Position numbers and translations under genes: made by a program. Positions 1 through 64,000 of a DNA stretch of 64,000 bases are shown here, piece by piece. Every line of letters begins with the position of its first letter. Position 1 is the first letter of the stretch. The notes under the pieces are model-generated. The model did no database searches, had not been told where the DNA came from, and saw only the letters and a list, made by a program, of their open reading frames with translations. Origin of the DNA: Alphaproteobacteria bacterium (GTDB lineage Bacteria; Pseudomonadota; Alphaproteobacteria; JANQMY01); the NCBI GenBank assembly GCA_028289425.1, contig JANQPL010000011.1, positions 62,001-126,000 of the forward strand. The letters are read 5' to 3'.

Positions 1-2194
<2,194 letters not shown>

Positions 2195-2239
2195 TTATCT
2201 CCCCGAAGGGTGTTGAGTTGATCTCTTACTTGGTCCGCC

Positions 2240-3466
2240 TCAGCTTGGCCGAATATCCGAATGCACTGCGCCCGGCGTCACCGAAAACCACTGCGCCCGG
2301 TCACCTAATCCCTTGAACAACAGGCGGTCAGTGCCGGTCATCCAAGCCTGCAATCCAAGGGCACAAATCTCATCAAAGAGGGCTTGCCGCCGCCGTTCGT
2401 CCAGATGGGCCGCCACTTCGTCCAGAAGCAGAACAGGTTTTGGGCCTTTTTGACGTTCGAGCAGCCGCGCATGCGCGAAAATCAGCCCTATCAATAGCGC
2501 TTTTTGCTCTCCGGTTGAACACCTAGCCGCCGGCATATTCTTGTCCCGATGGCGCACTTGCAGATCCGCCAAATGGGGGCCATCCAGGGTGCGGCCGGCA
2601 ACCGCGTCTTGAGCGCGATTTGCCTTCAATCGCTCGGAGAAAGCCTGTTCCACGTCCACGGCCGCTTGCGCGCCCAAATCGTCTGCCAAAGGGTCGTCCA
2701 GAGCGATAACAGACCGCGGAAAACTGCTGTCTTCATCAAGAATGAAGGCCAATTTGCCGACCAGATCCCGGCGCGCCGCACTGATGGCGACCCCAAATTC
2801 GGCCAGCTCGATTTCCAGAGCGGCCAGCCAGGCCGGATCATTACGTCCTTCCCGCAGAAGCGTATTGCGCTGGCGCATAACCCGCTCATACGCGTTTACC
2901 CGGGTGCCATGGGCCGGGTCGCCGCTTAAGACAAGCCGGTCGAGAAATCGCCGCCGCCCGCCGGCACTGTCGGTAAACAGCCGATCCATGGCCGGGGTCA
3001 TCCAGATCACCCGCAAATACTCGGCCAGGGCAGCGGCGCTGGCGGCGGGTGCCCCTTTGAGCCTGACCTGGCGCCGTTCGCCGGTTTGGGGCGTCAATCC
3101 GGTGCCGATTTCCACGTCACCTTCCGCGGTTTGGACCGTCGCGGCCACCGCCCAATGAACCGCCGCGCCCGGCGCCGCCGGTCCTTCATCGGAGAACGCA
3201 TTGTCGGCTTCCGTTCGGCGCGCCATCTCTGAAAGTCTGACGCCGCGCAGGCCCCGCCCAGGGCCCAAAACGGAAACCGCTTCGAGTATGTTGGTTTTGC
3301 CGGCCCCGTTTTCTCCGGCGAGAACCACAGGGCGCCCATCGCAGCGCAGCTCGGCGCGGGCGTAAGAGCGAAAGTTGGTCAGCACCAAACGGCGAAGACA
3401 CTCGGTCGGCCCTTGGCCGTCCGCCAAATTAGAATTTTGTTCGGTCAAAGTGTCGGGGCGAACCAA
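2240..3466 (-). CDS. recF: DNA replication and repair protein RecF
   Basis: SMC-like ATPase of the RecFOR pathway, which loads RecA at single-strand gaps. The Walker A motif GENGAGKTNILEA follows the family N-terminal motif LTNFRSYARAEL. The ABC-type signature STGEQKALL and Walker B LLLDEVAAHLD are near the C-terminus. The 408-residue length is slightly long for RecF. The start used is a TTG three bases downstream of the dnaN stop, so translation may be coupled to dnaN. The ~25 residues before LRRLVLTNFRSY are not conserved in the family, so a later start is possible. Confidence 0.95.
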   Translation of the reverse strand: MVRPDTLTEQNSNLADGQGPTECLRRLVLTNFRSYARAELRCDGRPVVLAGENGAGKTNILEAVSVLGPGRGLRGVRLSEMARRTEADNAFSDEGPAAPGAAVHWAVAATVQTAEGDVEIGTGLTPQTGERRQVRLKGAPAASAAALAEYLRVIWMTPAMDRLFTDSAGGRRRFLDRLVLSGDPAHGTRVNAYERVMRQRNTLLREGRNDPAWLAALEIELAEFGVAISAARRDLVGKLAFILDEDSSFPRSVIALDDPLADDLGAQAAVDVEQAFSERLKANRAQDAVAGRTLDGPHLADLQVRHRDKNMPAARCSTGEQKALLIGLIFAHARLLERQKGPKPVLLLDEVAAHLDERRRQALFDEICALGLQAWMTGTDRLLFKGLGDRAQWFSVTPGAVHSDIRPS

Positions 3467-3469
3467 TCC

Positions 3470-4588
3470 CTAAACTCGCATCGGCATCAAGACATAAAGC
3501 GCGCTGTCTTCATTGCTGTCACGCACCAAAGTGGGCGAGCCGGGGTCCGCGAGCACAAACTGCGCCGTGCCGCTGTCTAGCTGAGTTGTAACGTCCAGCA
3601 GATAACGCGCGTTGAAGCCGATTTCCATCGGTTCGTCATTGTAATCGACGACCAGTTCTTCTGTGGCCGTTCCGCTGTCGGGATTGATGACACTGAGGGT
3701 GAGCTGTTCCGTGCTGAGGTTCAGTTTGACGGCACGGGATTTCTCCGTGGAAATCGTCGAAACCCGGTCCACAGCTTCGGCAAAATCCTTGGCGACAATG
3801 GACAGCACCTTATCGTTGCCTTCGGGAATGACGCGCTCATAGTCTGGAAAGGTGCCGTCGATCAATTTGGAGGTGAGCACCACATTTTCTGCCTGAAAGC
3901 GGATTTTGGTGTCCGACAGGGCAATCTCCACCAGACCTTCCGTATCCTCGATTAGCTTACGGATTTCGGCGACCGCCTTGCGCGGCACGATCACTCCGGG
4001 CATGCCGGCTGCGCCGTCAGGCAACGGAAACTCAACGCGGGCCAGCCTGTGTCCGTCAGTGGCCACCGCCCGCAGCATGGCAATATCGTTGGTCTCGGCG
4101 GCGTGCAGGTAGATTCCATTGAGGTAATAGCGGGTTTCTTCGGTCGAAATGGCAAACCGGGTCTTATCGATCAGCCGAGCCAGATCTTCCGTTGCGATGG
4201 AGAACCGGTTGGGCAATTCCCCCGCGGACATGACCGGAAAATCTTCCTTCGGCAAACATGCCAGCGCAAAGCGCGACCGGCCCGCCTTTACCGTCAGGCG
4301 GCCTTCGGCTTCATCAAAGGAAAACTCCACCTGAGAGCCGTCGGGCAGCTTGCGTACAATGTCGTAAAGCGTATGGGCAGGCGCCGTGATGGTGCCGGCT
4401 TGTGAAATGGACGATCCGATGGTCTCGACAATTTCGATGTCCAGATCCGTCGCCGTCAGAGACAGCTGGTCATCCTTCGCCTCCAGCAACACGTTCGACA
4501 ATATGGGAATGGTGTTTCGCCGCTCCACCACGCTTTGCACATGATTCAGGCTTTTCAGAAGGGCAGCACGCTCAATCGTTATCTTCAT
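3470..4588 (-). CDS. dnaN: DNA polymerase III sliding clamp (beta subunit)
   Basis: Ring-shaped processivity clamp for DNA polymerase III and docking platform for replication and repair proteins. The 372-residue length is standard. It begins MKITIERAALLKSLNHVQSVVERRNTIPILSNV, carries the middle-domain block FAISTEETRYYLNGIYLH and ATDGHRLA, and ends YVLMPMRV, close to the family C-terminus VLMPMRL. ATG start at 4588. It lies between dnaA (194 bp upstream, with a terminator in between) and recF (3 bp downstream). Confidence 0.98.
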   Translation of the reverse strand: MKITIERAALLKSLNHVQSVVERRNTIPILSNVLLEAKDDQLSLTATDLDIEIVETIGSSISQAGTITAPAHTLYDIVRKLPDGSQVEFSFDEAEGRLTVKAGRSRFALACLPKEDFPVMSAGELPNRFSIATEDLARLIDKTRFAISTEETRYYLNGIYLHAAETNDIAMLRAVATDGHRLARVEFPLPDGAAGMPGVIVPRKAVAEIRKLIEDTEGLVEIALSDTKIRFQAENVVLTSKLIDGTFPDYERVIPEGNDKVLSIVAKDFAEAVDRVSTISTEKSRAVKLNLSTEQLTLSVINPDSGTATEELVVDYNDEPMEIGFNARYLLDVTTQLDSGTAQFVLADPGSPTLVRDSNEDSALYVLMPMRV

Positions 4589-4723
4589 CGTTTCAATCGC
4601 ATATCGCCAAATTGACCCACACCAAGCGAGGCTCGTTCAAGCAAAGCCACCGCAAGCGCCCCATAGGTTGCCTGATCAACAACACAAAGTCATGGAACAG
4701 GTTCTGTTATTGTGCTGATTGCG

Positions 4724-4757
4724 CAAAAAAAGAAATCAGCGCCCTAGGACGCTGATT
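4724..4757 (-). terminator. Rho-independent terminator after dnaA
   Basis: Eight-base perfect arms (AATCAGCG at 4734-4741 and CGCTGATT at 4750-4757), with further pairing through the CCTAGG core. Read on the minus strand, the hairpin is followed by a run of T with one C (4733-4724). It sits 26 bp beyond the dnaA stop, so dnaA transcription probably ends before dnaN, which then needs its own promoter in 4589-4723. Confidence 0.8.
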
Positions 4758-4782
4758 CTTATATCAGATTTAGTCGGGGAGG

Positions 4783-6270
4783 TTAATTCTCGAGGCGGGC
4801 GACCAGAAGCTCGATTTCATCGTCCAACACGCTGTCCGTTTCGCGCAATTGTTCGATCTTTCGCACCGCATACATGACAGTCGTGTGATCGCGATCGCCG
4901 AAATGCTTGCCGATTTCCGGGTATGATTTGCTGGTGAGCCGCTTGCATAAGGACATGGCCACCTGCCTGGGGCGGGCAATGGACCGGCCGCGCCGCTCCG
5001 ATTTCATGTCCGCCATTCTGATCTTATAGAATTCTGCAACGGTGCGTTGGATCGTCTCTATGGTCACTTCTTGGCCTGTCTTCTTGAGGAGGTCTTTGAG
5101 CGCTTCGCGGGTGACGTCCAAATCAATGTTACCGCCACCGAAGGCTGCATGGCCGATCACCGAAGTCAGCGCGCCTTCCAGCTCTCTCGTATTGCAGCTG
5201 ATACGCTTTGCAAGAAACTCCAGTACCAAGTCGGGGATTGTGAGACCCGGATAGGACTGCAGTTGACGTTCTGCCAATGATTTCAAAACTGCCAGCCGCA
5301 GTTCGAAATCGGTCGGATGAATGTCTGCCGTCAGGCCCCAGCCCAGGCGGGACTGAACCCGCTCTTCAATGCCGTCCAGGCTTGTGGGCGACCGGTCCGC
5401 CGAAATGACGATCTGGCTGCCTTTTTCCTTGAGTGCATTGAAGGTGTGGAAGAACTCCTCCTGCGTGGCGCCCTTTTGCGCAATGAACTGCACATCGTCC
5501 AGCAGCAGCACATCTACATTGCGCACAATATCCTTAAAGCGGAATGTGGTCTTGTTGCGCAGAGATTTCAGGAACTCGTTGACGAATGCCTCCGCCGACA
5601 CGTAGAGCACATGGCGCGACGGATTGCGGCGCATAATCTCATGCGCAATCGCCTGCAAAAGATGTGTCTTGCCAAGCCCCACACCGCCATACAGGAAAAG
5701 CGGATTAAACGAGACTTCGTCAAAATCGGCCACTCGGCGCGCAGCCGCGTGCGCCAACTCGTTCGACTTACCGACCACAAAATTGTCGAAGGTGTACCGT
5801 TCGTCGAGCCGCCCCCACGACGTGTCGGCAAACCCGTTCTGCAGGGCCGCCCTTGTGTTTCCCACCGAAAATAGATCGCCCATTTCTTCCGTGTGGGAAC
5901 CATTTGGCTTTGTGCCGTTGGTCTTGGCGCTGGTCTCATCTTTGTCGAGCCACTTCAGACTTTGTTCGGCCGGCTTGCGCCCATTCGTCTGAAGACGTGG
6001 CAGATGTTTGATTTCGATCCGCTCGACCTTTTGGTCTTCATCGCGCCAAAGCCGCGCCAGACGGTCGAAGTGATGAGAGATGACCCAATTGCAGACAAAC
6101 CTCGATTGCAGCGACATCACCGCACGGCCTTCTGACACGTCCTCCAAATGAAGGGACTTAAACCAGCTACGATAGGTTTTGTCCCCCACTTCACGCCGCA
6201 ATCGATGCCGCACACGTTGCCATGTCGGTCCAAATTCTTGATGCGCACCCCCGTGCATTTCACGATCCAT
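4783..6270 (-). CDS. dnaA: Chromosomal replication initiator DnaA
   Basis: AAA+ ATPase that binds DnaA boxes and opens the origin. Walker A GGVGLGKTHLLQA, Walker B VLLLDDVQF, and the domain IV signature RQVAMSLCKRLTSKSYPEIGK with DHTTVMYA are all present. I chose the ATG at 6270 (MDREMHGG) because AAGGAAAAG precedes it and the following WQRVRHRLRREVGDKTYRSWF is the usual domain I start. The open frame extends upstream to 6519, but that part overlaps the rhodanese gene and looks nothing like DnaA. This gives 495 residues. Confidence 0.97.
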   Translation of the reverse strand: MDREMHGGAHQEFGPTWQRVRHRLRREVGDKTYRSWFKSLHLEDVSEGRAVMSLQSRFVCNWVISHHFDRLARLWRDEDQKVERIEIKHLPRLQTNGRKPAEQSLKWLDKDETSAKTNGTKPNGSHTEEMGDLFSVGNTRAALQNGFADTSWGRLDERYTFDNFVVGKSNELAHAAARRVADFDEVSFNPLFLYGGVGLGKTHLLQAIAHEIMRRNPSRHVLYVSAEAFVNEFLKSLRNKTTFRFKDIVRNVDVLLLDDVQFIAQKGATQEEFFHTFNALKEKGSQIVISADRSPTSLDGIEERVQSRLGWGLTADIHPTDFELRLAVLKSLAERQLQSYPGLTIPDLVLEFLAKRISCNTRELEGALTSVIGHAAFGGGNIDLDVTREALKDLLKKTGQEVTIETIQRTVAEFYKIRMADMKSERRGRSIARPRQVAMSLCKRLTSKSYPEIGKHFGDRDHTTVMYAVRKIEQLRETDSVLDDEIELLVARLEN

Positions 6271-6421
6271 TTCTTTTCCTTTCGTGCGGCAAGCGTTCCT
6301 GAAACCGCTCCGCCATCCGATACCTATCCAGGGCCCCAACGCCCGACAGAGATTTACGCAAACGAGAGAGAGAAGCCGCCCAAAAGAACATCGGGCGTTT
6401 TTCGAAGTTAAGCTTGGTGAA

Positions 6422-6853
6422 TTAGGATTGTCGCCAGGGGAGGCCGGAGGCTTTCCAGCCTCCGACAGTGCCACGATGGCCGTCGGCATCGAGGTCGCCC
6501 TCAAAACCGCCCGCAACATTGTAGCAAGCCGAATACCCCAATTCCGTCATTGCGATTGCAGAAGCCTGCGACCGCTGCCCGGATCGACAAATGAAGAAAA
6601 TCGGGTCCTGCTTCGTCACCCCAAGCTGCTGGAGCTGCTCGTCCACCGCAGTGGTGAATTGGACATTGCGTTCCATGGAAGGAAACATCTGCCACTCCAC
6701 CATTAGCGGTTCTTTGCTCACACCCGTCAGATCGGCCACACCCACAAATGACCACTCCGCCCGAGTGCGAACGTCCACAAGAACCGCCGCCTGAGTGTCA
6801 CGAAGCGTCGTCCAAGTTTCTTGAACCGATTTATCGCCCGCATAGGAATTCAT
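6422..6853 (-). CDS. Rhodanese-like sulfurtransferase domain protein
   Basis: Single rhodanese domain, 143 residues. VLVDVRTRAEWSFVGV is the CH2A-like strand, and the active-site loop is CRSGQRSQA with the catalytic cysteine in FFICRSG. The tail GGFEGDLDADGHRG and GWKASGLPWRQ is typical of single-domain rhodaneses found next to dnaA in alphaproteobacteria. Probable persulfide or sulfane sulfur transfer in the cytoplasm; the acceptor is unknown. It lies 151 bp upstream of dnaA on the same strand and may share transcription. Confidence 0.9.
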   Translation of the reverse strand: MNSYAGDKSVQETWTTLRDTQAAVLVDVRTRAEWSFVGVADLTGVSKEPLMVEWQMFPSMERNVQFTTAVDEQLQQLGVTKQDPIFFICRSGQRSQASAIAMTELGYSACYNVAGGFEGDLDADGHRGTVGGWKASGLPWRQS

Positions 6854-7340
6854 TTTGTATTCGGGTCCCTTAGATTTGCCGCCTTCACCAAATCACGTCT
6901 CTTTGAGACTATTGTTTTTGCTCCAGACCCGATCTCGACACCGCCCCCACTTTATCCGTACACGAACAAAGAGATCCTGTCCGCGCCCCTTCGGGACACG
7001 TGTTACGCAGTGACTAAACTTACAGGAACGTAAAGGGAGACTTGGGAACGCGTCCGCCGTCTGGATGTCGACAAACGTAGCGGAGTGGTTCGGCAGGCGC
7101 AATATGCCGAACCGCAATTGTGACAAAAAAAATCATCGTCGATGCGATGACGCAGAATTTGCAAAAAAACCGCACCTTCCAAACCCTAGGTTTTTACTTG
7201 GTTTGAGAAGGATGCAACCCCTATCACTGTCGTCAGAAATATTTTTTGCGTGTAAACTTCCGCGGATTTTGTGGCGATTCAAACGAAAAACGCCTTGCAA
7301 TTTGCAAGGCGTTTTGATCCACGACAAAATGAATTTTGTT
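6854..7340. other. 487-bp non-coding region between rpsT and the rhodanese gene
   Basis: No convincing gene. It is more A/T-rich than its surroundings, with A-tracts near 7127 and 7163 and a hairpin with nine-base arms GGTTCGGCA (7087-7095) and TGCCGAACC (7105-7113). The short palindrome AAACCCTAGGTTT lies at 7181-7193, and the rpsT terminator is at the right end. It probably holds promoters for the rhodanese and dnaA genes. I looked for DnaA boxes: only degenerate matches were seen (TTATCCGTA near 6952, TGATCCACG near 7315), so I do not call an origin here. Confidence 0.5.
7286..7315 (-). terminator. Terminator after rpsT (bidirectional shape)
   Basis: Fourteen-base perfect arms (AAAACGCCTTGCAA at 7287-7300 and its complement at 7302-7315), flanked by A on one side and T on the other. 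It lies about 26 bp past the rpsT stop on the minus strand and could work in both directions. Confidence 0.85.
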
Positions 7341-7607
7341 CTATGCAGACATCGCTTTTACGCGCCGCGAAAGGCGCGCAACTTTTCGCGCCGCGGTGTT
7401 GCGGTGAATGATGCCTTTGAGGGCAGAGCGCGCAATTTCCGATTCAGCTTTCACGAAAGCCGTCGCTGCAGCGTCTTTGTCACCAGAGGCAATAGCTTCC
7501 TCAAGTTTACGAACAAACGTCCGCATACGGCTTCGCCGCGCACGGTTAACATCAGCACGCCGCTCTATTTGGCGGATCGCTTTTTTGGCTGAACGTGTAT
7601 TGGCCAT
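7341..7607 (-). CDS. rpsT: 30S ribosomal protein S20
   Basis: Small basic 16S rRNA-binding protein, 88 residues. [30 protein letters not shown] at the N-terminus and [22 protein letters not shown] at the C-terminus are standard S20 sequence. It is transcribed alone on the minus strand toward dnaA, with a strong hairpin terminator just beyond its stop. The rpsT-dnaA proximity is usual in alphaproteobacteria. Confidence 0.98.
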
Positions 7608-7738
7608 TCTGGCTTCCTTAAGTCTTACGTCTTGCTCTAAAGGGGCCGTCTTATAGCGGACGTGCCTGACCCGGTCAACGTCCGTCCATGGCGCTTTCAG
7701 AGCAACATTCTGGAGATCCAGGCCCTGGACGGCCTTCG

Positions 7739-8515
7739 TTAACTGTTTTTGAAGTGGGGCTTACGTTTTTCAATGAACGCCGCCATGCCTTCAGATTGGT
7801 CGTCGGTCGCAAACATGGAATGAAACAGCCGCCGTTCGAAGCGGACGCCTTCGGCCAATGTGGTCTCGTAGGCGCGATTGATGGTCTCTTTGGTCATCAT
7901 GGCGATCGGATGCGACATCTCGGCAATCTTGGTCGCCGCTTTGGTGGCTTCGTCGAGCAGCTTGTCGGCGGGCACGATGCGGCTGACGAGCCCCGACCGT
8001 TCCGCTTCTTCGGCATCCATCATGCGGCCGGTGAGACACATTTCCATAGCCTTGGACTTACCGACAAAACGGGTCAAGCGCTGGGTGCCCCCCACACCCG
8101 GCATCACGCCAAGGGTGATTTCGGGCTGTCCGAATTTCGCCGTGTCGGCCGCTATTATAAAGTCGCACATCATCGCCAACTCGCAGCCACCGCCCAACGC
8201 ATAGCCCGCGACGGCTGCAACCACCGGCTTCCGGCAGCGGCTTACGCGCTCCCAATTGCGCGTAATGAAGTCTTCTTTGAAGGCATCCATGTAAGACTTG
8301 GGCTGCATCTCTTTAATATCTGCGCCCGCCGCGAAGGCCTTTTCCGATCCGGTGATGACAATGCACCCAATGGCGTCGTCTTCCTCATAGGCATCCAGCG
8401 CGGCGCCCAGTTCATCGATCAGGGCGGTATTTAAGGCGTTGAGCGCGCTGGGCCGGTTGAGAGTGATCACTCCCACAGCGCCTTTGGTTTCCACCAGAAT
8501 GTTTTCGTAGGCCAT
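7739..8515 (-). CDS. Enoyl-CoA hydratase (crotonase family)
   Basis: Probably hydrates trans-2-enoyl-CoA to 3-hydroxyacyl-CoA in beta-oxidation. 258 residues. The oxyanion-hole segment [11 protein letters not shown] is present. Both catalytic glutamates of true hydratases are there: one in [14 protein letters not shown], the other in [23 protein letters not shown] at 8515 is preceded by AAGGAAGGCAAGG. It lies between mutM and rpsT, the conserved alphaproteobacterial order, and is 130 bp from rpsT. Confidence 0.93.
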
Positions 8516-8690
8516 CCTTGCCTTCCTTATTTCCTGTAGGTAGGGACGCCCGCTCTAGGGGCACCCGCTGACGCGCTGCTCATAGGAGACCCTGACCCGT
8601 GGAGTCAATGCTTTCCTGCGCAAGGATTTGCGGTGCATATCTGCACGACCCGAAAAGAAGCTGCCCCGCCAAATCCAGCCGCCGCGACCC

Positions 8691-9593
8691 TTATTTCTGG
8701 CAGAAACCGCAGAAGAAGGTGGAGCGGTTGCTTTGCACAATGCGCTTGACCGCCCCTTTACATCCGGGGGTGGCACAGGGCTCTCCTTCACGGTCGTAAA
8801 CCGAAAAGGCGTGCTGGAAATAGCCCAGATTGCCGTCGGCATGGGCATAGTCGCGCAGTGTCGATCCTCCAGCCTCGATCGCTTCCCGCAATACACTGCG
8901 AAGGGCCGCCGCGAGCCGTTCTGACCGCTTGGGCCCGACCGTATGGGCCGACCGCCTCGGCGACAGGCCCGCCCGGAAGAGTGCCTCGCAGGCATATATG
9001 TTGCCGACGCCGGCGACAATGTGCTGATTGAGAAGAGCTGCCTTGATGGGCGTTTTTCGGCCCTTCAACGCTTCCGCCAGATAGGGACCGGTGAATTGAT
9101 TGCCCAGAGGCTCGGCGCCCAATGCCGCCAGTAGGGGATGGTCGTCCAGATGCGCCGCCTCGGCCAACGCCATCAGGCCAAAACGCCGATGGTCATTGAA
9201 CACAATTCTAATGCCTGTCTCGAGCCCGAACACCACGTGGTCGTGAGCCCCCAGGCCTGTTCCACGCTCCTTGGACAAGGTGGCGGTGTCGGGGCCGTGA
9301 GTGAAGCGACCGGGAACCAGGGCGTCGCTTGGGTCCATCTCATCGAGCACGGCCATGCGTCCCGACATGCCCAGATGGATGAGCAACACCGTGTCATCAT
9401 CCAGGGAAACGAGGATGTATTTGGCCCGCCGCCCCACATTTTCGATGCGTCGGCCGACCAGACGCGCTTCAAAATCCGGCGGTATGGGGATACGCAGATC
9501 CCGCCGGCGTACCGAGACATCGGTAATCCGCCGGCCGACCATGGCTGGCGCCAATCCGCGACATACCGTCTCAACTTCAGGCAATTCGGGCAT
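8691..9593 (-). CDS. mutM: Formamidopyrimidine-DNA glycosylase
   Basis: Bifunctional glycosylase/AP lyase that removes 8-oxoguanine and Fapy lesions. 300 residues. It starts [10 protein letters not shown], in which Pro2 is the catalytic nucleophile and Glu3 the proton donor. The H2TH region [24 protein letters not shown] and the C-terminal zinc finger (CATPGC ... FFCGFCQK) are intact. Divergent from ubiE across about 105 bp. Its neighbours ubiE and ubiB fit the common alphaproteobacterial arrangement. Confidence 0.97.
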
Positions 9594-9698
9594 ATTGTCT
9601 TAAGCAATCCAATCTATTTTCAGCGCCGTCGGTCCGCTTGTGGCAGACGAACCGGGCGCACGTAGCCGCTTTTTGAGCGATGAGATAGTCTTAGGACG

Positions 9699-10487
9699 AT
9701 GGATCCGCAGGAAAAAGAGAAATTCGAGCACATGGAAACCGCGACCGACTTCGGTTTCGAGACCATTGATGCCGCCGACAAATCCAAGCGCGTCGGGGAA
9801 GTGTTCGACAGCGTGGCGGGTAAATACGATCTGATGAATGATCTTATGTCGGGCGGCGTTCACCGGCTTTGGAAATCCACCATGATGGATTGGCTTGATC
9901 CACGGCCGGGGCAAACCCTGCTCGATGTAGCCGGCGGCACTGGCGATATCGGCTTTCGGTTTTTGGAACGCGCCCATCAGCGCCCGGGAAAGCCAGCCAC
10001 CGCGATCCTGTGTGACATCAATCAATCGATGCTGCGCAGCGGACGCGGACGCAGCGATGCGCACCGGTTCCAAGCGCACCTTCATTGGGTTTGCGGTAAC
10101 GCTGAAGCCTTGCCGCTGCCGGACCGGTGTGTGGATGTTTACACCGTCGCGTTCGGCATTCGGAATGTCACGCATATTGATAAGGCTTTGCGCGAAGCAA
10201 GGCGCGTGCTCAAGCCCGGCGGGCGGTTCCTCTGCCTGGAGTTCAGCGAAGTGCAAGTGCCCGTGCTGGACGAGCTTTACGAGCAATATTCGTTCAACGC
10301 CATCCCAGAGATCGGGCGCCTGGTGGCGGGGGATGCGGACTCCTATCGATATCTGGTTGAGAGCATTCGGCGCTTTCCCAATCAGAAACTCTTTACACAG
10401 ATGATTGGCGAGGCGGGATTCGCCCGGGTTTCCCATCGCAATCTAACGGGCGGGATTGCGGCGCTCCATTCCGCCTGGCGCACATGA
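9699..10487 (+). CDS. ubiE: Ubiquinone/menaquinone biosynthesis C-methyltransferase
   Basis: SAM-dependent methyltransferase acting on the benzoquinol ring in ubiquinone biosynthesis. 262 residues. The family motif [25 protein letters not shown] is present, as is the SAM site [51 protein letters not shown] and the C-terminal [13 protein letters not shown] complete it. It is followed 29 bp later by ubiB, with which it probably forms an operon. Confidence 0.96.
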
Positions 10488-10516
10488 CCAGGCCGCGCTT
10501 GATGGAGACCCGATAA

Positions 10517-12154
10517 GTGTTTCAGGACGTTCGCAGCATGGCACGATTGGCAAGGGCAGGCCGGATCCTTGCCCGTTATGACGCCTTGTGGCCGCACGAG
10601 GTCCTGGGGGAGAAGCCCCGATTGGCCGATTGGGTCGGGCGCATCGCACGCGTTCGCCTGCCTTGGGAAAAGCCGGTCGCTGCCAATGGCGAGCCCATCG
10701 AGCGATTGTCGCGCGCCTTGCAGGATCTTGGCCCCAGCTACATAAAGCTTGGTCAGCTACTGGCCACACGGCCCGATATTGTGGGCGATGAGGCGGCCGA
10801 AGATCTGCGCGCCCTGCAGGACCGCATGCCGCCTTTCCCCGTGGCCGATGCCAAACTGGCGATTGAGAAGGATCTTGGACAAGGGGTCAACACTTTGTTC
10901 GAAACCTTCAGTGATCCGATCGCGGCGGCCTCCATCGCCCAGGTCCACAAAGCCATCAGACGGCCGCTGCCCCGCCTGAAAGACGCAAATTCGGACGGCA
11001 AGCCGCCCGCCGCCCATAACGACAATAACCGTGGGGCGGTCGCCGTGAAGGTGCTGCGGCCCGGGATCGAGCAAGCCTTTCAAAAGGAACTGACGGCTTT
11101 TTTCTTTGCCGCGCGCCAAGTGGAAAAATGGAGTGTTCCCGCCCGGCGCCTGCGCCCCGTTGCGTTCGTACAGACCCTTGCCGACAGCACCGCATTGGAA
11201 ATGGATCTGCGGATTGAAGCCGCCGCGGCATCGGAACTGGCGGAAAACACCTGGGATGATCCAGGGTTTCGTGTGCCGAAGGTGGATTGGGAGCGCACCA
11301 GTCAGCGGGTGCTTACCATTGAATGGGTCGATGGCATTCCCATCAACGACATAGAGGCTTTGAAAAAGGCAAAACTGGATCTTCCGGATCTGGCCAATCG
11401 CGTGATCCAGACATTCCTGCGCCAAGCACTGCGCGACGGTTTCTTCCACGCAGATATGCATCAAGGGAATCTGCTGGTTGAAGAAGACGGCACGCTGATC
11501 GCCATCGATTTCGGCATTATGGGCCGGCTGGACGACGCCTCGCGCCGGTTCATGGCTGAAACCTTGTTCGGTTTCCTCATGCGCGACTATAAGCGGGTGG
11601 CCGATGTGCACTTCGACGCGGGGTTCGTGCCGCGCACCCATGCGCGCGATGCCTTCGCCCAAGCGCTGCGCGCCATTGGCGAGCCGATCTTCGATCGGGG
11701 CGCCGAAGAAATCTCAATGGCGAAGCTGCTCACCCAGCTTTTCCAAACCACCGACACGTTCGACATGCGCATGCAGCCCCAATTAGTGCTGCTCCAGAAA
11801 ACTATGGTTGTGGTCGAGGGAGTGGCTCGGAATCTGGACCCCCATCACAACATCTGGGAAGCTGCACGGCCCGTGCTGGAGGAATGGATGACCCAGCAAT
11901 TGGGGCCGGAGGCGCGCCTGTCTGCAGCCGCCGAAGACGCGGTTGCGCTTGGACGAGTCCTGCGCTCTCTGCCGAGTTTCCTCTCGAAGGCCGAGCAGGC
12001 GGCGGGATCGCTAACGGACCAGGGGGTGCGCTTAGACCCGGAGACAGCCCGCATCATCGGTGAGTCGGAAGCACGCTCTAGTCGGTCGGGACGGATCGCC
12101 TTGTGGATCATCGCCGTGTCCCTGGCCGCGATCGCAGCCTCGCTTCTACTCTGA
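10517..12154 (+). CDS. ubiB: Ubiquinone biosynthesis accessory kinase-like protein UbiB
   Basis: ABC1/ADCK atypical kinase-like ATPase needed for ubiquinone biosynthesis at the inner membrane. 545 residues from a GTG start; an ATG at 10538 is an in-frame alternative. The UbiB-specific KxGQ motif is in GPSYIKLGQLLATRPDIVG. The catalytic-type loop HADMHQGNLL and the metal-binding IDFGIMGRLD are present. A hydrophobic C-terminal segment (IALWIIAVSLAAIAASLLL) should anchor it in the membrane. Downstream of ubiE on the same strand. Confidence 0.95.
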   Translation: MFQDVRSMARLARAGRILARYDALWPHEVLGEKPRLADWVGRIARVRLPWEKPVAANGEPIERLSRALQDLGPSYIKLGQLLATRPDIVGDEAAEDLRALQDRMPPFPVADAKLAIEKDLGQGVNTLFETFSDPIAAASIAQVHKAIRRPLPRLKDANSDGKPPAAHNDNNRGAVAVKVLRPGIEQAFQKELTAFFFAARQVEKWSVPARRLRPVAFVQTLADSTALEMDLRIEAAAASELAENTWDDPGFRVPKVDWERTSQRVLTIEWVDGIPINDIEALKKAKLDLPDLANRVIQTFLRQALRDGFFHADMHQGNLLVEEDGTLIAIDFGIMGRLDDASRRFMAETLFGFLMRDYKRVADVHFDAGFVPRTHARDAFAQALRAIGEPIFDRGAEEISMAKLLTQLFQTTDTFDMRMQPQLVLLQKTMVVVEGVARNLDPHHNIWEAARPVLEEWMTQQLGPEARLSAAAEDAVALGRVLRSLPSFLSKAEQAAGSLTDQGVRLDPETARIIGESEARSSRSGRIALWIIAVSLAAIAASLLL

Positions 12155-12181
12155 CAAAAACTTCACGATCAGAACAATGTT

Positions 12182-12604
12182 CTAATTGGCCTTCAGGGCG
12201 CGAAAGGTCGCGTTTGCGCGGGCGCATGCCACCCCATCGGCCATGACGAAACATTGGGCAAAGTCCAATGACCGGCCCGTCGTGACGAAACCGGTTTCAA
12301 AGGTCAGCCATTGCCCTTGCCGTGCGACGCCCAAGAAATCCACATTGAGACTCACTGTGACCAGACTGCCGACACCCTGGCGGGGCAGCGCGCAGGAAAG
12401 ACCCATGGCATTGTCCGCCAACGCGGAGATCAATCCGCCATGAACAAACCCCCGTGCGTTGGTGTGCTGTTCGTCCGCCACCAATCCCAACACAATCTCC
12501 GAGCCGGACTTTCGCGAATAGAGCGGCTCCCAAGGATCGGTGAGGGGGCTCTTCCGAAAATGGGGCTCAAACCCCGGCGGTATGGGTGGTGTCTCGTTTT
12601 TCAC
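12182..12604 (-). CDS. PaaI/YbgC-type hot-dog thioesterase
   Basis: 140-residue hot-dog fold protein. The signature NARGFVHGGLISALADNAMGLSC contains the HGG motif and catalytic-type Asp of PaaI-like acyl-CoA thioesterases. It probably cleaves an aromatic or short-chain acyl-CoA; the substrate cannot be told from sequence. It is divergent from a TetR gene, and the 195-bp gap between them carries a long inverted repeat, so it may be the regulator's target. Confidence 0.8.
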   Translation of the reverse strand: MKNETPPIPPGFEPHFRKSPLTDPWEPLYSRKSGSEIVLGLVADEQHTNARGFVHGGLISALADNAMGLSCALPRQGVGSLVTVSLNVDFLGVARQGQWLTFETGFVTTGRSLDFAQCFVMADGVACARANATFRALKAN

Positions 12605-12696
12605 CGGCTGAACTCCTGATTAGAATTCTATTCTACCGTCGCCGCTCAGGGCGATCTTTCTGTTTTGACTCACGAATTTCGGTCCTCCCTTGCCTG

Positions 12697-12736
12697 TCGG
12701 CCCTCAAATAGACTGATTGATCTATTTGAGGGCCGA
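12697..12736. promoter_or_regulatory. Inverted repeat upstream of tetR, candidate operator
   Basis: Two perfect 16-base arms (TCGGCCCTCAAATAGA at 12697-12712, complement at 12721-12736) around an 8-base spacer. The core TAGACTGATTGATCTA is similar in style to known TetR operators. A nine-base piece of the core (TAGACTGAT) recurs on the opposite strand inside 12805-12814, overlapping the tetR start. There is no T-run, so a terminator is less likely. It could control both the thioesterase and tetR. Confidence 0.55.
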
Positions 12737-12799
12737 TGAGGTCTCCAGAATGTAATCTGGAACAATGTTCAACAGCTGAGTTTCCGAAGTTGATTTTTT

Positions 12800-13435
12800 A
12801 TGATGATCAGTCTACATATTTCATCAAACCAATCAAGCGGACAAGGAGATGGCCCCCTGGCACAAGCCCGCAAACACCGAAACGCGCTCATATGGGCTGC
12901 CGCGAAACTCCTGCGCCGGCAGGGTTACGCGGCCACGGGCCTTGCCGAAATTTTGAGCGAAAGCGGCGCCCCGCGCGGATCGCTCTATTACTATTTCCCG
13001 GGCGGCAAAGAGGAAATCGCCGCAGCCGCGGTCGAAGCGGCCGGCGGTTTGGTCGACAAAACACTCGAACAATTGTCCGCCGAAACGGCCGATTTCAGCA
13101 CGTTCCTGGACCGCTACGCCGAGATGCTGGCGGGCTGGATGGCGGCGTCCAAATTCCGAGACGGCTGCCCGATTGCCACCACCCTACTCGAAACCGTTCC
13201 CATGTCGGACCTGATCGGAAGTGCCGGTCAGACCGTCTTCGGACGCTGGCGTAGCATCATCGCCGAGGTGTTGCGCCGGGATGGTTGGCCGGCCGCCGAC
13301 GCCCAACCCTTCGCGGACCACGTTATGGCCACTTTGGAAGGGGCTCTACTGATGGCCCGTCTGCAACAAGACACGGCCCCGATCGAAAACGCCGCCGCCC
13401 AATTGCGCCGCTTGGCCGTTCGGCCGTCTGCCTAA
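12800..13435 (+). CDS. TetR/AcrR family transcriptional regulator
   Basis: 211 residues. The N-terminal HTH is clear: LIWAAAKLLRRQGYAATGLAEILSESGAPRGSLYYYFPGGKEEI. The C-terminal domain (DGCPIATTLLETVPMSDLIG) resembles the LmrA/YxaF-like ligand domain. The first ~25 residues (MMISLHISSNQSS) are not typical and the true start may be internal, although no better ATG/GTG was seen. It is convergent with the DHA2 exporter (20 bp apart) and divergent from the thioesterase. Either could be its target. Confidence 0.9.
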   Translation: MMISLHISSNQSSGQGDGPLAQARKHRNALIWAAAKLLRRQGYAATGLAEILSESGAPRGSLYYYFPGGKEEIAAAAVEAAGGLVDKTLEQLSAETADFSTFLDRYAEMLAGWMAASKFRDGCPIATTLLETVPMSDLIGSAGQTVFGRWRSIIAEVLRRDGWPAADAQPFADHVMATLEGALLMARLQQDTAPIENAAAQLRRLAVRPSA

Positions 13436-13454
13436 CCCGCCGGGCTGCGCCCCT

Positions 13455-15041
13455 TCATTGGTTGTCTTCAATGGGTGCCGCGTCACGACGGGGAAGTCCG
13501 TAGAGCGCAATCAAGGCCGATAGCAGGGCCATGAACGACGCCAAAGTCACACCCACTGCGTAAGCGCGGCCGAACGCGATTTCAATCACGGACCTGGCAG
13601 CCGACCCGACCGGCGGCAGATCACCCATATGGACCGGGGCACCGGAAAACGTCTCCCCATCGAGACCCACGAGGGAAAGCTCGTTTGCAAAGATGTAACT
13701 GGCAATCAACCCTACCAGCACGATGGCCAACAGACCGGCAAGCCTGCTTGCGGCATTGTTGATACCGGAGGCCACCCCCGATTGAGACATGGGGGCGGCG
13801 TTCATGACCGTCGTGGTGAGCGGCGACACCACAAGCGCCATGCCCGCCGACATCAGGACGATGGGGCCAAATATGCCGATCCAGAAGTTCTCCAGCGCCA
13901 GCGCCAAGAGCGCGGTGGCCGCGGCCACGGTGATCGAACCAAACGCAAGGGGTAGGCGGGGACCGATCTCCTCCGACCATCGACCGGCCCTGCGTGAGAA
14001 CACGCCGATGATGAGACCGAACGGCAGCAAAGCCGCCCCCACCTCCGACGGGGAGAATTGCCGGCGTTCGATTAACTCGAAAGGCAACAGAAACAACACG
14101 GCGGCCAATGCGCCGTACAAAAAGACCGTCATCATATTTGCCGCAAGAAATGTTCTGTCTTTAAACAAATCGACCGGTACCAAGGGTTGGTGGTGATAGC
14201 GCTCCCGCAACCAAAACAAGGGAAAGGCGCATAGCCCGGCCAGAATCACCAGAAGGGTGAACAAAGAAGCCCCATTGTCCGCGATCCATGTGAGTCCGGC
14301 CGTCAGTCCGCCAAAAGCAATGAGCGCCAACGCGCCCCCCAACCAATCCGGTCGGGCCGCCACCTGTCCGTCGGGCTCTTCAGGGATAAATCGATGGGTA
14401 AGATAGAGAACGATCAGCGCAGCGGGAAAATTGATCCAGAACACTGATCGCCAATCAAACCAATCGATCATCAGACCGCCGATGGGGGGCCCAAGCGCGG
14501 TGGTGAGCGCCGAGGCGCCCGCCCAAATCCCGATCGCGCGCCCCCGTTCCCCTTCCGGAAAGTGGGTGGCGAGCAGCGCAAGGCTTTGCGGCACCATGAG
14601 GGCTGCCCCAATACCTTGAACGGCACGCGCGGCAATGAGCGCGCCACCCGATGGCGCCACGGCGCAAAACACCGAGGCCAGCGCAAACACATTTACGCCG
14701 AGAATGAAGATCCGCCGCTGGCCATAGGCATCCCCGGCCGCGCCGCCGATCAGGATCAGCGTTCCCAAAAAAAGCGCATAGGCATTCACCACCCACTGCA
14801 CTTCTTCGAAGCTGGCCCCCAGATCGCTTTGCAAAACCGGCAACGCAATGGTGACGACGGTACCGTCGATAAAGGCCATGGCGGAGCCGAGAATGGTCGC
14901 GGCCAGCACGAACGGTCTGTTTTCCTTGACGCACGGTTCCGACCCGGAGGAAGGCGTGGTTCGCGCGGACCGGCCCTCGGGACAAATCGGCCGGTGATAT
15001 GATCCGTAGGCGCCTTGCTGCGGGGAATTGGTTACCGTCAT
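13455..15041 (-). CDS. DHA2 family (EmrB/QacA) multidrug efflux MFS transporter
   Basis: Inner-membrane proton-driven drug exporter with 14 predicted membrane segments. 528 residues. Family markers are ATILGSAMAFIDGTVVTIALPVLQ (motif D1), GDAYGQRRIFILG (motif A) and ARAVQGIGAALMVPQSLALL (motif B). Motif C-like GPPIGGLMIDWFDWRSVFWIN is also present. A proline/serine-rich N-terminal tail of about 40 residues precedes the first helix. No membrane fusion protein (EmrA) gene is adjacent. Confidence 0.92.
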   Translation of the reverse strand: MTVTNSPQQGAYGSYHRPICPEGRSARTTPSSGSEPCVKENRPFVLAATILGSAMAFIDGTVVTIALPVLQSDLGASFEEVQWVVNAYALFLGTLILIGGAAGDAYGQRRIFILGVNVFALASVFCAVAPSGGALIAARAVQGIGAALMVPQSLALLATHFPEGERGRAIGIWAGASALTTALGPPIGGLMIDWFDWRSVFWINFPAALIVLYLTHRFIPEEPDGQVAARPDWLGGALALIAFGGLTAGLTWIADNGASLFTLLVILAGLCAFPLFWLRERYHHQPLVPVDLFKDRTFLAANMMTVFLYGALAAVLFLLPFELIERRQFSPSEVGAALLPFGLIIGVFSRRAGRWSEEIGPRLPLAFGSITVAAATALLALALENFWIGIFGPIVLMSAGMALVVSPLTTTVMNAAPMSQSGVASGINNAASRLAGLLAIVLVGLIASYIFANELSLVGLDGETFSGAPVHMGDLPPVGSAARSVIEIAFGRAYAVGVTLASFMALLSALIALYGLPRRDAAPIEDNQ

Positions 15042-15162
15042 GACATGGCCTTTGTGTACGGATCATAAAATGTCGGCATGAGTGCGCAAGTCGTCAAAAA
15101 GAAGATTCCCAAGTATGGTAAAGACAGACATAAGAATCGTGACACGGTCCAGGGGAGACTCA

Positions 15163-16332
15163 ATGATCCACTTTAGTCAGTTGGCCGGCCGGAGCAGACA
15201 CCGTTTCTTGTCGACAGCGCTGGCCGTTGCCTTTTTGTGCAGTTCGCCTTTCGCCATGGCGCAATGGGAGGTGGCGCCACTTGAAGATGCCGTGACCTTG
15301 GCGCGGGTTGATTTGGGGGGACAAATCCACACGCTGGCCGTGGTGCAGGCCGAGGGCGATGAAATCGTCGCCGTCGATTTGAGCGAACAATTGGGCCGAT
15401 ATCCCGAACTGCCGCTGGATGTGCTGGAATGGAAAGAGCTGGACGAAATCGCCAGCATCGTTCAAGGCGCGCCGGACAGCCAGCGCATGGTCGTCCCCAT
15501 CGCCGATCTTTTGCCCGTAGCCACGTCGGGTAACAATATCGCCGCAGGCACCAACTATGCGGAACACGGCGAAGAAGCTTCGATCGACGCACCGTTCCTG
15601 TTTCCCAAAATCGCCGATCCAACGCCTCATGGCAGCGCCCTTGCGCTCGATCCGGAATGGTTGCTGGACTACGAAGTGGAACTGGCGGTCGTCTTCGACA
15701 GAGATATTCAGACCGCGAACGATTTGCAGTATGCCCGCGCCGGGTTCTTTGTCGTGAACGACTTTACCGAACGCGCCACTTTGTTGCGCGAAGCCGATCT
15801 TTCCGACCCCAGCGCCGGACATGGCTTCGCCAATGCCAAAGGCCAGCCGGGTTTTCTGCCGACCGGGCCCTGGATGATCGTGCCGCGCGGGGATTGGCGC
15901 GAAGCCTATCGGCAACTGCAAATAAAGCTAACGGTCAACGGCGAGGAGCGGCAGAACGAAACCGCGGACCAAATGATTTGGGACGTGGACAAGATTATCG
16001 CGCAGATATTTAAGACCGGCGGCAAAGGCCCCTGGAGCCACCGCGGAGATGCCGTGTCGCTCTATGAAAACAACATTGAGAAAGGGACGGCCATTCTTAC
16101 CGGCACCCCCGGTGGCGTGGTCTTCAACGCGCCGGGTGTTGGCTACATCGCGGTGCAGGGTTTGCGGTGGGTCTTCAGCTTCTCGTTCACCGGGCAGTCA
16201 CTGCTGGATTATATGGCCGCCCAACTGGAGAAAGATCTCCAAGAGGGTGGAACGTTCTTACAAGCGGGCGACAAGGTCGTTGCCGGCGGGACGTGGCTCG
16301 GCTCTATCGACACCGAGATCACCGCGCCTTAG
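15163..16332 (+). CDS. Fumarylacetoacetate hydrolase family protein with signal peptide
   Basis: 389 residues. The C-terminal two thirds matches the FAH fold: GTNYAEHGEEA, then YEVELAVVFDRDI, GFFVVNDFTERA, KGQPGFLPTGPWMIV and ILTGTPGGVVF. Metal-binding acidic residues are in place. Unusually, residues 1-35 form a classic Sec signal (LSTALAVAFLCSSPFAMAQ), so the enzyme should be periplasmic, whereas FAH enzymes are normally cytoplasmic. I chose ATG 15163 because GGGGAG lies just upstream and it starts the signal peptide; the frame is open from 15082. Substrate unknown. Confidence 0.85.
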   Translation: MIHFSQLAGRSRHRFLSTALAVAFLCSSPFAMAQWEVAPLEDAVTLARVDLGGQIHTLAVVQAEGDEIVAVDLSEQLGRYPELPLDVLEWKELDEIASIVQGAPDSQRMVVPIADLLPVATSGNNIAAGTNYAEHGEEASIDAPFLFPKIADPTPHGSALALDPEWLLDYEVELAVVFDRDIQTANDLQYARAGFFVVNDFTERATLLREADLSDPSAGHGFANAKGQPGFLPTGPWMIVPRGDWREAYRQLQIKLTVNGEERQNETADQMIWDVDKIIAQIFKTGGKGPWSHRGDAVSLYENNIEKGTAILTGTPGGVVFNAPGVGYIAVQGLRWVFSFSFTGQSLLDYMAAQLEKDLQEGGTFLQAGDKVVAGGTWLGSIDTEITAP

Positions 16333-16349
16333 GGCCCGACAGCCGTCAC

Positions 16350-16373
16350 GTTCCTCAAAAAAGCGTGAGGAAC
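16350..16373. terminator. Hairpin after the FAH-family gene
   Basis: Eight-base arms GTTCCTCA (16350-16357) and TGAGGAAC (16366-16373) with an A-rich loop, 18 bp after the stop. There is no clear T-run on the plus strand, so termination here is only possible. Confidence 0.4.
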
Positions 16374-16468
16374 CGCGACGTTCGATCATGAGACGTACTC
16401 TGACTTTTGTCTCAGAACGCGAAGTGTGCAAAACTGTTGCGTGTACTGGTGAGGTTGAGGAGTTTCGA

Positions 16469-16987
16469 ATGCCCAAATTACTTAGTTTTGAGCGGCTCTT
16501 GCGGATGGCCGCGTTTGCGATCGCTGCGACCGCCTTATTGCACATACCCGCCCAGGCCGAGGAAGAAGAGGACGAAGGCGGCGTAAAAGTTGGTGTGCTG
16601 ACATGTGAAGTCGAAGGAGGCTTCGGCTACATCTTCGGCTCGTCGCGCGACATGGATTGCGTTTTCGAAAAGGGAGAAGGCCGCGAGCCGGAGTACTACA
16701 CGGGCAAGATCAAGAAATATGGGGTCGATATCGGTTTCAGGCGCAAGGGCACGATTTTTTGGGGTGTCTTTGCCCCGTCCCTAGACACCGCACCCGGCGG
16801 ACTGGCGGGAAGCTATGGCGGCGCCTCGGGTGAAGCATCGGTGGGCGCAGGTGTTGGCGCAAACGTTCTGCTCGGCGGCAGCAGCAGCCACTTCTCGCTG
16901 CAGCCTTTAAGCGTCGTGGGCTTTACCGGCCTCAATGTGGCGGGCGGCATTGCAAGCATGACACTTGAGTCAAAGCAAGCGGAGTAA
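16469..16987 (+). CDS. DUF992 exported protein
   Basis: 172 residues. An N-terminal signal (AAFAIAATALLHIPAQA) is followed by the DUF992 core: VGVLTCEVEGGFGYIFGSSRDMDCVF, YYTGKIKKYGVDIGF, GVFAPSLDTAPGGLAGSYGGASGEASVGAGVGANVLLGGS and LNVAGGIASMTL. The family is common in alphaproteobacteria and has no known function. The two cysteines (TCEV and DCVF) may form a disulfide in the periplasm. ATG 16469 was chosen for the signal peptide; the same frame is open much further upstream, inside the FAH gene. Confidence 0.88.
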   Translation: MPKLLSFERLLRMAAFAIAATALLHIPAQAEEEEDEGGVKVGVLTCEVEGGFGYIFGSSRDMDCVFEKGEGREPEYYTGKIKKYGVDIGFRRKGTIFWGVFAPSLDTAPGGLAGSYGGASGEASVGAGVGANVLLGGSSSHFSLQPLSVVGFTGLNVAGGIASMTLESKQAE

Positions 16988-17139
16988 CGACCGACGCGCA
17001 AGCATACCGGACACACAAAATCGGAAGGGCCGTGACAGATTCTGCTTGGGCCCGTGAGCGACATCCCTACATTTGGCGCATGTCGTTCACTTAGAGCGTT
17101 GTGTGGTGAAATGGAACCATCCTGACGAGAAACGAGCGT

Positions 17140-17829
17140 ATGGACACCGTCCTTATCACCGGCGCCAATCGGGGAATCGGATTCGAACTCACGCGACAAT
17201 ACCTGAACGCGGGCGCGCAAGTGATCGCTGCATGTCGCGATCCGAACAAGGCCGATGCGCTTCAACAACTGACATCGCAGGCCCGCCCGCCGAGTGTCGA
17301 ACAGCTTGACGTGACGAAACAGGACTCAGTTGACGCGCTTGCGTCAAAACTCGACGGCACCCCGCTGGATGTGGTCATCAACAATGCGGGCATCATGGGC
17401 GGAAACCGGCAATCGCTGGACACCATGGACTACGACGCGTGGGCAGATACTTTCTCCGTCAACACGATTGCACCGTTCCGCGTTTCGACGGCATTTCTAC
17501 CGAACCTGAAAATGGCAGACCGCCCACGGATAATCACGATCTCAAGTCAAATGGGCTCCCTGAACCGGCAAAGCACCGGCGCCTACATCTATCGCAGCTC
17601 CAAAGCAGCAGTGAATAAGGTGATGCAGGTGATGGCTCTAGAACTCAAGAACTACGGCATCATCGTTTGTCCGGTTCATCCGGGTTGGGTGCGCACGGAT
17701 ATGGGTGGCCCCACCGCCGACATCAGCCCACAAGAAAGCGCCAAAGGCCTTTTTGATTTGATCTCTGAGCTGACGATTAAAGACACCGGAAAGTTCTTCA
17801 GTTGGAACGGCGAAGAACACGACTGGTAA
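17140..17829 (+). CDS. Short-chain dehydrogenase/reductase
   Basis: NAD(P)-dependent oxidoreductase, 229 residues, classical SDR. The cofactor motif TGANRGIG, the NNAG motif, catalytic serine region ITISSQMGS and the YRSSK (Tyr-x-x-x-Lys) site are all present. VHPGWVRTDMGGP follows. It is most like C-factor/sniffer-type SDRs, which are short and act as carbonyl reductases; the substrate is not known. It stands alone on the plus strand. Confidence 0.9.
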   Translation: MDTVLITGANRGIGFELTRQYLNAGAQVIAACRDPNKADALQQLTSQARPPSVEQLDVTKQDSVDALASKLDGTPLDVVINNAGIMGGNRQSLDTMDYDAWADTFSVNTIAPFRVSTAFLPNLKMADRPRIITISSQMGSLNRQSTGAYIYRSSKAAVNKVMQVMALELKNYGIIVCPVHPGWVRTDMGGPTADISPQESAKGLFDLISELTIKDTGKFFSWNGEEHDW

Positions 17830-17971
17830 GCAGCTATCCCCGAAGGTTGCACAAATTTGCATCTTTGGGATCGGCCTGCTATCAAAGCACCACAATCAAA
17901 GAGCACGACAGAAAATATCGTGAGGCACATGTCGCGCCCTCGCGATCGCCTTTGTGCGCCTAAAGGATGAC

Positions 17972-18868
17972 ATGTCTGATACAGACACGCTGGAAATCAA
18001 TCAAGACGGCAAGGCCGATTTTGATCACATATACGATGCGCCGGACCCCCGCGAATACTATTTAACACTTGGCAGATACAGCTATCTGATCCCGGACGCT
18101 TCCAAATCCGTTTTCCTAAGACTCTATGATGCGTACCGGACCATGCGGTCTGCGACGCGGTTGAACGTGGTCGATGTCGGCTGCTCATACGGGATCAATG
18201 CAGCGCTTCACAAATTCGGTCTCTCCATGTCGGAACTGCAAGCGCGCTACGCGGCAAAGTCCGCAGAACAGGTGAGTACGGACGAATTGCGCGTGGACGA
18301 CCATCGGTTTTTCCGAGCGCTTGAGCTTCAAGAGGATCTTGTTTTTACCGGAATAGACATTGCCGAAAACGCTGTCCGTTACGCGATTGAAACCCGCATC
18401 CTTGACGGTGCGGTCACGCAAGACTTGGAGTCAGAGACGCTAGGTGACTCTGCAAAGCTCGCTGTCGACGGCGCAGATTTCGTGATTTCCACCGGCGCCG
18501 TCGGCTATGTGGGACGCGCTACCTTCGAACGCATCGCCGAAGTGGGGCCATCCCGCCCGTGGATTGCAGCGTTTGTGTTACGGCAATTTTCATTCGCCCC
18601 GATCGCATCCATGTTGGCGGAACGCGGATACAAGACCGAGTTATTGGAAGATGCCATCTTTCCACAACGTCGATTTGTGAACATCGAAGAACGCCGCGAG
18701 GCGATTGGACGGCTTAAAGGGATGGACCGGCGGCCAACGCCGCTGGAACGCGACGGCTGGTTTGCGGCAAACTTCTTCCTGTCCAGGCCGCACGAAGAAG
18801 CGGAAGCTTGGCCATTGGAAGATTTGTTGCCGTCGCAGAAGCTGCCGTCCGCTACCATCAAACACTAA
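17972..18868 (+). CDS. Probable SAM-dependent methyltransferase-like protein
   Basis: 298 residues. VVDVGCSYGINAAL (residues ~52-65) is a good SAM-binding motif I, and LVFTGIDIAENAVRYA fits motif II. The rest does not match a family I recognise. I chose ATG 17972 because AAAGGA lies just before it; a GTG at 17954 is the alternative. Codon use appears less GC-biased than that of its neighbours. It is convergent with the Baeyer-Villiger monooxygenase gene. Confidence 0.6.
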   Translation: MSDTDTLEINQDGKADFDHIYDAPDPREYYLTLGRYSYLIPDASKSVFLRLYDAYRTMRSATRLNVVDVGCSYGINAALHKFGLSMSELQARYAAKSAEQVSTDELRVDDHRFFRALELQEDLVFTGIDIAENAVRYAIETRILDGAVTQDLESETLGDSAKLAVDGADFVISTGAVGYVGRATFERIAEVGPSRPWIAAFVLRQFSFAPIASMLAERGYKTELLEDAIFPQRRFVNIEERREAIGRLKGMDRRPTPLERDGWFAANFFLSRPHEEAEAWPLEDLLPSQKLPSATIKH

Positions 18869-18911
18869 CCCAAAGCGTACGAGCTCACATATAGGGCCGC
18901 CTGCAGCTTGG

Positions 18912-20729
18912 TTACGACAACTCTAGCCCCTCCAGGTCACCCGCTTCGCGCCACTTGGTCAAGACATCGAAATAGGCGACCGGGCCCGCCCCGTACCAGG
19001 CGTTTTGGCCGCTGCGTTCGCCGGGCTTGCCTTCGTTGTTGTAATAGCCGGGCGTGCATTCTTCGAAAAACTTACGGCGCAACTGCGCAAGCTCGATGAT
19101 GGTATCGACCCATTTGGATTCGGCCGCTGCCGTCGTTTCCACCGTTCGGGCTTGGCGGGCCGTCGCCTCGGCAACGATGTAAGCGATGTGCTTGCTTTGT
19201 TCATTGAGATTGTGGGGGAAGTTCACGGTGAACCCGCTTTGCGACCCACCCATGATGAACACGTTGGGAAAGCCGCGGGCATGAATGCCGTGAAGCGTGC
19301 TCACGCCGTCCTCCCATTTTTCCGTCAGGCTTTGCCCACCCCTGCCATATAGTTCGTAGCCGGAACGTCTGGTGTAGTCCGTCCCCACTTCGAAGCCGGT
19401 TGCGTAAATCAAGCAATCCACCTGGTATTCCTGACCGTCTACCACAACGCCCTTTTCGGTGATGCGTTCGACGCCTTTGCCTTTGGTGTCCACCAATGTC
19501 ACATTGGGGCGGTTGAACGTGTTGAGATACTCGTCATGGAAGCACGGGCGCTTGCAGAACTGCCGGTAATAAGGCTTTAGCGCTTCAGCCGTGTCATCAT
19601 CGCTGACCACGCTGTCCACGCGCCCGCGGATCTGTTCCATTTTCTCGAAATCCGCAAGCTCCATCACCCGTTCCAAATCCTCCGGACTCAGGTCGCCACC
19701 CTGTTCGTGAGTGACGCGCAGCAATAGGTTGCGGATAATGTCCGTCCAGCCATCATTCACCAGATCCTCATCCTGGAAGCCGCCGGACACCAGAATGTTG
19801 AAATTGTCCATGCGCCGCTGATGCCAGCCGGGCTCCAAAGACGTCGCCCAATCGGGGTCGGTCGGACGGTTATTGCGCACGTCGATCGAGGATGGCGTGC
19901 GCTGAAAGACATAGAGGTGCTCCGCCGTTTCACCCAAATGGGGCACGCACTGCACTGCTGTGGCCCCAGTGCCGATGATACCCACGCGCTTGCCTTTCAG
20001 GCCCGTAAGCCCGCCATTGGAGTCGCCGCCCGTATAGGCATAATCCCACCGGCTGGTATGGAACGCATGGCCCTTGAAGGTTTCGACACCCGGAATGCCC
20101 GGCAGTTTGGCGCGATGGAGCGGCCCGTTGGCCATGCAGACAAAACGGGCTTTCATGGCGTCGCCGCGATTGGTGGAGATGATCCAGCGTGCGGCTTTGT
20201 CATCCCAGCGCAGGTCTTTCACTTCCGTTTGAAAGCATGCATTCGTGTACAGATCATATTTTTCGGCAATGGCGCGGCTGTGCGCGAGAATTTCCGGCGC
20301 CCGCGAATACTTCTCCTTAGGCATGTAGCCCACCTCTTCCAGCAGCGGCAGGTAGACATAGGATTCCACGTCGCACGCAGCGCCCGGATAGCGGTTCCAA
20401 TACCAGGTGCCGCCAAAGTCACCACCCTTTTCGATCAGGCGAATATCTTTGACACCAGCCTCACGCAGGCGCGCGCCCGCAAGCAGTCCACCGAAGCCGC
20501 CGCCGATGACCACCACTTCCACCTCGTCCGTCAGTGGGCCCCGTTCGAATCCCGGCTGCACATAGGGATCTTCAACAAAGTGCGCGAATTGGCCGGTGAC
20601 GTTCTGATATTGCTCGTTGCCGTCTTGGCGCAACCTTTTGTCCCGTTCTTCACGGTATTTGGCGCGCAAGGCATCCGGGTCAAAGGCAGGTTTTTCGGCA
20701 GTATTGGGGCGGTCTGATGTAAGCGTCAT
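18912..20729 (-). CDS. Type I Baeyer-Villiger flavin monooxygenase
   Basis: FAD- and NADPH-dependent conversion of ketones to esters or lactones. About 605 residues, the length of the phenylacetone/cyclododecanone monooxygenase group. The FAD motif VVVIGGGFGGLLAGARLRE, the Baeyer-Villiger fingerprint FKGHAFHTSRWD, and the NADPH motif VGIIGTGATAVQCVP are present. The YATGFEVGTDYTRR segment is also standard. I chose ATG 20729 (MTLTSDRP); the frame is open to 20771, but that ATG falls in a palindrome. The gene is alone on the minus strand. Confidence 0.93.
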   Translation of the reverse strand: MTLTSDRPNTAEKPAFDPDALRAKYREERDKRLRQDGNEQYQNVTGQFAHFVEDPYVQPGFERGPLTDEVEVVVIGGGFGGLLAGARLREAGVKDIRLIEKGGDFGGTWYWNRYPGAACDVESYVYLPLLEEVGYMPKEKYSRAPEILAHSRAIAEKYDLYTNACFQTEVKDLRWDDKAARWIISTNRGDAMKARFVCMANGPLHRAKLPGIPGVETFKGHAFHTSRWDYAYTGGDSNGGLTGLKGKRVGIIGTGATAVQCVPHLGETAEHLYVFQRTPSSIDVRNNRPTDPDWATSLEPGWHQRRMDNFNILVSGGFQDEDLVNDGWTDIIRNLLLRVTHEQGGDLSPEDLERVMELADFEKMEQIRGRVDSVVSDDDTAEALKPYYRQFCKRPCFHDEYLNTFNRPNVTLVDTKGKGVERITEKGVVVDGQEYQVDCLIYATGFEVGTDYTRRSGYELYGRGGQSLTEKWEDGVSTLHGIHARGFPNVFIMGGSQSGFTVNFPHNLNEQSKHIAYIVAEATARQARTVETTAAAESKWVDTIIELAQLRRKFFEECTPGYYNNEGKPGERSGQNAWYGAGPVAYFDVLTKWREAGDLEGLELS

Positions 20730-20757
20730 GGAGCGCAATTCCTCGGTTCTCTCAAAC

Positions 20758-20770
20758 TGACAAATTGTCA
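20758..20770. promoter_or_regulatory. Palindrome upstream of the monooxygenase, candidate operator
   Basis: TGACAAATTGTCA, six-base perfect arms about one base, 29 bp before the chosen start of the monooxygenase. It looks like a small TetR- or MarR-type operator. No regulator gene is adjacent. Confidence 0.35.
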
Positions 20771-20886
20771 TATAAGCACAAGATTACCGAGAGCACCCGT
20801 CACGTCAAGCGGCAAATCAGAGCCATGTGTGGTATCGAAGATTCGGGCGACGATTCCCCAACGGAAAGAGGCGCGGCGCCAAGCGC

Positions 20887-21552
20887 ATGAAAAACAGACC
20901 AATCATATTTGACTGCGACGGGGTCCTGGTGAATTCGGAAGTGATTGCCGTTGGTACGGAGCGCGATTTCTTATCCAAGCACGGTCTGCACTACGAATTT
21001 GCAGAGTACGTCTCGCGGTTCACGGGGCTGACCGAGGATGACTTCTATGTGGCTTTGAACGAAGACTTCAAAGCGAACGGCAAGGACGGTTTGCCGGCCG
21101 GGTTTCGCGATGCGCTTCACGGCGCCATGTGGGAACGGTTCGAACGGGAGCTCGCCGCCGTCGACGGCATAGATGATTTCTTGACAGCGCATGAAGGAGA
21201 CCGGTGCGTGGCATCGTGGAGTGAGCTCGACAATTTGCATAAGAAGCTAAGGATGGTCGGTCTGCACCATCACTTCGATCCGCACATCTACTCGGGCCAG
21301 CAAGTAGCCAACGGGAAACCCGCCCCCGACCTGTTTCTGTTCGCCGCTCGAGAATTGGGGCACCCCCCAGAGACCTGCTTGGTCATCGAAGACAGTGTGA
21401 ATGGCGTGCGCGCCGGATGTGCCGCCGGCATGGCGGTTTGGGGCTTTACGGGCGGTGGCCATGCGGATGACGGTTTAAGCGACCGCTTAAAAGACGCCGG
21501 CGCGAACCAGGTGTTGTCTACATTCCAAGAGTTGGCAGACGCTCTCCTTTAA
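20887..21552 (+). CDS. HAD superfamily phosphatase/phosphoglucomutase-like
   Basis: 221 residues from ATG 20887 (MKNRPIIFDCDGVLVNSE). Motif I DCDGV contains the Asp nucleophile and general acid. The motif III lysine is in GQQVANGKPAPDLFLFAA and motif IV in CLVIEDSVNGVRAGCAAGM. The alpha-helical cap places it in the beta-phosphoglucomutase/GS1-type subfamily, so the substrate is probably a small phosphate ester. The frame is open from 20827, but the earlier codons give no HAD sequence. Confidence 0.9.
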   Translation: MKNRPIIFDCDGVLVNSEVIAVGTERDFLSKHGLHYEFAEYVSRFTGLTEDDFYVALNEDFKANGKDGLPAGFRDALHGAMWERFERELAAVDGIDDFLTAHEGDRCVASWSELDNLHKKLRMVGLHHHFDPHIYSGQQVANGKPAPDLFLFAARELGHPPETCLVIEDSVNGVRAGCAAGMAVWGFTGGGHADDGLSDRLKDAGANQVLSTFQELADALL

Positions 21553-21568
21553 CCTACCAGGAACACGG

Positions 21569-22096
21569 ATGGACTCTCAGACCACAGAACTGTTTTACGT
21601 CATCGCCCAGATTGCGGGTATCTTCATCGGTTTCGGCGCCCTCATCAGCCTGTCCCGGGACCGGCAGCAGGCCAGTGCAGAACTCTTCCTGGTGCGCGCG
21701 GTGGTGACCATGGGCCTGTTTGTCCTGATCGGCGCATTGATCCCCATTACGCTGAATGCTTACGGCGTCGCCGCCGATATTCTCTGGCGTGTTTCCGGCT
21801 TAATTATGTTCATCTTCAACGCGGTGTCTATTTACGTCCAGTTCGCGCCCGCCGACATACGCAAGGCCTATGCGCGGCGCATGCGCGCGAATTGGCTGGG
21901 CTCCATCTTCTTTTGGTTGGGCATGGAAGGGTCGTCGCAACTCCTCATGGTCCTATTGATCATTGGGGTCTACGGGACACTTGCCGACGCCTTTTACGCA
22001 ACCGTGCTGATCATCAATCTTTTTCAAGCGGCCTATCTGCTGGCGTCTCTGGTGTACGGCCGTGACGATCAGGAAGGCCCCTCAAAACTCATTTAG
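21569..22096 (+). CDS. Predicted four-helix membrane protein
   Basis: 175 residues, unrecognised family. Hydrophobic stretches fall at about residues 8-28 (FYVIAQIAGIFIGFGALISLS), 42-65, 70-92 and 118-160. A basic loop (RKAYARRMR) suggests the cytoplasmic side. It is 17 bp downstream of the HAD gene on the same strand, so probably cotranscribed. No function can be assigned. Confidence 0.7.
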   Translation: MDSQTTELFYVIAQIAGIFIGFGALISLSRDRQQASAELFLVRAVVTMGLFVLIGALIPITLNAYGVAADILWRVSGLIMFIFNAVSIYVQFAPADIRKAYARRMRANWLGSIFFWLGMEGSSQLLMVLLIIGVYGTLADAFYATVLIINLFQAAYLLASLVYGRDDQEGPSKLI

Positions 22097-22108
22097 CCCC
22101 TATACTGA

Positions 22109-22558
22109 CTATTTGCCGGATTCCCGGCGAAGATAAGCGATAACATCCGCGCGCGCCTGAGCATCGTTCAAGCGGAACCCCATGGCTTGGCCGGGAATGA
22201 GGTCTTCAGGGTTTATCAGCCACGCATTCAGCGTTTCGTCGTTCCAGACAATGTCCGATTGAGTGAGCGCCGACGAATAGTCAAAATCGGGCAATGAGCC
22301 CGCCACCCGCCCATAAACACCTCGATGGCGGGGACCGATACGGTTGGCATCTAAAGAATGACAGCCCGTGCAGCGGGATTGATAGGTCCGAGCCCCTTCT
22401 TCGGTGTCTCCGCCAGTAATCTGCGCAGGATCGTCCGAGGGAAGAGGCCCGGCGATCGAAACGCGCCATGATGCGACCGCCAACACCGCAGCAAGCAACA
22501 CCAGACCGGCAAGAGACACCGAAGTAATCCAGCGGAAAGGTCGGAGAAGAGATGACAT
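22109..22558 (-). CDS. Membrane-anchored class I cytochrome c
   Basis: Small electron carrier, about 149 residues. An N-terminal transmembrane anchor (ITSVSLAGLVLLAAVLAVASW) is followed by the heme-binding CTGCH in YQSRCTGCHSLDANRIGP. A distal Met ligand is likely in IPGQAMGFRL. The HRGVYGR and YSSALTQSDIVW segments are usual for cytochrome c552/c2-like proteins. ATG 22558 (MSSLLRP) is used; the frame opens a few codons earlier. It lies downstream of the ferritin-like gene in a minus-strand run that starts with an ECF sigma factor. Confidence 0.9.
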   Translation of the reverse strand: MSSLLRPFRWITSVSLAGLVLLAAVLAVASWRVSIAGPLPSDDPAQITGGDTEEGARTYQSRCTGCHSLDANRIGPRHRGVYGRVAGSLPDFDYSSALTQSDIVWNDETLNAWLINPEDLIPGQAMGFRLNDAQARADVIAYLRRESGK

Positions 22559-22603
22559 GTGCGGATTCTCCAATCTGCTCGGCCTAGAGACGCAAAGAAT
22601 CGC

Positions 22604-23182
22604 CTAGCCACCAAACATGAGCGCCTTGCCGGGGAGAGACTTTCCAAGCGCTTGGGCCAAGGCCGTCCAGTGCATGGTTTCATCCGCGGCAAGGCGCGCG
22701 GACACCTGCGCCAAGTCCCGGTTGCCGAAAGAGGGGATGACACCGAGATACGCGTTGGCCGCCCCCAATTCGAGACGGGCCGCGAGCTCCAACACGTCCG
22801 TCTGTGATTTCAAAGACGCCACGTTCAGGGCACGCTCGTAAGCCCGGCGCCTCTTGGGGTCGGCAGGTTGCCCGCCAAGCGTTTCGATGGTGCCCATCAA
22901 CGCATCGCGGTGTTCTTTGTGGTGGCTTTGAAACGAGACGGCAACGGCGGTGACATCCGCCGTTAACAGGCCGCTTTCGGCGCCGATCTGATAGGCCGCA
23001 ATGGCTTCGTGTTCAAGCGCCAATGCCACATTAAGGATCGCCACATCGCCAGCCGTATCGGTGGCCACCATCTTTGATCCGGCAAGGGCGTGCTCGCCCG
23101 CAAGCAACCCGATTGTCGCTGCGGACAAAACCCCGCTTCCCACCATGGCGCGCCGCGAAAGGCTGTTTTGAAGGAATCTCAT
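22604..23182 (-). CDS. Tat-exported ferritin-like domain protein
   Basis: 192 residues. The signal has a twin-arginine motif (SLSRRAMVGSGVLSAATIGLLAG). The mature part is a four-helix ferritin-like domain (PF13668 type): VALALEHEAIAAYQIG, FQSHHKEHRDALMGTI, LELAARLELGAANAYL and LAADETMHWTALAQALG supply Glu and His iron ligands. Likely periplasmic. It lies between the anti-sigma gene (108 bp upstream) and cytochrome c (45 bp downstream), suggesting an oxidative-stress role; that is inference. Confidence 0.85.
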   Translation of the reverse strand: MRFLQNSLSRRAMVGSGVLSAATIGLLAGEHALAGSKMVATDTAGDVAILNVALALEHEAIAAYQIGAESGLLTADVTAVAVSFQSHHKEHRDALMGTIETLGGQPADPKRRRAYERALNVASLKSQTDVLELAARLELGAANAYLGVIPSFGNRDLAQVSARLAADETMHWTALAQALGKSLPGKALMFGG

Positions 23183-23290
23183 TCTTTTCTCCCATGCATT
23201 GGCATCACGTCGTCGGACAGATCATTCTTCGTCCTCGCTCAAGTAACGCGGCGGCGAACCTTGCGGATGCAGGGAACAAAAAAAAATTTT

Positions 23291-23989
23291 CTAGATCTGT
23301 TGGAGAGCGCCGAGCGCCAAGATCGGGCCGGTGGGTTGGCCGGTGGGAGATCCGCCAACCGGTTCGACGCTGATGGCCAGAGCTCCGTCCGCCGTGACAG
23401 ACGACACATCCGCACCGCTCAACGGCAGCAAATTGTCCGTCTGTGGACGGAGCAAACCGAGCGAGCGGGGCGGTTGCCCTTTCGGGATCAGCCACAGTTC
23501 CAGCGCCTCTTGCCATTCGGCCAAGGCGGGTGCGCGAACTTTTACTTCACGTCGGTGGATATCGATGCGCACCACGATCGAGGCATCGGTTTCGGCCGGC
23601 GCCAGGGCCGCCACAAAAGCCCGTGAGGGGGGGGTGCGTTCTTGGACGGTAAACATCAATAACCCAAGCACGATGGCAATGCTTGCCATGGCGCCTGAAG
23701 CGGCCTGCCAAAAGACGACGGAGCGGAAAATTGGGCGGGTCCGGCGCCGTTCCGGACCAAAAAGAGCCCGGTCGATCGATCGCTTTACGGCGCGGGATGG
23801 CGCAACTTCCGGGACGGGCGCCGCAAGCCCGGACAAACGCGCCTCCCAATAGGCCACCAAGGCCGCAAAGTCCGGATCGTCTTGGGCCCGGCGCTCCGAT
23901 GCCGCACGCTCTTGGGGTTCCAGCACCCCGAGCACGTATTCCGCCGCGGCCAGATAATCGTCCGGACCCATTGTGCGCGTTTCACTCAC
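23291..23989 (-). CDS. RskA-type anti-sigma factor
   Basis: 232 residues. The N-terminal cytoplasmic part (YVLGVLEPQERAASERRAQDDPDFAALVAYWEARLSGL) is the sigma-binding anti-sigma domain. One membrane segment follows (ASGAMASIAIVLGLLMFTV), then a periplasmic RskA/SigK-regulator domain (LELWLIPKGQPPRSLGLL). It should hold the ECF sigma factor inactive at the membrane until signalled. Its start overlaps the sigma gene stop by 8 bp, which implies translational coupling. Confidence 0.9.
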   Translation of the reverse strand: MSETRTMGPDDYLAAAEYVLGVLEPQERAASERRAQDDPDFAALVAYWEARLSGLAAPVPEVAPSRAVKRSIDRALFGPERRRTRPIFRSVVFWQAASGAMASIAIVLGLLMFTVQERTPPSRAFVAALAPAETDASIVVRIDIHRREVKVRAPALAEWQEALELWLIPKGQPPRSLGLLRPQTDNLLPLSGADVSSVTADGALAISVEPVGGSPTGQPTGPILALGALQQI

Positions 23990-24575
23990 CGGCGTCCCCC
24001 TTTGCGCGGCGGGCGGCGGGCATCGCCTCGATACAATCGCGCAGCTTTAGGAGACTGCGCCGGATCCAGCTTTTGACTGTGCCGACCGGTGTCTTGGTCG
24101 CGTTTGCCAATTCGGTGTAGGTGCATCCGGTAAAGTAGGCGCGCTTGATCAATTGCGCGCGTTGCGGTTCAAGTTCATCCAAGCATTCGTACAGGCGCGC
24201 CACATCGCTCGATAGCGTTGCCATCTGCTCCGGCGTGGGGGCGTCATCGATCGACTTGTCCAAACCATCGTCCACGACGATCACGTCGGGGTTGCGGCGC
24301 AGCCAATCGATGGCCCCGTTGCGCGCTATGGCAATCAGCCAGGACATGGGGGACGCGCCCATACGCCGAAACTTGCCGGCATTTCGCCAAATCTTTAGGT
24401 AACTCTCCTGCAGCACTTCTTCCGACGCCGCCCGATTTCCCACAATGCGCAAGATGACGGCGAACAGCTTGCCCGACGTGCGGGCATAGAGGGCATCAAA
24501 GGCCGCTCGGTCCCCGATCGCCACCCGGCCGATCAAGTCCTGAAGCGGCACTTGATTAGTCGACTCGTCCGCCAT
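23982..24575 (-). CDS. ECF RNA polymerase sigma factor
   Basis: 197 residues. Region 2 (AFDALYARTSGKLFAVILRIVGNRAASEEVLQESYLKIWRNAGKF) and region 4 (RAQLIKRAYFTGCTYTELANATKTPVGTVKSWIRRSLLKLR) are both clear. It groups with the SigK/RskA-controlled sigma factors. The frame is open to 24746, but I chose ATG 24575 (MADESTNQ), preceded by GGGGAG. First gene of a minus-strand run: sigma, anti-sigma, ferritin-like, cytochrome c. Confidence 0.93.
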   Translation of the reverse strand: MADESTNQVPLQDLIGRVAIGDRAAFDALYARTSGKLFAVILRIVGNRAASEEVLQESYLKIWRNAGKFRRMGASPMSWLIAIARNGAIDWLRRNPDVIVVDDGLDKSIDDAPTPEQMATLSSDVARLYECLDELEPQRAQLIKRAYFTGCTYTELANATKTPVGTVKSWIRRSLLKLRDCIEAMPAARRAKGDAGE

Positions 24576-24794
24576 CTCCCCAGTCTTCCGCTTGTCTCCT
24601 GCCCGGCTGCACCATAGCCACATTTGTTTGGTGAACGCGGCAAAAAAAGAGCCGCAAAAAAAACTTTTTGTGTGATGAAACCGCGAGGCCCAATGGTGCG
24701 TTCTTTGGTTATGGAGACATGCGTTCTGCGGGGCGCTGCATTGCAAAACGACTCAGCGTATGGTGCTGCGGTCGTTTCAAAATAAAGATCCCCT

Positions 24795-25778
24795 ATGAAA
24801 ATTCTGGTCACCGGCAGCGCAGGGCATTTGGGCGAAGCGTTGGTGCGCACACTGCGCCAGCGCGGCGACCAGGTGGTCGCCGTCGATATTCTATCATCTC
24901 CCTTTACCACCCATTTGGGGTCGATCACGGATCCGACTTTTGTGGCGTCGTGCATGGACGGCATCGAGGCGGTCATTCATTCGGCCACGCTGCATAAGCC
25001 CCATGTGGCCACCCACAGCCGCCAGGACTTTGTGGACACCAACATCACCGGCACACTGACGTTGCTGGAGGAAGCGGCACGCCGGGACACCGGCGCCTTT
25101 ATCTTCACAAGCACTACAAGCGTGTTCGGCAACGCCCTGGTACCGCCCCCTGGGGAACCTGCCGCCTGGATAACCGAAGACGTCATGCCGGTGCCCAAGA
25201 ACATCTACGGCGTTACAAAGGCAGCCGCGGAAGATCTGTGCCAACTCATGCACCGGAAAGCGGGCCTTCCCTGCCTGGTGCTGCGCACATCGCGCTTCTT
25301 CCCGGAAGAAGACGACAATAAAGAGAAACGCGAAGCGTTCGCCGACGACAATGCGAAAACGTCAGAGTTCCTGTTTCGCCGGGTGGATATCGGCGACGCT
25401 GTGGGCGCGCACTTAAACGCGCTTGAGCGGGCATCCCAGATCGGTTTCGGCAAGTACATCATCAGCGCCACCACCCCGTTCCAGCCCCACGATTTGGCGG
25501 ATTTACGACGAGATGCGCCCGCTGTAGTGGCTCGGTATGTGCCGGCTTTCAAAGCCGAATATGAAAAACGCGGCTGGCGCATGTTTCCCTCCATCGACCG
25601 GGTCTATGTGAATGAAAAGGCGCGCCGGGAGCTGGGCTGGCGGCCGAAGGTCGGCTTCGAGGCGATCATCCATGCACTGACAACGGGTGGGAGCTGGCGC
25701 AGCCCCCTGGCCAAAGTGATCGGTGCAAAGGGCTATCACGATCAGATTTTTGATGAAGGCCCGTACCCGGTCGATTAA
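24795..25778 (+). CDS. NAD-dependent epimerase/dehydratase
   Basis: Extended SDR, 327 residues. MKILVTGSAGHLGEALVRTLRQRGDQVVAVD is the nucleotide-binding fold, and the catalytic Ser/Thr region FTSTTSVFG and YGVTK (Tyr-x-x-x-Lys) are intact. The C-terminal half (NEKARRELGWRPKVGFEAIIHAL) is typical of sugar-nucleotide epimerases, but the isolated context gives no pathway. Divergent from the ECF sigma gene. Confidence 0.85.
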   Translation: MKILVTGSAGHLGEALVRTLRQRGDQVVAVDILSSPFTTHLGSITDPTFVASCMDGIEAVIHSATLHKPHVATHSRQDFVDTNITGTLTLLEEAARRDTGAFIFTSTTSVFGNALVPPPGEPAAWITEDVMPVPKNIYGVTKAAAEDLCQLMHRKAGLPCLVLRTSRFFPEEDDNKEKREAFADDNAKTSEFLFRRVDIGDAVGAHLNALERASQIGFGKYIISATTPFQPHDLADLRRDAPAVVARYVPAFKAEYEKRGWRMFPSIDRVYVNEKARRELGWRPKVGFEAIIHALTTGGSWRSPLAKVIGAKGYHDQIFDEGPYPVD

Positions 25779-25849
25779 GTCAATCGGAACTGAACCGATC
25801 ACCGCGGTTTTCCGTAAAAGCAGGAGATGCCAACAGAAGGAAGTGCCGC

Positions 25850-26479
25850 ATGCAGGTTTTACGGAAATCGCTCATGGCGTATGTGGGGGGAGGAGCGGTT
25901 TTGATCGCTTTCGTCACGGCCGCCATGGCGGATGACTTCACCACATCGTTCCAGGTCGATCTCGATCAATATGCGGGGCTTTGGTACGACACCGCCCGCA
26001 CGCCCAACCGGTTCCAAGACAATACGATCACCAAAGAGGGGAAGGATTATGGGGCGTGCTTCAATTCCACTGCCAACTACACGGTTTCAAGCTCCAGTTC
26101 TATCGACGTGCTCAACCGGTGCCAACGGCGCGCCGGCGACGGGAGCGTCACCGAGGAAACCATCACCGGCATCGCGCTGGCGGACAACGATCCGCAAAAC
26201 CGCAAGCTGAAGATTGCGTTTGGCAGCAGCGTCGCGCGCTTCTTCCAGCGGGCTTTTGCCAGCCGGGGCGGTTTCGATTACTGGATCTACTGTTTAGGTC
26301 CGGTCAACGGCGATAACCTTTACGACTGGGCCGTCGTTAGCGGCGCCGATAAGACCTTCATCTTTGTACTGACGAGAGACCAGTTCATCACAGACGATCT
26401 AAAACAAGAGATCCTGACCTGTTCGCAAAAAGAAGGGCTGCCGGTGGGGGAGCTAATCTACACGCAAGAAAAACTCTAG
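25850..26479 (+). CDS. Exported Blc-like lipocalin
   Basis: 209 residues. An N-terminal signal (AYVGGGAVLIAFVTAAMA) precedes a lipocalin domain with the hallmark Gly-x-Trp in LDQYAGLWYDTARTPNRFQ. NYTVSSSSSIDVLNRCQR and YWIYCLGPVNGDNLYDWAVVSG match the Blc/VacJ-associated lipocalin family. Likely binds a lipid or hydrophobic ligand in the periplasm. The cysteines (CFN, RCQ, YCL, TCS) could pair. It overlaps the convergent GFA gene by 4 bp. Confidence 0.82.
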   Translation: MQVLRKSLMAYVGGGAVLIAFVTAAMADDFTTSFQVDLDQYAGLWYDTARTPNRFQDNTITKEGKDYGACFNSTANYTVSSSSSIDVLNRCQRRAGDGSVTEETITGIALADNDPQNRKLKIAFGSSVARFFQRAFASRGGFDYWIYCLGPVNGDNLYDWAVVSGADKTFIFVLTRDQFITDDLKQEILTCSQKEGLPVGELIYTQEKL

Positions 26480-26877
26480 CCGTCATCCACACATTGGAAG
26501 ACGCCTTCCGGGATGACGACCCAATTCTGTTTGCGTTTGGTCCAATAATGACTGTCCGGCCGGAGGATGGATGTATCGTCCAGCGTTCCGGCCTTTAAGC
26601 TCATACCCCATTCACCGCCGTGATAGATCCGGCTGCCGCATTCCGGACAAAAGGTACAGGTTTTGATCCGTCCACTGTCACAGGTCCAGTCAAAACTTTT
26701 GAGCGTCCCCGACACCAGATGAAATGCGGCCGGGTCTACATCCAGGCTTAAGCCAAACGCACTGCTCGACTGCTTCTGGCAATCAAGGCAGTGGCAAACC
26801 GCCAAACCCTTTGGATTTCCTCGAATCTCGTAACGAATGTGGCCGCATTGGCAGCCGCCTTCAATGGGTTTGGCCAT
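26476..26877 (-). CDS. GFA family zinc-binding protein (CENP-V/GFA domain)
   Basis: 133 residues. Zinc-binding cysteines are in GGCQCGHIRYEI, CHCLDCQKQSSSAF and CTFCPECGSRIYHG, the standard GFA pattern. The family is named after glutathione-dependent formaldehyde-activating enzyme, but most members, including short ones like this, have no proven enzymatic role. It is convergent with the lipocalin gene, overlapping by 4 bp. Confidence 0.88.
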   Translation of the reverse strand: MAKPIEGGCQCGHIRYEIRGNPKGLAVCHCLDCQKQSSSAFGLSLDVDPAAFHLVSGTLKSFDWTCDSGRIKTCTFCPECGSRIYHGGEWGMSLKAGTLDDTSILRPDSHYWTKRKQNWVVIPEGVFQCVDDG

Positions 26878-26962
26878 CTCTCTCGTCCCGGTTCAGCTTG
26901 ACCCTTAGACATGGGAAGTAGAAACTCTGGCATTCGAGAACACAAGCCGTTGGGGAGCAGAT

Positions 26963-27430
26963 ATGAAGTCATTCCTGCCACTATTTGTCATTGCTGCCGC
27001 AATGTTGGGCCTTGCACCCGCGTTGGCGGAAGAAGAACCACAAAGGTCGATCGGCAATGGGGATGCCAACTGGATCATCACGGAAGGCGCCACGCGCGAC
27101 GGCGCCACTTTCACCTTCCCGGAAGTACACATTGACGGCAATGGTTGGCTGGTAATGCATCCGTTCCAGGACGGCAAGCCAAATGGCAACGTTTATGTGG
27201 GTTACACCTATGTCAATGATGGAACGAACAAAGACGTCGACATCATTGTCAGTCCGACTCCGGAGACGGGCGACATGTATATTGTCATGCTGCACAGAGA
27301 CGTGAACGAGAACAAAACATTTGATTTCGTCTTTATAGACGGTCCGCATTTCGGGGATGGCACACATGTGCTCGACCGCGCCGTGTTTGAAGGCACCAAA
27401 ATGATCGGCCACGCTTACGCGGCGCCGTAA
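26963..27430 (+). CDS. Small exported protein, DUF7282-like
   Basis: 155 residues. Signal peptide LPLFVIAAAMLGLAPALA, then a beta-rich domain with NGWLVMHPFQDGKPNGNVYVGYTYVNDGTNKDVDIIV. This resembles DUF7282, a secreted domain of unknown function known mainly from haloarchaea and some proteobacteria. I make the match from memory of the motif order, so it is tentative. A GC-rich hairpin follows the stop. Confidence 0.65.
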   Translation: MKSFLPLFVIAAAMLGLAPALAEEEPQRSIGNGDANWIITEGATRDGATFTFPEVHIDGNGWLVMHPFQDGKPNGNVYVGYTYVNDGTNKDVDIIVSPTPETGDMYIVMLHRDVNENKTFDFVFIDGPHFGDGTHVLDRAVFEGTKMIGHAYAAP

Positions 27431-27461
27431 CGGCTCGGTCACCTAGTCGGCCCACTCCCCG

Positions 27462-27501
27462 CCCCTACCACCCGATGAGGTTACCCTTGGGGTGGTAGGG
27501 G
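27462..27501. terminator. GC-rich hairpin between small exported and DUF4345 genes
   Basis: Twelve-base perfect arms CCCCTACCACCC (27462-27473) and GGGTGGTAGGGG (27490-27501). It could terminate the upstream gene or act in the leader of the downstream one, which starts 42 bp later. No T-run follows. Confidence 0.5.
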
Positions 27502-27542
27502 GGAGCGGGCGGCCGGGACACATAATCCAATGGGGGGAGACA

Positions 27543-27947
27543 ATGCTTCGGTTTAGACAATTCGTATTGTTGGTAAGTGCGGCGCTCGCCGGCTACATCA
27601 GCTACAACGCGTTGAATTCGCCAGGCGACGTGCTTGCAGAATTCGACATTCTTGCGCTCACGGCAGACGCCCGTAACGAAATCCGCGCCCAATATGGCGG
27701 ATTCTTCTTGGTCGTCGCTCTGACGCTGTTGGCAAGCCTTTTCAATTTGCTGAAAGCGCGCACCGGTCTATTCATTATACTGATCACCGCGGGAGGCGTT
27801 CTTACCGGACGTTTGTTGAGCCTCTACTTCGAGGGTATCGAAGTCTGGGACAGCTATTCTCAGACGGTACAGGCATTTTTCTTGATTGACGGCCTGCTTG
27901 TCTTATTTGCGTTGATCGGATTGTTGGGCAGTAGAAGAAGCGCCTAA
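27543..27947 (+). CDS. DUF4345-like four-helix membrane protein
   Basis: 134 residues with four membrane segments (LVSAALAGYISY, GGFFLVVALTLLASLFNLL, GLFIILITAGGVLTGRLLSLY, FLIDGLLVLFALIGLLG). IRAQYGGFFLVVALTLL is the recognisable DUF4345 block. Function unknown. ATG 27543 is preceded by GGGGGAGA. Its end overlaps the convergent LMW phosphatase gene by 4 bp. Confidence 0.7.
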   Translation: MLRFRQFVLLVSAALAGYISYNALNSPGDVLAEFDILALTADARNEIRAQYGGFFLVVALTLLASLFNLLKARTGLFIILITAGGVLTGRLLSLYFEGIEVWDSYSQTVQAFFLIDGLLVLFALIGLLGSRRSA

Positions 27948-28441
27948 GCGGGACCGGCAATTTCCTGTAGCGCTGCGCGGAGCTGGGACGCGTCCAAATC
28001 CTCCAACGGCAACGCCACAAATGCCCCAAGACGCCGATGAAGCAAATCGTAAGCTTCAACGAACGCAGCATCGCACGTATCGTCATCGCCCTTAACAGCT
28101 GCCGGATCTGCTATACCCCAATGGATGGTCATCGGATGGCCGGGCCAGACCGGACAAGACTCGGCAGCGGCGTGATCACAGACGGTGAATACAAAATCGA
28201 CGGGGGCGGCGTCTGCACCGGCGAATTCATCCCAACTCTTAGAGCGTAACGCCGACGTATCATGGCCGCGCGATTTCAACGTGGAGAGGGCGCGCGGGTG
28301 AACCTCACCGGCCGGCTGCGATCCGGCGGAAAACGCCTGAAATCGGGCTCCCGCCAAATGGTTGAGAATTGCCTCTGCCATGATGGAGCGGGCGGAATTC
28401 CCCACACACAAAAACAAGACAATGAATTTTCGTCCTTTCAT
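27944..28441 (-). CDS. Low-molecular-weight phosphatase / arsenate reductase (ArsC-type)
   Basis: About 165 residues. The P-loop CVGNSARS in FIVLFLCVGNSARSIMAEAIL is the CX5R site of LMW tyrosine phosphatases and thioredoxin-linked arsenate reductases. The FTVCDHAAAESCPVWPGHPMTIHWGIADPA block favours the ArsC/Wip-like arsenate reductase branch. No other arsenic gene is nearby. ATG 28441 gives a start just before the first strand; a GTG at 28489 is possible. Last of three minus-strand genes starting at 29836. Confidence 0.8.
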   Translation of the reverse strand: MKGRKFIVLFLCVGNSARSIMAEAILNHLAGARFQAFSAGSQPAGEVHPRALSTLKSRGHDTSALRSKSWDEFAGADAAPVDFVFTVCDHAAAESCPVWPGHPMTIHWGIADPAAVKGDDDTCDAAFVEAYDLLHRRLGAFVALPLEDLDASQLRAALQEIAGPA

Positions 28442-28492
28442 GCGCCGTAGATTTTCATGTTTGTGCGACGACTGCGCGACGGCACGCACCCC

Positions 28493-29377
28493 TCACGCAA
28501 TGGCTGACAGGAACGGCAGGCCCATCATCGCTTCCGCCAGGGTGTACAGAACGAATCCGACAAACAGAAACGTAAAGCAGACCACTGCCGTTTGGCCCAA
28601 TCGGTACGGCAATACCTGTCCGGCGATGAACCCGAATGCCGGGATGAAGTGCATGGCGTGGGAGGCAAAGAAATGGGCTACGCGCAAATCGCCACCGTCC
28701 CGTGCCCACCCCATCAGCGGATAGGCCTCGGCATCCGACAAATTACCGCCGACAAAGTGGCCCACTTGTTGAGTGTCGTAGCCCATGGCACCTGCTGCTC
28801 CCATGCCCGACATGTAGCCCGCGACCGCAACCGTGAGGACAAAGGTCAGGACCAAACCCAACACGAGGGATTGACGAAACACAGGCTCCAACATGCTCTG
28901 CTGGTCGCGCCAAATCAGCCAACTATAGACAAGCGTCGGCGTGGTGAGAAAGACCGCCAGACCACCCATCACAGGATAGACCGCTGACATTAGGGGCGTG
29001 TCCATATTGAAATGGGATTCAATACCGTTGGCAGCAGCACCGGCGATCCATATCATTTCAAGGATAACCGCAATGGCAACCGCCCCGGAATAAAACCGAT
29101 AGCCACTGCTTTGCGTGGTCCCCGCCGGCAGCCACCGGGCAAAGAACACCAACGTCAACAGATAGACGACGAGCGCAAGGTCGAACTTAAGGGGTTTGAT
29201 CCACACATTGATGCCCAGCAGCGTTCGGGTGTCGACCGCAAAGGCCGCCATCATAGGAATCGCCGCGATGATCAATCCAATCGCCGTGGCGGCGAATATT
29301 GGCTCCTGTCGCAAGAACCCAAAGTTCGAGTCCGTTATATCTGTCGACTGATGATCCAATGACAAAGCCATTGTCAT
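28493..29377 (-). CDS. Polytopic membrane protein of unknown function
   Basis: 294 residues with about seven or eight membrane helices (e.g. PIFAATAIGLIIAAIPMMAAFAV, LALVVYLLTLVFFARWL, AVAIAVILEMIWIAGAAA, LVLGLVLTFVLTVAVAGYMSGMG). Conserved-looking His and Asp residues sit near helices (VGHFVGGNLSDAEAYPLMGWARDGGDLRVAHFFASHAMHFIPAFG). This could be a metal- or heme-binding site, but I recognise no family. It follows the ABA4-like gene by 24 bp, so they are probably cotranscribed. Confidence 0.7.
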   Translation of the reverse strand: MTMALSLDHQSTDITDSNFGFLRQEPIFAATAIGLIIAAIPMMAAFAVDTRTLLGINVWIKPLKFDLALVVYLLTLVFFARWLPAGTTQSSGYRFYSGAVAIAVILEMIWIAGAAANGIESHFNMDTPLMSAVYPVMGGLAVFLTTPTLVYSWLIWRDQQSMLEPVFRQSLVLGLVLTFVLTVAVAGYMSGMGAAGAMGYDTQQVGHFVGGNLSDAEAYPLMGWARDGGDLRVAHFFASHAMHFIPAFGFIAGQVLPYRLGQTAVVCFTFLFVGFVLYTLAEAMMGLPFLSAIA

Positions 29378-29401
29378 GTCTATCTCTCCATGAATTGATG
29401 A

Positions 29402-29836
29402 TTAGGCGACCGCAGCGGACCGCGTTGCGCCGCGCGCTGCACGAAGGCCCAAGAACACAAGCAACCCGATCGGGCCGAACAGGAAGGTCAGCGCCAAACA
29501 GGGCAGCACCAGCAAATGTGGTATGCGCTCGTCGCGTGCGACGCGCACTTCCCAGGCGCCGATGAACAAATCGAACGCCAAAAAATGCACCCACCCGGCA
29601 AGCGCCGTTTCGGGCTGATCGAACAGTGCCATCACATTGGCGAGCGTATCGAAGCCGCCGTCGGCACCCGCCCAATAGACCAGGATCAAGGCCGTATAGC
29701 CCACGGACAAAATTAGCGGGATCAAAATGCCGGCAATGCCGTCCGCCCATTTAGGGGCCAGGGGCGATGCCACCAGAACCGCCCACCCTGCCAAGGCCGT
29801 TAAGTTCGCAAACCTGAAAATGGTATCGATATCCAT
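29402..29836 (-). CDS. ABA4-like (DUF4281) membrane protein
   Basis: 144 residues, four membrane segments. The block LAGWVHFLAFDLFIGAWEVRVARDERIPHLLVLPCLALTFLFGPIGLLVFLGLR is diagnostic of the ABA4-like family. In plants ABA4 is needed for neoxanthin formation; bacterial members are uncharacterised and there is no carotenoid gene nearby. ATG 29836 is preceded by AGGAG. It is divergent from a TetR gene with three operator-like repeats between. Confidence 0.85.
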   Translation of the reverse strand: MDIDTIFRFANLTALAGWAVLVASPLAPKWADGIAGILIPLILSVGYTALILVYWAGADGGFDTLANVMALFDQPETALAGWVHFLAFDLFIGAWEVRVARDERIPHLLVLPCLALTFLFGPIGLLVFLGLRAARGATRSAAVA

Positions 29837-29863
29837 CGTCTAGCTCCTGTTTCCCATCGAATC

Positions 29864-29931
29864 TTGACAATGTCAGGATCAAAAATAAGATGAATCTTGA
29901 CAGTGTCAAGCAAATATTTTGACAACGTCAA
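29864..29931. promoter_or_regulatory. Three operator-like palindromes between ABA4-like gene and tetR
   Basis: Copies of TTGACA-n-TGTCAA: TTGACAATGTCAG (29864-29876), TTGACAGTGTCAA (29897-29909) and TTGACAACGTCAA (29919-29931). Their centres are 33 and 22 bp apart, about three and two helical turns. They fill the gap between two divergent genes and are probably the binding sites of the TetR protein encoded at 29954. They would then control both that gene and the 29836-27944 run. Confidence 0.7.
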
Positions 29932-29953
29932 GATTAAGCGCTAGCAAGAGCGC

Positions 29954-30580
29954 ATGAGCAAAACAGAAACGACAAAAAAGCCAACAAAAGCAGGAACTTA
30001 TCATCATGGTGATTTGCGGGCAGCCCTGTTGGAAGCGGCTGAAACCGTGCTGGAAGAGAATGGCATTGAAGGGTTTTCGCTGCGCGCCGTCGCCAAGCAA
30101 GCCGGGGTCAGCCACGCGGCCCCCGCCCATCATTTTGGCGACACCGCGGGTTTGCTAACGGCGCTGGCAGCCGTCGGATATCAGCGCTTCATGGCCGCTC
30201 AGGAAGCGCGCCAAGCCAATGCAGAAAAAAACGCTTCCTCGCAAATGCAGGCATTGGGATTGGGCTATGTGGACTTTGCGCTCCAACATCCCGCCTTGTT
30301 TCGATTGGTGTTTTCATCGGACCGCACCAATTACGAGGACGAGACCCTTGCCAAACCCGCCAACCAAGCATTCGAGAAATTGGTCGACGGCACGCGAAAT
30401 GTCGCCGGTATTGATCCCTACACAGATAACGAAGCCATGATCGACGTTCTGGCGGCGTGGGCCATGGTGCACGGGCTTGCGGATCTATTGAACGCCGGGC
30501 GCTTGGGGCCATTGCAGCGCATGTCCGATGCGGAGCGCGAGGAAGTCATCAAGAAAATCGTGGGCCGTCTAAGAAGGTAG
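29954..30580 (+). CDS. TetR family regulator with WHG-type C-terminal domain
   Basis: 208 residues. HTH: GDLRAALLEAAETVLEENGIEGFSLRAVAKQAGVSHAAPAHHFGDTAGLL. The C-terminal part (FALQHPALFRLVFSS ... AWAMVHGLADLLNAGRLG) is the TetR_C_13 (WHG) domain. Repressors of this group usually sit next to their targets, here the divergent ABA4-like operon. The three palindromes upstream, the nearest centred 29 bp before the ATG, should also give autoregulation. Confidence 0.92.
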   Translation: MSKTETTKKPTKAGTYHHGDLRAALLEAAETVLEENGIEGFSLRAVAKQAGVSHAAPAHHFGDTAGLLTALAAVGYQRFMAAQEARQANAEKNASSQMQALGLGYVDFALQHPALFRLVFSSDRTNYEDETLAKPANQAFEKLVDGTRNVAGIDPYTDNEAMIDVLAAWAMVHGLADLLNAGRLGPLQRMSDAEREEVIKKIVGRLRR

Positions 30581-30701
30581 CCTCGAGGCCTTCAGGGCAG
30601 TTCCTTTGTTCAATGTGCTTGCCAACGGGTATTTGTGCTAAGTAGGTGCATAGAAGGATTGCTAGAAAACAGAGCCGACAATCGGCCGGAGGAGTCAGTC
30701 C

Positions 30702-32923
<2,222 letters not shown>

Positions 32924-32938
32924 GCTAGAGCGCCGCTC

Positions 32939-34063
32939 TTACCCCTCCGCAGCCACGGACGGCAGGCCCATGGCCAAGCGACCGGTAAAGTGCTGCTGCT
33001 TTTTCTCCGGCAGCGGATGGAATTGGCCGCCATGGGCATCGCGCAACAGACGTTCCAGTCCCGTCTTGCGGAACAAACCCGTGCCGCCGGTGGCTTCCAG
33101 CGCCTTTTCGGCCGCGGCGATCACATGATTGGCGCAGATGGTTTTACGCACCAACACATCGCTTGCAATCTGTTCGCTCGGCGTGAAGGAAAAATCATCA
33201 CACAGATCGATCATCGAGTCGCAAGCGATCTGAGCGGTGGTAAGCAGGTTCACCATTTCACCAAGCAAGAAGGGTGTCGCCGGATCGCCAGATTTTTTCT
33301 TGGCACGGTCCATGGCGATGACGGCGGCCGCTTCCGCAACCCCCACATAGGCCGACATCACCAACGGCATGGCAACCGTGACGATCACGGCGAACGCCAT
33401 ATGGAAAGGCCCGCGCGGGCGCTTCATGCCGATGGCCTCTTCCGGCACAAACACGTCTTCGAAACGCATGGTTTGCGAGCCGGTGGAGCGCATGGTCATG
33501 GTTTGCCAATCGTCCATCAACGTCACCCCGTCCTGCTTGATCGGCAGGGGGAAGTGCAATACTGACGGGCCGTCTTCTGGACAATCATAAGCACAGGATG
33601 TGACCGCAATGTCGCCCACGGGCGAGCCGCTGCCAAAGGGCTTAACGGCCGAAATGCGATAACCGCCCTCCACTTTGGCAGCGGTGCCATTGGAGTCGAG
33701 CCAGTCATTGGCGCCTGTGCTCACAAGCACCATCTCACCAGCCGCGACTTTCTCCAGCAACGCTTTGCCGGGCTTGCCGTCTTGATGATTTTTGCGCGCC
33801 GCGCTCACCAGGTGCTGATGCATGGACACGGCAAGCGCCGTCGACGGACAATAATGGGCAAGGCCACGCAGGAACGCACACATGTCCCGATGGCTTGCAC
33901 CGCCTCCACCCAGGTCTTCCGGCACCAGCGCCGAAAACACCTTATGGGATTTCAGCACGTTGTAATTTTCATAGACGAAGGCGTCATTCTGTTCCATCTC
34001 GGCCGAGGCTTTTGCAAAACCGGGTCCGACCTTGTCGAGAATGTCTGTCAGCTGAATGGTCAT
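32939..34063 (-). CDS. Acyl-CoA dehydrogenase family flavoprotein
   Basis: 374 residues. N-terminal helical domain, middle beta domain (VSTGANDWLDSNGTAAKVEGGYRISAVKPFGSGSPVGDIAVTSC) and C-terminal type-2 domain (EKALEATGGTGLFRKTGLERLLRDAHGGQFHPLPEKKQQ). This layout fits the acyl-CoA dehydrogenase superfamily but also the flavin-dependent hydroxylases of that fold (DszC/HpaB-like). I cannot place the catalytic Glu of true dehydrogenases, so activity is open. It is followed by ~35 bp and precedes nothing on its strand except the window's convergent monooxygenase. Confidence 0.82.
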   Translation of the reverse strand: MTIQLTDILDKVGPGFAKASAEMEQNDAFVYENYNVLKSHKVFSALVPEDLGGGGASHRDMCAFLRGLAHYCPSTALAVSMHQHLVSAARKNHQDGKPGKALLEKVAAGEMVLVSTGANDWLDSNGTAAKVEGGYRISAVKPFGSGSPVGDIAVTSCAYDCPEDGPSVLHFPLPIKQDGVTLMDDWQTMTMRSTGSQTMRFEDVFVPEEAIGMKRPRGPFHMAFAVIVTVAMPLVMSAYVGVAEAAAVIAMDRAKKKSGDPATPFLLGEMVNLLTTAQIACDSMIDLCDDFSFTPSEQIASDVLVRKTICANHVIAAAEKALEATGGTGLFRKTGLERLLRDAHGGQFHPLPEKKQQHFTGRLAMGLPSVAAEG

Positions 34064-34098
34064 GGCATCTCTCCTGATAAGCCGCGCGGAACGCGGCC

Positions 34099-34344
34099 TT
34101 AACTTGCCTTCTTTAAGTCACTGCCGGGCTTACCACCCGCCATTTCATGCACGGCGGCTGCTGTGAGCGTTTGGCCGCCGATCGCCCAATCGCCCTGCTC
34201 CACCTCTTGGATGCGCACCCAGGTGACGGGGCGCATGGCTTCGCCTTCCACCGCGACCATGGCGTCGGTCACTCTCTCGATGATCTCCTGCTTCTGGTCT
34301 TGGGTGAAGACATCTTTGATCACATCAACGGTTACCAATGGCAT
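34099..34344 (-). CDS. 4-oxalocrotonate tautomerase family protein
   Basis: 81 residues beginning [30 protein letters not shown]. After Met removal the N-terminal proline is the general base of tautomerases. [16 protein letters not shown] is also typical. Family members tautomerise 2-hydroxymuconate or related enols, often in aromatic catabolism. It is 35 bp upstream of the acyl-CoA dehydrogenase-fold gene on the same strand, likely an operon, and divergent from the HxlR regulator. Confidence 0.88.
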
Positions 34345-34465
34345 TTTACTCTCTCCTTTGTTTGCGCCGGAGACCGTCTCCGGTGTTGCGCAAACAGATA
34401 GGGTGAGCCCCCCGATCCCTAAAGTTCAGGGATTGAAGCAACCCACTACACATTCTAAAGTAAGC

Positions 34466-34484
34466 AACTTCACGTTTTGAAGTT
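34466..34484. promoter_or_regulatory. Inverted repeat upstream of the HxlR gene
   Basis: AACTTCA (34466-34472) and TGAAGTT (34478-34484) around five bases, 33 bp before the HxlR start and between divergent genes. It is a reasonable HxlR operator for both the regulator and the tautomerase operon. Confidence 0.5.
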
Positions 34485-34517
34485 ACGCTTGAACCTGCTG
34501 ATTTCAGAGGAATTCCA

Positions 34518-35216
34518 ATGCGTTACGGCCAGTTTTGCCCCATCGCCAAAGCCACGGAAATCTTGGGCGAGAAGTGGACGGTGCTAATCATCCGCGAATT
34601 CCTCATGGGCGCCCGGCGCTTCAACGAGCTGCAGCGGGGCCTGGGATTGATCTCACCGGCACTGCTGACAAGCCGCCTGAAGATGCTCGAGGAACAAGGC
34701 ATCATCGTTAAACGCAAAATTACCGGCCAGAAAGGCTACGAATACTTTCCAACGGAAGCCTGCGAACAATTGCTGCCCGTATTGGTCGCCATGGGCGAAT
34801 GGGGATTGTGTTGGGCCAAGCACAATCTGATCGACGAGGATTTCGACGTTGAGTTTTTGATGCTGTATCTGGAGCGCAGCGTCGATCCGGACAAACTTGT
34901 CGGCGATGACGCGGTAATCCGCTTTGAGTTCACGGATCTGGAACAGCAGAATCTGTTTTGGTTGCTGGTGCACGATCAAAAGGTGGAATTGTGCGTGAAG
35001 GATCCCGGCCGCGAAGTGGATGTGTTCTTTAAGGGCACCGTCCGTACCATGACGGATGTGTGGATGGGCGACAGGACCTATAAGGAGGCGATCAAGTCGG
35101 GTGACCTGTATGTGCATGGGCCCACCGCGTTGACGCGCAACATTTCATCCTGGCTTAAGCCCAGCATCTTCGGCGACTCGCCACGAACGCCGCAACCCGC
35201 GGCCGCCGCTTCATAG
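34518..35216 (+). CDS. HxlR-type regulator with C-terminal SCP2-like domain
   Basis: 232 residues. The winged-helix HxlR domain is at the N-terminus: CPIAKATEILGEKWTVLIIREFLMGARRFNELQRGLGLISPALLTSRLKMLEEQGII. The C-terminal ~100 residues (VELCVKDPGREVDVFFKGTVRTMTDVWMGDRTYKEAIKSGDLYVHGPTALTRNISSWL) look like an SCP2 sterol/lipid-binding fold. This suggests ligand sensing of a lipid or acyl compound. Divergent from the tautomerase/flavoprotein pair. Confidence 0.88.
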   Translation: MRYGQFCPIAKATEILGEKWTVLIIREFLMGARRFNELQRGLGLISPALLTSRLKMLEEQGIIVKRKITGQKGYEYFPTEACEQLLPVLVAMGEWGLCWAKHNLIDEDFDVEFLMLYLERSVDPDKLVGDDAVIRFEFTDLEQQNLFWLLVHDQKVELCVKDPGREVDVFFKGTVRTMTDVWMGDRTYKEAIKSGDLYVHGPTALTRNISSWLKPSIFGDSPRTPQPAAAAS

Positions 35217-35325
35217 ATGTGGCGGGATAAGGGGGATGATTGTCTGGGACCGTGCCATTGAATAGTGCACAACCGCGACCATCTTGCAGGGCTCCAGCAA
35301 AGTGCACAAAAAGGGGGACGAGACG

Positions 35326-35913
35326 ATGACGTTACCGACCATCTCCACCGCCACGGCCGACGACCGGGAGCGCGTCTTTCAAACCATTACGCTTGGCTTC
35401 TCGGCGGACCCGGTGAGCCGCTGGATTTGGCCCGAGGCGGCCGACTACCTCAAATACATGCGCGCCTTCGCGGAAGCGTTTGGCGGCCGCGCCTTCGACA
35501 GCAATTCCGCTTATTTCGCAAATGATTGCGGCGCTGCGGCGCTTTGGTTGGCGCCCGGCACCGACCCGGACGGTGATGCGATCGAGCGGATCATGGCAGA
35601 AAGCGTCCGTGAAGAAATCGCCGAAGACGTTGAAAAATTCCTTGGCGCCATGGATAAGTTTCACCCCCATGACGAACCGTGCTGGTACCTGCCGCTGATT
35701 GCGGCAGACCCCGCCTTTATCGGTCAGGGGTTGGGCGCCGCATTGATGAAGCACGCCCTGCAGCGCTGCGATGAAGATGGGGTGATCGCCTATTTGGAAT
35801 CATCGAACCCACGCAACATCTCGCTTTATCAGCGCCATGGGTTCGAGGTCATGGGCGAAATTCAAGAAGGCTCCTCACCGGTCATGACACCCATGATCCG
35901 GCAAGCAAGCTAG
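35326..35913 (+). CDS. GNAT family N-acetyltransferase (paralogue)
   Basis: 195 residues from ATG 35326 (MTLPTIS), preceded by GGGGGACGAG; the frame is open from 35284. Acetyl-CoA site WYLPLIAADPAFIGQGLGAALMKHALQRCD, then AYLESSNPRNISLYQRHGFE. It is strikingly similar to the GNAT at 30702 along its whole length (e.g. TITLGFSADPVSRWIWPEA against TITLGFSTDPVQRWIWPEA). The two are a duplicated pair 4 kb apart. Substrate unknown. Confidence 0.9.
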   Translation: MTLPTISTATADDRERVFQTITLGFSADPVSRWIWPEAADYLKYMRAFAEAFGGRAFDSNSAYFANDCGAAALWLAPGTDPDGDAIERIMAESVREEIAEDVEKFLGAMDKFHPHDEPCWYLPLIAADPAFIGQGLGAALMKHALQRCDEDGVIAYLESSNPRNISLYQRHGFEVMGEIQEGSSPVMTPMIRQAS

Positions 35914-35969
35914 TAAAACAAAGAAGAAGCCGTATTTAAGCGTTACCCGGTCGATCGTGCGATCGCGCT

Positions 35970-36557
35970 TTACTGTATATTGAACGCGTCCATGAACGCG
36001 CCGGCGCTGGGGGCTTGGCCGTGGCCTTGTCCATGACCACCACCGTTCGCGCTTCCCAAGGCACCGAAATCGCCACTGCTGATGGTCGACGAAATCTCGC
36101 CGACGAACGCGCTGTACTCGCTGGTCGGGGACGGCGCACCGTCATTGGTTTCAGGGCCGCCCGTAATCGTCTTGGCAACGCCCACATCATACGAATTGGC
36201 AATCGCGCCAGGTCCCGTCATGGAGAGCAAGCCGTCATCCATCAAGAAGCCGCCGTCCAGACCGATAGAGTCGCTGTTCGCCCCGGTGCCACTGACCCCT
36301 AGAATAGTAAGGTTGTTGCCATTTTCCGGATTGGGATCGTTCACCATCCGTTTGGGCACATCCTCAATTTCGATGGACGCGGTGTGGGCACTGGCATCAG
36401 GGTCCGTGTTTTCCTCAACGGCCACACTGCCGTCCACCAAGAGAGACGCCGTCCCGTTTTGGCCTTTGAAGGTCAGAATATCTTGTGCCAGGGCCGGCCC
36501 GGCGAGAAGTGAAAACACCGCCGTGGCAAACAGCCAGGATGAGTTGCGCACACTCAT
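35970..36557 (-). CDS. Exported protein of unknown function
   Basis: 195 residues. A clear signal peptide (SSWLFATAVFSLLAGPALA) is followed by a Gly/Asn/Asp/Ser-rich acidic sequence of low complexity, without membrane segments or cysteines. The C-terminus has a GGGHGQGHGQAPSAG stretch that could bind metal. I recognise no family. Monocistronic on the minus strand, convergent with the GNAT gene. Confidence 0.65.
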   Translation of the reverse strand: MSVRNSSWLFATAVFSLLAGPALAQDILTFKGQNGTASLLVDGSVAVEENTDPDASAHTASIEIEDVPKRMVNDPNPENGNNLTILGVSGTGANSDSIGLDGGFLMDDGLLSMTGPGAIANSYDVGVAKTITGGPETNDGAPSPTSEYSAFVGEISSTISSGDFGALGSANGGGHGQGHGQAPSAGAFMDAFNIQ

Positions 36558-36738
36558 CGCGTTACCTCAGTCAATACGAATCCCAAACTAAACTAGTCGT
36601 ACCCCAACAACATGGTTAAGAAAACCTCAACGAGACGATTTGGACGGCAATTCCCTTTAAATCCGATGGACATGCTTAATTTTGGTCCGCGCCGTCGCTG
36701 ACCCCGCGTAACCGAATGGCGGATTTCAAACGAAGCGC

Positions 36739-36793
36739 TTGACAACTCTCCCCATATATATAACCATATTGTTATGGAACAAATTGGTTATAT
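36739..36793 (+). promoter_or_regulatory. Promoter and operator-like repeat of the arsR-SRPBCC pair
   Basis: TTGACA at 36739-36744 is a -35 match, followed by an A/T-rich stretch. An inverted repeat with nine-base perfect arms ATATAACCA (36758-36766) and TGGTTATAT (36785-36793) runs into the ATG at 36792. Binding of the ArsR protein here would block transcription or translation start. Confidence 0.55.
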
Positions 36794-37142
36794 GACGGCT
36801 CCGCCTAATCTGGATGCCATTTTTTCGGCACTGGCGGACGGCACACGGCGGGACATCCTGTCTCGGCTGGCAGAAGGCCAAGCCTCCGTCACCGAATTGG
36901 CGGCGCCGTTCAAGATCAGCCAGCCGGCGGTGTCGAAGCACTTGAAAGTGCTGGAACGGGCCGGCCTGATCGAACGGGACGTGGACGAACAACGGCGGCC
37001 CGCCCGGTTGCGCGCCGAAAATATGGCGGCCGCCGTCGATTGGCTCGCCAATTTCAAAGAGTTTTGGGGAAAGAGTTTCGAACAGCTCGACGACCTGCTC
37101 ATCGAACTCAAACAGTCGGAAGCGAAGGACAAAAACTTATGA
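36792..37142 (+). CDS. ArsR family winged-helix regulator
   Basis: 116 residues from ATG 36792 (MTAPPNLDAIFSALADGTRRDILSRL); an ATG at 36774 adds six atypical residues. The HTH is ASVTELAAPFKISQPAVSKHLKVLERAGLIERD. There is no metal-binding ELCV-type cysteine motif. This matches the class of ArsR regulators paired with SRPBCC (AHSA1) proteins rather than a metal sensor. The stop overlaps the next start (ATGA). Confidence 0.92.
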   Translation: MTAPPNLDAIFSALADGTRRDILSRLAEGQASVTELAAPFKISQPAVSKHLKVLERAGLIERDVDEQRRPARLRAENMAAAVDWLANFKEFWGKSFEQLDDLLIELKQSEAKDKNL

Positions 37143-37639
37143 GTGACTTGCCGGAATATGTTCTCGACCGGGAATTCGATGCGCCCCGCGCGCTGGTGTG
37201 GCGCACCTGGACCGAACCGGAATTGCTGGCGCGTTGGTATGGGCCCAATGTGGAAACCATCATCCACAAATTCGATCTGAAGCCCGGCGGACTGTGGCTC
37301 AACGAAATGAAAATGGGCGAGATGTCCGATCTCAGCCGCAGCGAATTCCAAGAAGTGGTGCCGCAAGACAAGATCGTCTGGCACCAGTCCTCCACCGACG
37401 CGGACTGGAACATCATCTCCAATCCCATGATGCCCGATTGGCCGAAGGTGGTCGCCACCACGGTCACCTTCGAAGACAAAGGCACCAAGACATTCGTTCA
37501 ATTGAAATGGGTGCCCCATAAGGCAACCGAGGCGGAGATCGCCTGCTTTGCCGGCGCGATGGAACGGTTCGGCTCCGGTTGGGGTGCGGGCTACCAGATC
37601 ATCGACGAAATCCTGGCGGAATTGCAGGCGGGCAAGTAG
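37139..37639 (+). CDS. SRPBCC (AHSA1/START-like) domain protein
   Basis: 166 residues. LDREFDAPRALVWRTWTEPELLARWYGP is the diagnostic N-terminus of activator-of-Hsp90 homologue-type SRPBCC proteins, which form a deep ligand-binding cavity. GWGAGYQIIDEILAEL is the C-terminal helix. The natural ligand is unknown. Translationally coupled to the upstream ArsR gene, a very common pairing in bacteria. Confidence 0.92.
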   Translation: MSDLPEYVLDREFDAPRALVWRTWTEPELLARWYGPNVETIIHKFDLKPGGLWLNEMKMGEMSDLSRSEFQEVVPQDKIVWHQSSTDADWNIISNPMMPDWPKVVATTVTFEDKGTKTFVQLKWVPHKATEAEIACFAGAMERFGSGWGAGYQIIDEILAELQAGK

Positions 37640-37696
37640 AGCGGCGTACCCGGTCAATCGGTGGCAGGGCAACCTTATGTTGCCCTGCCGATCCAC

Positions 37697-38137
37697 TTAC
37701 GCGGCAATGCTTCTGAGCATCCACTTCGCCGACCGGTGTTTGGTCAAGCTGTCGGCGACAAAGCCGGCGACGACTTCGTCTCCCGCTTCATTGGCAGCGG
37801 CCAATGAGGCCGACAAAGCCCGCTCGACGGCCGCGTGTCCGTCCACCAGATCCCGGACCATGTCCGTGGCATTCGCGTCGTATTTGACCGGACCCAAATC
37901 GTTCCCGGACTGAATATCTTCCAGCGAGAGGGTCACTTTCTGGTCCAAGCCCCGGATGAGTTCGGCGACCGTGTCGATCTGATCCTTGAGGGCCTCATAT
38001 TGCTCTTCGAACAATTGATGCAGCGAGACAAAGTTCGGCCCGTCCACATTCCAGTGATAGTTCTGGGTTTTGTAGTAAAGCGCGTAGCTGTTATTTAGCA
38101 CTGCGGTAAGCGAGGTGGCGACAGTGTTGTTATCCAT
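37697..38137 (-). CDS. dps: Dps/ferritin-like DNA-binding stress protein
   Basis: 146 residues from ATG 38137, which has AAGGAGCAG before it; the frame is open to 38272. Ferroxidase-centre residues are in YYKTQNYHWNVDGPNFVSLHQLFEEQYEALKDQIDTVAELIRGLD. Dps dodecamers store iron using peroxide and protect DNA. The N-terminal tail is short and not lysine-rich, so non-specific DNA binding may be weak. Divergent from the 2OG oxygenase gene. Confidence 0.92.
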   Translation of the reverse strand: MDNNTVATSLTAVLNNSYALYYKTQNYHWNVDGPNFVSLHQLFEEQYEALKDQIDTVAELIRGLDQKVTLSLEDIQSGNDLGPVKYDANATDMVRDLVDGHAAVERALSASLAAANEAGDEVVAGFVADSLTKHRSAKWMLRSIAA

Positions 38138-38349
38138 GACTCTGCTCCTTTTCTTGAAAATCGCCATTGTCATGGAGATAGGGGTCTGCCGCCTTCCGTT
38201 GAAATCGATTGTTTCTATGGCACCGATTGACCCCGGCAATCTTGACGCCGCCGGCGACCGTCGATCACTCACAGCTTGTGACCAAAACCAATTCTGGTAT
38301 TGATGAAGCCCTTCATTACTGGTGGCTGTGCTTTGTTGGAGACCGGACC

Positions 38350-39255
38350 ATGGGTTTTGCCTACCTGTTGGACAAGATCAATCGCCATGAATTTGAGTCA
38401 ATTCCATTCAAGCACTTAGAAATAAACGACTTTTTCGAACAAGCCCATTTCGAGGAGATAACTGCTTCGCCGGAAGTACAGATAGGCATCACAAAGAATG
38501 ACGCCGACCTCATCGACCGTCTGGTGGCACTGGGGTTTGAACCGATAGAGTTTCCCGGCACCACACAGGACATCAATGCGTATCTCGGCTGGCGGGCAGG
38601 CCGGACGAAGCATCACAATCTGACAATATGCGAAGGTTTCGGCATTACTTTCCGATTGAGTACGCCGAAAACGCCGTTGCTGGCCGATTTGAATGAGTTT
38701 TTCCGCTCGGACGATTTTGTTGACTGTATTGCCGACAAGTTTGGCGTCGATCGAACCGCGACTTATCTCGACAACGGTCTACAAAAGTATCTGGACGGTT
38801 ATGAGATTAGTCCGCATCCGGATATTCGCAAAAAGGCCCTGACCTATATGATCAACGCCAATCCGGGCACGAATTCCGAAATGGAGAATTTTCATACCCA
38901 CTACATGATTTTTGCGGACGAATATAAGTATGTACAGGAGTATTGGCGGTACAATCCCGACAGCGATCGTTGCTGGGTTCCCTGGCATTGGTGCCGGACG
39001 GTCAAGCAGCAAACCAAAAACAATAGCTTAGTGATGTTTTCACCGTCCGATCAGACGCTTCACGCCATTCGCACCAAGTACGATCATCTCATTGCACAAC
39101 GCACCCAGTTTTACGGAAACCTTTGGTATCACGAAGACCCGGCGTTGACGAAGCCAAGTTGGAGCGACTACGTCATCTCCCCGTCGCCCGAGGAGCGAAA
39201 CTTCATCCCGTTCAAGCAAAGGCTAAGGCGACTCAAGGCGCTGTTGTCGCCCTAA
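38350..39255 (+). CDS. 2-oxoglutarate/Fe(II) oxygenase-like protein
   Basis: 301 residues from ATG 38350 (MGFAYLLDK), preceded by GGAGACCGG; the frame opens at 38209. The His-x-Asp...His iron site is probably H156-P-D158 (EISPHPDIRKKALTYMINAN) and H238 (DQTLHAIRTKYDHL). R251 (AQRTQFYG) would bind 2-oxoglutarate. Overall it resembles prolyl-4-hydroxylase-type oxygenases. Codon use is less GC-rich than its surroundings. Its stop overlaps that of the convergent methyltransferase by 4 bp, and the two may be transferred together. Confidence 0.72.
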   Translation: MGFAYLLDKINRHEFESIPFKHLEINDFFEQAHFEEITASPEVQIGITKNDADLIDRLVALGFEPIEFPGTTQDINAYLGWRAGRTKHHNLTICEGFGITFRLSTPKTPLLADLNEFFRSDDFVDCIADKFGVDRTATYLDNGLQKYLDGYEISPHPDIRKKALTYMINANPGTNSEMENFHTHYMIFADEYKYVQEYWRYNPDSDRCWVPWHWCRTVKQQTKNNSLVMFSPSDQTLHAIRTKYDHLIAQRTQFYGNLWYHEDPALTKPSWSDYVISPSPEERNFIPFKQRLRRLKALLSP

Positions 39256-40007
39256 TACTTGCCGCCGGTGACTGTTCGAAAAATCCGTCGCGCTTGATGA
39301 TACAATTGCGGGTTTCCTCTCAACCGATCGGCAATGTTCCTGGCCAGGCCAGGCTTGGCCTTTAGCCGGTGCAATGGCGCATCGCCAACGACCTGATAGA
39401 GTGCGCGCGCATCCATGACGGTTCCGTTTCCGCTCGGCTCTCGGATGAAGTAGCCGATTTGCAATGTTCGAATTCCGGTGCGTTCTTGCCAATCCTCGAA
39501 TGCGCGCTTCTCCGCTTCGTCCTCGCCGAGAAATTCATCAAACAGCAACAAACTGCCACTCTGCAAAAGAGGCGTAAGCCAGTCCAGCACCGTCGTTGTC
39601 GAACTGTAAAGATCCGCGTCTAGCGAAGCGAAGGCTACTTTCCCGACCCTTTGCGCCAACGCCTCCGTCAGTGACTCTTCGAAAAAGCCCTCGACGATTT
39701 CCACCCCTGAAATCTTCGGCGGCTCACAGGCAAACGCACCTACTTCAAGGCCCTCATAGGTCTCTTGCAGACCCTGGAACGAGTCGCAGGCGAAGATCTG
39801 TTTCTTGCCATTGTTATCGAAGTGCTTTTCCATTCGATCCGCCTCGCGGCGAATGACGCGCGTTGAAGCACCTTCGGCGACACCGAACTCCATGATGTGA
39901 CCAGGTATCTCGTAGGCGAGACCGACAACCATTCTAAGAATAGCAGCGCGCGACAGCAGGGCTGTTCTTGGGCTTACGAATTCCCAATCGGCATCTTGTT
40001 GCAACAT
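39252..40007 (-). CDS. TylF/MycF-type methyltransferase
   Basis: 251 residues from ATG 40007, with GAGGAG upstream; the frame extends to a TTG at 40022. SAM site IMEFGVAEGASTRV, followed by FACDSFQGLQETY and ASLDADLYSSTTTVLDWL, and acidic DEFLGED. These match the macrocin-O-methyltransferase (TylF/MycF) family, Mg-dependent sugar or small-molecule methylases. No polysaccharide or polyketide cluster is nearby, so the substrate is open. Confidence 0.82.
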   Translation of the reverse strand: MLQQDADWEFVSPRTALLSRAAILRMVVGLAYEIPGHIMEFGVAEGASTRVIRREADRMEKHFDNNGKKQIFACDSFQGLQETYEGLEVGAFACEPPKISGVEIVEGFFEESLTEALAQRVGKVAFASLDADLYSSTTTVLDWLTPLLQSGSLLLFDEFLGEDEAEKRAFEDWQERTGIRTLQIGYFIREPSGNGTVMDARALYQVVGDAPLHRLKAKPGLARNIADRLRGNPQLYHQARRIFRTVTGGKY

Positions 40008-40137
40008 AAACTCCTCACCCAAAACTTATCTGCGTCGTGCAATCCGCAGTGCCATCCATTCTATCTACAGCGCATGCGAATACCTAGCGGCCCCGCGTTC
40101 ACCTTCATCAGATCGCGTGTCACAAAACATCAGCACC

Positions 40138-40815
40138 TCAATCCTCAAACCCCACAAAGGTTGCCGCTTCATCCACCGACTTGCGGCGGGAAACCACCCC
40201 ATTGGCGGGAAAACTATCGTCCGGGAACCCCATGGCCACGCAAATCATGATCACCTGATCGTCGGGGATTTGCGCATGTTCGCGCACCACGGGCGATTGC
40301 ATGATGCCCTGGCTGTTGATCACGCAGCCGAGCCCGCGCGACCACGCCGCATTCACAAGCGCATTCGTCACCGCCCCACAATCGAATGGCGCGATATCGC
40401 CCCCGTGGATCGACCGGTCATAGGTAACGACCACAGACACGGGCGCATCGAATTGGCGGAAGCCGCGCAGCACCCAGTCTTGGCGCGCCGCTTTGTCGTG
40501 CCGCTCGATCCCCATCACGGCAAAGAGCTGTTTGGCAATTTCGATTTGCCGTTCCCGATGGACGCCTTCATAGGCGCCGTGGCTGCGGAATTCTCGGCTG
40601 TCCGGCACACCTGCTAAGTTCCGCTCCACATTGCCGGCGCGAATGCGATTGAGCGTGTCACCCGCGACCACATAGAAGTTCCATGGCTGGGTGTTGAGCG
40701 ACGACGGCGCCCGCATGGCCATTTCGATCACTTCCCGGATCAACGACTTGGGCACGGGCTCTTGCTTGTAGCCCCTGATGCTCCGCCGCCCCAAAACAAC
40801 TTCATCGTAGTTCAC
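40138..40815 (-). CDS. Nitroreductase family flavoprotein
   Basis: 225 residues from GTG 40815, with GAGGAG seven bases upstream; a TTG at 40839 gives a longer form. FMN-binding residues are in GRRSIRGYKQEPVPKSLIREVIEMAMRAPSSLNTQPWNFYVV and in AAWSRGLGCVINSQGIMQSPVVREHAQIPDDQ. NAD(P)H-dependent reduction of nitro compounds or quinones is likely. Divergent from the CoA-transferase operon. Confidence 0.9.
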   Translation of the reverse strand: MNYDEVVLGRRSIRGYKQEPVPKSLIREVIEMAMRAPSSLNTQPWNFYVVAGDTLNRIRAGNVERNLAGVPDSREFRSHGAYEGVHRERQIEIAKQLFAVMGIERHDKAARQDWVLRGFRQFDAPVSVVVTYDRSIHGGDIAPFDCGAVTNALVNAAWSRGLGCVINSQGIMQSPVVREHAQIPDDQVIMICVAMGFPDDSFPANGVVSRRKSVDEAATFVGFED

Positions 40816-40938
40816 TGTCCGCTCCTCGAGATTCCGCAAGCCGTCTTCCTACAGGCTGCGGGCCCCGCCATCAACGCCGATTGTGCGAAGGCTCCCGAGT
40901 CCCTAAAGTCATGAAAAACAAAAGATAGGGAGGCGACC

Positions 40939-42225
40939 ATGGATTGGACGGAAACATCCCGCACGCGGCTCATGACCATTGAGGATGCCGTGGCCCTTGT
41001 GAAAAGCGGCCAAACCATTGTCACTGGCATTCCCGAACCGGTTTATTTCCTCAACGCCTTGGCCCAGCGAACGGACCTGTCGGACGTGTCGGTCACCAGC
41101 GCCCTGGGCGGGCCGGGTTTGCAGGCGATTGCGCAAAATCCCGGTTTCGCCGCCATCACCTCCTTCAGCAACATCTATATCCGGGACGATGTGCTGGCCG
41201 GCCGCATTGCCTTCCGGCCCGGCGGCTTCTTTGGTGCCGCCAAACAGATGACGTCGCTCAAGCCCGACCTGGTGGTGCTCACGGTTACGGCGCCCGAGGC
41301 CGACGGCACGGTGCGCCCCGGCTGTGTCATGGCGTTTGACGACACGCTGATGCGCAACGCCAAGGAATCAGGCGCCACGGTGTTGGCCCTGGTGGATGAA
41401 AACGAACCGCGCGCCTACGGCGCAGCGTTTCATGTGAGTGACTTCGACGGCATCATCCCGCAGCCGGCAAAGGAAGCCGCACCGCGTTTGTTGTATGAGG
41501 AATCTCCCCATGCGAGCGCGATTGCCGAAACGCTGGCGGAATTCGTGCCCGACGGCGCCACCTTGCAAGGAGGTGTGGGAGACGTGCCCGACTTTGCGCT
41601 GGCCAAGCTCACCCATCTCAAGGACCCTGGGGTGCACACGGAGGTTTTGGGGGCCGGGCTGGCCACACTCGTCGACCAAGGCATTGCCACCAGCATCCAC
41701 AAACCACGCAACACGGGCAAGGCCACGTATACCATGGCCAATGGACAAGCGATCGACATGGTGGGCGATGACGAGCGCTATCGCATTTTGGGGTCAAGCG
41801 ATTGTCTGGACCCGCGCATCATCGCGGAGAACCCCAGGCTGCGTTGCGTGAATGCCGCCGTCGCTGTGGATCTTTACGGGCAGGGGTCCGCGGAGATGGT
41901 GAACGGCAAGCAGTTTTCCGGCATTGGCGGTCAGCAGGATTTCCTGCGGGCGTGTCACCTGTCGGAAGACGCGCTGGCCATCATTGTGTTGGAATCCACC
42001 GCACGCAATGACACGATTTCCCGCATCTGCCCGGTGATCCCCGAAGGCAATGTGATTTCCGCCACGCGCTATGACATCGATGTGGTCATCACCGAATACG
42101 GCGCCGCGGTGCTGCAGCACGCCACGGTCAAGGAACGGGCGGAGCGCTTGATCGCCATCGCCCACCCTAAATTCCGCGAAGAACTCGAACGCGGGGCCCG
42201 TGAACGGGGTATACTGACAAACTAA
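40939..42225 (+). CDS. Acetyl-CoA hydrolase/transferase family (class I CoA-transferase)
   Basis: 428 residues. LQGGVGDVPDFALAKL, VHTEVLGAGL (the Glu expected to form the acyl-CoA thioester intermediate), NGKQFSGIGGQQDFLRA and VDVVITEYGAAVLQHATVKERAERLIAIAHPKFRE match the 4-hydroxybutyrate/acetate CoA-transferase group. The acyl donor and acceptor cannot be fixed. First gene of a plus-strand operon with a crotonase (11 bp) and a MaoC-like gene. Confidence 0.92.
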   Translation: MDWTETSRTRLMTIEDAVALVKSGQTIVTGIPEPVYFLNALAQRTDLSDVSVTSALGGPGLQAIAQNPGFAAITSFSNIYIRDDVLAGRIAFRPGGFFGAAKQMTSLKPDLVVLTVTAPEADGTVRPGCVMAFDDTLMRNAKESGATVLALVDENEPRAYGAAFHVSDFDGIIPQPAKEAAPRLLYEESPHASAIAETLAEFVPDGATLQGGVGDVPDFALAKLTHLKDPGVHTEVLGAGLATLVDQGIATSIHKPRNTGKATYTMANGQAIDMVGDDERYRILGSSDCLDPRIIAENPRLRCVNAAVAVDLYGQGSAEMVNGKQFSGIGGQQDFLRACHLSEDALAIIVLESTARNDTISRICPVIPEGNVISATRYDIDVVITEYGAAVLQHATVKERAERLIAIAHPKFREELERGARERGILTN

Positions 42226-42236
42226 GGGACATCACC

Positions 42237-43004
42237 ATGACCGTTCATGTGCAGCGCGACGGCGCCATCACCACCATCACCTTGGACCGGCCAGAGGTGA
42301 TGAATGCGTTCGACCGGGCGCACTATGCCGCCGTCAATGACGCCATTGCAGCATTCGAAGCGGACGATGACGCCCGGGTCGGCATCATCCAAAGCAATGT
42401 GGAACGCGCCTTTTCGGTGGGCGTAGATCTCAAGGATCTCAACAAGGCCATGGCCGAAGAGCGCTTGGGACGCGAGGAATTGGCGGCCAAGTTGGCGCTC
42501 ACCATCGGTAAGGAAGGGGCCGTGCGCAAGCCGCTTGTGGCCGCCATGAACGGCTATTGCGTGGGCGAAGGTTTGGGCCTGGCGCTTTTTTGCGACATGC
42601 GCGTGGCGGCCGACAACGCCACCTTTTCGCTGCCGGAAGTGAAGCGCGGCATCACCACCGTGCGCGCGACCATTCGGCTGCCGCAGATCATAGGCCTTGG
42701 CCACGCCTTCGAGCTGCTGATGACCGGCGAGCCTAAAGACGCTCAGTGGGCGGAAAAAGTGGGCCTTGTCAATGCGGTTGTGCCTTATGCCGACCTTCCA
42801 GCGGCCGCACGCAAAATGGCGGAGGTGATCGCCGAAGCGAGCCCCAAAGCAGTGCAAAACATCAAAGAACTGGCGCTTAAAAGCTACAACATGTCTTTGG
42901 ACGATGCCGTCGCGCTTGGCCTTCAGATGCGCAACAAAACCTCGCGCCAGGAATACACGGAAGGCGCCTCTGCCTTTATCGAGAAACGCAAAACCGACTT
43001 TTAG
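42237..43004 (+). CDS. Crotonase family protein (enoyl-CoA hydratase/isomerase-like)
   Basis: 255 residues. The oxyanion-hole region AFSVGVDLKDL is present. The position of the first catalytic Glu of hydratases (GGCEL in the homologue at 7739) reads CVGEGLGLALFCD, with Gly instead. The second Glu is kept in FSLPEVKRGI. It may therefore be an isomerase, hydrolase or other crotonase. The stop codon TAG at 43002-43004 is joined directly to a REP-like repeat. Second gene of the CoA-transferase operon. Confidence 0.88.
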   Translation: MTVHVQRDGAITTITLDRPEVMNAFDRAHYAAVNDAIAAFEADDDARVGIIQSNVERAFSVGVDLKDLNKAMAEERLGREELAAKLALTIGKEGAVRKPLVAAMNGYCVGEGLGLALFCDMRVAADNATFSLPEVKRGITTVRATIRLPQIIGLGHAFELLMTGEPKDAQWAEKVGLVNAVVPYADLPAAARKMAEVIAEASPKAVQNIKELALKSYNMSLDDAVALGLQMRNKTSRQEYTEGASAFIEKRKTDF

Positions 43005-43116
43005 AATTAAGGGGACACAATACCTAGAATTAAGGGGACACAATACTTAATTGGGCAAACAGAGACGCAAACACCTCCGATTGGTTTTCCAATTAGGTAT
43101 TGTGTCCCCTTAATTA
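43004..43116. repeat. REP-like palindromic element (two direct copies, one inverted)
   Basis: A 23-bp unit containing AATTAAGGGGACACAATAC occurs at 43004-43026 and immediately again at 43027-43049. It recurs inverted at 43094-43115. The second and third copies extend to 28-base arms (43027-43054 and 43089-43116) that differ at two positions and could form a long hairpin with a 34-base loop. It fills the space between the crotonase stop and the ribosome site of the next gene. It resembles REP elements mobilised by RAYT-type transposases; none is encoded in the window. Confidence 0.85.
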
Positions 43117-43130
43117 ATGAGGAGATCCCA

Positions 43131-44060
43131 ATGACAGAAACCTGGCCTAAACCGCTGCAATCCGCGCGCGGCCCCCTACGGGCCGACAAACTCGATGGTG
43201 CTGCGGAAGGCATGGGGAATTGGGGGGCGGAGACCAAGGGCCTGGCCGCCGACGGGTTGGTTCCGCCGGATATGATCTGCGGGATGACGCTCTTCATCTT
43301 GTCGGAACAACCCCGCGATCCGGAAAAGAAGCAAAAAATTCCGGGCGGCGGGGGTGGCGTTGCCGGCGGCGTTTGGGTGCGCGAACGGTTCACCATTCAC
43401 AGGCCGCTTCAACGGGACGACCGGTTTTCAGTGGCAGGTGAGAACATTGGGCGGCATGTGCACAAAGGCCGCCGATACAGCACCAGCCGGTGCACAACGG
43501 TCAACGAGACGGGCGACATCGCCGCAACAAACTTAACGACCGGACTGATGGCTTACAAAGTTGAGGAGGGGCTGGCGGAGTCTCTGGAAGGCGAAGATCC
43601 CAATGCGATCTCGGCCCCTGCGCCCGATTGGAGTGCCGCAAAAAATAATCCGTATCAAGAGCAACTCCGACGCTTAACCCCCGGCCAAATCCTTGGCGAC
43701 TATCCCGTCCCTGTCGGTCTCGCGCTGATGCAAGCCCGGGATACGAAGAAGCCCGACAATCCCATTCACTCCGATCCGGAACTCGCCCGCAGGGCCGGCC
43801 TGTCCCGGCCCATAGCGGGCGGGTCGCACATTCTGGCATTCGCGCTGGAGCCAATCCTCGCCGAGGCCGGCCGGCAGGCTTTGTTCCATGGGGCCAGTTT
43901 CGACATTCGTTGGAAAGCGCCTGTCTATGCGGATCTCACCATCCGTCCAACCGCACTGGTTTCTGACGCATCCGAGAAGCAAGTCGTCTTTGACATCGAG
44001 GCGAAACTGGACGACGGCGCGACGGCCATGACCGGGCGCGTGACCATCCCACTGGCGTGA
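43131..44060 (+). CDS. MaoC-like double hot-dog dehydratase/hydratase
   Basis: 309 residues. The hydratase motif is DNPIHSDPELARRAGLSRPIAGGSHILAF (residues ~216-245), where Asp and His are catalytic. The N-terminal half is a second, degenerate hot-dog with a glycine-rich loop (IPGGGGGVAGGVWVRERFTIHRPL). Probably hydrates an enoyl-CoA or acts on a CoA-linked intermediate made by the upstream CoA-transferase and crotonase. ATG 43131 has GAGGAG upstream, the start lying just after the REP-like element. Confidence 0.85.
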   Translation: MTETWPKPLQSARGPLRADKLDGAAEGMGNWGAETKGLAADGLVPPDMICGMTLFILSEQPRDPEKKQKIPGGGGGVAGGVWVRERFTIHRPLQRDDRFSVAGENIGRHVHKGRRYSTSRCTTVNETGDIAATNLTTGLMAYKVEEGLAESLEGEDPNAISAPAPDWSAAKNNPYQEQLRRLTPGQILGDYPVPVGLALMQARDTKKPDNPIHSDPELARRAGLSRPIAGGSHILAFALEPILAEAGRQALFHGASFDIRWKAPVYADLTIRPTALVSDASEKQVVFDIEAKLDDGATAMTGRVTIPLA

Positions 44061-44221
44061 CACGTTGCGGTGATATGTGCAGCCTTGTTAGAGCACTCTA
44101 GTCTGCCGTTCGACAGCGGTATTCTGCTTCCGCCCCAATAAGACATCTATTCACTTCTGTTTCACAATCGAATAGTCACCGGTGTGCGAGCTGTCACCTA
44201 CTTCGCAACGTCCTACACAGA

Positions 44222-44581
44222 CTATTCGAACAGTTCCTCGATCGCTGAGATGAGTGCCTCGTCGGAGAAGGGCTTTTCCAGGATGGCGATGACGCCCGCA
44301 TCTTTCGCGCGTTTTCGGGCGGCTTTTGGCATGTTTCCTGAAATCATCACAATCGCGATTCCAGACTGTTCGCCCGCGAGACGTTCCGCCAGTTCCACAC
44401 CTGTCATCCCGCTCATTTGGTGATCGAGAATGACGCCGTCGGGCGAAGCCTGCGCCGTTGACTCTAGAAACGCCGCACTCGTGGCAAACATGCTCACCAA
44501 ATATCCAGATGACGTAAGCAACGCAGACAGTGAATCGCGGACAGCCTCGTCATCGTCGACAATAGCGATTGATTTGGGCAT
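44222..44581 (-). CDS. Single-domain response regulator
   Basis: 119 residues from ATG 44581 (MPKSIAIVDDDEAVRDS); the frame is open to 44734. Phospho-acceptor D53 in GVILDHQMSGMTG, acidic D9/D10, S81 and K103 (LEKPFSD) are in place, with no output domain. Like CheY/Spo0F-type receivers it should act by protein contact or as a phosphate sink. Its promoter region carries paired TACGTA boxes, placing it downstream of the FixJ-like regulator. Confidence 0.93.
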   Translation of the reverse strand: MPKSIAIVDDDEAVRDSLSALLTSSGYLVSMFATSAAFLESTAQASPDGVILDHQMSGMTGVELAERLAGEQSGIAIVMISGNMPKAARKRAKDAGVIAILEKPFSDEALISAIEELFE

Positions 44582-44681
44582 TGGTGGCTTCTTTTCCACT
44601 TTACACTTGGCGACGCCCCCAATCTTTCTCCCCACGCCACATCGAACTTTGTAAATTGGCAAACCGCTCCACCGCTGCAAA

Positions 44682-44697
44682 TACGTATCACTACGTA
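44682..44697. promoter_or_regulatory. Paired TACGTA boxes upstream of the receiver gene
   Basis: TACGTATCACTACGTA: two perfect TACGTA palindromes exactly 10 bp apart, one helical turn, about 100 bp upstream of the receiver start. FixJ/NarL-type regulators often recognise such boxes; assignment to this FixJ is inference. Confidence 0.55.
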
Positions 44698-44738
44698 GGT
44701 CAGGGCACCCAAAAGATAAATGCAGTAATTGCAATCAG

Positions 44739-45371
44739 TTACGGATTTGCACCGTCCGCTCCGATAACGCCTGCCGCAATGGCCATGCGGACCAAATGGG
44801 AGAGGTTGCGGGCGGCAAGTTTTTCGATGACACGCGCGCGATGAATTTCGACCGTGCGGGGACTGATGTCGAGGTCGTACGCGATAACTTTGTTGGGATG
44901 ACCAAGCGCCACCTTCTCAAGGACTTGACGCTCTCGTGCCGTAAGCCGCTCAATGTTGGCCCGCGCGGCATCGGCGGCTGCTGCATCCGCGTGCATTTTT
45001 ACGCCGCGAGAGAGCGCCTCGCGGACACTCCGCAGGATGAGCTCATCATCGATAGGCTTTTCGATAAAGTCGACTGCCCCAGCCTTCATGGCCTTTACCG
45101 CCATAGGCAAATCGCCGTGACCGGTAACAATGATAACCGGCAACGGGATTTTCATTTCCGTCAATCGCTCTTGCAGCTCCAGCCCGCTGAGACCCGGCAT
45201 GCGAACGTCCGAGACAACACAGCCGACAGCGTCCGACCCAAGCGCTTCCAGGAAAGAGTCGGCTGACGCGTATGTTTTTACGGGTAGGTCGCTGGACTCA
45301 AGAAGCGTGCCGAGAGAATCACGCACGGCATCATCATCGTCCAACACGAAAACGGTCGGCGTATCATTCAT
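44739..45371 (-). CDS. FixJ family LuxR-type response regulator
   Basis: 210 residues. Receiver with D55 (CVVSDVRMPGLSGLELQ) and K in FIEKPIDD, then a LuxR/NarL HTH: LTARERQVLEKVALGHPNKVIAYDLDISPRTVEIHRARVIEKL. This is the FixJ/TtrR layout. Its start overlaps the kinase stop by 4 bp, so the pair is coupled. Direct targets are probably the TACGTA-preceded genes nearby. Confidence 0.93.
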   Translation of the reverse strand: MNDTPTVFVLDDDDAVRDSLGTLLESSDLPVKTYASADSFLEALGSDAVGCVVSDVRMPGLSGLELQERLTEMKIPLPVIIVTGHGDLPMAVKAMKAGAVDFIEKPIDDELILRSVREALSRGVKMHADAAAADAARANIERLTARERQVLEKVALGHPNKVIAYDLDISPRTVEIHRARVIEKLAARNLSHLVRMAIAAGVIGADGANP

Positions 45372-46528
45372 GTTTCCGACTCACTTTGCGAGGTTAGCAG
45401 GGTGAAGCGAAATTTCATGCCGCCAGTCTCATTTTCTTCAGCGATCAGCGTGCCGCCATGGTCCTCCACAATTGAGCGGCAGATCGACAACCCGACACCC
45501 ATGCCGGATTCTTTGGATGTGACAAATGCCTGAAAGAGCGTGTCCCTAACCTCGTTTGCCAGCCCTGGGCCATTGTCACTCACAGCCACCTCCACACCTC
45601 CACTTTGGTATGCCGCCACAAATACGTCGACGCGGCCTTCTTCCACGTTTTCGAGCGCCTCAAACGCGTTGCGCATCAGATTCACAACAACCTGCTGTAT
45701 ACGGATCTTATCGATCATCAATGGGTCGATTGCCGGGTCCACATGGAAGTTGATCTCAAAGGACGCGGTGCCAGCGGCTAACGCCGCCAGATTTACCGCT
45801 TCGCCGACCACCGCACCAACGTCCTCCAAGGATTGAGTGCTGTTTCCTTTGACAACGAACTCGCGGAGCCGCCGAATAATCTCTCCGGCGCGGAGCGCCT
45901 GATCTACCGCTTTTTCTATGCTTTCCACGGCGCGCGTGTTCGCATCTGGTTTGCTGCCGTTGAGGAATCTCTTGGCCGCACTGGCATAACCGGCGATCGC
46001 TGTCAGCGGCTGGTTAATCTCATGAGCCAGCTCGGAAGCCATTTCGCCCATGGCACTAAGCCGCGATAAATGCTGTAGATCTGCCTCCAGAATTCGGGCG
46101 CGCTCACGCGTCTGCGCAAGGGCGGCCTCGGCTTCCCGGCGCTTCGTAATGTCGCGAAACGAGATGACAGCGCCGAGGATAACGCCGTCTTCGACGATGG
46201 GCGTGCTCACATATTCCACGGGAAAGCTGCTGCCATCCTTACGCCAGAAAACTTCTGTGTCGACTCGGTGGACTTCGCCATCGCGAAAAGCTGCATATAT
46301 CGGGCATTCCGAAACCGGATAGTGACGGCCGTCAGGGTGGGTATGGTGTATCAGCTCATGCTGTTTGTGCCCGATCATTTCTTCTAAAGTGTAGCCGCAC
46401 ATCTGCACTGCCGCGGGATTGGCGAACAGCGTGTAGCCTTGATTGTCGACGCCGTATACGCCGTCCCCAGACGCTTTCAAAATGAGATCGGTATAGTTTT
46501 GGGTCAATGCCTGGTTTTCGTCAGCCAT
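45368..46528 (-). CDS. FixL-like PAS sensor histidine kinase
   Basis: 386 residues from ATG 46528 (MADENQAL). One PAS domain (NYTDLILKASGDGVYGVDNQGYTLFANPAAVQMCGYTLEEMIG), with FRDITKRREAE closing it. HisKA follows with the phospho-His in SELAHEINQPLTAIAGYASA. HATPase has N box NLMRNAFEALENV, G1 DNGPGL and G2 GMGVGLSI. No membrane segments, so cytoplasmic. The PAS lacks the arrangement I would expect of a FixL heme pocket; HELIHHTHPDGRHYPVSECPIY is typical of other PAS kinases. The signal is unknown. Confidence 0.93.
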   Translation of the reverse strand: MADENQALTQNYTDLILKASGDGVYGVDNQGYTLFANPAAVQMCGYTLEEMIGHKQHELIHHTHPDGRHYPVSECPIYAAFRDGEVHRVDTEVFWRKDGSSFPVEYVSTPIVEDGVILGAVISFRDITKRREAEAALAQTRERARILEADLQHLSRLSAMGEMASELAHEINQPLTAIAGYASAAKRFLNGSKPDANTRAVESIEKAVDQALRAGEIIRRLREFVVKGNSTQSLEDVGAVVGEAVNLAALAAGTASFEINFHVDPAIDPLMIDKIRIQQVVVNLMRNAFEALENVEEGRVDVFVAAYQSGGVEVAVSDNGPGLANEVRDTLFQAFVTSKESGMGVGLSICRSIVEDHGGTLIAEENETGGMKFRFTLLTSQSESET

Positions 46529-46601
46529 AACCAGTGCTCCTGTTCGCCCGTCTCCTGGCAATTGAGAACAGAAAATAGCGCATTGATCGCATAGGTGCGA
46601 C

Positions 46602-46612
46602 TACGTACGTAC
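46602..46612. promoter_or_regulatory. TACGTACGTAC box between kinase and clamp-helix-like gene
   Basis: Overlapping TACGTA/CGTACG palindromes in the 178-bp gap between the divergent kinase (46528) and the ORF at 46707. It shares the TACGTA core with the site at 44682 and may let FixJ control both directions. Confidence 0.45.
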
Positions 46613-46706
46613 AACTCCGAATTTTCGCGTCCGCCCCCTTCCGGTAGATCTGGTCTTGCTTGAAGCCCGGTTTTGACACCAGGCACACGCCAGGGGAGAT
46701 CCAACC

Positions 46707-47063
46707 ATGACCAAAATATCCGCAGATAGCATCGTGATCGCGACGACGCCCAGCGATTCCGGGAGAAACCTCCTCCACCGTCGGGTCGCCCGGCTTGCTT
46801 TGCTCATCAAGCTTGAAGCGCCCGATATCATCATCCGCAATGAACGGCGCCTCATTGGCGAGGCCATGACGTCGGTCATCGCGTCCGCGAAATCTCACGT
46901 TCAGCCGGACACGGAAGAAACCTCCGTAGCGCGGAATTCTGACAGCCGGTGTTGCCCTGCGTACGCCGACAAAAATTGGGCGTTCGTTGACGATGGGCTG
47001 GCCTACCGTCCGCTCGAGAGTCGACCCGGTAACCAAACAGGGCTTCCAAAGTTAAGTCTTTGA
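46707..47063 (+). CDS. Small protein resembling the RpoC (beta-prime) clamp helices
   Basis: 118 residues with a strong ribosome site (AGGGGAGA) before ATG 46707. Residues 33-53 (LIKLEAPDIIIRNERRLIGEA) align with the RNA polymerase beta-prime clamp-helix coiled coil, which in alphaproteobacteria reads about LIELRAPDIIIRNEKRMLQEA. LLHRRV (22-27) resembles DLYRRV at the start of the first helix, with about four residues missing. E46 and A53 match E. coli beta-prime E295 and A302, which are known sigma-contact positions. The remaining ~60 residues are unrelated to RpoC. It could be a sigma-binding mimic; homology is from my recall of RpoC, not a search. Divergent from the FixL-like gene, upstream of the isochorismatase. 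Confidence 0.7.
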   Translation: MTKISADSIVIATTPSDSGRNLLHRRVARLALLIKLEAPDIIIRNERRLIGEAMTSVIASAKSHVQPDTEETSVARNSDSRCCPAYADKNWAFVDDGLAYRPLESRPGNQTGLPKLSL

Positions 47064-47158
47064 AGGCGCCAAGATCCTACCCCGCACTGATGGTCATCAT
47101 AGATCGTTGACCAACCACCGCACCGGGCCCCGTGCCCATCACCAAAGGAGATATACTG

Positions 47159-48010
47159 ATGACGACTTCCGAACATAATCGCCGCGAAGACAGCGATCGC
47201 AAGGACTTGGACCGCCGCGACTTCCTGAATCGCGGAGCTGTTGGCATCGCAGCGGGCGCTACCGCCGCCGCCGTCGGACTTTCTACCTCCCACGCCAACG
47301 CTGCCGGGTTAAGCGCCTACGCCGATCCCGCCAACCCTGGCTTGCCGCAAATCGATATGGAAATCGATCCTGATCGCACGGCCCTTGTTGTTGTAGACCC
47401 GCAGATCGACTTTCTCGATCCGAACGGTGTTGCCTGGGGCGTGGTCGGCGAAAGCGTAACCGAACACCGCGTCGTCGATAATCTTGAGCGTCTTTTCATT
47501 GCCGCTAAAGCTGCAGACATGCCCGTGGTGATCTCACCTCACTACTACTTCCCCCAAGATCACAAGTGGAAGATCGAAGGAACACTTGAGCGTGTCATGC
47601 ACTCGATCGGAATGTTCAATCGCGCAGATCCTCTAGACCTAAATGGCTTTGAAGGTTCGGGTGCCGACTGGATGCCTCAATACAAGCAGTACATCAATGA
47701 CGGTAAAACAATCGTCTGCTCGCCTCATAAAGTCTACGGACCGGAGCAAAACGACTTGGTTCTTCAACTGCGCAAAATCGGCATGGACAAAGTCATTCTG
47801 GCCGGCATGTCATCCAACCTTTGCGTCGAGAGCCATATGCGTGAGCTTTTGGAAACAGGTTTTGAGGTGGCGGTTGTGCGTGATGCCACGGCAGGCGCCA
47901 AAGTTCCAGAAGGTGACGGATACCTCGCTGCCCTGATCAATTTCAGAATGGTCGCGAACGCAGTGTGGTGGACTGACGAAGCAGTCAACCGAATGTCAAA
48001 AGGTGCTTAA
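47159..48010 (+). CDS. Tat-exported isochorismatase-family cysteine hydrolase
   Basis: 283 residues from ATG 47159, with AAAGGAGAT upstream. The twin-arginine signal is LDRRDFLNRGAVGIAAGATAAAVGL. The catalytic Asp is in ALVVVDPQIDFLDP and the nucleophile Cys in LAGMSSNLCVESHMREL, with VRDATAG after it. Members hydrolyse isochorismate, nicotinamide or other amides; export to the periplasm is unusual and the substrate unknown. It lies 95 bp after the clamp-helix-like gene and 50 bp before the YHS gene. Confidence 0.9.
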   Translation: MTTSEHNRREDSDRKDLDRRDFLNRGAVGIAAGATAAAVGLSTSHANAAGLSAYADPANPGLPQIDMEIDPDRTALVVVDPQIDFLDPNGVAWGVVGESVTEHRVVDNLERLFIAAKAADMPVVISPHYYFPQDHKWKIEGTLERVMHSIGMFNRADPLDLNGFEGSGADWMPQYKQYINDGKTIVCSPHKVYGPEQNDLVLQLRKIGMDKVILAGMSSNLCVESHMRELLETGFEVAVVRDATAGAKVPEGDGYLAALINFRMVANAVWWTDEAVNRMSKGA

Positions 48011-48060
48011 CGATGACCCTTTCCTTAGACCAATTCGCCATACCTCACAGGAGACTAAAG

Positions 48061-48546
48061 ATGAAACCCAATCTCGCCCTAACCACCTTGTTCGCTGTGG
48101 CAATCACAGCTCTCACTGCAACCGCGTTTGCCGCTGACGAGTACAATGTGGGAAATGGATTGACGCTCAGCGGTGAACCGTTGGGTATGCATGGTGTCGA
48201 TCCAGTGTCTATGTTTAACAGCGCAACCCCGCGCATTGGCGATGCAATTCACACCACAGCACACAATGGTGTCGACTACTATTTCGCCTCGGCTGAAACA
48301 CAAGAACTGTTCGAAACCGATCCGGCAACATATCTGCCGCAATTCGGAGGCTTCTGCGCATTCGGTGTCTTTGTCGGCAAGAAACTGGACGGCGATGTCC
48401 GCTACGCCGACATCGTGGATGGCAAACTCTACTTGTTTGTGAATGCTGCAATCTTCGAAAAATATCTGCAGCAGAAGAAAGAGGTGATTACGGGTGCTCA
48501 CGCAAAATGGCCTGACATTGAAGCCGTGCCCGTCGCAGATCTCTAA
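48061..48546 (+). CDS. Exported YHS-domain protein
   Basis: 161 residues. Signal peptide (LALTTLFAVAITALTATAFA) and a YHS-like domain: GVDPVSMF, then GVDYYFASAETQELFETDPATYLPQFGGFCAFGVFVGKK. YHS domains are often metal-associated; here a single Cys lies in GGFCAFG. GGAGAC precedes ATG 48061. A GC-rich hairpin follows the stop, so this ends the transcription unit that contains the isochorismatase. Confidence 0.87.
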   Translation: MKPNLALTTLFAVAITALTATAFAADEYNVGNGLTLSGEPLGMHGVDPVSMFNSATPRIGDAIHTTAHNGVDYYFASAETQELFETDPATYLPQFGGFCAFGVFVGKKLDGDVRYADIVDGKLYLFVNAAIFEKYLQQKKEVITGAHAKWPDIEAVPVADL

Positions 48547-48568
48547 AACAAGAATTGTTCCCGTTATT

Positions 48569-48591
48569 GGGCCCCGCGATCGGCGGGGCCC
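48569..48591 (+). terminator. Hairpin after the YHS gene
   Basis: Nine-base arms GGGCCCCGC (48569-48577) and GCGGGGCCC (48583-48591) with a GATCG loop, 22 bp after the stop. The following sequence is only moderately T-rich. Confidence 0.65.
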
Positions 48592-48817
48592 CTTCACATT
48601 CTTTTGCAGTACTTGCCAAACCGGGTGATCGGGTGCGGTGCTGTTTCACACAGAGATAAGCGTTCGCAAGCCGTTGAGTGAGCGTCTGTTTCTGCCGACA
48701 TCCACATTCAGCCGTGATTGGATATTGCATGGGAATTGTTCTGACTGGCGGGCGCTCGGTCGGGTTGATCCGATACTCTTGGCCTGTGTCGCCGATCAGT
48801 TCGTCTCAATCCATCCC

Positions 48818-49135
48818 TCACAATTCTTCGAGCCGCCGGGCGGCAAGGTAGCCATATTGAGAGTCTTTGTGCTGATCTTTTAGGTACTCGAAGAGCGTTT
48901 CTGCTTTCTCGTTCTGGCCCAGTTGCTGATATGTCTGAGCTTTCGGATAGGTAAGCTCTGCTCTCAAGGCCGGCGTGACATCACCGATGTTTTCCGCTTG
49001 CGTGATCAGTTTCAGCGTTTTTGGATAGTTCTCGTTTTCATAAGACTCGTAGGCCTTCGTGATCGAGCCTGTTTGCAGAAGGCCGGTGCATCCAGCCGTG
49101 AATAGCAAAAATCCTGAGAGGAACAATATCTTCAT
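48818..49135 (-). CDS. Small TPR-type lipoprotein
   Basis: 105 residues from ATG 49135, preceded by GGAGAA. The lipobox is LLFTAGC (FLSGFLLFTAGCTG), so the mature protein starts at Cys and is anchored in a membrane. The rest (YESYENENYPKTLKLITQAE, RAELTYPKAQTYQQLGQNEKAETLFEYLKDQHKDSQYGYLAARRLEEL) is two or three TPR-like helical hairpins. Probably a protein-interaction adaptor; partner unknown. Confidence 0.8.
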   Translation of the reverse strand: MKILFLSGFLLFTAGCTGLLQTGSITKAYESYENENYPKTLKLITQAENIGDVTPALRAELTYPKAQTYQQLGQNEKAETLFEYLKDQHKDSQYGYLAARRLEEL

Positions 49136-49639
49136 TGGGTTCTCCAAAGTTAAGCGTCGAAAATTCGTCAGACCGGGCGGTCAGACGTGTCGTCTGTTCG
49201 GCGATAAGGTATGGCCAACAACGACCGATCACATCGGCTGGAGGATTGATTGGCAGCTCCCCCTGGGGGCTGATTTTGGGCACGGTCCGAGACCTCAAAC
49301 CTCCTCCATTAGGGGGAGGCGCTATCAACCGACAGCATTTCGTTCCGCGCCCGCGCTTGCCGCGGCACGACCAAACGCGAAAGATTTCTTGAGCGCAGAT
49401 CGGAAAAACCTATCGGCAACCCCCTCCTGCTGCTTTGAGATTTAGCCTTCAGACCAAGCAACACGCCATTTTGCAGGGGTCGTGTGTGCGGAAGGGCCCG
49501 TCCCACACGCAAAGGAGAATTGGGCTTTGCGCAACCTTCGCCCTGGCCGGCCGGAACCGGCGGCCTATATGGCTTTGTTGAATAAACGCGCAACAAAGAA
49601 TCGCGCGGCCAAAAATCATCAGGAGGTAGGGCGCGGCTC
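49136..49639. other. 504-bp region without a convincing gene
   Basis: No frame with a good start and coding look. It contains a hairpin CCTCC...GGAGG near 49301-49320 and a CAGCTCCCCCTGGGGGCTG hairpin near 49253-49271. An IS-end-like sequence lies at 49571-49598. A ribosome-site-like AAAGGAGA near 49511 precedes only a very short frame. The leader of the Spinster-like MFS gene, with its AGGAGG, occupies the last 30 bp. Confidence 0.5.
49571..49598. mobile_element. IS5/IS903-like terminal repeat remnant (solo)
   Basis: GGCTTTGTTGAATAAA (49571-49586) matches, as I recall it, the first 16 bases of the IS903 terminal inverted repeat. No transposase and no second end are present. The eight-base CTTTGTTG also pairs with CAACAAAG at 49591-49598, so a chance hairpin is an alternative. 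Confidence 0.35.
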
Positions 49640-51067
49640 ATGGAGGAAGATCGCAAGCTTGCGGCGGCGCCCGGCGTTCCCGCGGAGAGCCAGACGGCTG
49701 CGCAGACGGCCGGCGTTGCGGCCGAGGGGCAGACGGCCCGGGGCTTCGGCGCCTCGTCGACCCTGGGCGCGCCGAGCTATCCGAGCCACGCCAACCTGCT
49801 CGGCTTTCAGATCAGCTACCGCGCCTATGTGCTCTTCCTGCTCACGGCGGTTTATCTGATCAATTTCGTAGACCGTCAGATCATCTCGATCTTGCTGCCC
49901 TTCATCAAAGACGAGTTCCAAGTCAGTGACACCTGGCTGGGCCTGTTAAGCGGCCTGGCATTCGGTCTGTTCTACGCGACCCTCGGCATTCCCATTGCCC
50001 GCTATGCCGACAAGCACAGCCGAAAGACCATCATCTCGGTCTCGCTCGCGCTCTTTTCCTTCATGACGGTGCTGTGCGGGCTTGCCACCCAGTTCTGGCA
50101 TCTGTTCCTGGCGCGCATGGGGGTGGGCGTCGGCGAAGCGGGCACCAGCCCGCCCTCCCATTCCATCATCGCGGATCTTTACAAGCCTGAGGAGCGCGCG
50201 ACCGCCATGGGCATTTTCGCCTTGGGCGTGCCCCTTGGCATCATGGTGGGCTTTTTTGCCGGCGGTCAGATCGCGGCGGCGTTCGATTGGCGCATTGCGT
50301 TTATCGCGGCGGGGCTGCCGGGCCTGGTGCTTGCGCTCATTGTCTATTTCACCTTGCGGGATCCGCCGCGCGGACTCGCGGACAACCGCCACCACGAAGA
50401 TGTGGAACAACCGCCGCTGGGCGAGGTGGTGCGCATCCTCATCTCACGGTCCTCATTCGTGCATATCTGCTTTGGCGCCGCGCTCAGCGCGCTGGTGGGA
50501 TATGGGGTTGCCCAATGGGTGCCGTCCTATCTGGTCCGCACACACCAGATGGATATCGGGACGGTCGGCCTCGTGCTTGCCATGATCTTCGGTGTATTCG
50601 GCGGCATCGGTACCTTCTTCGGCGGATATCTCGCCGACAAGCTGGCGCAACGGGATATCCGCTGGACCATGTGGCTACCGGCGCTGGGCGTGACGGTTTC
50701 GACGCCGTTCGCGCTCTTCTTCTATCTCTCCGACCTGGTCGTGCTGGGGATCCTTGCCTTCCTGGTGCCGGCGACGCTGAGCGCGATTTTCCTGGCGCCG
50801 GCGCTTGCGATTTGCCAGTCCCTGGTTCCCACCGCCATGCGGGCGACCACTTCGGCGGTGTTCTTGTTCATCACCAACATTGTCGGTCTGGGCCTCGGGC
50901 CGCTGGCCATTGGGGCACTGAGCGATTTTCTGTTGCCGGCGGCGGGCGATGCAAGCACGGCGCTGCGCTGGTCGCTTGCCCTTGTCTCATTGATCGGGCT
51001 TTGGTCCGCGCTTCACATGTATCTGGCTTCGCGTTCCCTGAAGGCCGATCTGGCGCGGGCGGAATGA
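49640..51067 (+). CDS. Spinster-like MFS transporter
   Basis: 475 residues with 12 predicted membrane helices. VYLINFVDRQIISILLPFIKDEF, then LGIPIARYADKHSRKTII (motif A) and RMGVGVGEAGTSPPSHSIIADLYKPEERATAMGIFALG, are hallmarks of the Spinster (Spns) branch. These move sphingoid lipids, lysolipids or small acids; the bacterial substrate is usually unknown. The first ~55 residues are Ala/Gln-rich and may be partly untranslated. The gene is more GC-rich than its neighbours and follows an IS-end-like remnant, so recent transfer is possible. Confidence 0.88.
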   Translation: MEEDRKLAAAPGVPAESQTAAQTAGVAAEGQTARGFGASSTLGAPSYPSHANLLGFQISYRAYVLFLLTAVYLINFVDRQIISILLPFIKDEFQVSDTWLGLLSGLAFGLFYATLGIPIARYADKHSRKTIISVSLALFSFMTVLCGLATQFWHLFLARMGVGVGEAGTSPPSHSIIADLYKPEERATAMGIFALGVPLGIMVGFFAGGQIAAAFDWRIAFIAAGLPGLVLALIVYFTLRDPPRGLADNRHHEDVEQPPLGEVVRILISRSSFVHICFGAALSALVGYGVAQWVPSYLVRTHQMDIGTVGLVLAMIFGVFGGIGTFFGGYLADKLAQRDIRWTMWLPALGVTVSTPFALFFYLSDLVVLGILAFLVPATLSAIFLAPALAICQSLVPTAMRATTSAVFLFITNIVGLGLGPLAIGALSDFLLPAAGDASTALRWSLALVSLIGLWSALHMYLASRSLKADLARAE

Positions 51068-51095
51068 CCTGAGGCCAAGGATAAAGGGCAGCGCG

Positions 51096-51383
51096 TCAAT
51101 CTCTTCGCGTGTGGGGCCGCCGGGGTATCCACGCACGGTCTCCTCTAATACCGTCGTCGCGAATTAACAGCTCCACATTCTTGCTGCGGCACCGGCTGCA
51201 TTTGGCCGATGTGCGCACTTCATACAGCGTACAGTAACGGCCCCGTTCGTTCATGATCTTGACCACGTCCAGTCCCGAAAAATTCCCGCATTTAAGGCAT
51301 TCTATGTGCAGGCTGTAGCGATGCAGGAGATCGCCGAGCGTGCGCAGTTCGACTTTGTGAATGGTAAGGGAAAGCTCATCCAT
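51096..51383 (-). CDS. Small zinc-ribbon-like protein under a LexA box
   Basis: 95 residues from ATG 51383 (MDELSLTIHKVELRTLGDLLHRYSLHIECLKCGN). Two Cys pairs, CLKC and CSRC, about 30 residues apart, could bind one zinc. The tail is basic (RGDRAWIPRRPHTRRD). I recognise no family. The promoter has a perfect GTTC-N7-GTTC LexA site 5 bp before the ATG, so it is probably induced by DNA damage. Confidence 0.65.
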   Translation of the reverse strand: MDELSLTIHKVELRTLGDLLHRYSLHIECLKCGNFSGLDVVKIMNERGRYCTLYEVRTSAKCSRCRSKNVELLIRDDGIRGDRAWIPRRPHTRRD

Positions 51384-51387
51384 ATGA

Positions 51388-51402
51388 GAACAAAATATGA
51401 AC
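51388..51402 (-). promoter_or_regulatory. LexA (SOS) box, alphaproteobacterial type
   Basis: On the minus strand GTTCATATTTTGTTC, an exact match to GTTC-N7-GTTC, the LexA site established in alphaproteobacteria. It ends 5 bp from the ATG of the small zinc-ribbon gene; bound LexA would block transcription start. Confidence 0.7.
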
Positions 51403-51460
51403 AAAATGAATGAGTCAATCGACGTTTCCCGCGTCTAAGCCTCTGACTACAAGCAAAAAT

Positions 51461-52720
51461 TTAAAGCGGGTGCACCTGAACGGGCACGTCGGCGATGCCG
51501 CGGATGAAATTGTTGGGCAGGCGCTTGACCTCACCCACCACTTCCACATGGCGGAAGCGTTTCATGATTTCTTCCCACAACACCCGCAGCTGCATTTCCG
51601 CCAAGCGGTTGCCCATACAGCGGTGCACGCCGAAGCCGAACGCCACATGGTGGCGCGCATTGGGCCGGTCGATGATCAGCCGGTCCGCATCGGGAAACAC
51701 ACTTTCGTCGCGGTTGCCGGAGAGATACCACATAACCACCTTGTCGCCTTCGCGGATGGTCTTGCCCCCCAGTTCCACGTCCTTCAACGCCGTGCGGCGC
51801 ATGTGAATGACCGGCGTTTGGAAGCGGATCATCTCCGATACCATGTTGGGAATGAGCGACGGGTCCTTACGCAACTTGTCATATTCTTCCGGATACTGAT
51901 TGAGACCGACAACGCCCCCGGAAATGCTGTTGCGCGTCGTGTCATTGCCGCCCACGATCAACAACAAAATGTTGCCGATGAAAAGCTGCGGGTTTTCGTT
52001 CATGTTCTTGGTGTTTTCTCCATGGGCGAGCATGGAGATCAGATCGAACTTGGGGTCCGCCGCCGCCCGCTCGTTCCACAATTGATAGAATTCCGCCGCA
52101 CATTGCATGAGTTCGTTGCGGCGGTAATCCATGTCCACTTCCTGACCCGTGGTTTCTTCCACGGCGGTGGTAATGTCGGACCAATGGATGAGCTTGCGGC
52201 GATCTTCATAGGGGAAGTCGAATAGAGTGGCCAGCATGCGCGCCGTCAGCTCCACGGACACTTTGTCGACCCAATTGAAGGTTTCACCCACCGGCAGATG
52301 ATCGAGAATGTCGGCCGCCCGTTCGCGGATGAGCGGTTCCAAATTCATCAGATTGCGCGGTTCGACGGAAGGCGACACGGTTTTGCGTTGCTTGCCGTGG
52401 TCGGGCTCGTCCATGGCGATGAAATTCTCAAGCCGGTCCCGTTCGTCCATGTCTTCTTCGTCGAAATCGACGATGGATATTCCTTGGGCGGAGGAAAAAT
52501 CTTTGTGGTTTGTGTCGACCGCCATCACCGTTTCATGGGTCGTGGCCGACCAGAAACGGCCGTTGGGACTTTCTTCGGTGAGATGCACCGGATCTTCCGC
52601 ACGCAGCCGGGCAAACCAGGGCTGCCAGGTGTCGTGCTCGTAGATGCTGGCTTCACTCACATCGATCTGGTCGAGGGGCACTTGCGCGATTTCATCGGCT
52701 GGCTTGGTCATCACGGTCAT
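51461..52720 (-). CDS. Cytochrome P450, CYP153-like
   Basis: 419 residues. Heme-binding loop FGFGVHRCMGNRLAE, ExxR helix SEMIRFQTPVIHMRR and I-helix LLIVGGNDTTRNSISGG. The GGNDTTRN sequence is characteristic of CYP153 alkane/fatty-acid omega-hydroxylases. It needs a ferredoxin and reductase, which are not in the window. The gene is monocistronic; TTGACAATGTC at 52779-52789, about 59 bp upstream, resembles the TetR sites at 29864-29931. Confidence 0.9.
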   Translation of the reverse strand: MTVMTKPADEIAQVPLDQIDVSEASIYEHDTWQPWFARLRAEDPVHLTEESPNGRFWSATTHETVMAVDTNHKDFSSAQGISIVDFDEEDMDERDRLENFIAMDEPDHGKQRKTVSPSVEPRNLMNLEPLIRERAADILDHLPVGETFNWVDKVSVELTARMLATLFDFPYEDRRKLIHWSDITTAVEETTGQEVDMDYRRNELMQCAAEFYQLWNERAAADPKFDLISMLAHGENTKNMNENPQLFIGNILLLIVGGNDTTRNSISGGVVGLNQYPEEYDKLRKDPSLIPNMVSEMIRFQTPVIHMRRTALKDVELGGKTIREGDKVVMWYLSGNRDESVFPDADRLIIDRPNARHHVAFGFGVHRCMGNRLAEMQLRVLWEEIMKRFRHVEVVGEVKRLPNNFIRGIADVPVQVHPL

Positions 52721-52829
52721 GGCGGGTCCTCCCCCCGTGTGGCGAATATGACGGCTGCGTCAAGTTTAGCCAAAAGGGTTGACAATGTCTTGCATTTTCG
52801 AGGCAAACACGGTTTCCGCCGGGGGCCCC

Positions 52830-53543
52830 TTAACGGGTTGTGGGGACGAGGTTCCAATTGCCGGTGCCGAACTGGCCCTGCAGCACCAGCGTGCCCGTGT
52901 CCGTGATTCGGTAGCTGCCGGAATCGGTAAACGGCGTGCCCGGCGCCAGCACCGGATTGCTGGTCCATGTGCCCGACAATGACCATTTGTCGCCGTTTGT
53001 TTCATAAGACCCGGAATGGCGCGCCCCGTTCGACGTATCGGTGAATTGGTAGGTGCCGTCAGACCGGAAGTCCATGGTCCAGCGCAGCGCGCGGCCTTGG
53101 GGGCCGGGCACAAAAATCTCCCAAAACCCCGCCATGCCGGGTGCCGGCGGCGGTGTCCGCCGTTCGGTGTCCCGATTGGCTGTCGATGTGGTTGCCGCGT
53201 CTGAGGAACTGTCCGTTCGTTCTTCGTCGGCGACATCCTTGATCGCGCCCGCGCGGAATTCCGCTTGCTGATCATCCGGCACCCCACGGAAAAACACGGC
53301 CGCCACGAGCACCAGTAGGAGAAGCCCACCGCCGCCGATCAAGGCGGGCTGCATCCAGGACGGGGCCGATGTACCGGCACGGGAACTTGCCGCCTGGGGC
53401 GCGGGGGCGGCTCTTTCCTCCGGCGCCGCTGCCGGTTCCGCCGGCGCACCGCATTGAGGGCACGCATCGTGTGCCGCCGCATCAAAGACGTGGCCCTCCG
53501 GACAACGGGTCATACGGCGGGTGGGTGTATCGTCCGTACTCAT
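52830..53543 (-). CDS. Zinc-ribbon membrane protein with C-terminal beta domain
   Basis: 237 residues. N-terminal zinc ribbon (MTRCPEGHVFDAAAHDACPQCGAPAE), an Ala/Pro-rich linker, one membrane segment (LIGGGGLLLLVLVAAVFF) and a low-complexity stretch. The C-terminal ~95 residues (GFWEIFVPGPQGRALRWTMDFRSDGTYQFTDTSNGARHSGSYETNGDKWSLSGTW) look like a lipocalin-like beta barrel outside the membrane. I recognise no family. It lies 9 bp downstream of the ExbD-like gene, as third gene of a run. Confidence 0.75.
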   Translation of the reverse strand: MSTDDTPTRRMTRCPEGHVFDAAAHDACPQCGAPAEPAAAPEERAAPAPQAASSRAGTSAPSWMQPALIGGGGLLLLVLVAAVFFRGVPDDQQAEFRAGAIKDVADEERTDSSSDAATTSTANRDTERRTPPPAPGMAGFWEIFVPGPQGRALRWTMDFRSDGTYQFTDTSNGARHSGSYETNGDKWSLSGTWTSNPVLAPGTPFTDSGSYRITDTGTLVLQGQFGTGNWNLVPTTR

Positions 53544-53552
53544 ATGAAGCCC

Positions 53553-54473
53553 CTATGATGATGGCTCTGGCGTATTCGCCACGCGCTCGCGCACAATCCT
53601 CAGTTCTTCCTCGCGCTGCTCGGGCGTTGCCGGCACATACTCAAACCCGTAATCGTCCAGCACGGTGATGGCGCCCAGGTAATCAAACGAGTTTTCAGGC
53701 GTCAGGGTGGTGTGGCCCACAACGGTGAAAAAGTTGCCAAACCCGATAGCGTGGGAATCGACGCGGCACTCGGCGTCCGGTTCGGGATCCCGCAGATTGA
53801 CAAAGACCTTGAAGGTAAATCCGGGCGACGTGATCGAGACCATGGAAAGCTCATTGCCCGGCCCCTTGTCCAAGCTCGACGCCGAATCGCCTTCAAACCC
53901 CTGGAAGCTGCGCGTGCGTGGATCGAATTGCGCACCTAAACGATCGCTTTCGGCACCGCGCCGATTGGACTCGACAAAGAGATCCACATTGTGCGCACAC
54001 ATCCAGTCGGCCGAAACGACCAGCGGGTTCCGCCGCTCAAGCTCGTCCACCAGGTCCTTCGCGCGTTCCAGCTGCGCATTCTTTTCGTCGATTTCATTTT
54101 CAACCGTGTTCAATTGCTCGTGCGCCCGGTCTAAGTGCCGGATGACGCGTTCCACGTCCGTCGCGATACCGCCGGTCATCGCTTCAATCTGGGCAATGGT
54201 TTCTTCCATGGGGAGCCCGGCGGTGGTGGCGCCTTGCTCTGACAGGATCAGATCCTCGAAGATGGTTTCGGTGCCGCCACGGATGTCGCTGAGCCCCGCG
54301 ATGGCGGCATCGAGCTTCTCGCGCAGTTCCTCCACATCTTCTTTTGGTTCGGGGTCGAACTCGTAATAGCGGGCCAGCACGATCATAATGATCAGAAACG
54401 CCCCCATGGCGCCTGAGATCACATCCATGAGGGACAGGCTGAAAATGCTGATGTCGCGGTTAGGGCGTCTCAT
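53553..54473 (-). CDS. ExbD/MotB-like single-span protein with coiled coil
   Basis: 306 residues. RDISIFSLSLMDVISGAMGAFLIIMIVLARYY at the N-terminus is a single membrane segment with Asp at its start, like the proton-pathway helix of ExbD/TolR/MotB. A long predicted coiled coil (residues ~45-150, heptad-like LxxAxEQLNTVENEIDEKNAQLERAKDLVDELE) follows. The C-terminal ~150-residue domain I do not recognise; it has no OmpA-type peptidoglycan motif. It lies 12 bp after the ExbB-like gene, so the two should form a complex. Confidence 0.75.
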   Translation of the reverse strand: MRRPNRDISIFSLSLMDVISGAMGAFLIIMIVLARYYEFDPEPKEDVEELREKLDAAIAGLSDIRGGTETIFEDLILSEQGATTAGLPMEETIAQIEAMTGGIATDVERVIRHLDRAHEQLNTVENEIDEKNAQLERAKDLVDELERRNPLVVSADWMCAHNVDLFVESNRRGAESDRLGAQFDPRTRSFQGFEGDSASSLDKGPGNELSMVSITSPGFTFKVFVNLRDPEPDAECRVDSHAIGFGNFFTVVGHTTLTPENSFDYLGAITVLDDYGFEYVPATPEQREEELRIVRERVANTPEPSS

Positions 54474-54485
54474 GGAAACAACCGC

Positions 54486-55349
54486 TCAGTCGCCCACGTA
54501 AAGCCGGTTGATGAGATTCTTGAGGCAATAGGATCCGGCGTGGTTGAGCGCCAGTTCTTCCTGCTTTTGCACGATGCTGAGCACGAACATGATGATGGCA
54601 CTGTAAGCGAGTGCCAAGATGGTCGTATCGAACGCCACCGACAGCGCGGCGGTGACGGTGCTCAAGTCCATCGTGTCGGGATCGATCAGGCTGAGCGCAG
54701 CCGCAATACCAACCACCGTGCCGATAAAGCCCACGGTCGGGATCAGCCACGAAAAATAGCGCGCCAGTTGATAGCGCAAATCAACCCGATGGGACATGAG
54801 TTCCATGGTGGCATTCAGAACACTGACGGTTTGATCGACCGAACGGCTGGCTTGGGCCTGTAGGATACAGAGGTCAATCAGATAGGGTAGGAAGCCCCTG
54901 TCAGCCGTAAAGGACCCTGCCACCTTCCGCCGGATGGGACCCAGATCGTCGATCATCAGCACCGTGCCGTCATCTTCCGGCAAATAGCGCTGTTGCAAGA
55001 ACCCCATCTCGGCGCGGGCGGTGCTCCAGCGGGTGAATAATTCCCCCATGGCGATAAAGAAGAGCAGGTGCTCAATGTTCTGGATCGTGAACGGATAGGG
55101 AAAGACCGCATCACCCCGCCCCAGCCAAAACGCCGCCGTGCGCCCGGTGCCGCCGGTGATCAAATCCAGAACTAGAATGAAGATGCATGCCGCAAAGGCC
55201 GCCCCACCCAGCACGACCGGCCCACCGGACAGTCGGGCAAGCGACAAAGCGCTTCCGCCGGACGCTGACTGTTGTTCTTGGGTGACTGACAATGCGGCAG
55301 GCCCCCGCCCAGTTGGTCTGTATCCTCGAACGGAGATTACACATCCCAC
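54486..55349 (-). CDS. MotA/TolQ/ExbB-type proton channel protein
   Basis: 287 residues. Three to four membrane helices: VVLGGAAFAACIFILVLDL, FTIQNIEHLLFFIAMGELF, and the paired conserved helices YFSWLIPTVGFIGTVVGIAAAL and LALAYSAIIMFVLSIVQ, with VTAALSVAFDTTILAL between them. These last match the ExbB/TolQ channel block. A polar N-terminal ~40 residues precede; the start may be a later codon. It heads a minus-strand run with the ExbD-like and zinc-ribbon genes. No TonB, TolA or flagellar genes are adjacent. Confidence 0.85.
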   Translation of the reverse strand: MGCVISVRGYRPTGRGPAALSVTQEQQSASGGSALSLARLSGGPVVLGGAAFAACIFILVLDLITGGTGRTAAFWLGRGDAVFPYPFTIQNIEHLLFFIAMGELFTRWSTARAEMGFLQQRYLPEDDGTVLMIDDLGPIRRKVAGSFTADRGFLPYLIDLCILQAQASRSVDQTVSVLNATMELMSHRVDLRYQLARYFSWLIPTVGFIGTVVGIAAALSLIDPDTMDLSTVTAALSVAFDTTILALAYSAIIMFVLSIVQKQEELALNHAGSYCLKNLINRLYVGD

Positions 55350-55419
55350 CCGCAGGCGCCAAACGCTAAGTGGCGCTGCTTTCCAGTCGTTGGGTTGTGT
55401 TTGCTATCGGGCGGACAGT

Positions 55420-56145
55420 CTATGCAGCCTTCCGTTTGAGAAGGTATTCCGCGTAAAGCGCGGCCATACGCAAAACGGCCGATGCACCGGCAAAAGACTG
55501 GCCGGGGTTCGAGATCTCCAACGTGCCGTTGGGACCTTCAAGCGTAAGGCTCATGGCCGATGGGCCGGTCTCCACAACCGTCTCGATACCAAGCTGACGG
55601 TACACCGCGTTCATGGTGGCGGCCTTCGGGTGAGCGAGTTTGAACCCGCTGATCTTGGTGCACCGGTCCACATCGCCATGGTCAAGCCGGTTTCGCCATT
55701 CAATGACGCAGGCCCGCTGGCTTTCGAACCCGGGCCCTAATATGCCCCGTGTATAGTCCACGCGTTTGCCGTCACGCTCGTAATCGATGGTCTCCACCCG
55801 CTCCAGCGGGGCGCCCGCCATTTCTGCGCGTTTCGAGAAAGCATCAAAATCGTCCGTCGCCACATACCAAAACAAAAGCTGTGGCTCTTCGAAAGTTGAG
55901 ATGATCTGATTAATGGGATTGAACCCCTTAAACGCGGGGTTAGGGCCCAACAGTTCCACGAAGCTGTCGTCGCCCACCGGCAGCGCGCCAGACCAATACC
56001 ATTGGCCGGGTTCCGGTTCCGTCAAATAGGGCGCAGCGCCAAGCTTGTCCCGTAACCAAGCCACCGCCGCTTCCGTATCGGGCCCTGCGATCGCGATGTG
56101 ATCGATAGGAAATCCGTGGCTGCGTGGCAGAACAGTGCCTGTCAT
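55420..56145 (-). CDS. Glyoxalase-like/VOC domain protein
   Basis: 241 residues. FPIDHIAIAGPDTEAAVAWLRDKLGA is the start of a VOC fold, and FVELLGPNPAFKG with LLFWYVATDDFDAF supply metal-ligand positions. It is the Glyoxalase_3 (PF13468) type, enzymatic role unknown. It lies 12 bp downstream of the TonB receptor gene on the same strand and may be cotranscribed with it. Confidence 0.82.
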   Translation of the reverse strand: MTGTVLPRSHGFPIDHIAIAGPDTEAAVAWLRDKLGAAPYLTEPEPGQWYWSGALPVGDDSFVELLGPNPAFKGFNPINQIISTFEEPQLLFWYVATDDFDAFSKRAEMAGAPLERVETIDYERDGKRVDYTRGILGPGFESQRACVIEWRNRLDHGDVDRCTKISGFKLAHPKAATMNAVYRQLGIETVVETGPSAMSLTLEGPNGTLEISNPGQSFAGASAVLRMAALYAEYLLKRKAA

Positions 56146-56157
56146 TGAGCCCCCTTG

Positions 56158-58221
56158 CTAGGTGCCGAACTGATAGGTGGCCGACAACCGAATGCTCCGG
56201 CCCGGTTGCCGAATAAGGGCCGGGTGTACGGAATACTCCGCATCATTGAGATTGTCGAGGTTAAGCGCGAAAGACGCACCTGCCAGCGGTCCGACCGCCG
56301 GGGCCCACACCCCATAGAGGTCGACGGTTTGGTAACCGACGCCAGGCTCCACATCCGACGGCACATCGGTCCGGTCGAATGTCGCCACCACCTTTACCCC
56401 CGTGCGGAGACCGATGTTGGGCCAACGCCATTCCGCACGTGAGGCAATTCGGTTTTGCAGAATTGACGCTAGCCCAACGCCAGTATCCTTGTTCTCGCCG
56501 TTGATGAGATGACCGCTGATCGACAACGTCAGTTGCGGCGTCGAATAAGTCGCTTCCCCTTCGATCCCGTCGATCTTCGCATCGACATTGTCGGTCCGTG
56601 TCTGGCCGGGGAATATGAGAGGACCGAACGGCGGGATAAATGTCGGTGCCCCGCTAATGAAGATCACTTGCTGTTCGACGAAATCATCCACATCCGAATT
56701 GAAGTAGGCGCCGGAAATCTGCAAATTGTCGTCATCAAAAACCACGGCCTGCTGCCGGAACCTCGCACCGGCTTCAAAGCTGTTTGAGTTTTCCGGCAAC
56801 AGGTCCGGGTTCGGGACGAATTCATTGACGACGATTTGACCTGGCCCAAGATCCGCCGTGAAGTGCACGCCATCGACGAACAATTCCGTTAGGCTGGGCG
56901 CGCGAAAGGCTTCCGCCCACGACCCCCAAATATAGAATTGCTCTGTAGGCTGAATACCGATCGAAACGCGCGGGCTGACCTCTTCTTCCGTGCGGTTACT
57001 TACACCGGTTTCCGACTCGAGCTCAAAATGGTCAAACCGAATGCCGGGAATGATATCGATCAAATCGCCAAACAGGTCGATTTCAGCTTGCGCATAAGCG
57101 GCTGCAAAGAACCGCTCCGCATCCGGAAACTGGGTCCGGGGTGCACCGTCTCGCGTGCCGGTTTGGAAATCCTCGAAAATCTCGCCGCCGACGGTCAGAT
57201 TGACGCCCACGCCGTTTGACTGAAACACGGACGCTGAGTTTCTAAAGTCGACGCCCCAGCTCTCAAAATCGGATTCATCGAAACGCCCGTCAAAGAAGCG
57301 GTCTTCTTCAACGGCGATATCCGTGTAGTAGCCGACAGCCTTGAAATTTATCCACTCATTGTCTTTCGGATCATAGGTGTAGGCGAGACGAAAATCCAAA
57401 GCGAGCGTGTCCCGATCCACAACGGTTGTGGGGGTTGAAACCGCCTCGGCGTTGGTGGGGTTTTCGCCGTTGCTTTGATACGCATCGAAAAACAGCTCGA
57501 CCCGCTGGGCCGGGTCGAGCTGATAACCGAGCTTGAATATACCATTCAAAACTCGATCCTGGGAATCGAGGATCGGATCGCCGTTGCCGTCTTCCAGATC
57601 TTCCGTCACTTCGCGGAAAACGAATTGGCCCAAAAGATCCAAATCGCCATGGGTACCGAACGCCGCGCCGCTGGCGAAGGGTTCGCTGCCATTGGTTTGG
57701 TAACCGCCTTTAAGACGTACACCGAATGTTTCGCCCGCACGCAGGAGGTCCTTCGCGTCGACCGTCTCAACATCGATGGCACCCCCCAGCGCGCCCGAAC
57801 CGTACAGAGTCGAGGCCGCGCCGCGCACCACTTCGATACGCTTGACCAAGTCTGGGTCCACCAAAAAGCGGCCCCGGTGTTCCAGGTCGAAATTGCGCCG
57901 GGCCCCGTCCACGCGCAAAATCACTTGAGTGTCATTGAATCCGCGTATCGTCGGCTCTTCGGCGATGCGCCGGGATCCCCCCTGGATTTCCACGCCGGGC
58001 ACTTGCTCGAAGACTTCTTGGAAACTCAGAGGCTGTTGAAGCTGGATGTCGTCGCGATCGACCACATCAACCGAGAGTGGCGTTTCGAAAAGAGGTCGCT
58101 CAGTTCTCGTGCCGACGACCACCAATTCGTCCACATCCTCCGCAAACGATGACGTCGGCGAAAACACCGTTGCGCCTGCTGCCGCCAAAAGGACCGCCCG
58201 GCTTACTATCGGAATACGCAT
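56158..58221 (-). CDS. TonB-dependent outer-membrane receptor, heme/hemoglobin type
   Basis: 687 residues from ATG 58221 (MRIPIVSRAVLLAAAGATVFSPTSSFA signal). TonB box-like DELVVVGTR, then the plug (QEVFEQVPGVEIQGGSRRIAEEPTIRGFNDTQVILRVDGARRNF, RIEVVRGAASTLYGSGALGGAIDVET). The barrel ends in YQFGT with a terminal aromatic pattern. The plug resembles HmuR/HutA-type heme receptors. A Fur-like box lies 44 bp upstream, consistent with iron regulation. The frame opens earlier (58494), but the signal peptide sets the start. Confidence 0.93.
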   Translation of the reverse strand: MRIPIVSRAVLLAAAGATVFSPTSSFAEDVDELVVVGTRTERPLFETPLSVDVVDRDDIQLQQPLSFQEVFEQVPGVEIQGGSRRIAEEPTIRGFNDTQVILRVDGARRNFDLEHRGRFLVDPDLVKRIEVVRGAASTLYGSGALGGAIDVETVDAKDLLRAGETFGVRLKGGYQTNGSEPFASGAAFGTHGDLDLLGQFVFREVTEDLEDGNGDPILDSQDRVLNGIFKLGYQLDPAQRVELFFDAYQSNGENPTNAEAVSTPTTVVDRDTLALDFRLAYTYDPKDNEWINFKAVGYYTDIAVEEDRFFDGRFDESDFESWGVDFRNSASVFQSNGVGVNLTVGGEIFEDFQTGTRDGAPRTQFPDAERFFAAAYAQAEIDLFGDLIDIIPGIRFDHFELESETGVSNRTEEEVSPRVSIGIQPTEQFYIWGSWAEAFRAPSLTELFVDGVHFTADLGPGQIVVNEFVPNPDLLPENSNSFEAGARFRQQAVVFDDDNLQISGAYFNSDVDDFVEQQVIFISGAPTFIPPFGPLIFPGQTRTDNVDAKIDGIEGEATYSTPQLTLSISGHLINGENKDTGVGLASILQNRIASRAEWRWPNIGLRTGVKVVATFDRTDVPSDVEPGVGYQTVDLYGVWAPAVGPLAGASFALNLDNLNDAEYSVHPALIRQPGRSIRLSATYQFGT

Positions 58222-58264
58222 CAAAATTACCCCACTAAACTCACATCGTAGACATATATGCGAT

Positions 58265-58279
58265 TGATTCTGAATATCA
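58265..58279. promoter_or_regulatory. Fur/iron-box-like palindrome
   Basis: TGATTCTGAATATCA is a 7-1-7 palindrome close to the Fur consensus (TGATAATGATTATCA), flanked by TTG/CAG symmetry. It sits between the divergent TonB receptor and DUF6607 genes and could repress both in iron-rich cells. Confidence 0.5.
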
Positions 58280-58366
58280 GTTGCAATCCAGGCATGTTCA
58301 TGGCAAGACAATGCTGAGTTGTCAACAGATTTGCGAATGAGTCGCATTATTATTTTGGAAATGCAG

Positions 58367-59383
58367 ATGAGACTGTCCTCTCCCTTTTTGATTCTGATCG
58401 GTTGGATGTTGGTGGGGTGTGCCACCGCGCCTTCCATCGGTACCGGCGCTTCTTTCGAACAAGACCGGGCAGCGATCCTGGCTATGGCCGGCAATTACAA
58501 AGTCACCTTCGACTTCACGGAAACCGTTTCGTTCGTGGATGGATATGCGGTGAAGGAACCCTATGTAACGGGCGGCGATGAGGTGGTACGGGTGATCGCC
58601 GATGACGGCGGATTCATCAGTCTACAGCATATTCTCGTCGTGGGTGGCGACGACAAAATGCCGGTCAAACATTGGCGGCAAGACTGGATCTATGAGCCGG
58701 AGTTCGTGTTCGAGTTTGTCGGCCAAAACAGATGGCGCAAGCGTGATCTGTCGCCGGCAGAGCGGCGCGGAAAATGGGCACAACTCGTTTATCAAGTGGA
58801 CGATGGTCCACGTTATGCGGCCGTCGCTGCCTGGCAGCATGAGAACGGTGTGTCTGCCTGGACCTCGCCCCCAAGCTTGCGGCCCTTGCCACGGCGCGAT
58901 GCCACCACGCGCGACGATTACGACGCCATTCTGGCGGTCAACCGGCATGCGCTCACGCCCGCCGGCTGGGTGCATGAACAAGACAATTCAAAACTAATCC
59001 TGTCCGGCACGCCCCAAATCCTGGTGCGCGAAGTGGCGGTCAACACCTATGCCAAGTCGGACGATTTTGAGATTGTCGTGGCCGACACTTACTGGGCGGC
59101 GACCGAAGACTATTGGGCGAATGTGCGCGACATGTGGGCCAAGCTTGAAGCCGACTACGCGGCTTTCTCTTTGACCATCCAGGGCGAGCCTGAGGAAATG
59201 TACATGCAGATCCTGGAGATGGCGGACAAGGTGCAAAGCGGCGAAACATCCGTCGCCGAGGCTACCGAGAAAGCCCGGGAAATCATTGGCGATTACACCG
59301 TTACCGAGGGCCGGGCGACCGCAGGCGCGCCTGTCATCGAACCGATCAGGACGGTGTCGTCTCAACATTCCACGGCGCGGTAG
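58367..59383 (+). CDS. DUF6607 lipoprotein
   Basis: About 338 residues from ATG 58367 (MRLSSPFLILIGWMLVGCATAP), whose lipobox is LVGC; upstream in-frame ATGs at 58337 and 58361 are possible. The domain begins AGNYKVTFDFTETVSFVDGYAVKEPY and contains VKHWRQDWIYEP. It continues to EDYWANVRDMWAKLEADYAAFSLTI, which I recognise as DUF6607, often found beside TonB heme receptors. Function unknown. Divergent from the receptor; overlaps the convergent PEP-mutase-fold gene by 38 bp. Confidence 0.85.
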   Translation: MRLSSPFLILIGWMLVGCATAPSIGTGASFEQDRAAILAMAGNYKVTFDFTETVSFVDGYAVKEPYVTGGDEVVRVIADDGGFISLQHILVVGGDDKMPVKHWRQDWIYEPEFVFEFVGQNRWRKRDLSPAERRGKWAQLVYQVDDGPRYAAVAAWQHENGVSAWTSPPSLRPLPRRDATTRDDYDAILAVNRHALTPAGWVHEQDNSKLILSGTPQILVREVAVNTYAKSDDFEIVVADTYWAATEDYWANVRDMWAKLEADYAAFSLTIQGEPEEMYMQILEMADKVQSGETSVAEATEKAREIIGDYTVTEGRATAGAPVIEPIRTVSSQHSTAR

Positions 59384-60212
59384 CCGCTCCACCCAACATG
59401 CCGTTAATCTCGCCGAAACTCATGGCGTCGGCGGCGAATGTGAAGGTCCCCGCGGTTTTCATTTCTTGAGCCGCGGCGACCGCCATGCCGAACGCCTTAC
59501 GGAAGAGGGCGGAGCCCACGCTGATGCGGCGCACACCGGCCTTCGCCAGTTCGGCGACCGAAAACTGTGTGTTCGGTAAACCCACGACCACATTGACAGG
59601 GCGGTCGACGGAAGCGGTCACCGCGGCGATTTGATCGAGGCGTGTCAATCCGGGCGCATACAAAACATCGGCGCCGGCCTCTTGAAAGGCTTGCAGCCGT
59701 TTGATCGTGTCATCGAGGTCTGGTCGTCCGTACAGAAAGTTTTCCGACCGGGCCGTCAGCATGAACTTGAACGGCAATGACCGGGCAGCCTCCACCGCGG
59801 CACGCACGCGCTCTACGGCTTCCCCGAATTCGTAAATTGGCGAGGCCGTCGCAATCTTGGCATCTTCCACCGAACCGCCCACCAAACCGGCGTCGGCCGC
59901 CCGGCGGATCGTTTCGGCAACACCTTCAGGATCCTCGCCATAGCCGTCTTCCAGATCGGCGCTGATGGGCACCGGACAGGCCGCGCACAGCTCCCGCACA
60001 TGGGCCAGCACATCGTCACGGCCGAGCGTGCCTTCGGGCCGTCCTTGGGAAAACACAAAGCCGGCGCTGGTGGTGGCGAGCGCTTCAAACCCTTGACCCA
60101 CCAACATGCGGGCTGACCCTAAGTCCCACGGATTGGGAATGATGAAGGGTTCCGCCCGCGCGTGAAGCGCCTCAAAGGCTGCCGCTTTTTCCTGCTGACT
60201 GATCATCGACAC
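59346..60212 (-). CDS. Isocitrate lyase/PEP mutase family protein
   Basis: 288 residues, TIM barrel. SADLEDGYGEDPEGVAETIRRA (metal-binding DxEDGY), GGSVEDA and FMLTARSENFL match the PEP mutase/oxaloacetate-decarboxylase-like branch rather than isocitrate lyase. It probably cleaves or rearranges a small 2-oxo or C-C bonded acid. The last 38 bp overlap the DUF6607 gene on the other strand. Confidence 0.9.
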   Translation of the reverse strand: MSMISQQEKAAAFEALHARAEPFIIPNPWDLGSARMLVGQGFEALATTSAGFVFSQGRPEGTLGRDDVLAHVRELCAACPVPISADLEDGYGEDPEGVAETIRRAADAGLVGGSVEDAKIATASPIYEFGEAVERVRAAVEAARSLPFKFMLTARSENFLYGRPDLDDTIKRLQAFQEAGADVLYAPGLTRLDQIAAVTASVDRPVNVVVGLPNTQFSVAELAKAGVRRISVGSALFRKAFGMAVAAAQEMKTAGTFTFAADAMSFGEINGMLGGAATAPWNVETTPS

Positions 60213-60309
60213 ACCTATTGTAGATAGAACAAAACAAGAACATATGCGCTCCCGACATGTCTGTCAAAGCATGTTTCTGTCCGCGAACGCTTCGATCACG
60301 GACGAAACA

Positions 60310-60340
60310 TTTGTCTGGGGCTCGACGATCCCCAGACAAA
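60310..60340 (-). terminator. Hairpin after the von Willebrand protein gene
   Basis: Eleven-base perfect arms TTTGTCTGGGG (60310-60320) and CCCCAGACAAA (60330-60340), nine-base loop, 22 bp past the stop on the minus strand. The T run is short. Confidence 0.65.
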
Positions 60341-60362
60341 ATGGGGCGGAAACCCGGACCTT

Positions 60363-62321
60363 CTATTCCGGCGGAAGGAGCACATTGATGGTCTTCTGAT
60401 CGCCTGGCTGAAGGGCCGGAATCGGTGCATCGGTTGTGACATTGTTGAAGCGGAAGGAAACAATGTACTCACCCGCCGGCACAATAAACAGAGGCTTGGC
60501 GGTACCCGCACGATCCACCTCTGCGCCTTTGGACCCGTCCTCGCCTTTTTCATAGATCCACCAGAACAATCCGCTGGTAAGCTCTTCGCCCCCGTCGATT
60601 TGTGACGCAGTGAATTTCACCATGGCCGTATTCATAACGACGGATTGTTCGTTGAGCGCGCCCGCGGTAATCGTCACGGGCGTGTCTTTGATCGCCTTGC
60701 CATGGCGCGCGCGCAGCACATAATCGCCTGCCGGCAGGCGGAACAACGGATTGGCAACCCCCGCCCGGTCCACCTCTGGGTTGTTGCCCTGCAAATCCTT
60801 TTCCGGTTTCAGCACCCAAAAGAAGGTCTTTTCCTTCACGGGCTCTCCGCCTTCCGCCATTAGCGCCGCTGCGCGCAGATAGCCCACATTCATGTCGAGC
60901 TGTTCTTCCGTCAGCGCCCCCGCCGTCACCGTCACTTCTTTTTCGGCAAACGCCTTGCCGTGACGTGCACGGAGCAAATAGGTCCCCGCCGGGACCCGGA
61001 ACAGCGGATTGGCGGTGCCCGCCTTGTCGATTTCCGTGCGATTGCCCTGCAAATCCTTCGTGGTGGAGAGCACCCAGAAGAACATCTTGTCCTTCAGCAC
61101 CTCGCCGCCCGCTGTCGGGATGGCGGTGGGGCGCAAATACCCCACATTCATATCGAATGTATGCTCGGTGACTTTCCCCGCTTCCACCGTGAGCGTTTCT
61201 TCGGCAAAGGCCTTGCCGTGGCGGGCGCGCACCACATAGCTGTCGGCCGGAAGCCAGATCAGCGGGTTGGCAATGCCCGCCCGGTCGAATTCCTTCTGAT
61301 TGCCTTGCAGATCCTTTGTGGGCGACAGGACCCAATAGAACATATTGTCCTTCAGCACCTCGGCACCCGCCGTGGGAATGCCCGCCAGACGCAAGCCCCC
61401 CGCATCCATATTGATCACCACATCGGTGAGCTCGCCTTCCTTCACCTCCACATCGGCGGTGCGCAGCACACTGCCGGTGCCGTAGCGGCCCGCCACGTGA
61501 TAGGCGCCCGCCGGCAGCTCGATGACCGGCGCCACGGCGCCCGCGCGGCTTACCTCTTTCCGTTTGCCTTGCAGATCTGTCTCAGGTTCGTAGACCCACC
61601 AGAACAATCCGCCGTCGGTGATGATCTCGCAGTCTTCGCAAAGCTTCGCACGCAAACGCAGGCCTTGCGGGCCGGCCGGCTCTTCCTTGACGGCCTGCAC
61701 CGTTTCGCCCAGCGCCGTGGTAAGCTCCGTTGCGTTGGAGGCGTTCAGGAATTTGCCGCCCGTATTGTCGGCGATGCATTGCAGACTTTGCGATTCCTCG
61801 GCGGACAAATCGAAGCCCACCACATGGGCCGTAAAGTCGACACCCTTTGCTTCCAATTCGTTGGCGAGCTGACACGGGTCTGCATCGCAGGTTTCCAAGC
61901 CGTCGCTGATCAGGATGACGGTCGCCTTGTCTTCGGTGAATTTGAGCTCATCGGCCGCTTGGCGCACCGATGCGGTGATGGGGGTTTTGCCCTTAGGATT
62001 GAGGCCGTTCACCTTTTCCATCAGCGCCGCTTTATCGACACTGCCAACCGCCGCCAGCGTTTCGATGTCGGCGCAATCACCCTTCTGGCGATGGCCATAG
62101 GCCATCAGGCCCAGTTGGATGCTGCTGTCCCAATCGGTCAGCAGCCCGTCAATGACGCCGCGCGCGATTTCGATTTTTGCGGTGCCGTCGATCTGCCCCC
62201 ACATGCTGCCGGATGCATCGAGCACCATCATGACCTTTTGCGAGTCTTCTTCCGCCTGGACCGACGACACCGCAAAAGATGCGAACAAAAGACAAATGGT
62301 GGCACAGATAACGCGGCGCAT
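60363..62321 (-). CDS. Exported von Willebrand factor A protein with five tandem modules
   Basis: 652 residues from ATG 62321 (signal MRRVICATICLLFASFAVSSVQA). The VWA domain (residues ~28-208) has the MIDAS DASGS in VMMVLDASGSMWGQ, with TPITAS and ILISDGLETCDADPC. From residue ~221 to the end there are five ~85-residue repeats, coded by 60366-61661. Each has FFWVL-x-TKDLQGN, (V/I)DRAGxANPL, LPAGxYVLRARHGKA and a V-T-AGALTE-type ending. The repeats are probably beta-sandwich modules (Ig-like). Likely periplasmic or surface-attached. Cys pairs in the VWA and first module may be oxidised. Confidence 0.9.
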   Translation of the reverse strand: MRRVICATICLLFASFAVSSVQAEEDSQKVMMVLDASGSMWGQIDGTAKIEIARGVIDGLLTDWDSSIQLGLMAYGHRQKGDCADIETLAAVGSVDKAALMEKVNGLNPKGKTPITASVRQAADELKFTEDKATVILISDGLETCDADPCQLANELEAKGVDFTAHVVGFDLSAEESQSLQCIADNTGGKFLNASNATELTTALGETVQAVKEEPAGPQGLRLRAKLCEDCEIITDGGLFWWVYEPETDLQGKRKEVSRAGAVAPVIELPAGAYHVAGRYGTGSVLRTADVEVKEGELTDVVINMDAGGLRLAGIPTAGAEVLKDNMFYWVLSPTKDLQGNQKEFDRAGIANPLIWLPADSYVVRARHGKAFAEETLTVEAGKVTEHTFDMNVGYLRPTAIPTAGGEVLKDKMFFWVLSTTKDLQGNRTEIDKAGTANPLFRVPAGTYLLRARHGKAFAEKEVTVTAGALTEEQLDMNVGYLRAAALMAEGGEPVKEKTFFWVLKPEKDLQGNNPEVDRAGVANPLFRLPAGDYVLRARHGKAIKDTPVTITAGALNEQSVVMNTAMVKFTASQIDGGEELTSGLFWWIYEKGEDGSKGAEVDRAGTAKPLFIVPAGEYIVSFRFNNVTTDAPIPALQPGDQKTINVLLPPE

Positions 62322-62517
62322 GATGATCTCCCCTTCCCTCATAAATCGGCGCGCAAAGGGTAGGAGCCGCCTTTCCGGGGGTCAAGAAATGGAAATCCTT
62401 GCCGATTCTGAAAAACGACGCCTGATTCCGAAATCACGCAGAACGCTATTTGCGCGCCGTGCAGGGTAGCCGCCGTTGGCACAGACAGTGCTATAAGACG
62501 ACAACGGGGATAATGAC

Positions 62518-64000
62518 ATGAGAAATCCGTTACTTCGCTGGTCGCTCATCGGGATCGCCCTTTTTCTCGCGGTGAGTTTTCTGGGCGGCTCGCTGTTCTG
62601 GTATCTCCTGGGCTTCGGTGACGATCTGCGTATCGAGGGCAGCGCCCCGGTGGTGCGGGATGATGTGTCCGGCTTCGGCAACGGTTGGCCCGCCTATGGC
62701 GGCGACCAAGGGGGCATGCGCTATTCCTCGGCGGAGGCCATCACCGCTGAGAATGTAGACCGTCTGGACATCGCCTGGACCCACAGCTCCGGCACGTTTG
62801 AGGGCCGTGAAGACCTGAAGCGCAGATCCGCCCATGAAGCCACGCCCATTCTTGTGGAAGACAGCTTGGTCTATTGCACGCAATTTAACGAAGTGATCGC
62901 GCTGGACCCGGGCACCGGCCGAGAAAAATGGCGCTTCGATCCCAAGCTCAAAACTGAGATGCGGCCAGCCAATCAGTTCACCTGTCGCGGCGTCGCCTAT
63001 TGGAAAGACAGCTTGGCCGATCCGGAGGTGGCATGCGCATCGCGCATTTTCACGGCCACGCTCGATGCGCGGGTTATTGCGATCGACGCCAAGACCGGTC
63101 TGCCCTGCACCGAATTCGATCAGGACGGCCAGGTTCAATTGGGCCCCAGCGCTCCCGTGGGCGATCCCGGTGAATACACCATCACCTCGGCACCGGCTGT
63201 CGTGGGTGATGTGGTGGTGACGGGCTCGTCCATCGGCGACAACGAGCGGGTGGAAGCGCCCCGAGGTGTGGTCTACGCCTTCGATGCTCGCACTGGCGCG
63301 GGCAAGTGGGGCTTCGATCCGGTGCCGCGCAATCCCAGCGATCCGGCGCGCGAGACTTGGGCCGGAAGCTCTGCCGATATTACCGGACACACCAATGTGT
63401 GGTCGTCCATGGCGGTGGATGAGGAGCGCAATCTGATCTTCCTGCCCACCTCCAGCCCCAGTCCAGATTTCTATGGCGGCGAACGTCTAGGCGACAACCG
63501 CTATGCGAATTCGGTGGTGGCGCTGAAGGGTGATACGGGCGAGATGGTTTGGCATTTCCAAACCGTGCATCACGATGTGTGGGATTATGACGTGCCGGCT
63601 CAGCCAGGTCTCTTCCAAGTATGGCGCGACGGCAAAGTCCATGATGTAGTGGCCCAAGTAACCAAGATGGGGTTCGTGTTTGTGCTCGACCGTGAGACGG
63701 GCGAGCCCTTCCTGCCCATCGAGGAACGCCCGGTGCCACCGACGGATGTGCCCGGGGAAGTGGTCTCGCCCACACAGCCTTTCCCGGTCAACACACCGGC
63801 TTTGGTGCCCAGCGAGGTGGACCCGCGCGACGGCTTCGGTCTGACCCTCTGGGACAAGCTCTACTGTCAATCGCGCCTCAGGGGTGCCAAACGAAACGGC
63901 CTGTACACACCCCCAAGTCTTGAAGGCACGCTGGTCTATCCCTTCACGGGCGGGGGCGCCAATTGGGGAAGCGCTGCTTTCGATCCGGCACGCAATCTGC
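62518..64000 (+). CDS. PQQ-dependent membrane dehydrogenase (3' end outside window)
   Basis: Quinoprotein of the membrane glucose/quinate dehydrogenase-like group; 494 codons visible and running off the right edge. The N-terminal membrane segment is LIGIALFLAVSFLGGSLFWYLL. Beta-propeller features include GWPAYGGDQGGMRYSSAEAIT, HEATPILVEDSLVYCTQFNEVIALDPGTGREKWRFDP and FQTVHHDVWDYDVPAQPGLFQV. KMGFVFVLDRETGEPFLPIEERPVP also fits. Oxidises a sugar or alcohol at the periplasmic face and passes electrons to ubiquinone; the substrate is unknown. PQQ synthesis genes are not in this window. Confidence 0.93.
   Translation, partial: MRNPLLRWSLIGIALFLAVSFLGGSLFWYLLGFGDDLRIEGSAPVVRDDVSGFGNGWPAYGGDQGGMRYSSAEAITAENVDRLDIAWTHSSGTFEGREDLKRRSAHEATPILVEDSLVYCTQFNEVIALDPGTGREKWRFDPKLKTEMRPANQFTCRGVAYWKDSLADPEVACASRIFTATLDARVIAIDAKTGLPCTEFDQDGQVQLGPSAPVGDPGEYTITSAPAVVGDVVVTGSSIGDNERVEAPRGVVYAFDARTGAGKWGFDPVPRNPSDPARETWAGSSADITGHTNVWSSMAVDEERNLIFLPTSSPSPDFYGGERLGDNRYANSVVALKGDTGEMVWHFQTVHHDVWDYDVPAQPGLFQVWRDGKVHDVVAQVTKMGFVFVLDRETGEPFLPIEERPVPPTDVPGEVVSPTQPFPVNTPALVPSEVDPRDGFGLTLWDKLYCQSRLRGAKRNGLYTPPSLEGTLVYPFTGGGANWGSAAFDPARNL

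Follow-up and report, generated by a model that had tools for sequence, protein, structure and literature searches.

Whether a small gene directly behind a LexA-type box is a member of the SOS regulon, and what its product might do, is the question raised by one locus in a 64,000-nucleotide stretch of an alphaproteobacterial genome (hereinafter the window; contig JANQPL010000011.1, assembly GCA_028289425.1). The gene occupies 51096–51383 on the minus strand, with its ATG at 51381–51383 as given by the frame translation, and is called as a CDS for a small zinc-ribbon-like protein of 95 aa from its open frame, a profile match and an AlphaFold2 model. The original prediction described a 95-residue protein with two Cys-x-x-Cys pairs and a basic tail, and these features are present. 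Specifically, the four cysteines are Cys29, Cys32, Cys62 and Cys65 (C29-x2-C32-x29-C62-x2-C65), the pI is 9.4, and the C-terminal tail reads RRPHTRRD. A P450 gene (51461–52720, Pfam) precedes the CDS on the same strand, and an MFS gene (plus strand, Pfam) is convergent with it.

The LexA-type box GTTCATATTTTGTTC lies at 51388–51402 on the minus strand; its assignment rests on the sequence itself, on seven further exact sites of the same refined type in the genome and on its retention upstream of relatives. Four bases (TCAT) separate the box from the ATG. Thus, the GTTC-N7-GTTC box predicted just before the ATG is found there, with an actual gap of 4 bp instead of the predicted 5 bp. A putative −35 element, TTGACT (51413–51418, minus strand), starts 16 bp upstream of the box. 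Its TTG recurs in relatives: among those with a GTTC-oriented box, 27 of 57 have a TTG element beginning 15 or 16 bp before the box, and TTGACT is probably the −35 element of the 95-aa gene. At the usual spacing from TTGACT, the −10 region would fall inside the box, so that bound LexA would block polymerase. Because the ATG is only 4 bp past the box, the transcript, from its presumed start site, is probably leaderless or nearly so. The box is equally close to the conserved MG-x-x-K start in two relatives, L196 (4 bp) and L153 (6 bp). An ATG stands just behind the box in some further copies as well, and in several a later start suits the conserved N-terminus better.

The bare GTTC-N7-GTTC pattern occurs at two sites in the window against 2.19 expected, and the whole genome has 136 sites where the reversed control has 225; being at or below chance level in both, it was discarded as evidence. 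A refined form with one mismatch, found at 27 genomic sites (many of them inside ORFs) against 39 for the reversed control, was discarded as well, and since it is no commoner than the control, weight is placed on exact sites only. These two results are what favours reading the window box as a chance GTTC-N7-GTTC, with the gene outside SOS control. The exact refined pattern GTTC-N3-TTTTGTTC argues otherwise, with eight sites in the 5.42 Mb genome, the window site among them, and none for the reversed control. All eight are at the start of a long ORF or at most 200 bp before it. The promoter geometry is also that of many relatives, and homologues are boxed far above the flank control (see below). 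A chance box is therefore very improbable.

The ORFs behind the exact sites were named by family models, several queries being cut to 330 aa. They include uvrC, a gene for DNA polymerase III alpha at 170 bp from its box, imuA (E 1.8e-19, below the model cut-off), and an NrdJ-like coenzyme-B12-type ribonucleotide reductase gene 94 bp after its box (L004; below the model cut-off with a 330-aa query). A PA0069-family radical SAM gene (L005) and a glyoxalase-superfamily gene that starts 16 bp after its box (L006) are also behind exact sites. The PA0069-family protein weakly resembles spore photoproduct lyase (E 1.2e-5). A second exact site, GTTCTTGTTTTGTTC, is in the window itself, at 60227–60241 on the minus strand, upstream of a PEP-mutase/isocitrate-lyase-superfamily gene (59346–60212, minus strand; methylisocitrate lyase model, E 3e-19, below cut-off). 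It would mark a separate gene of the same regulon as the 95-aa gene. The one lexA gene found in the genome has two variant boxes, and recA has a box with one mismatch.

In six other genomes, GTTC-N4-T-N-TGTTC occurs at 50 sites against 13 for the reversed control. Thirty of the 50 sites had loci; at one of these (L233) the position read was misplaced, though the entire locus entered the comparison. Fourteen of the 30 match reference proteins, namely recA (2), lexA (1), imuA (2), a dnaE-like protein (1), PA0069-family radical SAM (4), a PEP-mutase-like protein (1) and the CxxC family to which the window protein is related (3). The other 16 match no reference protein, and part of them are likely chance sites. 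One unmatched site resembles, by eye, the uvrA/ssb intergenic region. The PA0069-family radical SAM gene is boxed in four of the six genomes (L230, L235, L243 and L252), as it is in the genome of the window, and this recurrence suggests a conserved SOS gene. A relative 56% identical to the PEP-mutase-like gene of the window is boxed too, in another alphaproteobacterial genome (L246).

The window protein has no significant match in Pfam or in NCBIfam, where the single match (E 0.03) is far below cut-off. Searches with its sequence reached little. A single-protein scan of genome contigs gave no match, searches at family and order level (two genomes each) returned nothing except the window's own copy, and the plasmid matches by tblastn were weak (E 0.4–0.6 among the best 20 of 43). 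Across 385 genomes of the class, the single-sequence search matched 29 genomes, the window's own included, at E up to 0.05; judged by the CxxC pairs, several of these matches are clearly real and several are not. Profiles reached further. A 12-row profile of six boxed and six unboxed relatives (A1) found matches in 79 of the 385 genomes; a 10-row profile (A2) held nine boxed relatives and one unboxed. With a profile that included the window protein (A4), 15 of 398 genomes drawn from the phylum matched, all of the same class. In the reverse direction, a profile of 80 relatives from other genomes, built without the window sequence, ranked the window ORF first among 1274 window frames, with E 2e-5 against 0.21 for the next frame.

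The window protein combines this profile match with the C-x2-C ... C-x2-C pattern of the core family. It keeps all four cysteines at 20–34% identity to 36 core members. The core motifs FCWCNRC-x-H and RPxWP are absent, with ECLKCGN and RRPHTRR instead, and for this reason it is termed a divergent relative and not a core member. In the tree, which has too few columns to place it, the window protein is on a long branch. The box label is clustered on the tree: it changes 13 times, compared with 26.5 times in shuffled labels, and none of 500 shuffles was as low. From its sequence, the window protein is a divergent relative of an unnamed, mostly alphaproteobacterial family. Another divergent copy, L104 (G094), has its box 5 bp before an ATG. 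Ten core relatives searched against Pfam and NCBIfam gave weak matches only, the best being HypA (E 3.2e-4). The best E in a PHROGs search was 0.0084, and PADLOC models of anti-phage defence systems matched neither the window protein (0 families) nor any of 10 core members. In the literature searched, we found no description of the CxxC family; an earlier prediction of its box is possible (Erill et al. 2004; RegPrecise).

The relatives were retrieved by protein and not by box, and the box was then counted upstream of them. In the class survey, 61 of 99 places (counted by hand) were read, mostly the better-scoring ones, and 26 of the 61, the window included, have an exact box between 300 bp upstream and 15 bp into the match. 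The expectation is 0.008 per member, based on 11 boxes across 439,976 bases taken from these loci. The 26 boxed members are spread over 16 of 36 taxonomic families. The exact box is absent in the other 35 members, among them all four of f43 and all four of f30. A box is present in 17 of the 22 members that have C-x2-C-x-H and RPxW, and in 9 of the remaining 39, to which the window protein belongs (Fisher p 5e-5, uncorrected for relatedness).

Among core members the box is nearly constant. The core set was taken from public genomes by a tight core profile (best 80 of 100 loci), and 75 of the 80 loci have an exact box within 250 bp upstream, against 0.005 per 265-bp window in the flanks (11 boxes in 573,677 bases). 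Three of the five unboxed loci (L168, L192 and L207) have one-mismatch forms at one shared distance. The two surveys overlap in at least eight genes, and related genomes are not independent. In 18 of the 75 boxed loci the box points the other way, GAAC-N7-GAAC, with conserved flanking bases of its own; these loci are L164, L182, L191, L206, L209, L210, L212, L214, L215, L218–L220, L222–L224 and L226–L228, five of them titled SAR116. The commonest core-family box, GTTCTTGTTATGTTC, accounts for 22 of 76 boxes and is identical to GTTCttgttatGTTC, a likeness of box sequence alone. In Caulobacter, GTTCttgttatGTTC is reported to serve as the LexA box for two genes that mitomycin induces (PMC12700426). 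Conservation of the box in relatives, which the original prediction had proposed as its check, is thus seen in the core set and the wider class, and also in phage and plasmid loci (below). Judged from sequence, the 95-aa gene most likely belongs to the SOS regulon.

The window gene lies between the P450 and MFS genes, outside the neighbourhood of the core family. In the core family, crude frame calling placed shared ORF clusters upstream of the gene in 46, 42 and 36 of the 80 loci, and some cluster representatives appear to be in the wrong frame. By Pfam, one of the upstream representatives is DUF2794. The names YfgM, BamB and Der, given to core neighbours by eye, are not put forward here. A downstream ORF cluster is present in 11 of the 80 core loci (L149–L228), and its representative matches GcrA below cut-off. 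GcrA is a cell-cycle sigma-70 cofactor.

The sole same-genus genome searched showed neither gene nor box at the orthologous flanks, and protein and profile searches found no gene in it; this assembly is 97% complete and 10% contaminated, in 630 contigs. Relatives of the flanking MFS and P450 genes are present in the congener at 82–86% DNA identity, but they lie apart. The window copy thus represents a lineage-specific insertion, or else the congener has lost the gene or its assembly misses it. Its absence there, a third-position G+C of 0.64 against 0.75 and 0.80 for the neighbours, the loss of FCWCNRC and RPxWP, and the long branch would all suit a divergent relative, either decaying or newly acquired, in which the box survived but the job of the core family did not. 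The copy nevertheless retains all four cysteines, an open frame and the promoter geometry, and its fold is predicted with confidence; L104 provides a second divergent copy with a box 5 bp before an ATG. We regard such decay or recent acquisition as rather unlikely.

Small relatives of the family were also found in rhizobial phages, on rhizobial plasmids and on Bosea plasmids; the plasmid sample comprised 7 of 26 records plus Bosea. First-pass scores were E 0.03–0.3 for the phage matches and E 3e-5 for one Bosea plasmid match. With the core profile, five phage and plasmid relatives reached E 1.6e-11 to 1.4e-5 among window frames. An exact box is present within 300 bp upstream in 11 of 14 phage and plasmid loci, against 0.04 per window elsewhere in these loci (5 boxes in 42,346 bases). 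Specifically, six of eight plasmid loci are boxed, the two unboxed copies looking incomplete, and the five boxed phage records are all rhizobial and form two related groups (16-3, AP-16-3 and NV1.1.1; RHph_N28_2 and RHph_TM3_3_3). The one Synechococcus phage record with a relative has no box upstream of it. The box of the 16-3 group, GTTCTCATTTTGTTC, is of the same refined type as the window box. The boxed phage loci are L290 (Rhizobium phage 16-3, p035), L291, L293, L287 and L289, and their arrangement suggests SOS-timed expression of a phage gene. The gene is left unannotated in the AP-16-3 and NV1.1.1 records. In the RHph phages, the relative has a DNA ligase gene and an SNase-like gene in its vicinity.

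Like the core family, p035 of Rhizobium phage 16-3 is small, boxed and CxxC-containing, and matches the profile (E 2e-6 among 1279 frames). Unlike the core family, p035 and its kin have an expanded first knuckle and no core motifs, and their function is unannotated. These mostly boxed mobile relatives, together with the position of the window copy away from the core neighbourhood, could indicate a phage or plasmid gene at the root, with LexA as its trigger and the chromosomal copies domesticated. The core members, however, sit on genome contigs with recurrent neighbours (upstream cluster in 46 of 80, by the crude calling above) and have no PADLOC match. IMG/VR searched with the core motifs returned no core relative, although these patterns cannot reach divergent phage copies. 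Near the window gene, inspection by eye picked out neither an integrase nor a phage gene among the ORFs. A mobile root of the family is accordingly quite unlikely.

The fold of the family was predicted by AlphaFold2, with core pLDDT of 95–97 for the relative from Nisaea denitrificans and of 92–97 for the window protein; the alignment consists mostly of core members, so that the window model leans on them. Both models run strand, knuckle, strand, two helices, knuckle, strand, and the prediction for the window protein is thus a beta-ribbon with two CxxC knuckles, i.e. a zinc ribbon. Matches to this fold in the PDB are weak and mixed (archaeal Trf, HypA and MCM zinc domains). In the Foldseek search no PDB structure reached E 0.001, and the best VIA Z was 3.9. 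An unnamed viral predicted protein matches better than the PDB structures, with E 1.5e-4 and TM 0.56–0.59. A ribbon common to several proteins does not establish function. The claim of an unrecognised SOS gene is well supported by the conservation of the box; the accompanying suggestion of a DNA-binding or checkpoint protein is speculative, as the predicted fold bears only a weak resemblance to zinc ribbons that serve various functions.

Seven of 10 core members match HypA (PF01155) weakly (best E 3.2e-4), more than match any other Pfam family, and the loosely similar zinc ribbon of HypA is among the Foldseek matches. The protein might on this ground be a damage-induced metal handler, HypA-like or a zinc buffer, and not a partner of nucleic acid or polymerase. 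The window protein itself has no HypA match among Pfam matches at E up to 10, and the cysteine spacing of HypA, a nickel metallochaperone, differs from its own. With no structure match at E 0.001 either, a metal-handling role appears unlikely.

The box, promoter geometry, conservation and homology, all read from sequence, and the predicted fold are consistent with the following model, in which we infer LexA binding, induction, zinc binding and the target. LexA would sit on GTTCATATTTTGTTC, across the promoter, and keep the 95-aa gene repressed. DNA damage would lead to RecA-triggered cleavage of LexA and switch the gene on. In the small, basic product, four cysteines are predicted to hold a beta-ribbon together, probably around zinc, with two short helices between the knuckles. 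By analogy, it may be a damage-induced small adaptor for nucleic acid or for the transcription or replication machinery. Going further, we tentatively propose that the family is an old, overlooked SOS effector of alphaproteobacteria, its zinc ribbon, box and promoter staying together in many taxonomic families and passed to, or taken from, phages and megaplasmids. The direct target of such an effector would be RNA polymerase, the replisome or damaged nucleic acid, and its effect a pause in growth, the guidance of repair or a service to phage induction; the window copy would be a diverged form with a retuned target. This proposal is somewhat short of an even chance.

A family lacking a curated model, whose LexA-type box recurs across 16 taxonomic families as well as in copies from phages and plasmids, outweighs the single window gene in interest. 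Despite the attention that the SOS response has received, the CxxC family is named by no Pfam or NCBIfam model. A box kept so consistently implies that the gene matters upon DNA damage. Among cultured strains, Nisaea denitrificans, Thalassobaculum litoreum, Tistlia consotensis and Hwanghaeella grinnelliae have boxed relatives; with these strains and Rhizobium phage 16-3 at hand, induction and deletion tests are direct.

Among known systems, the top structural match is Sulfolobus translation recovery factor Trf (6htj), whose zinc-ribbon part aligns over 44 residues with Z 3.9 and rmsd 2.7; the Foldseek E of 0.03 is within the range of unrelated zinc ribbons. TraR and DksA are small zinc-finger RNA polymerase factors, also phage-borne, that can reprogramme transcription. 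The family resembles them in consisting of small zinc proteins (here predicted) that are also found in phages. Other than that, the two differ: the cysteine spacing of TraR/DksA is not that of the window protein, neither model contains a long coiled coil (the window model has short helices and strands), and there is no Pfam match to them. Caulobacter SidA, one of the small SOS-induced regulators, shares with the window protein a small size and an alphaproteobacterial LexA box. SidA, however, inhibits division, is membrane-associated and is much the smaller of the two, whereas the window protein has CxxC pairs and looks soluble. Compared with the named genes of the alphaproteobacterial LexA regulon, the window product stands apart in having no significant Pfam or NCBIfam match. 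The likeness to that regulon is in the promoter box, GTTC-N7-GTTC, which uvrC and imuA also have in this genome and recA, lexA and imuA have in others.
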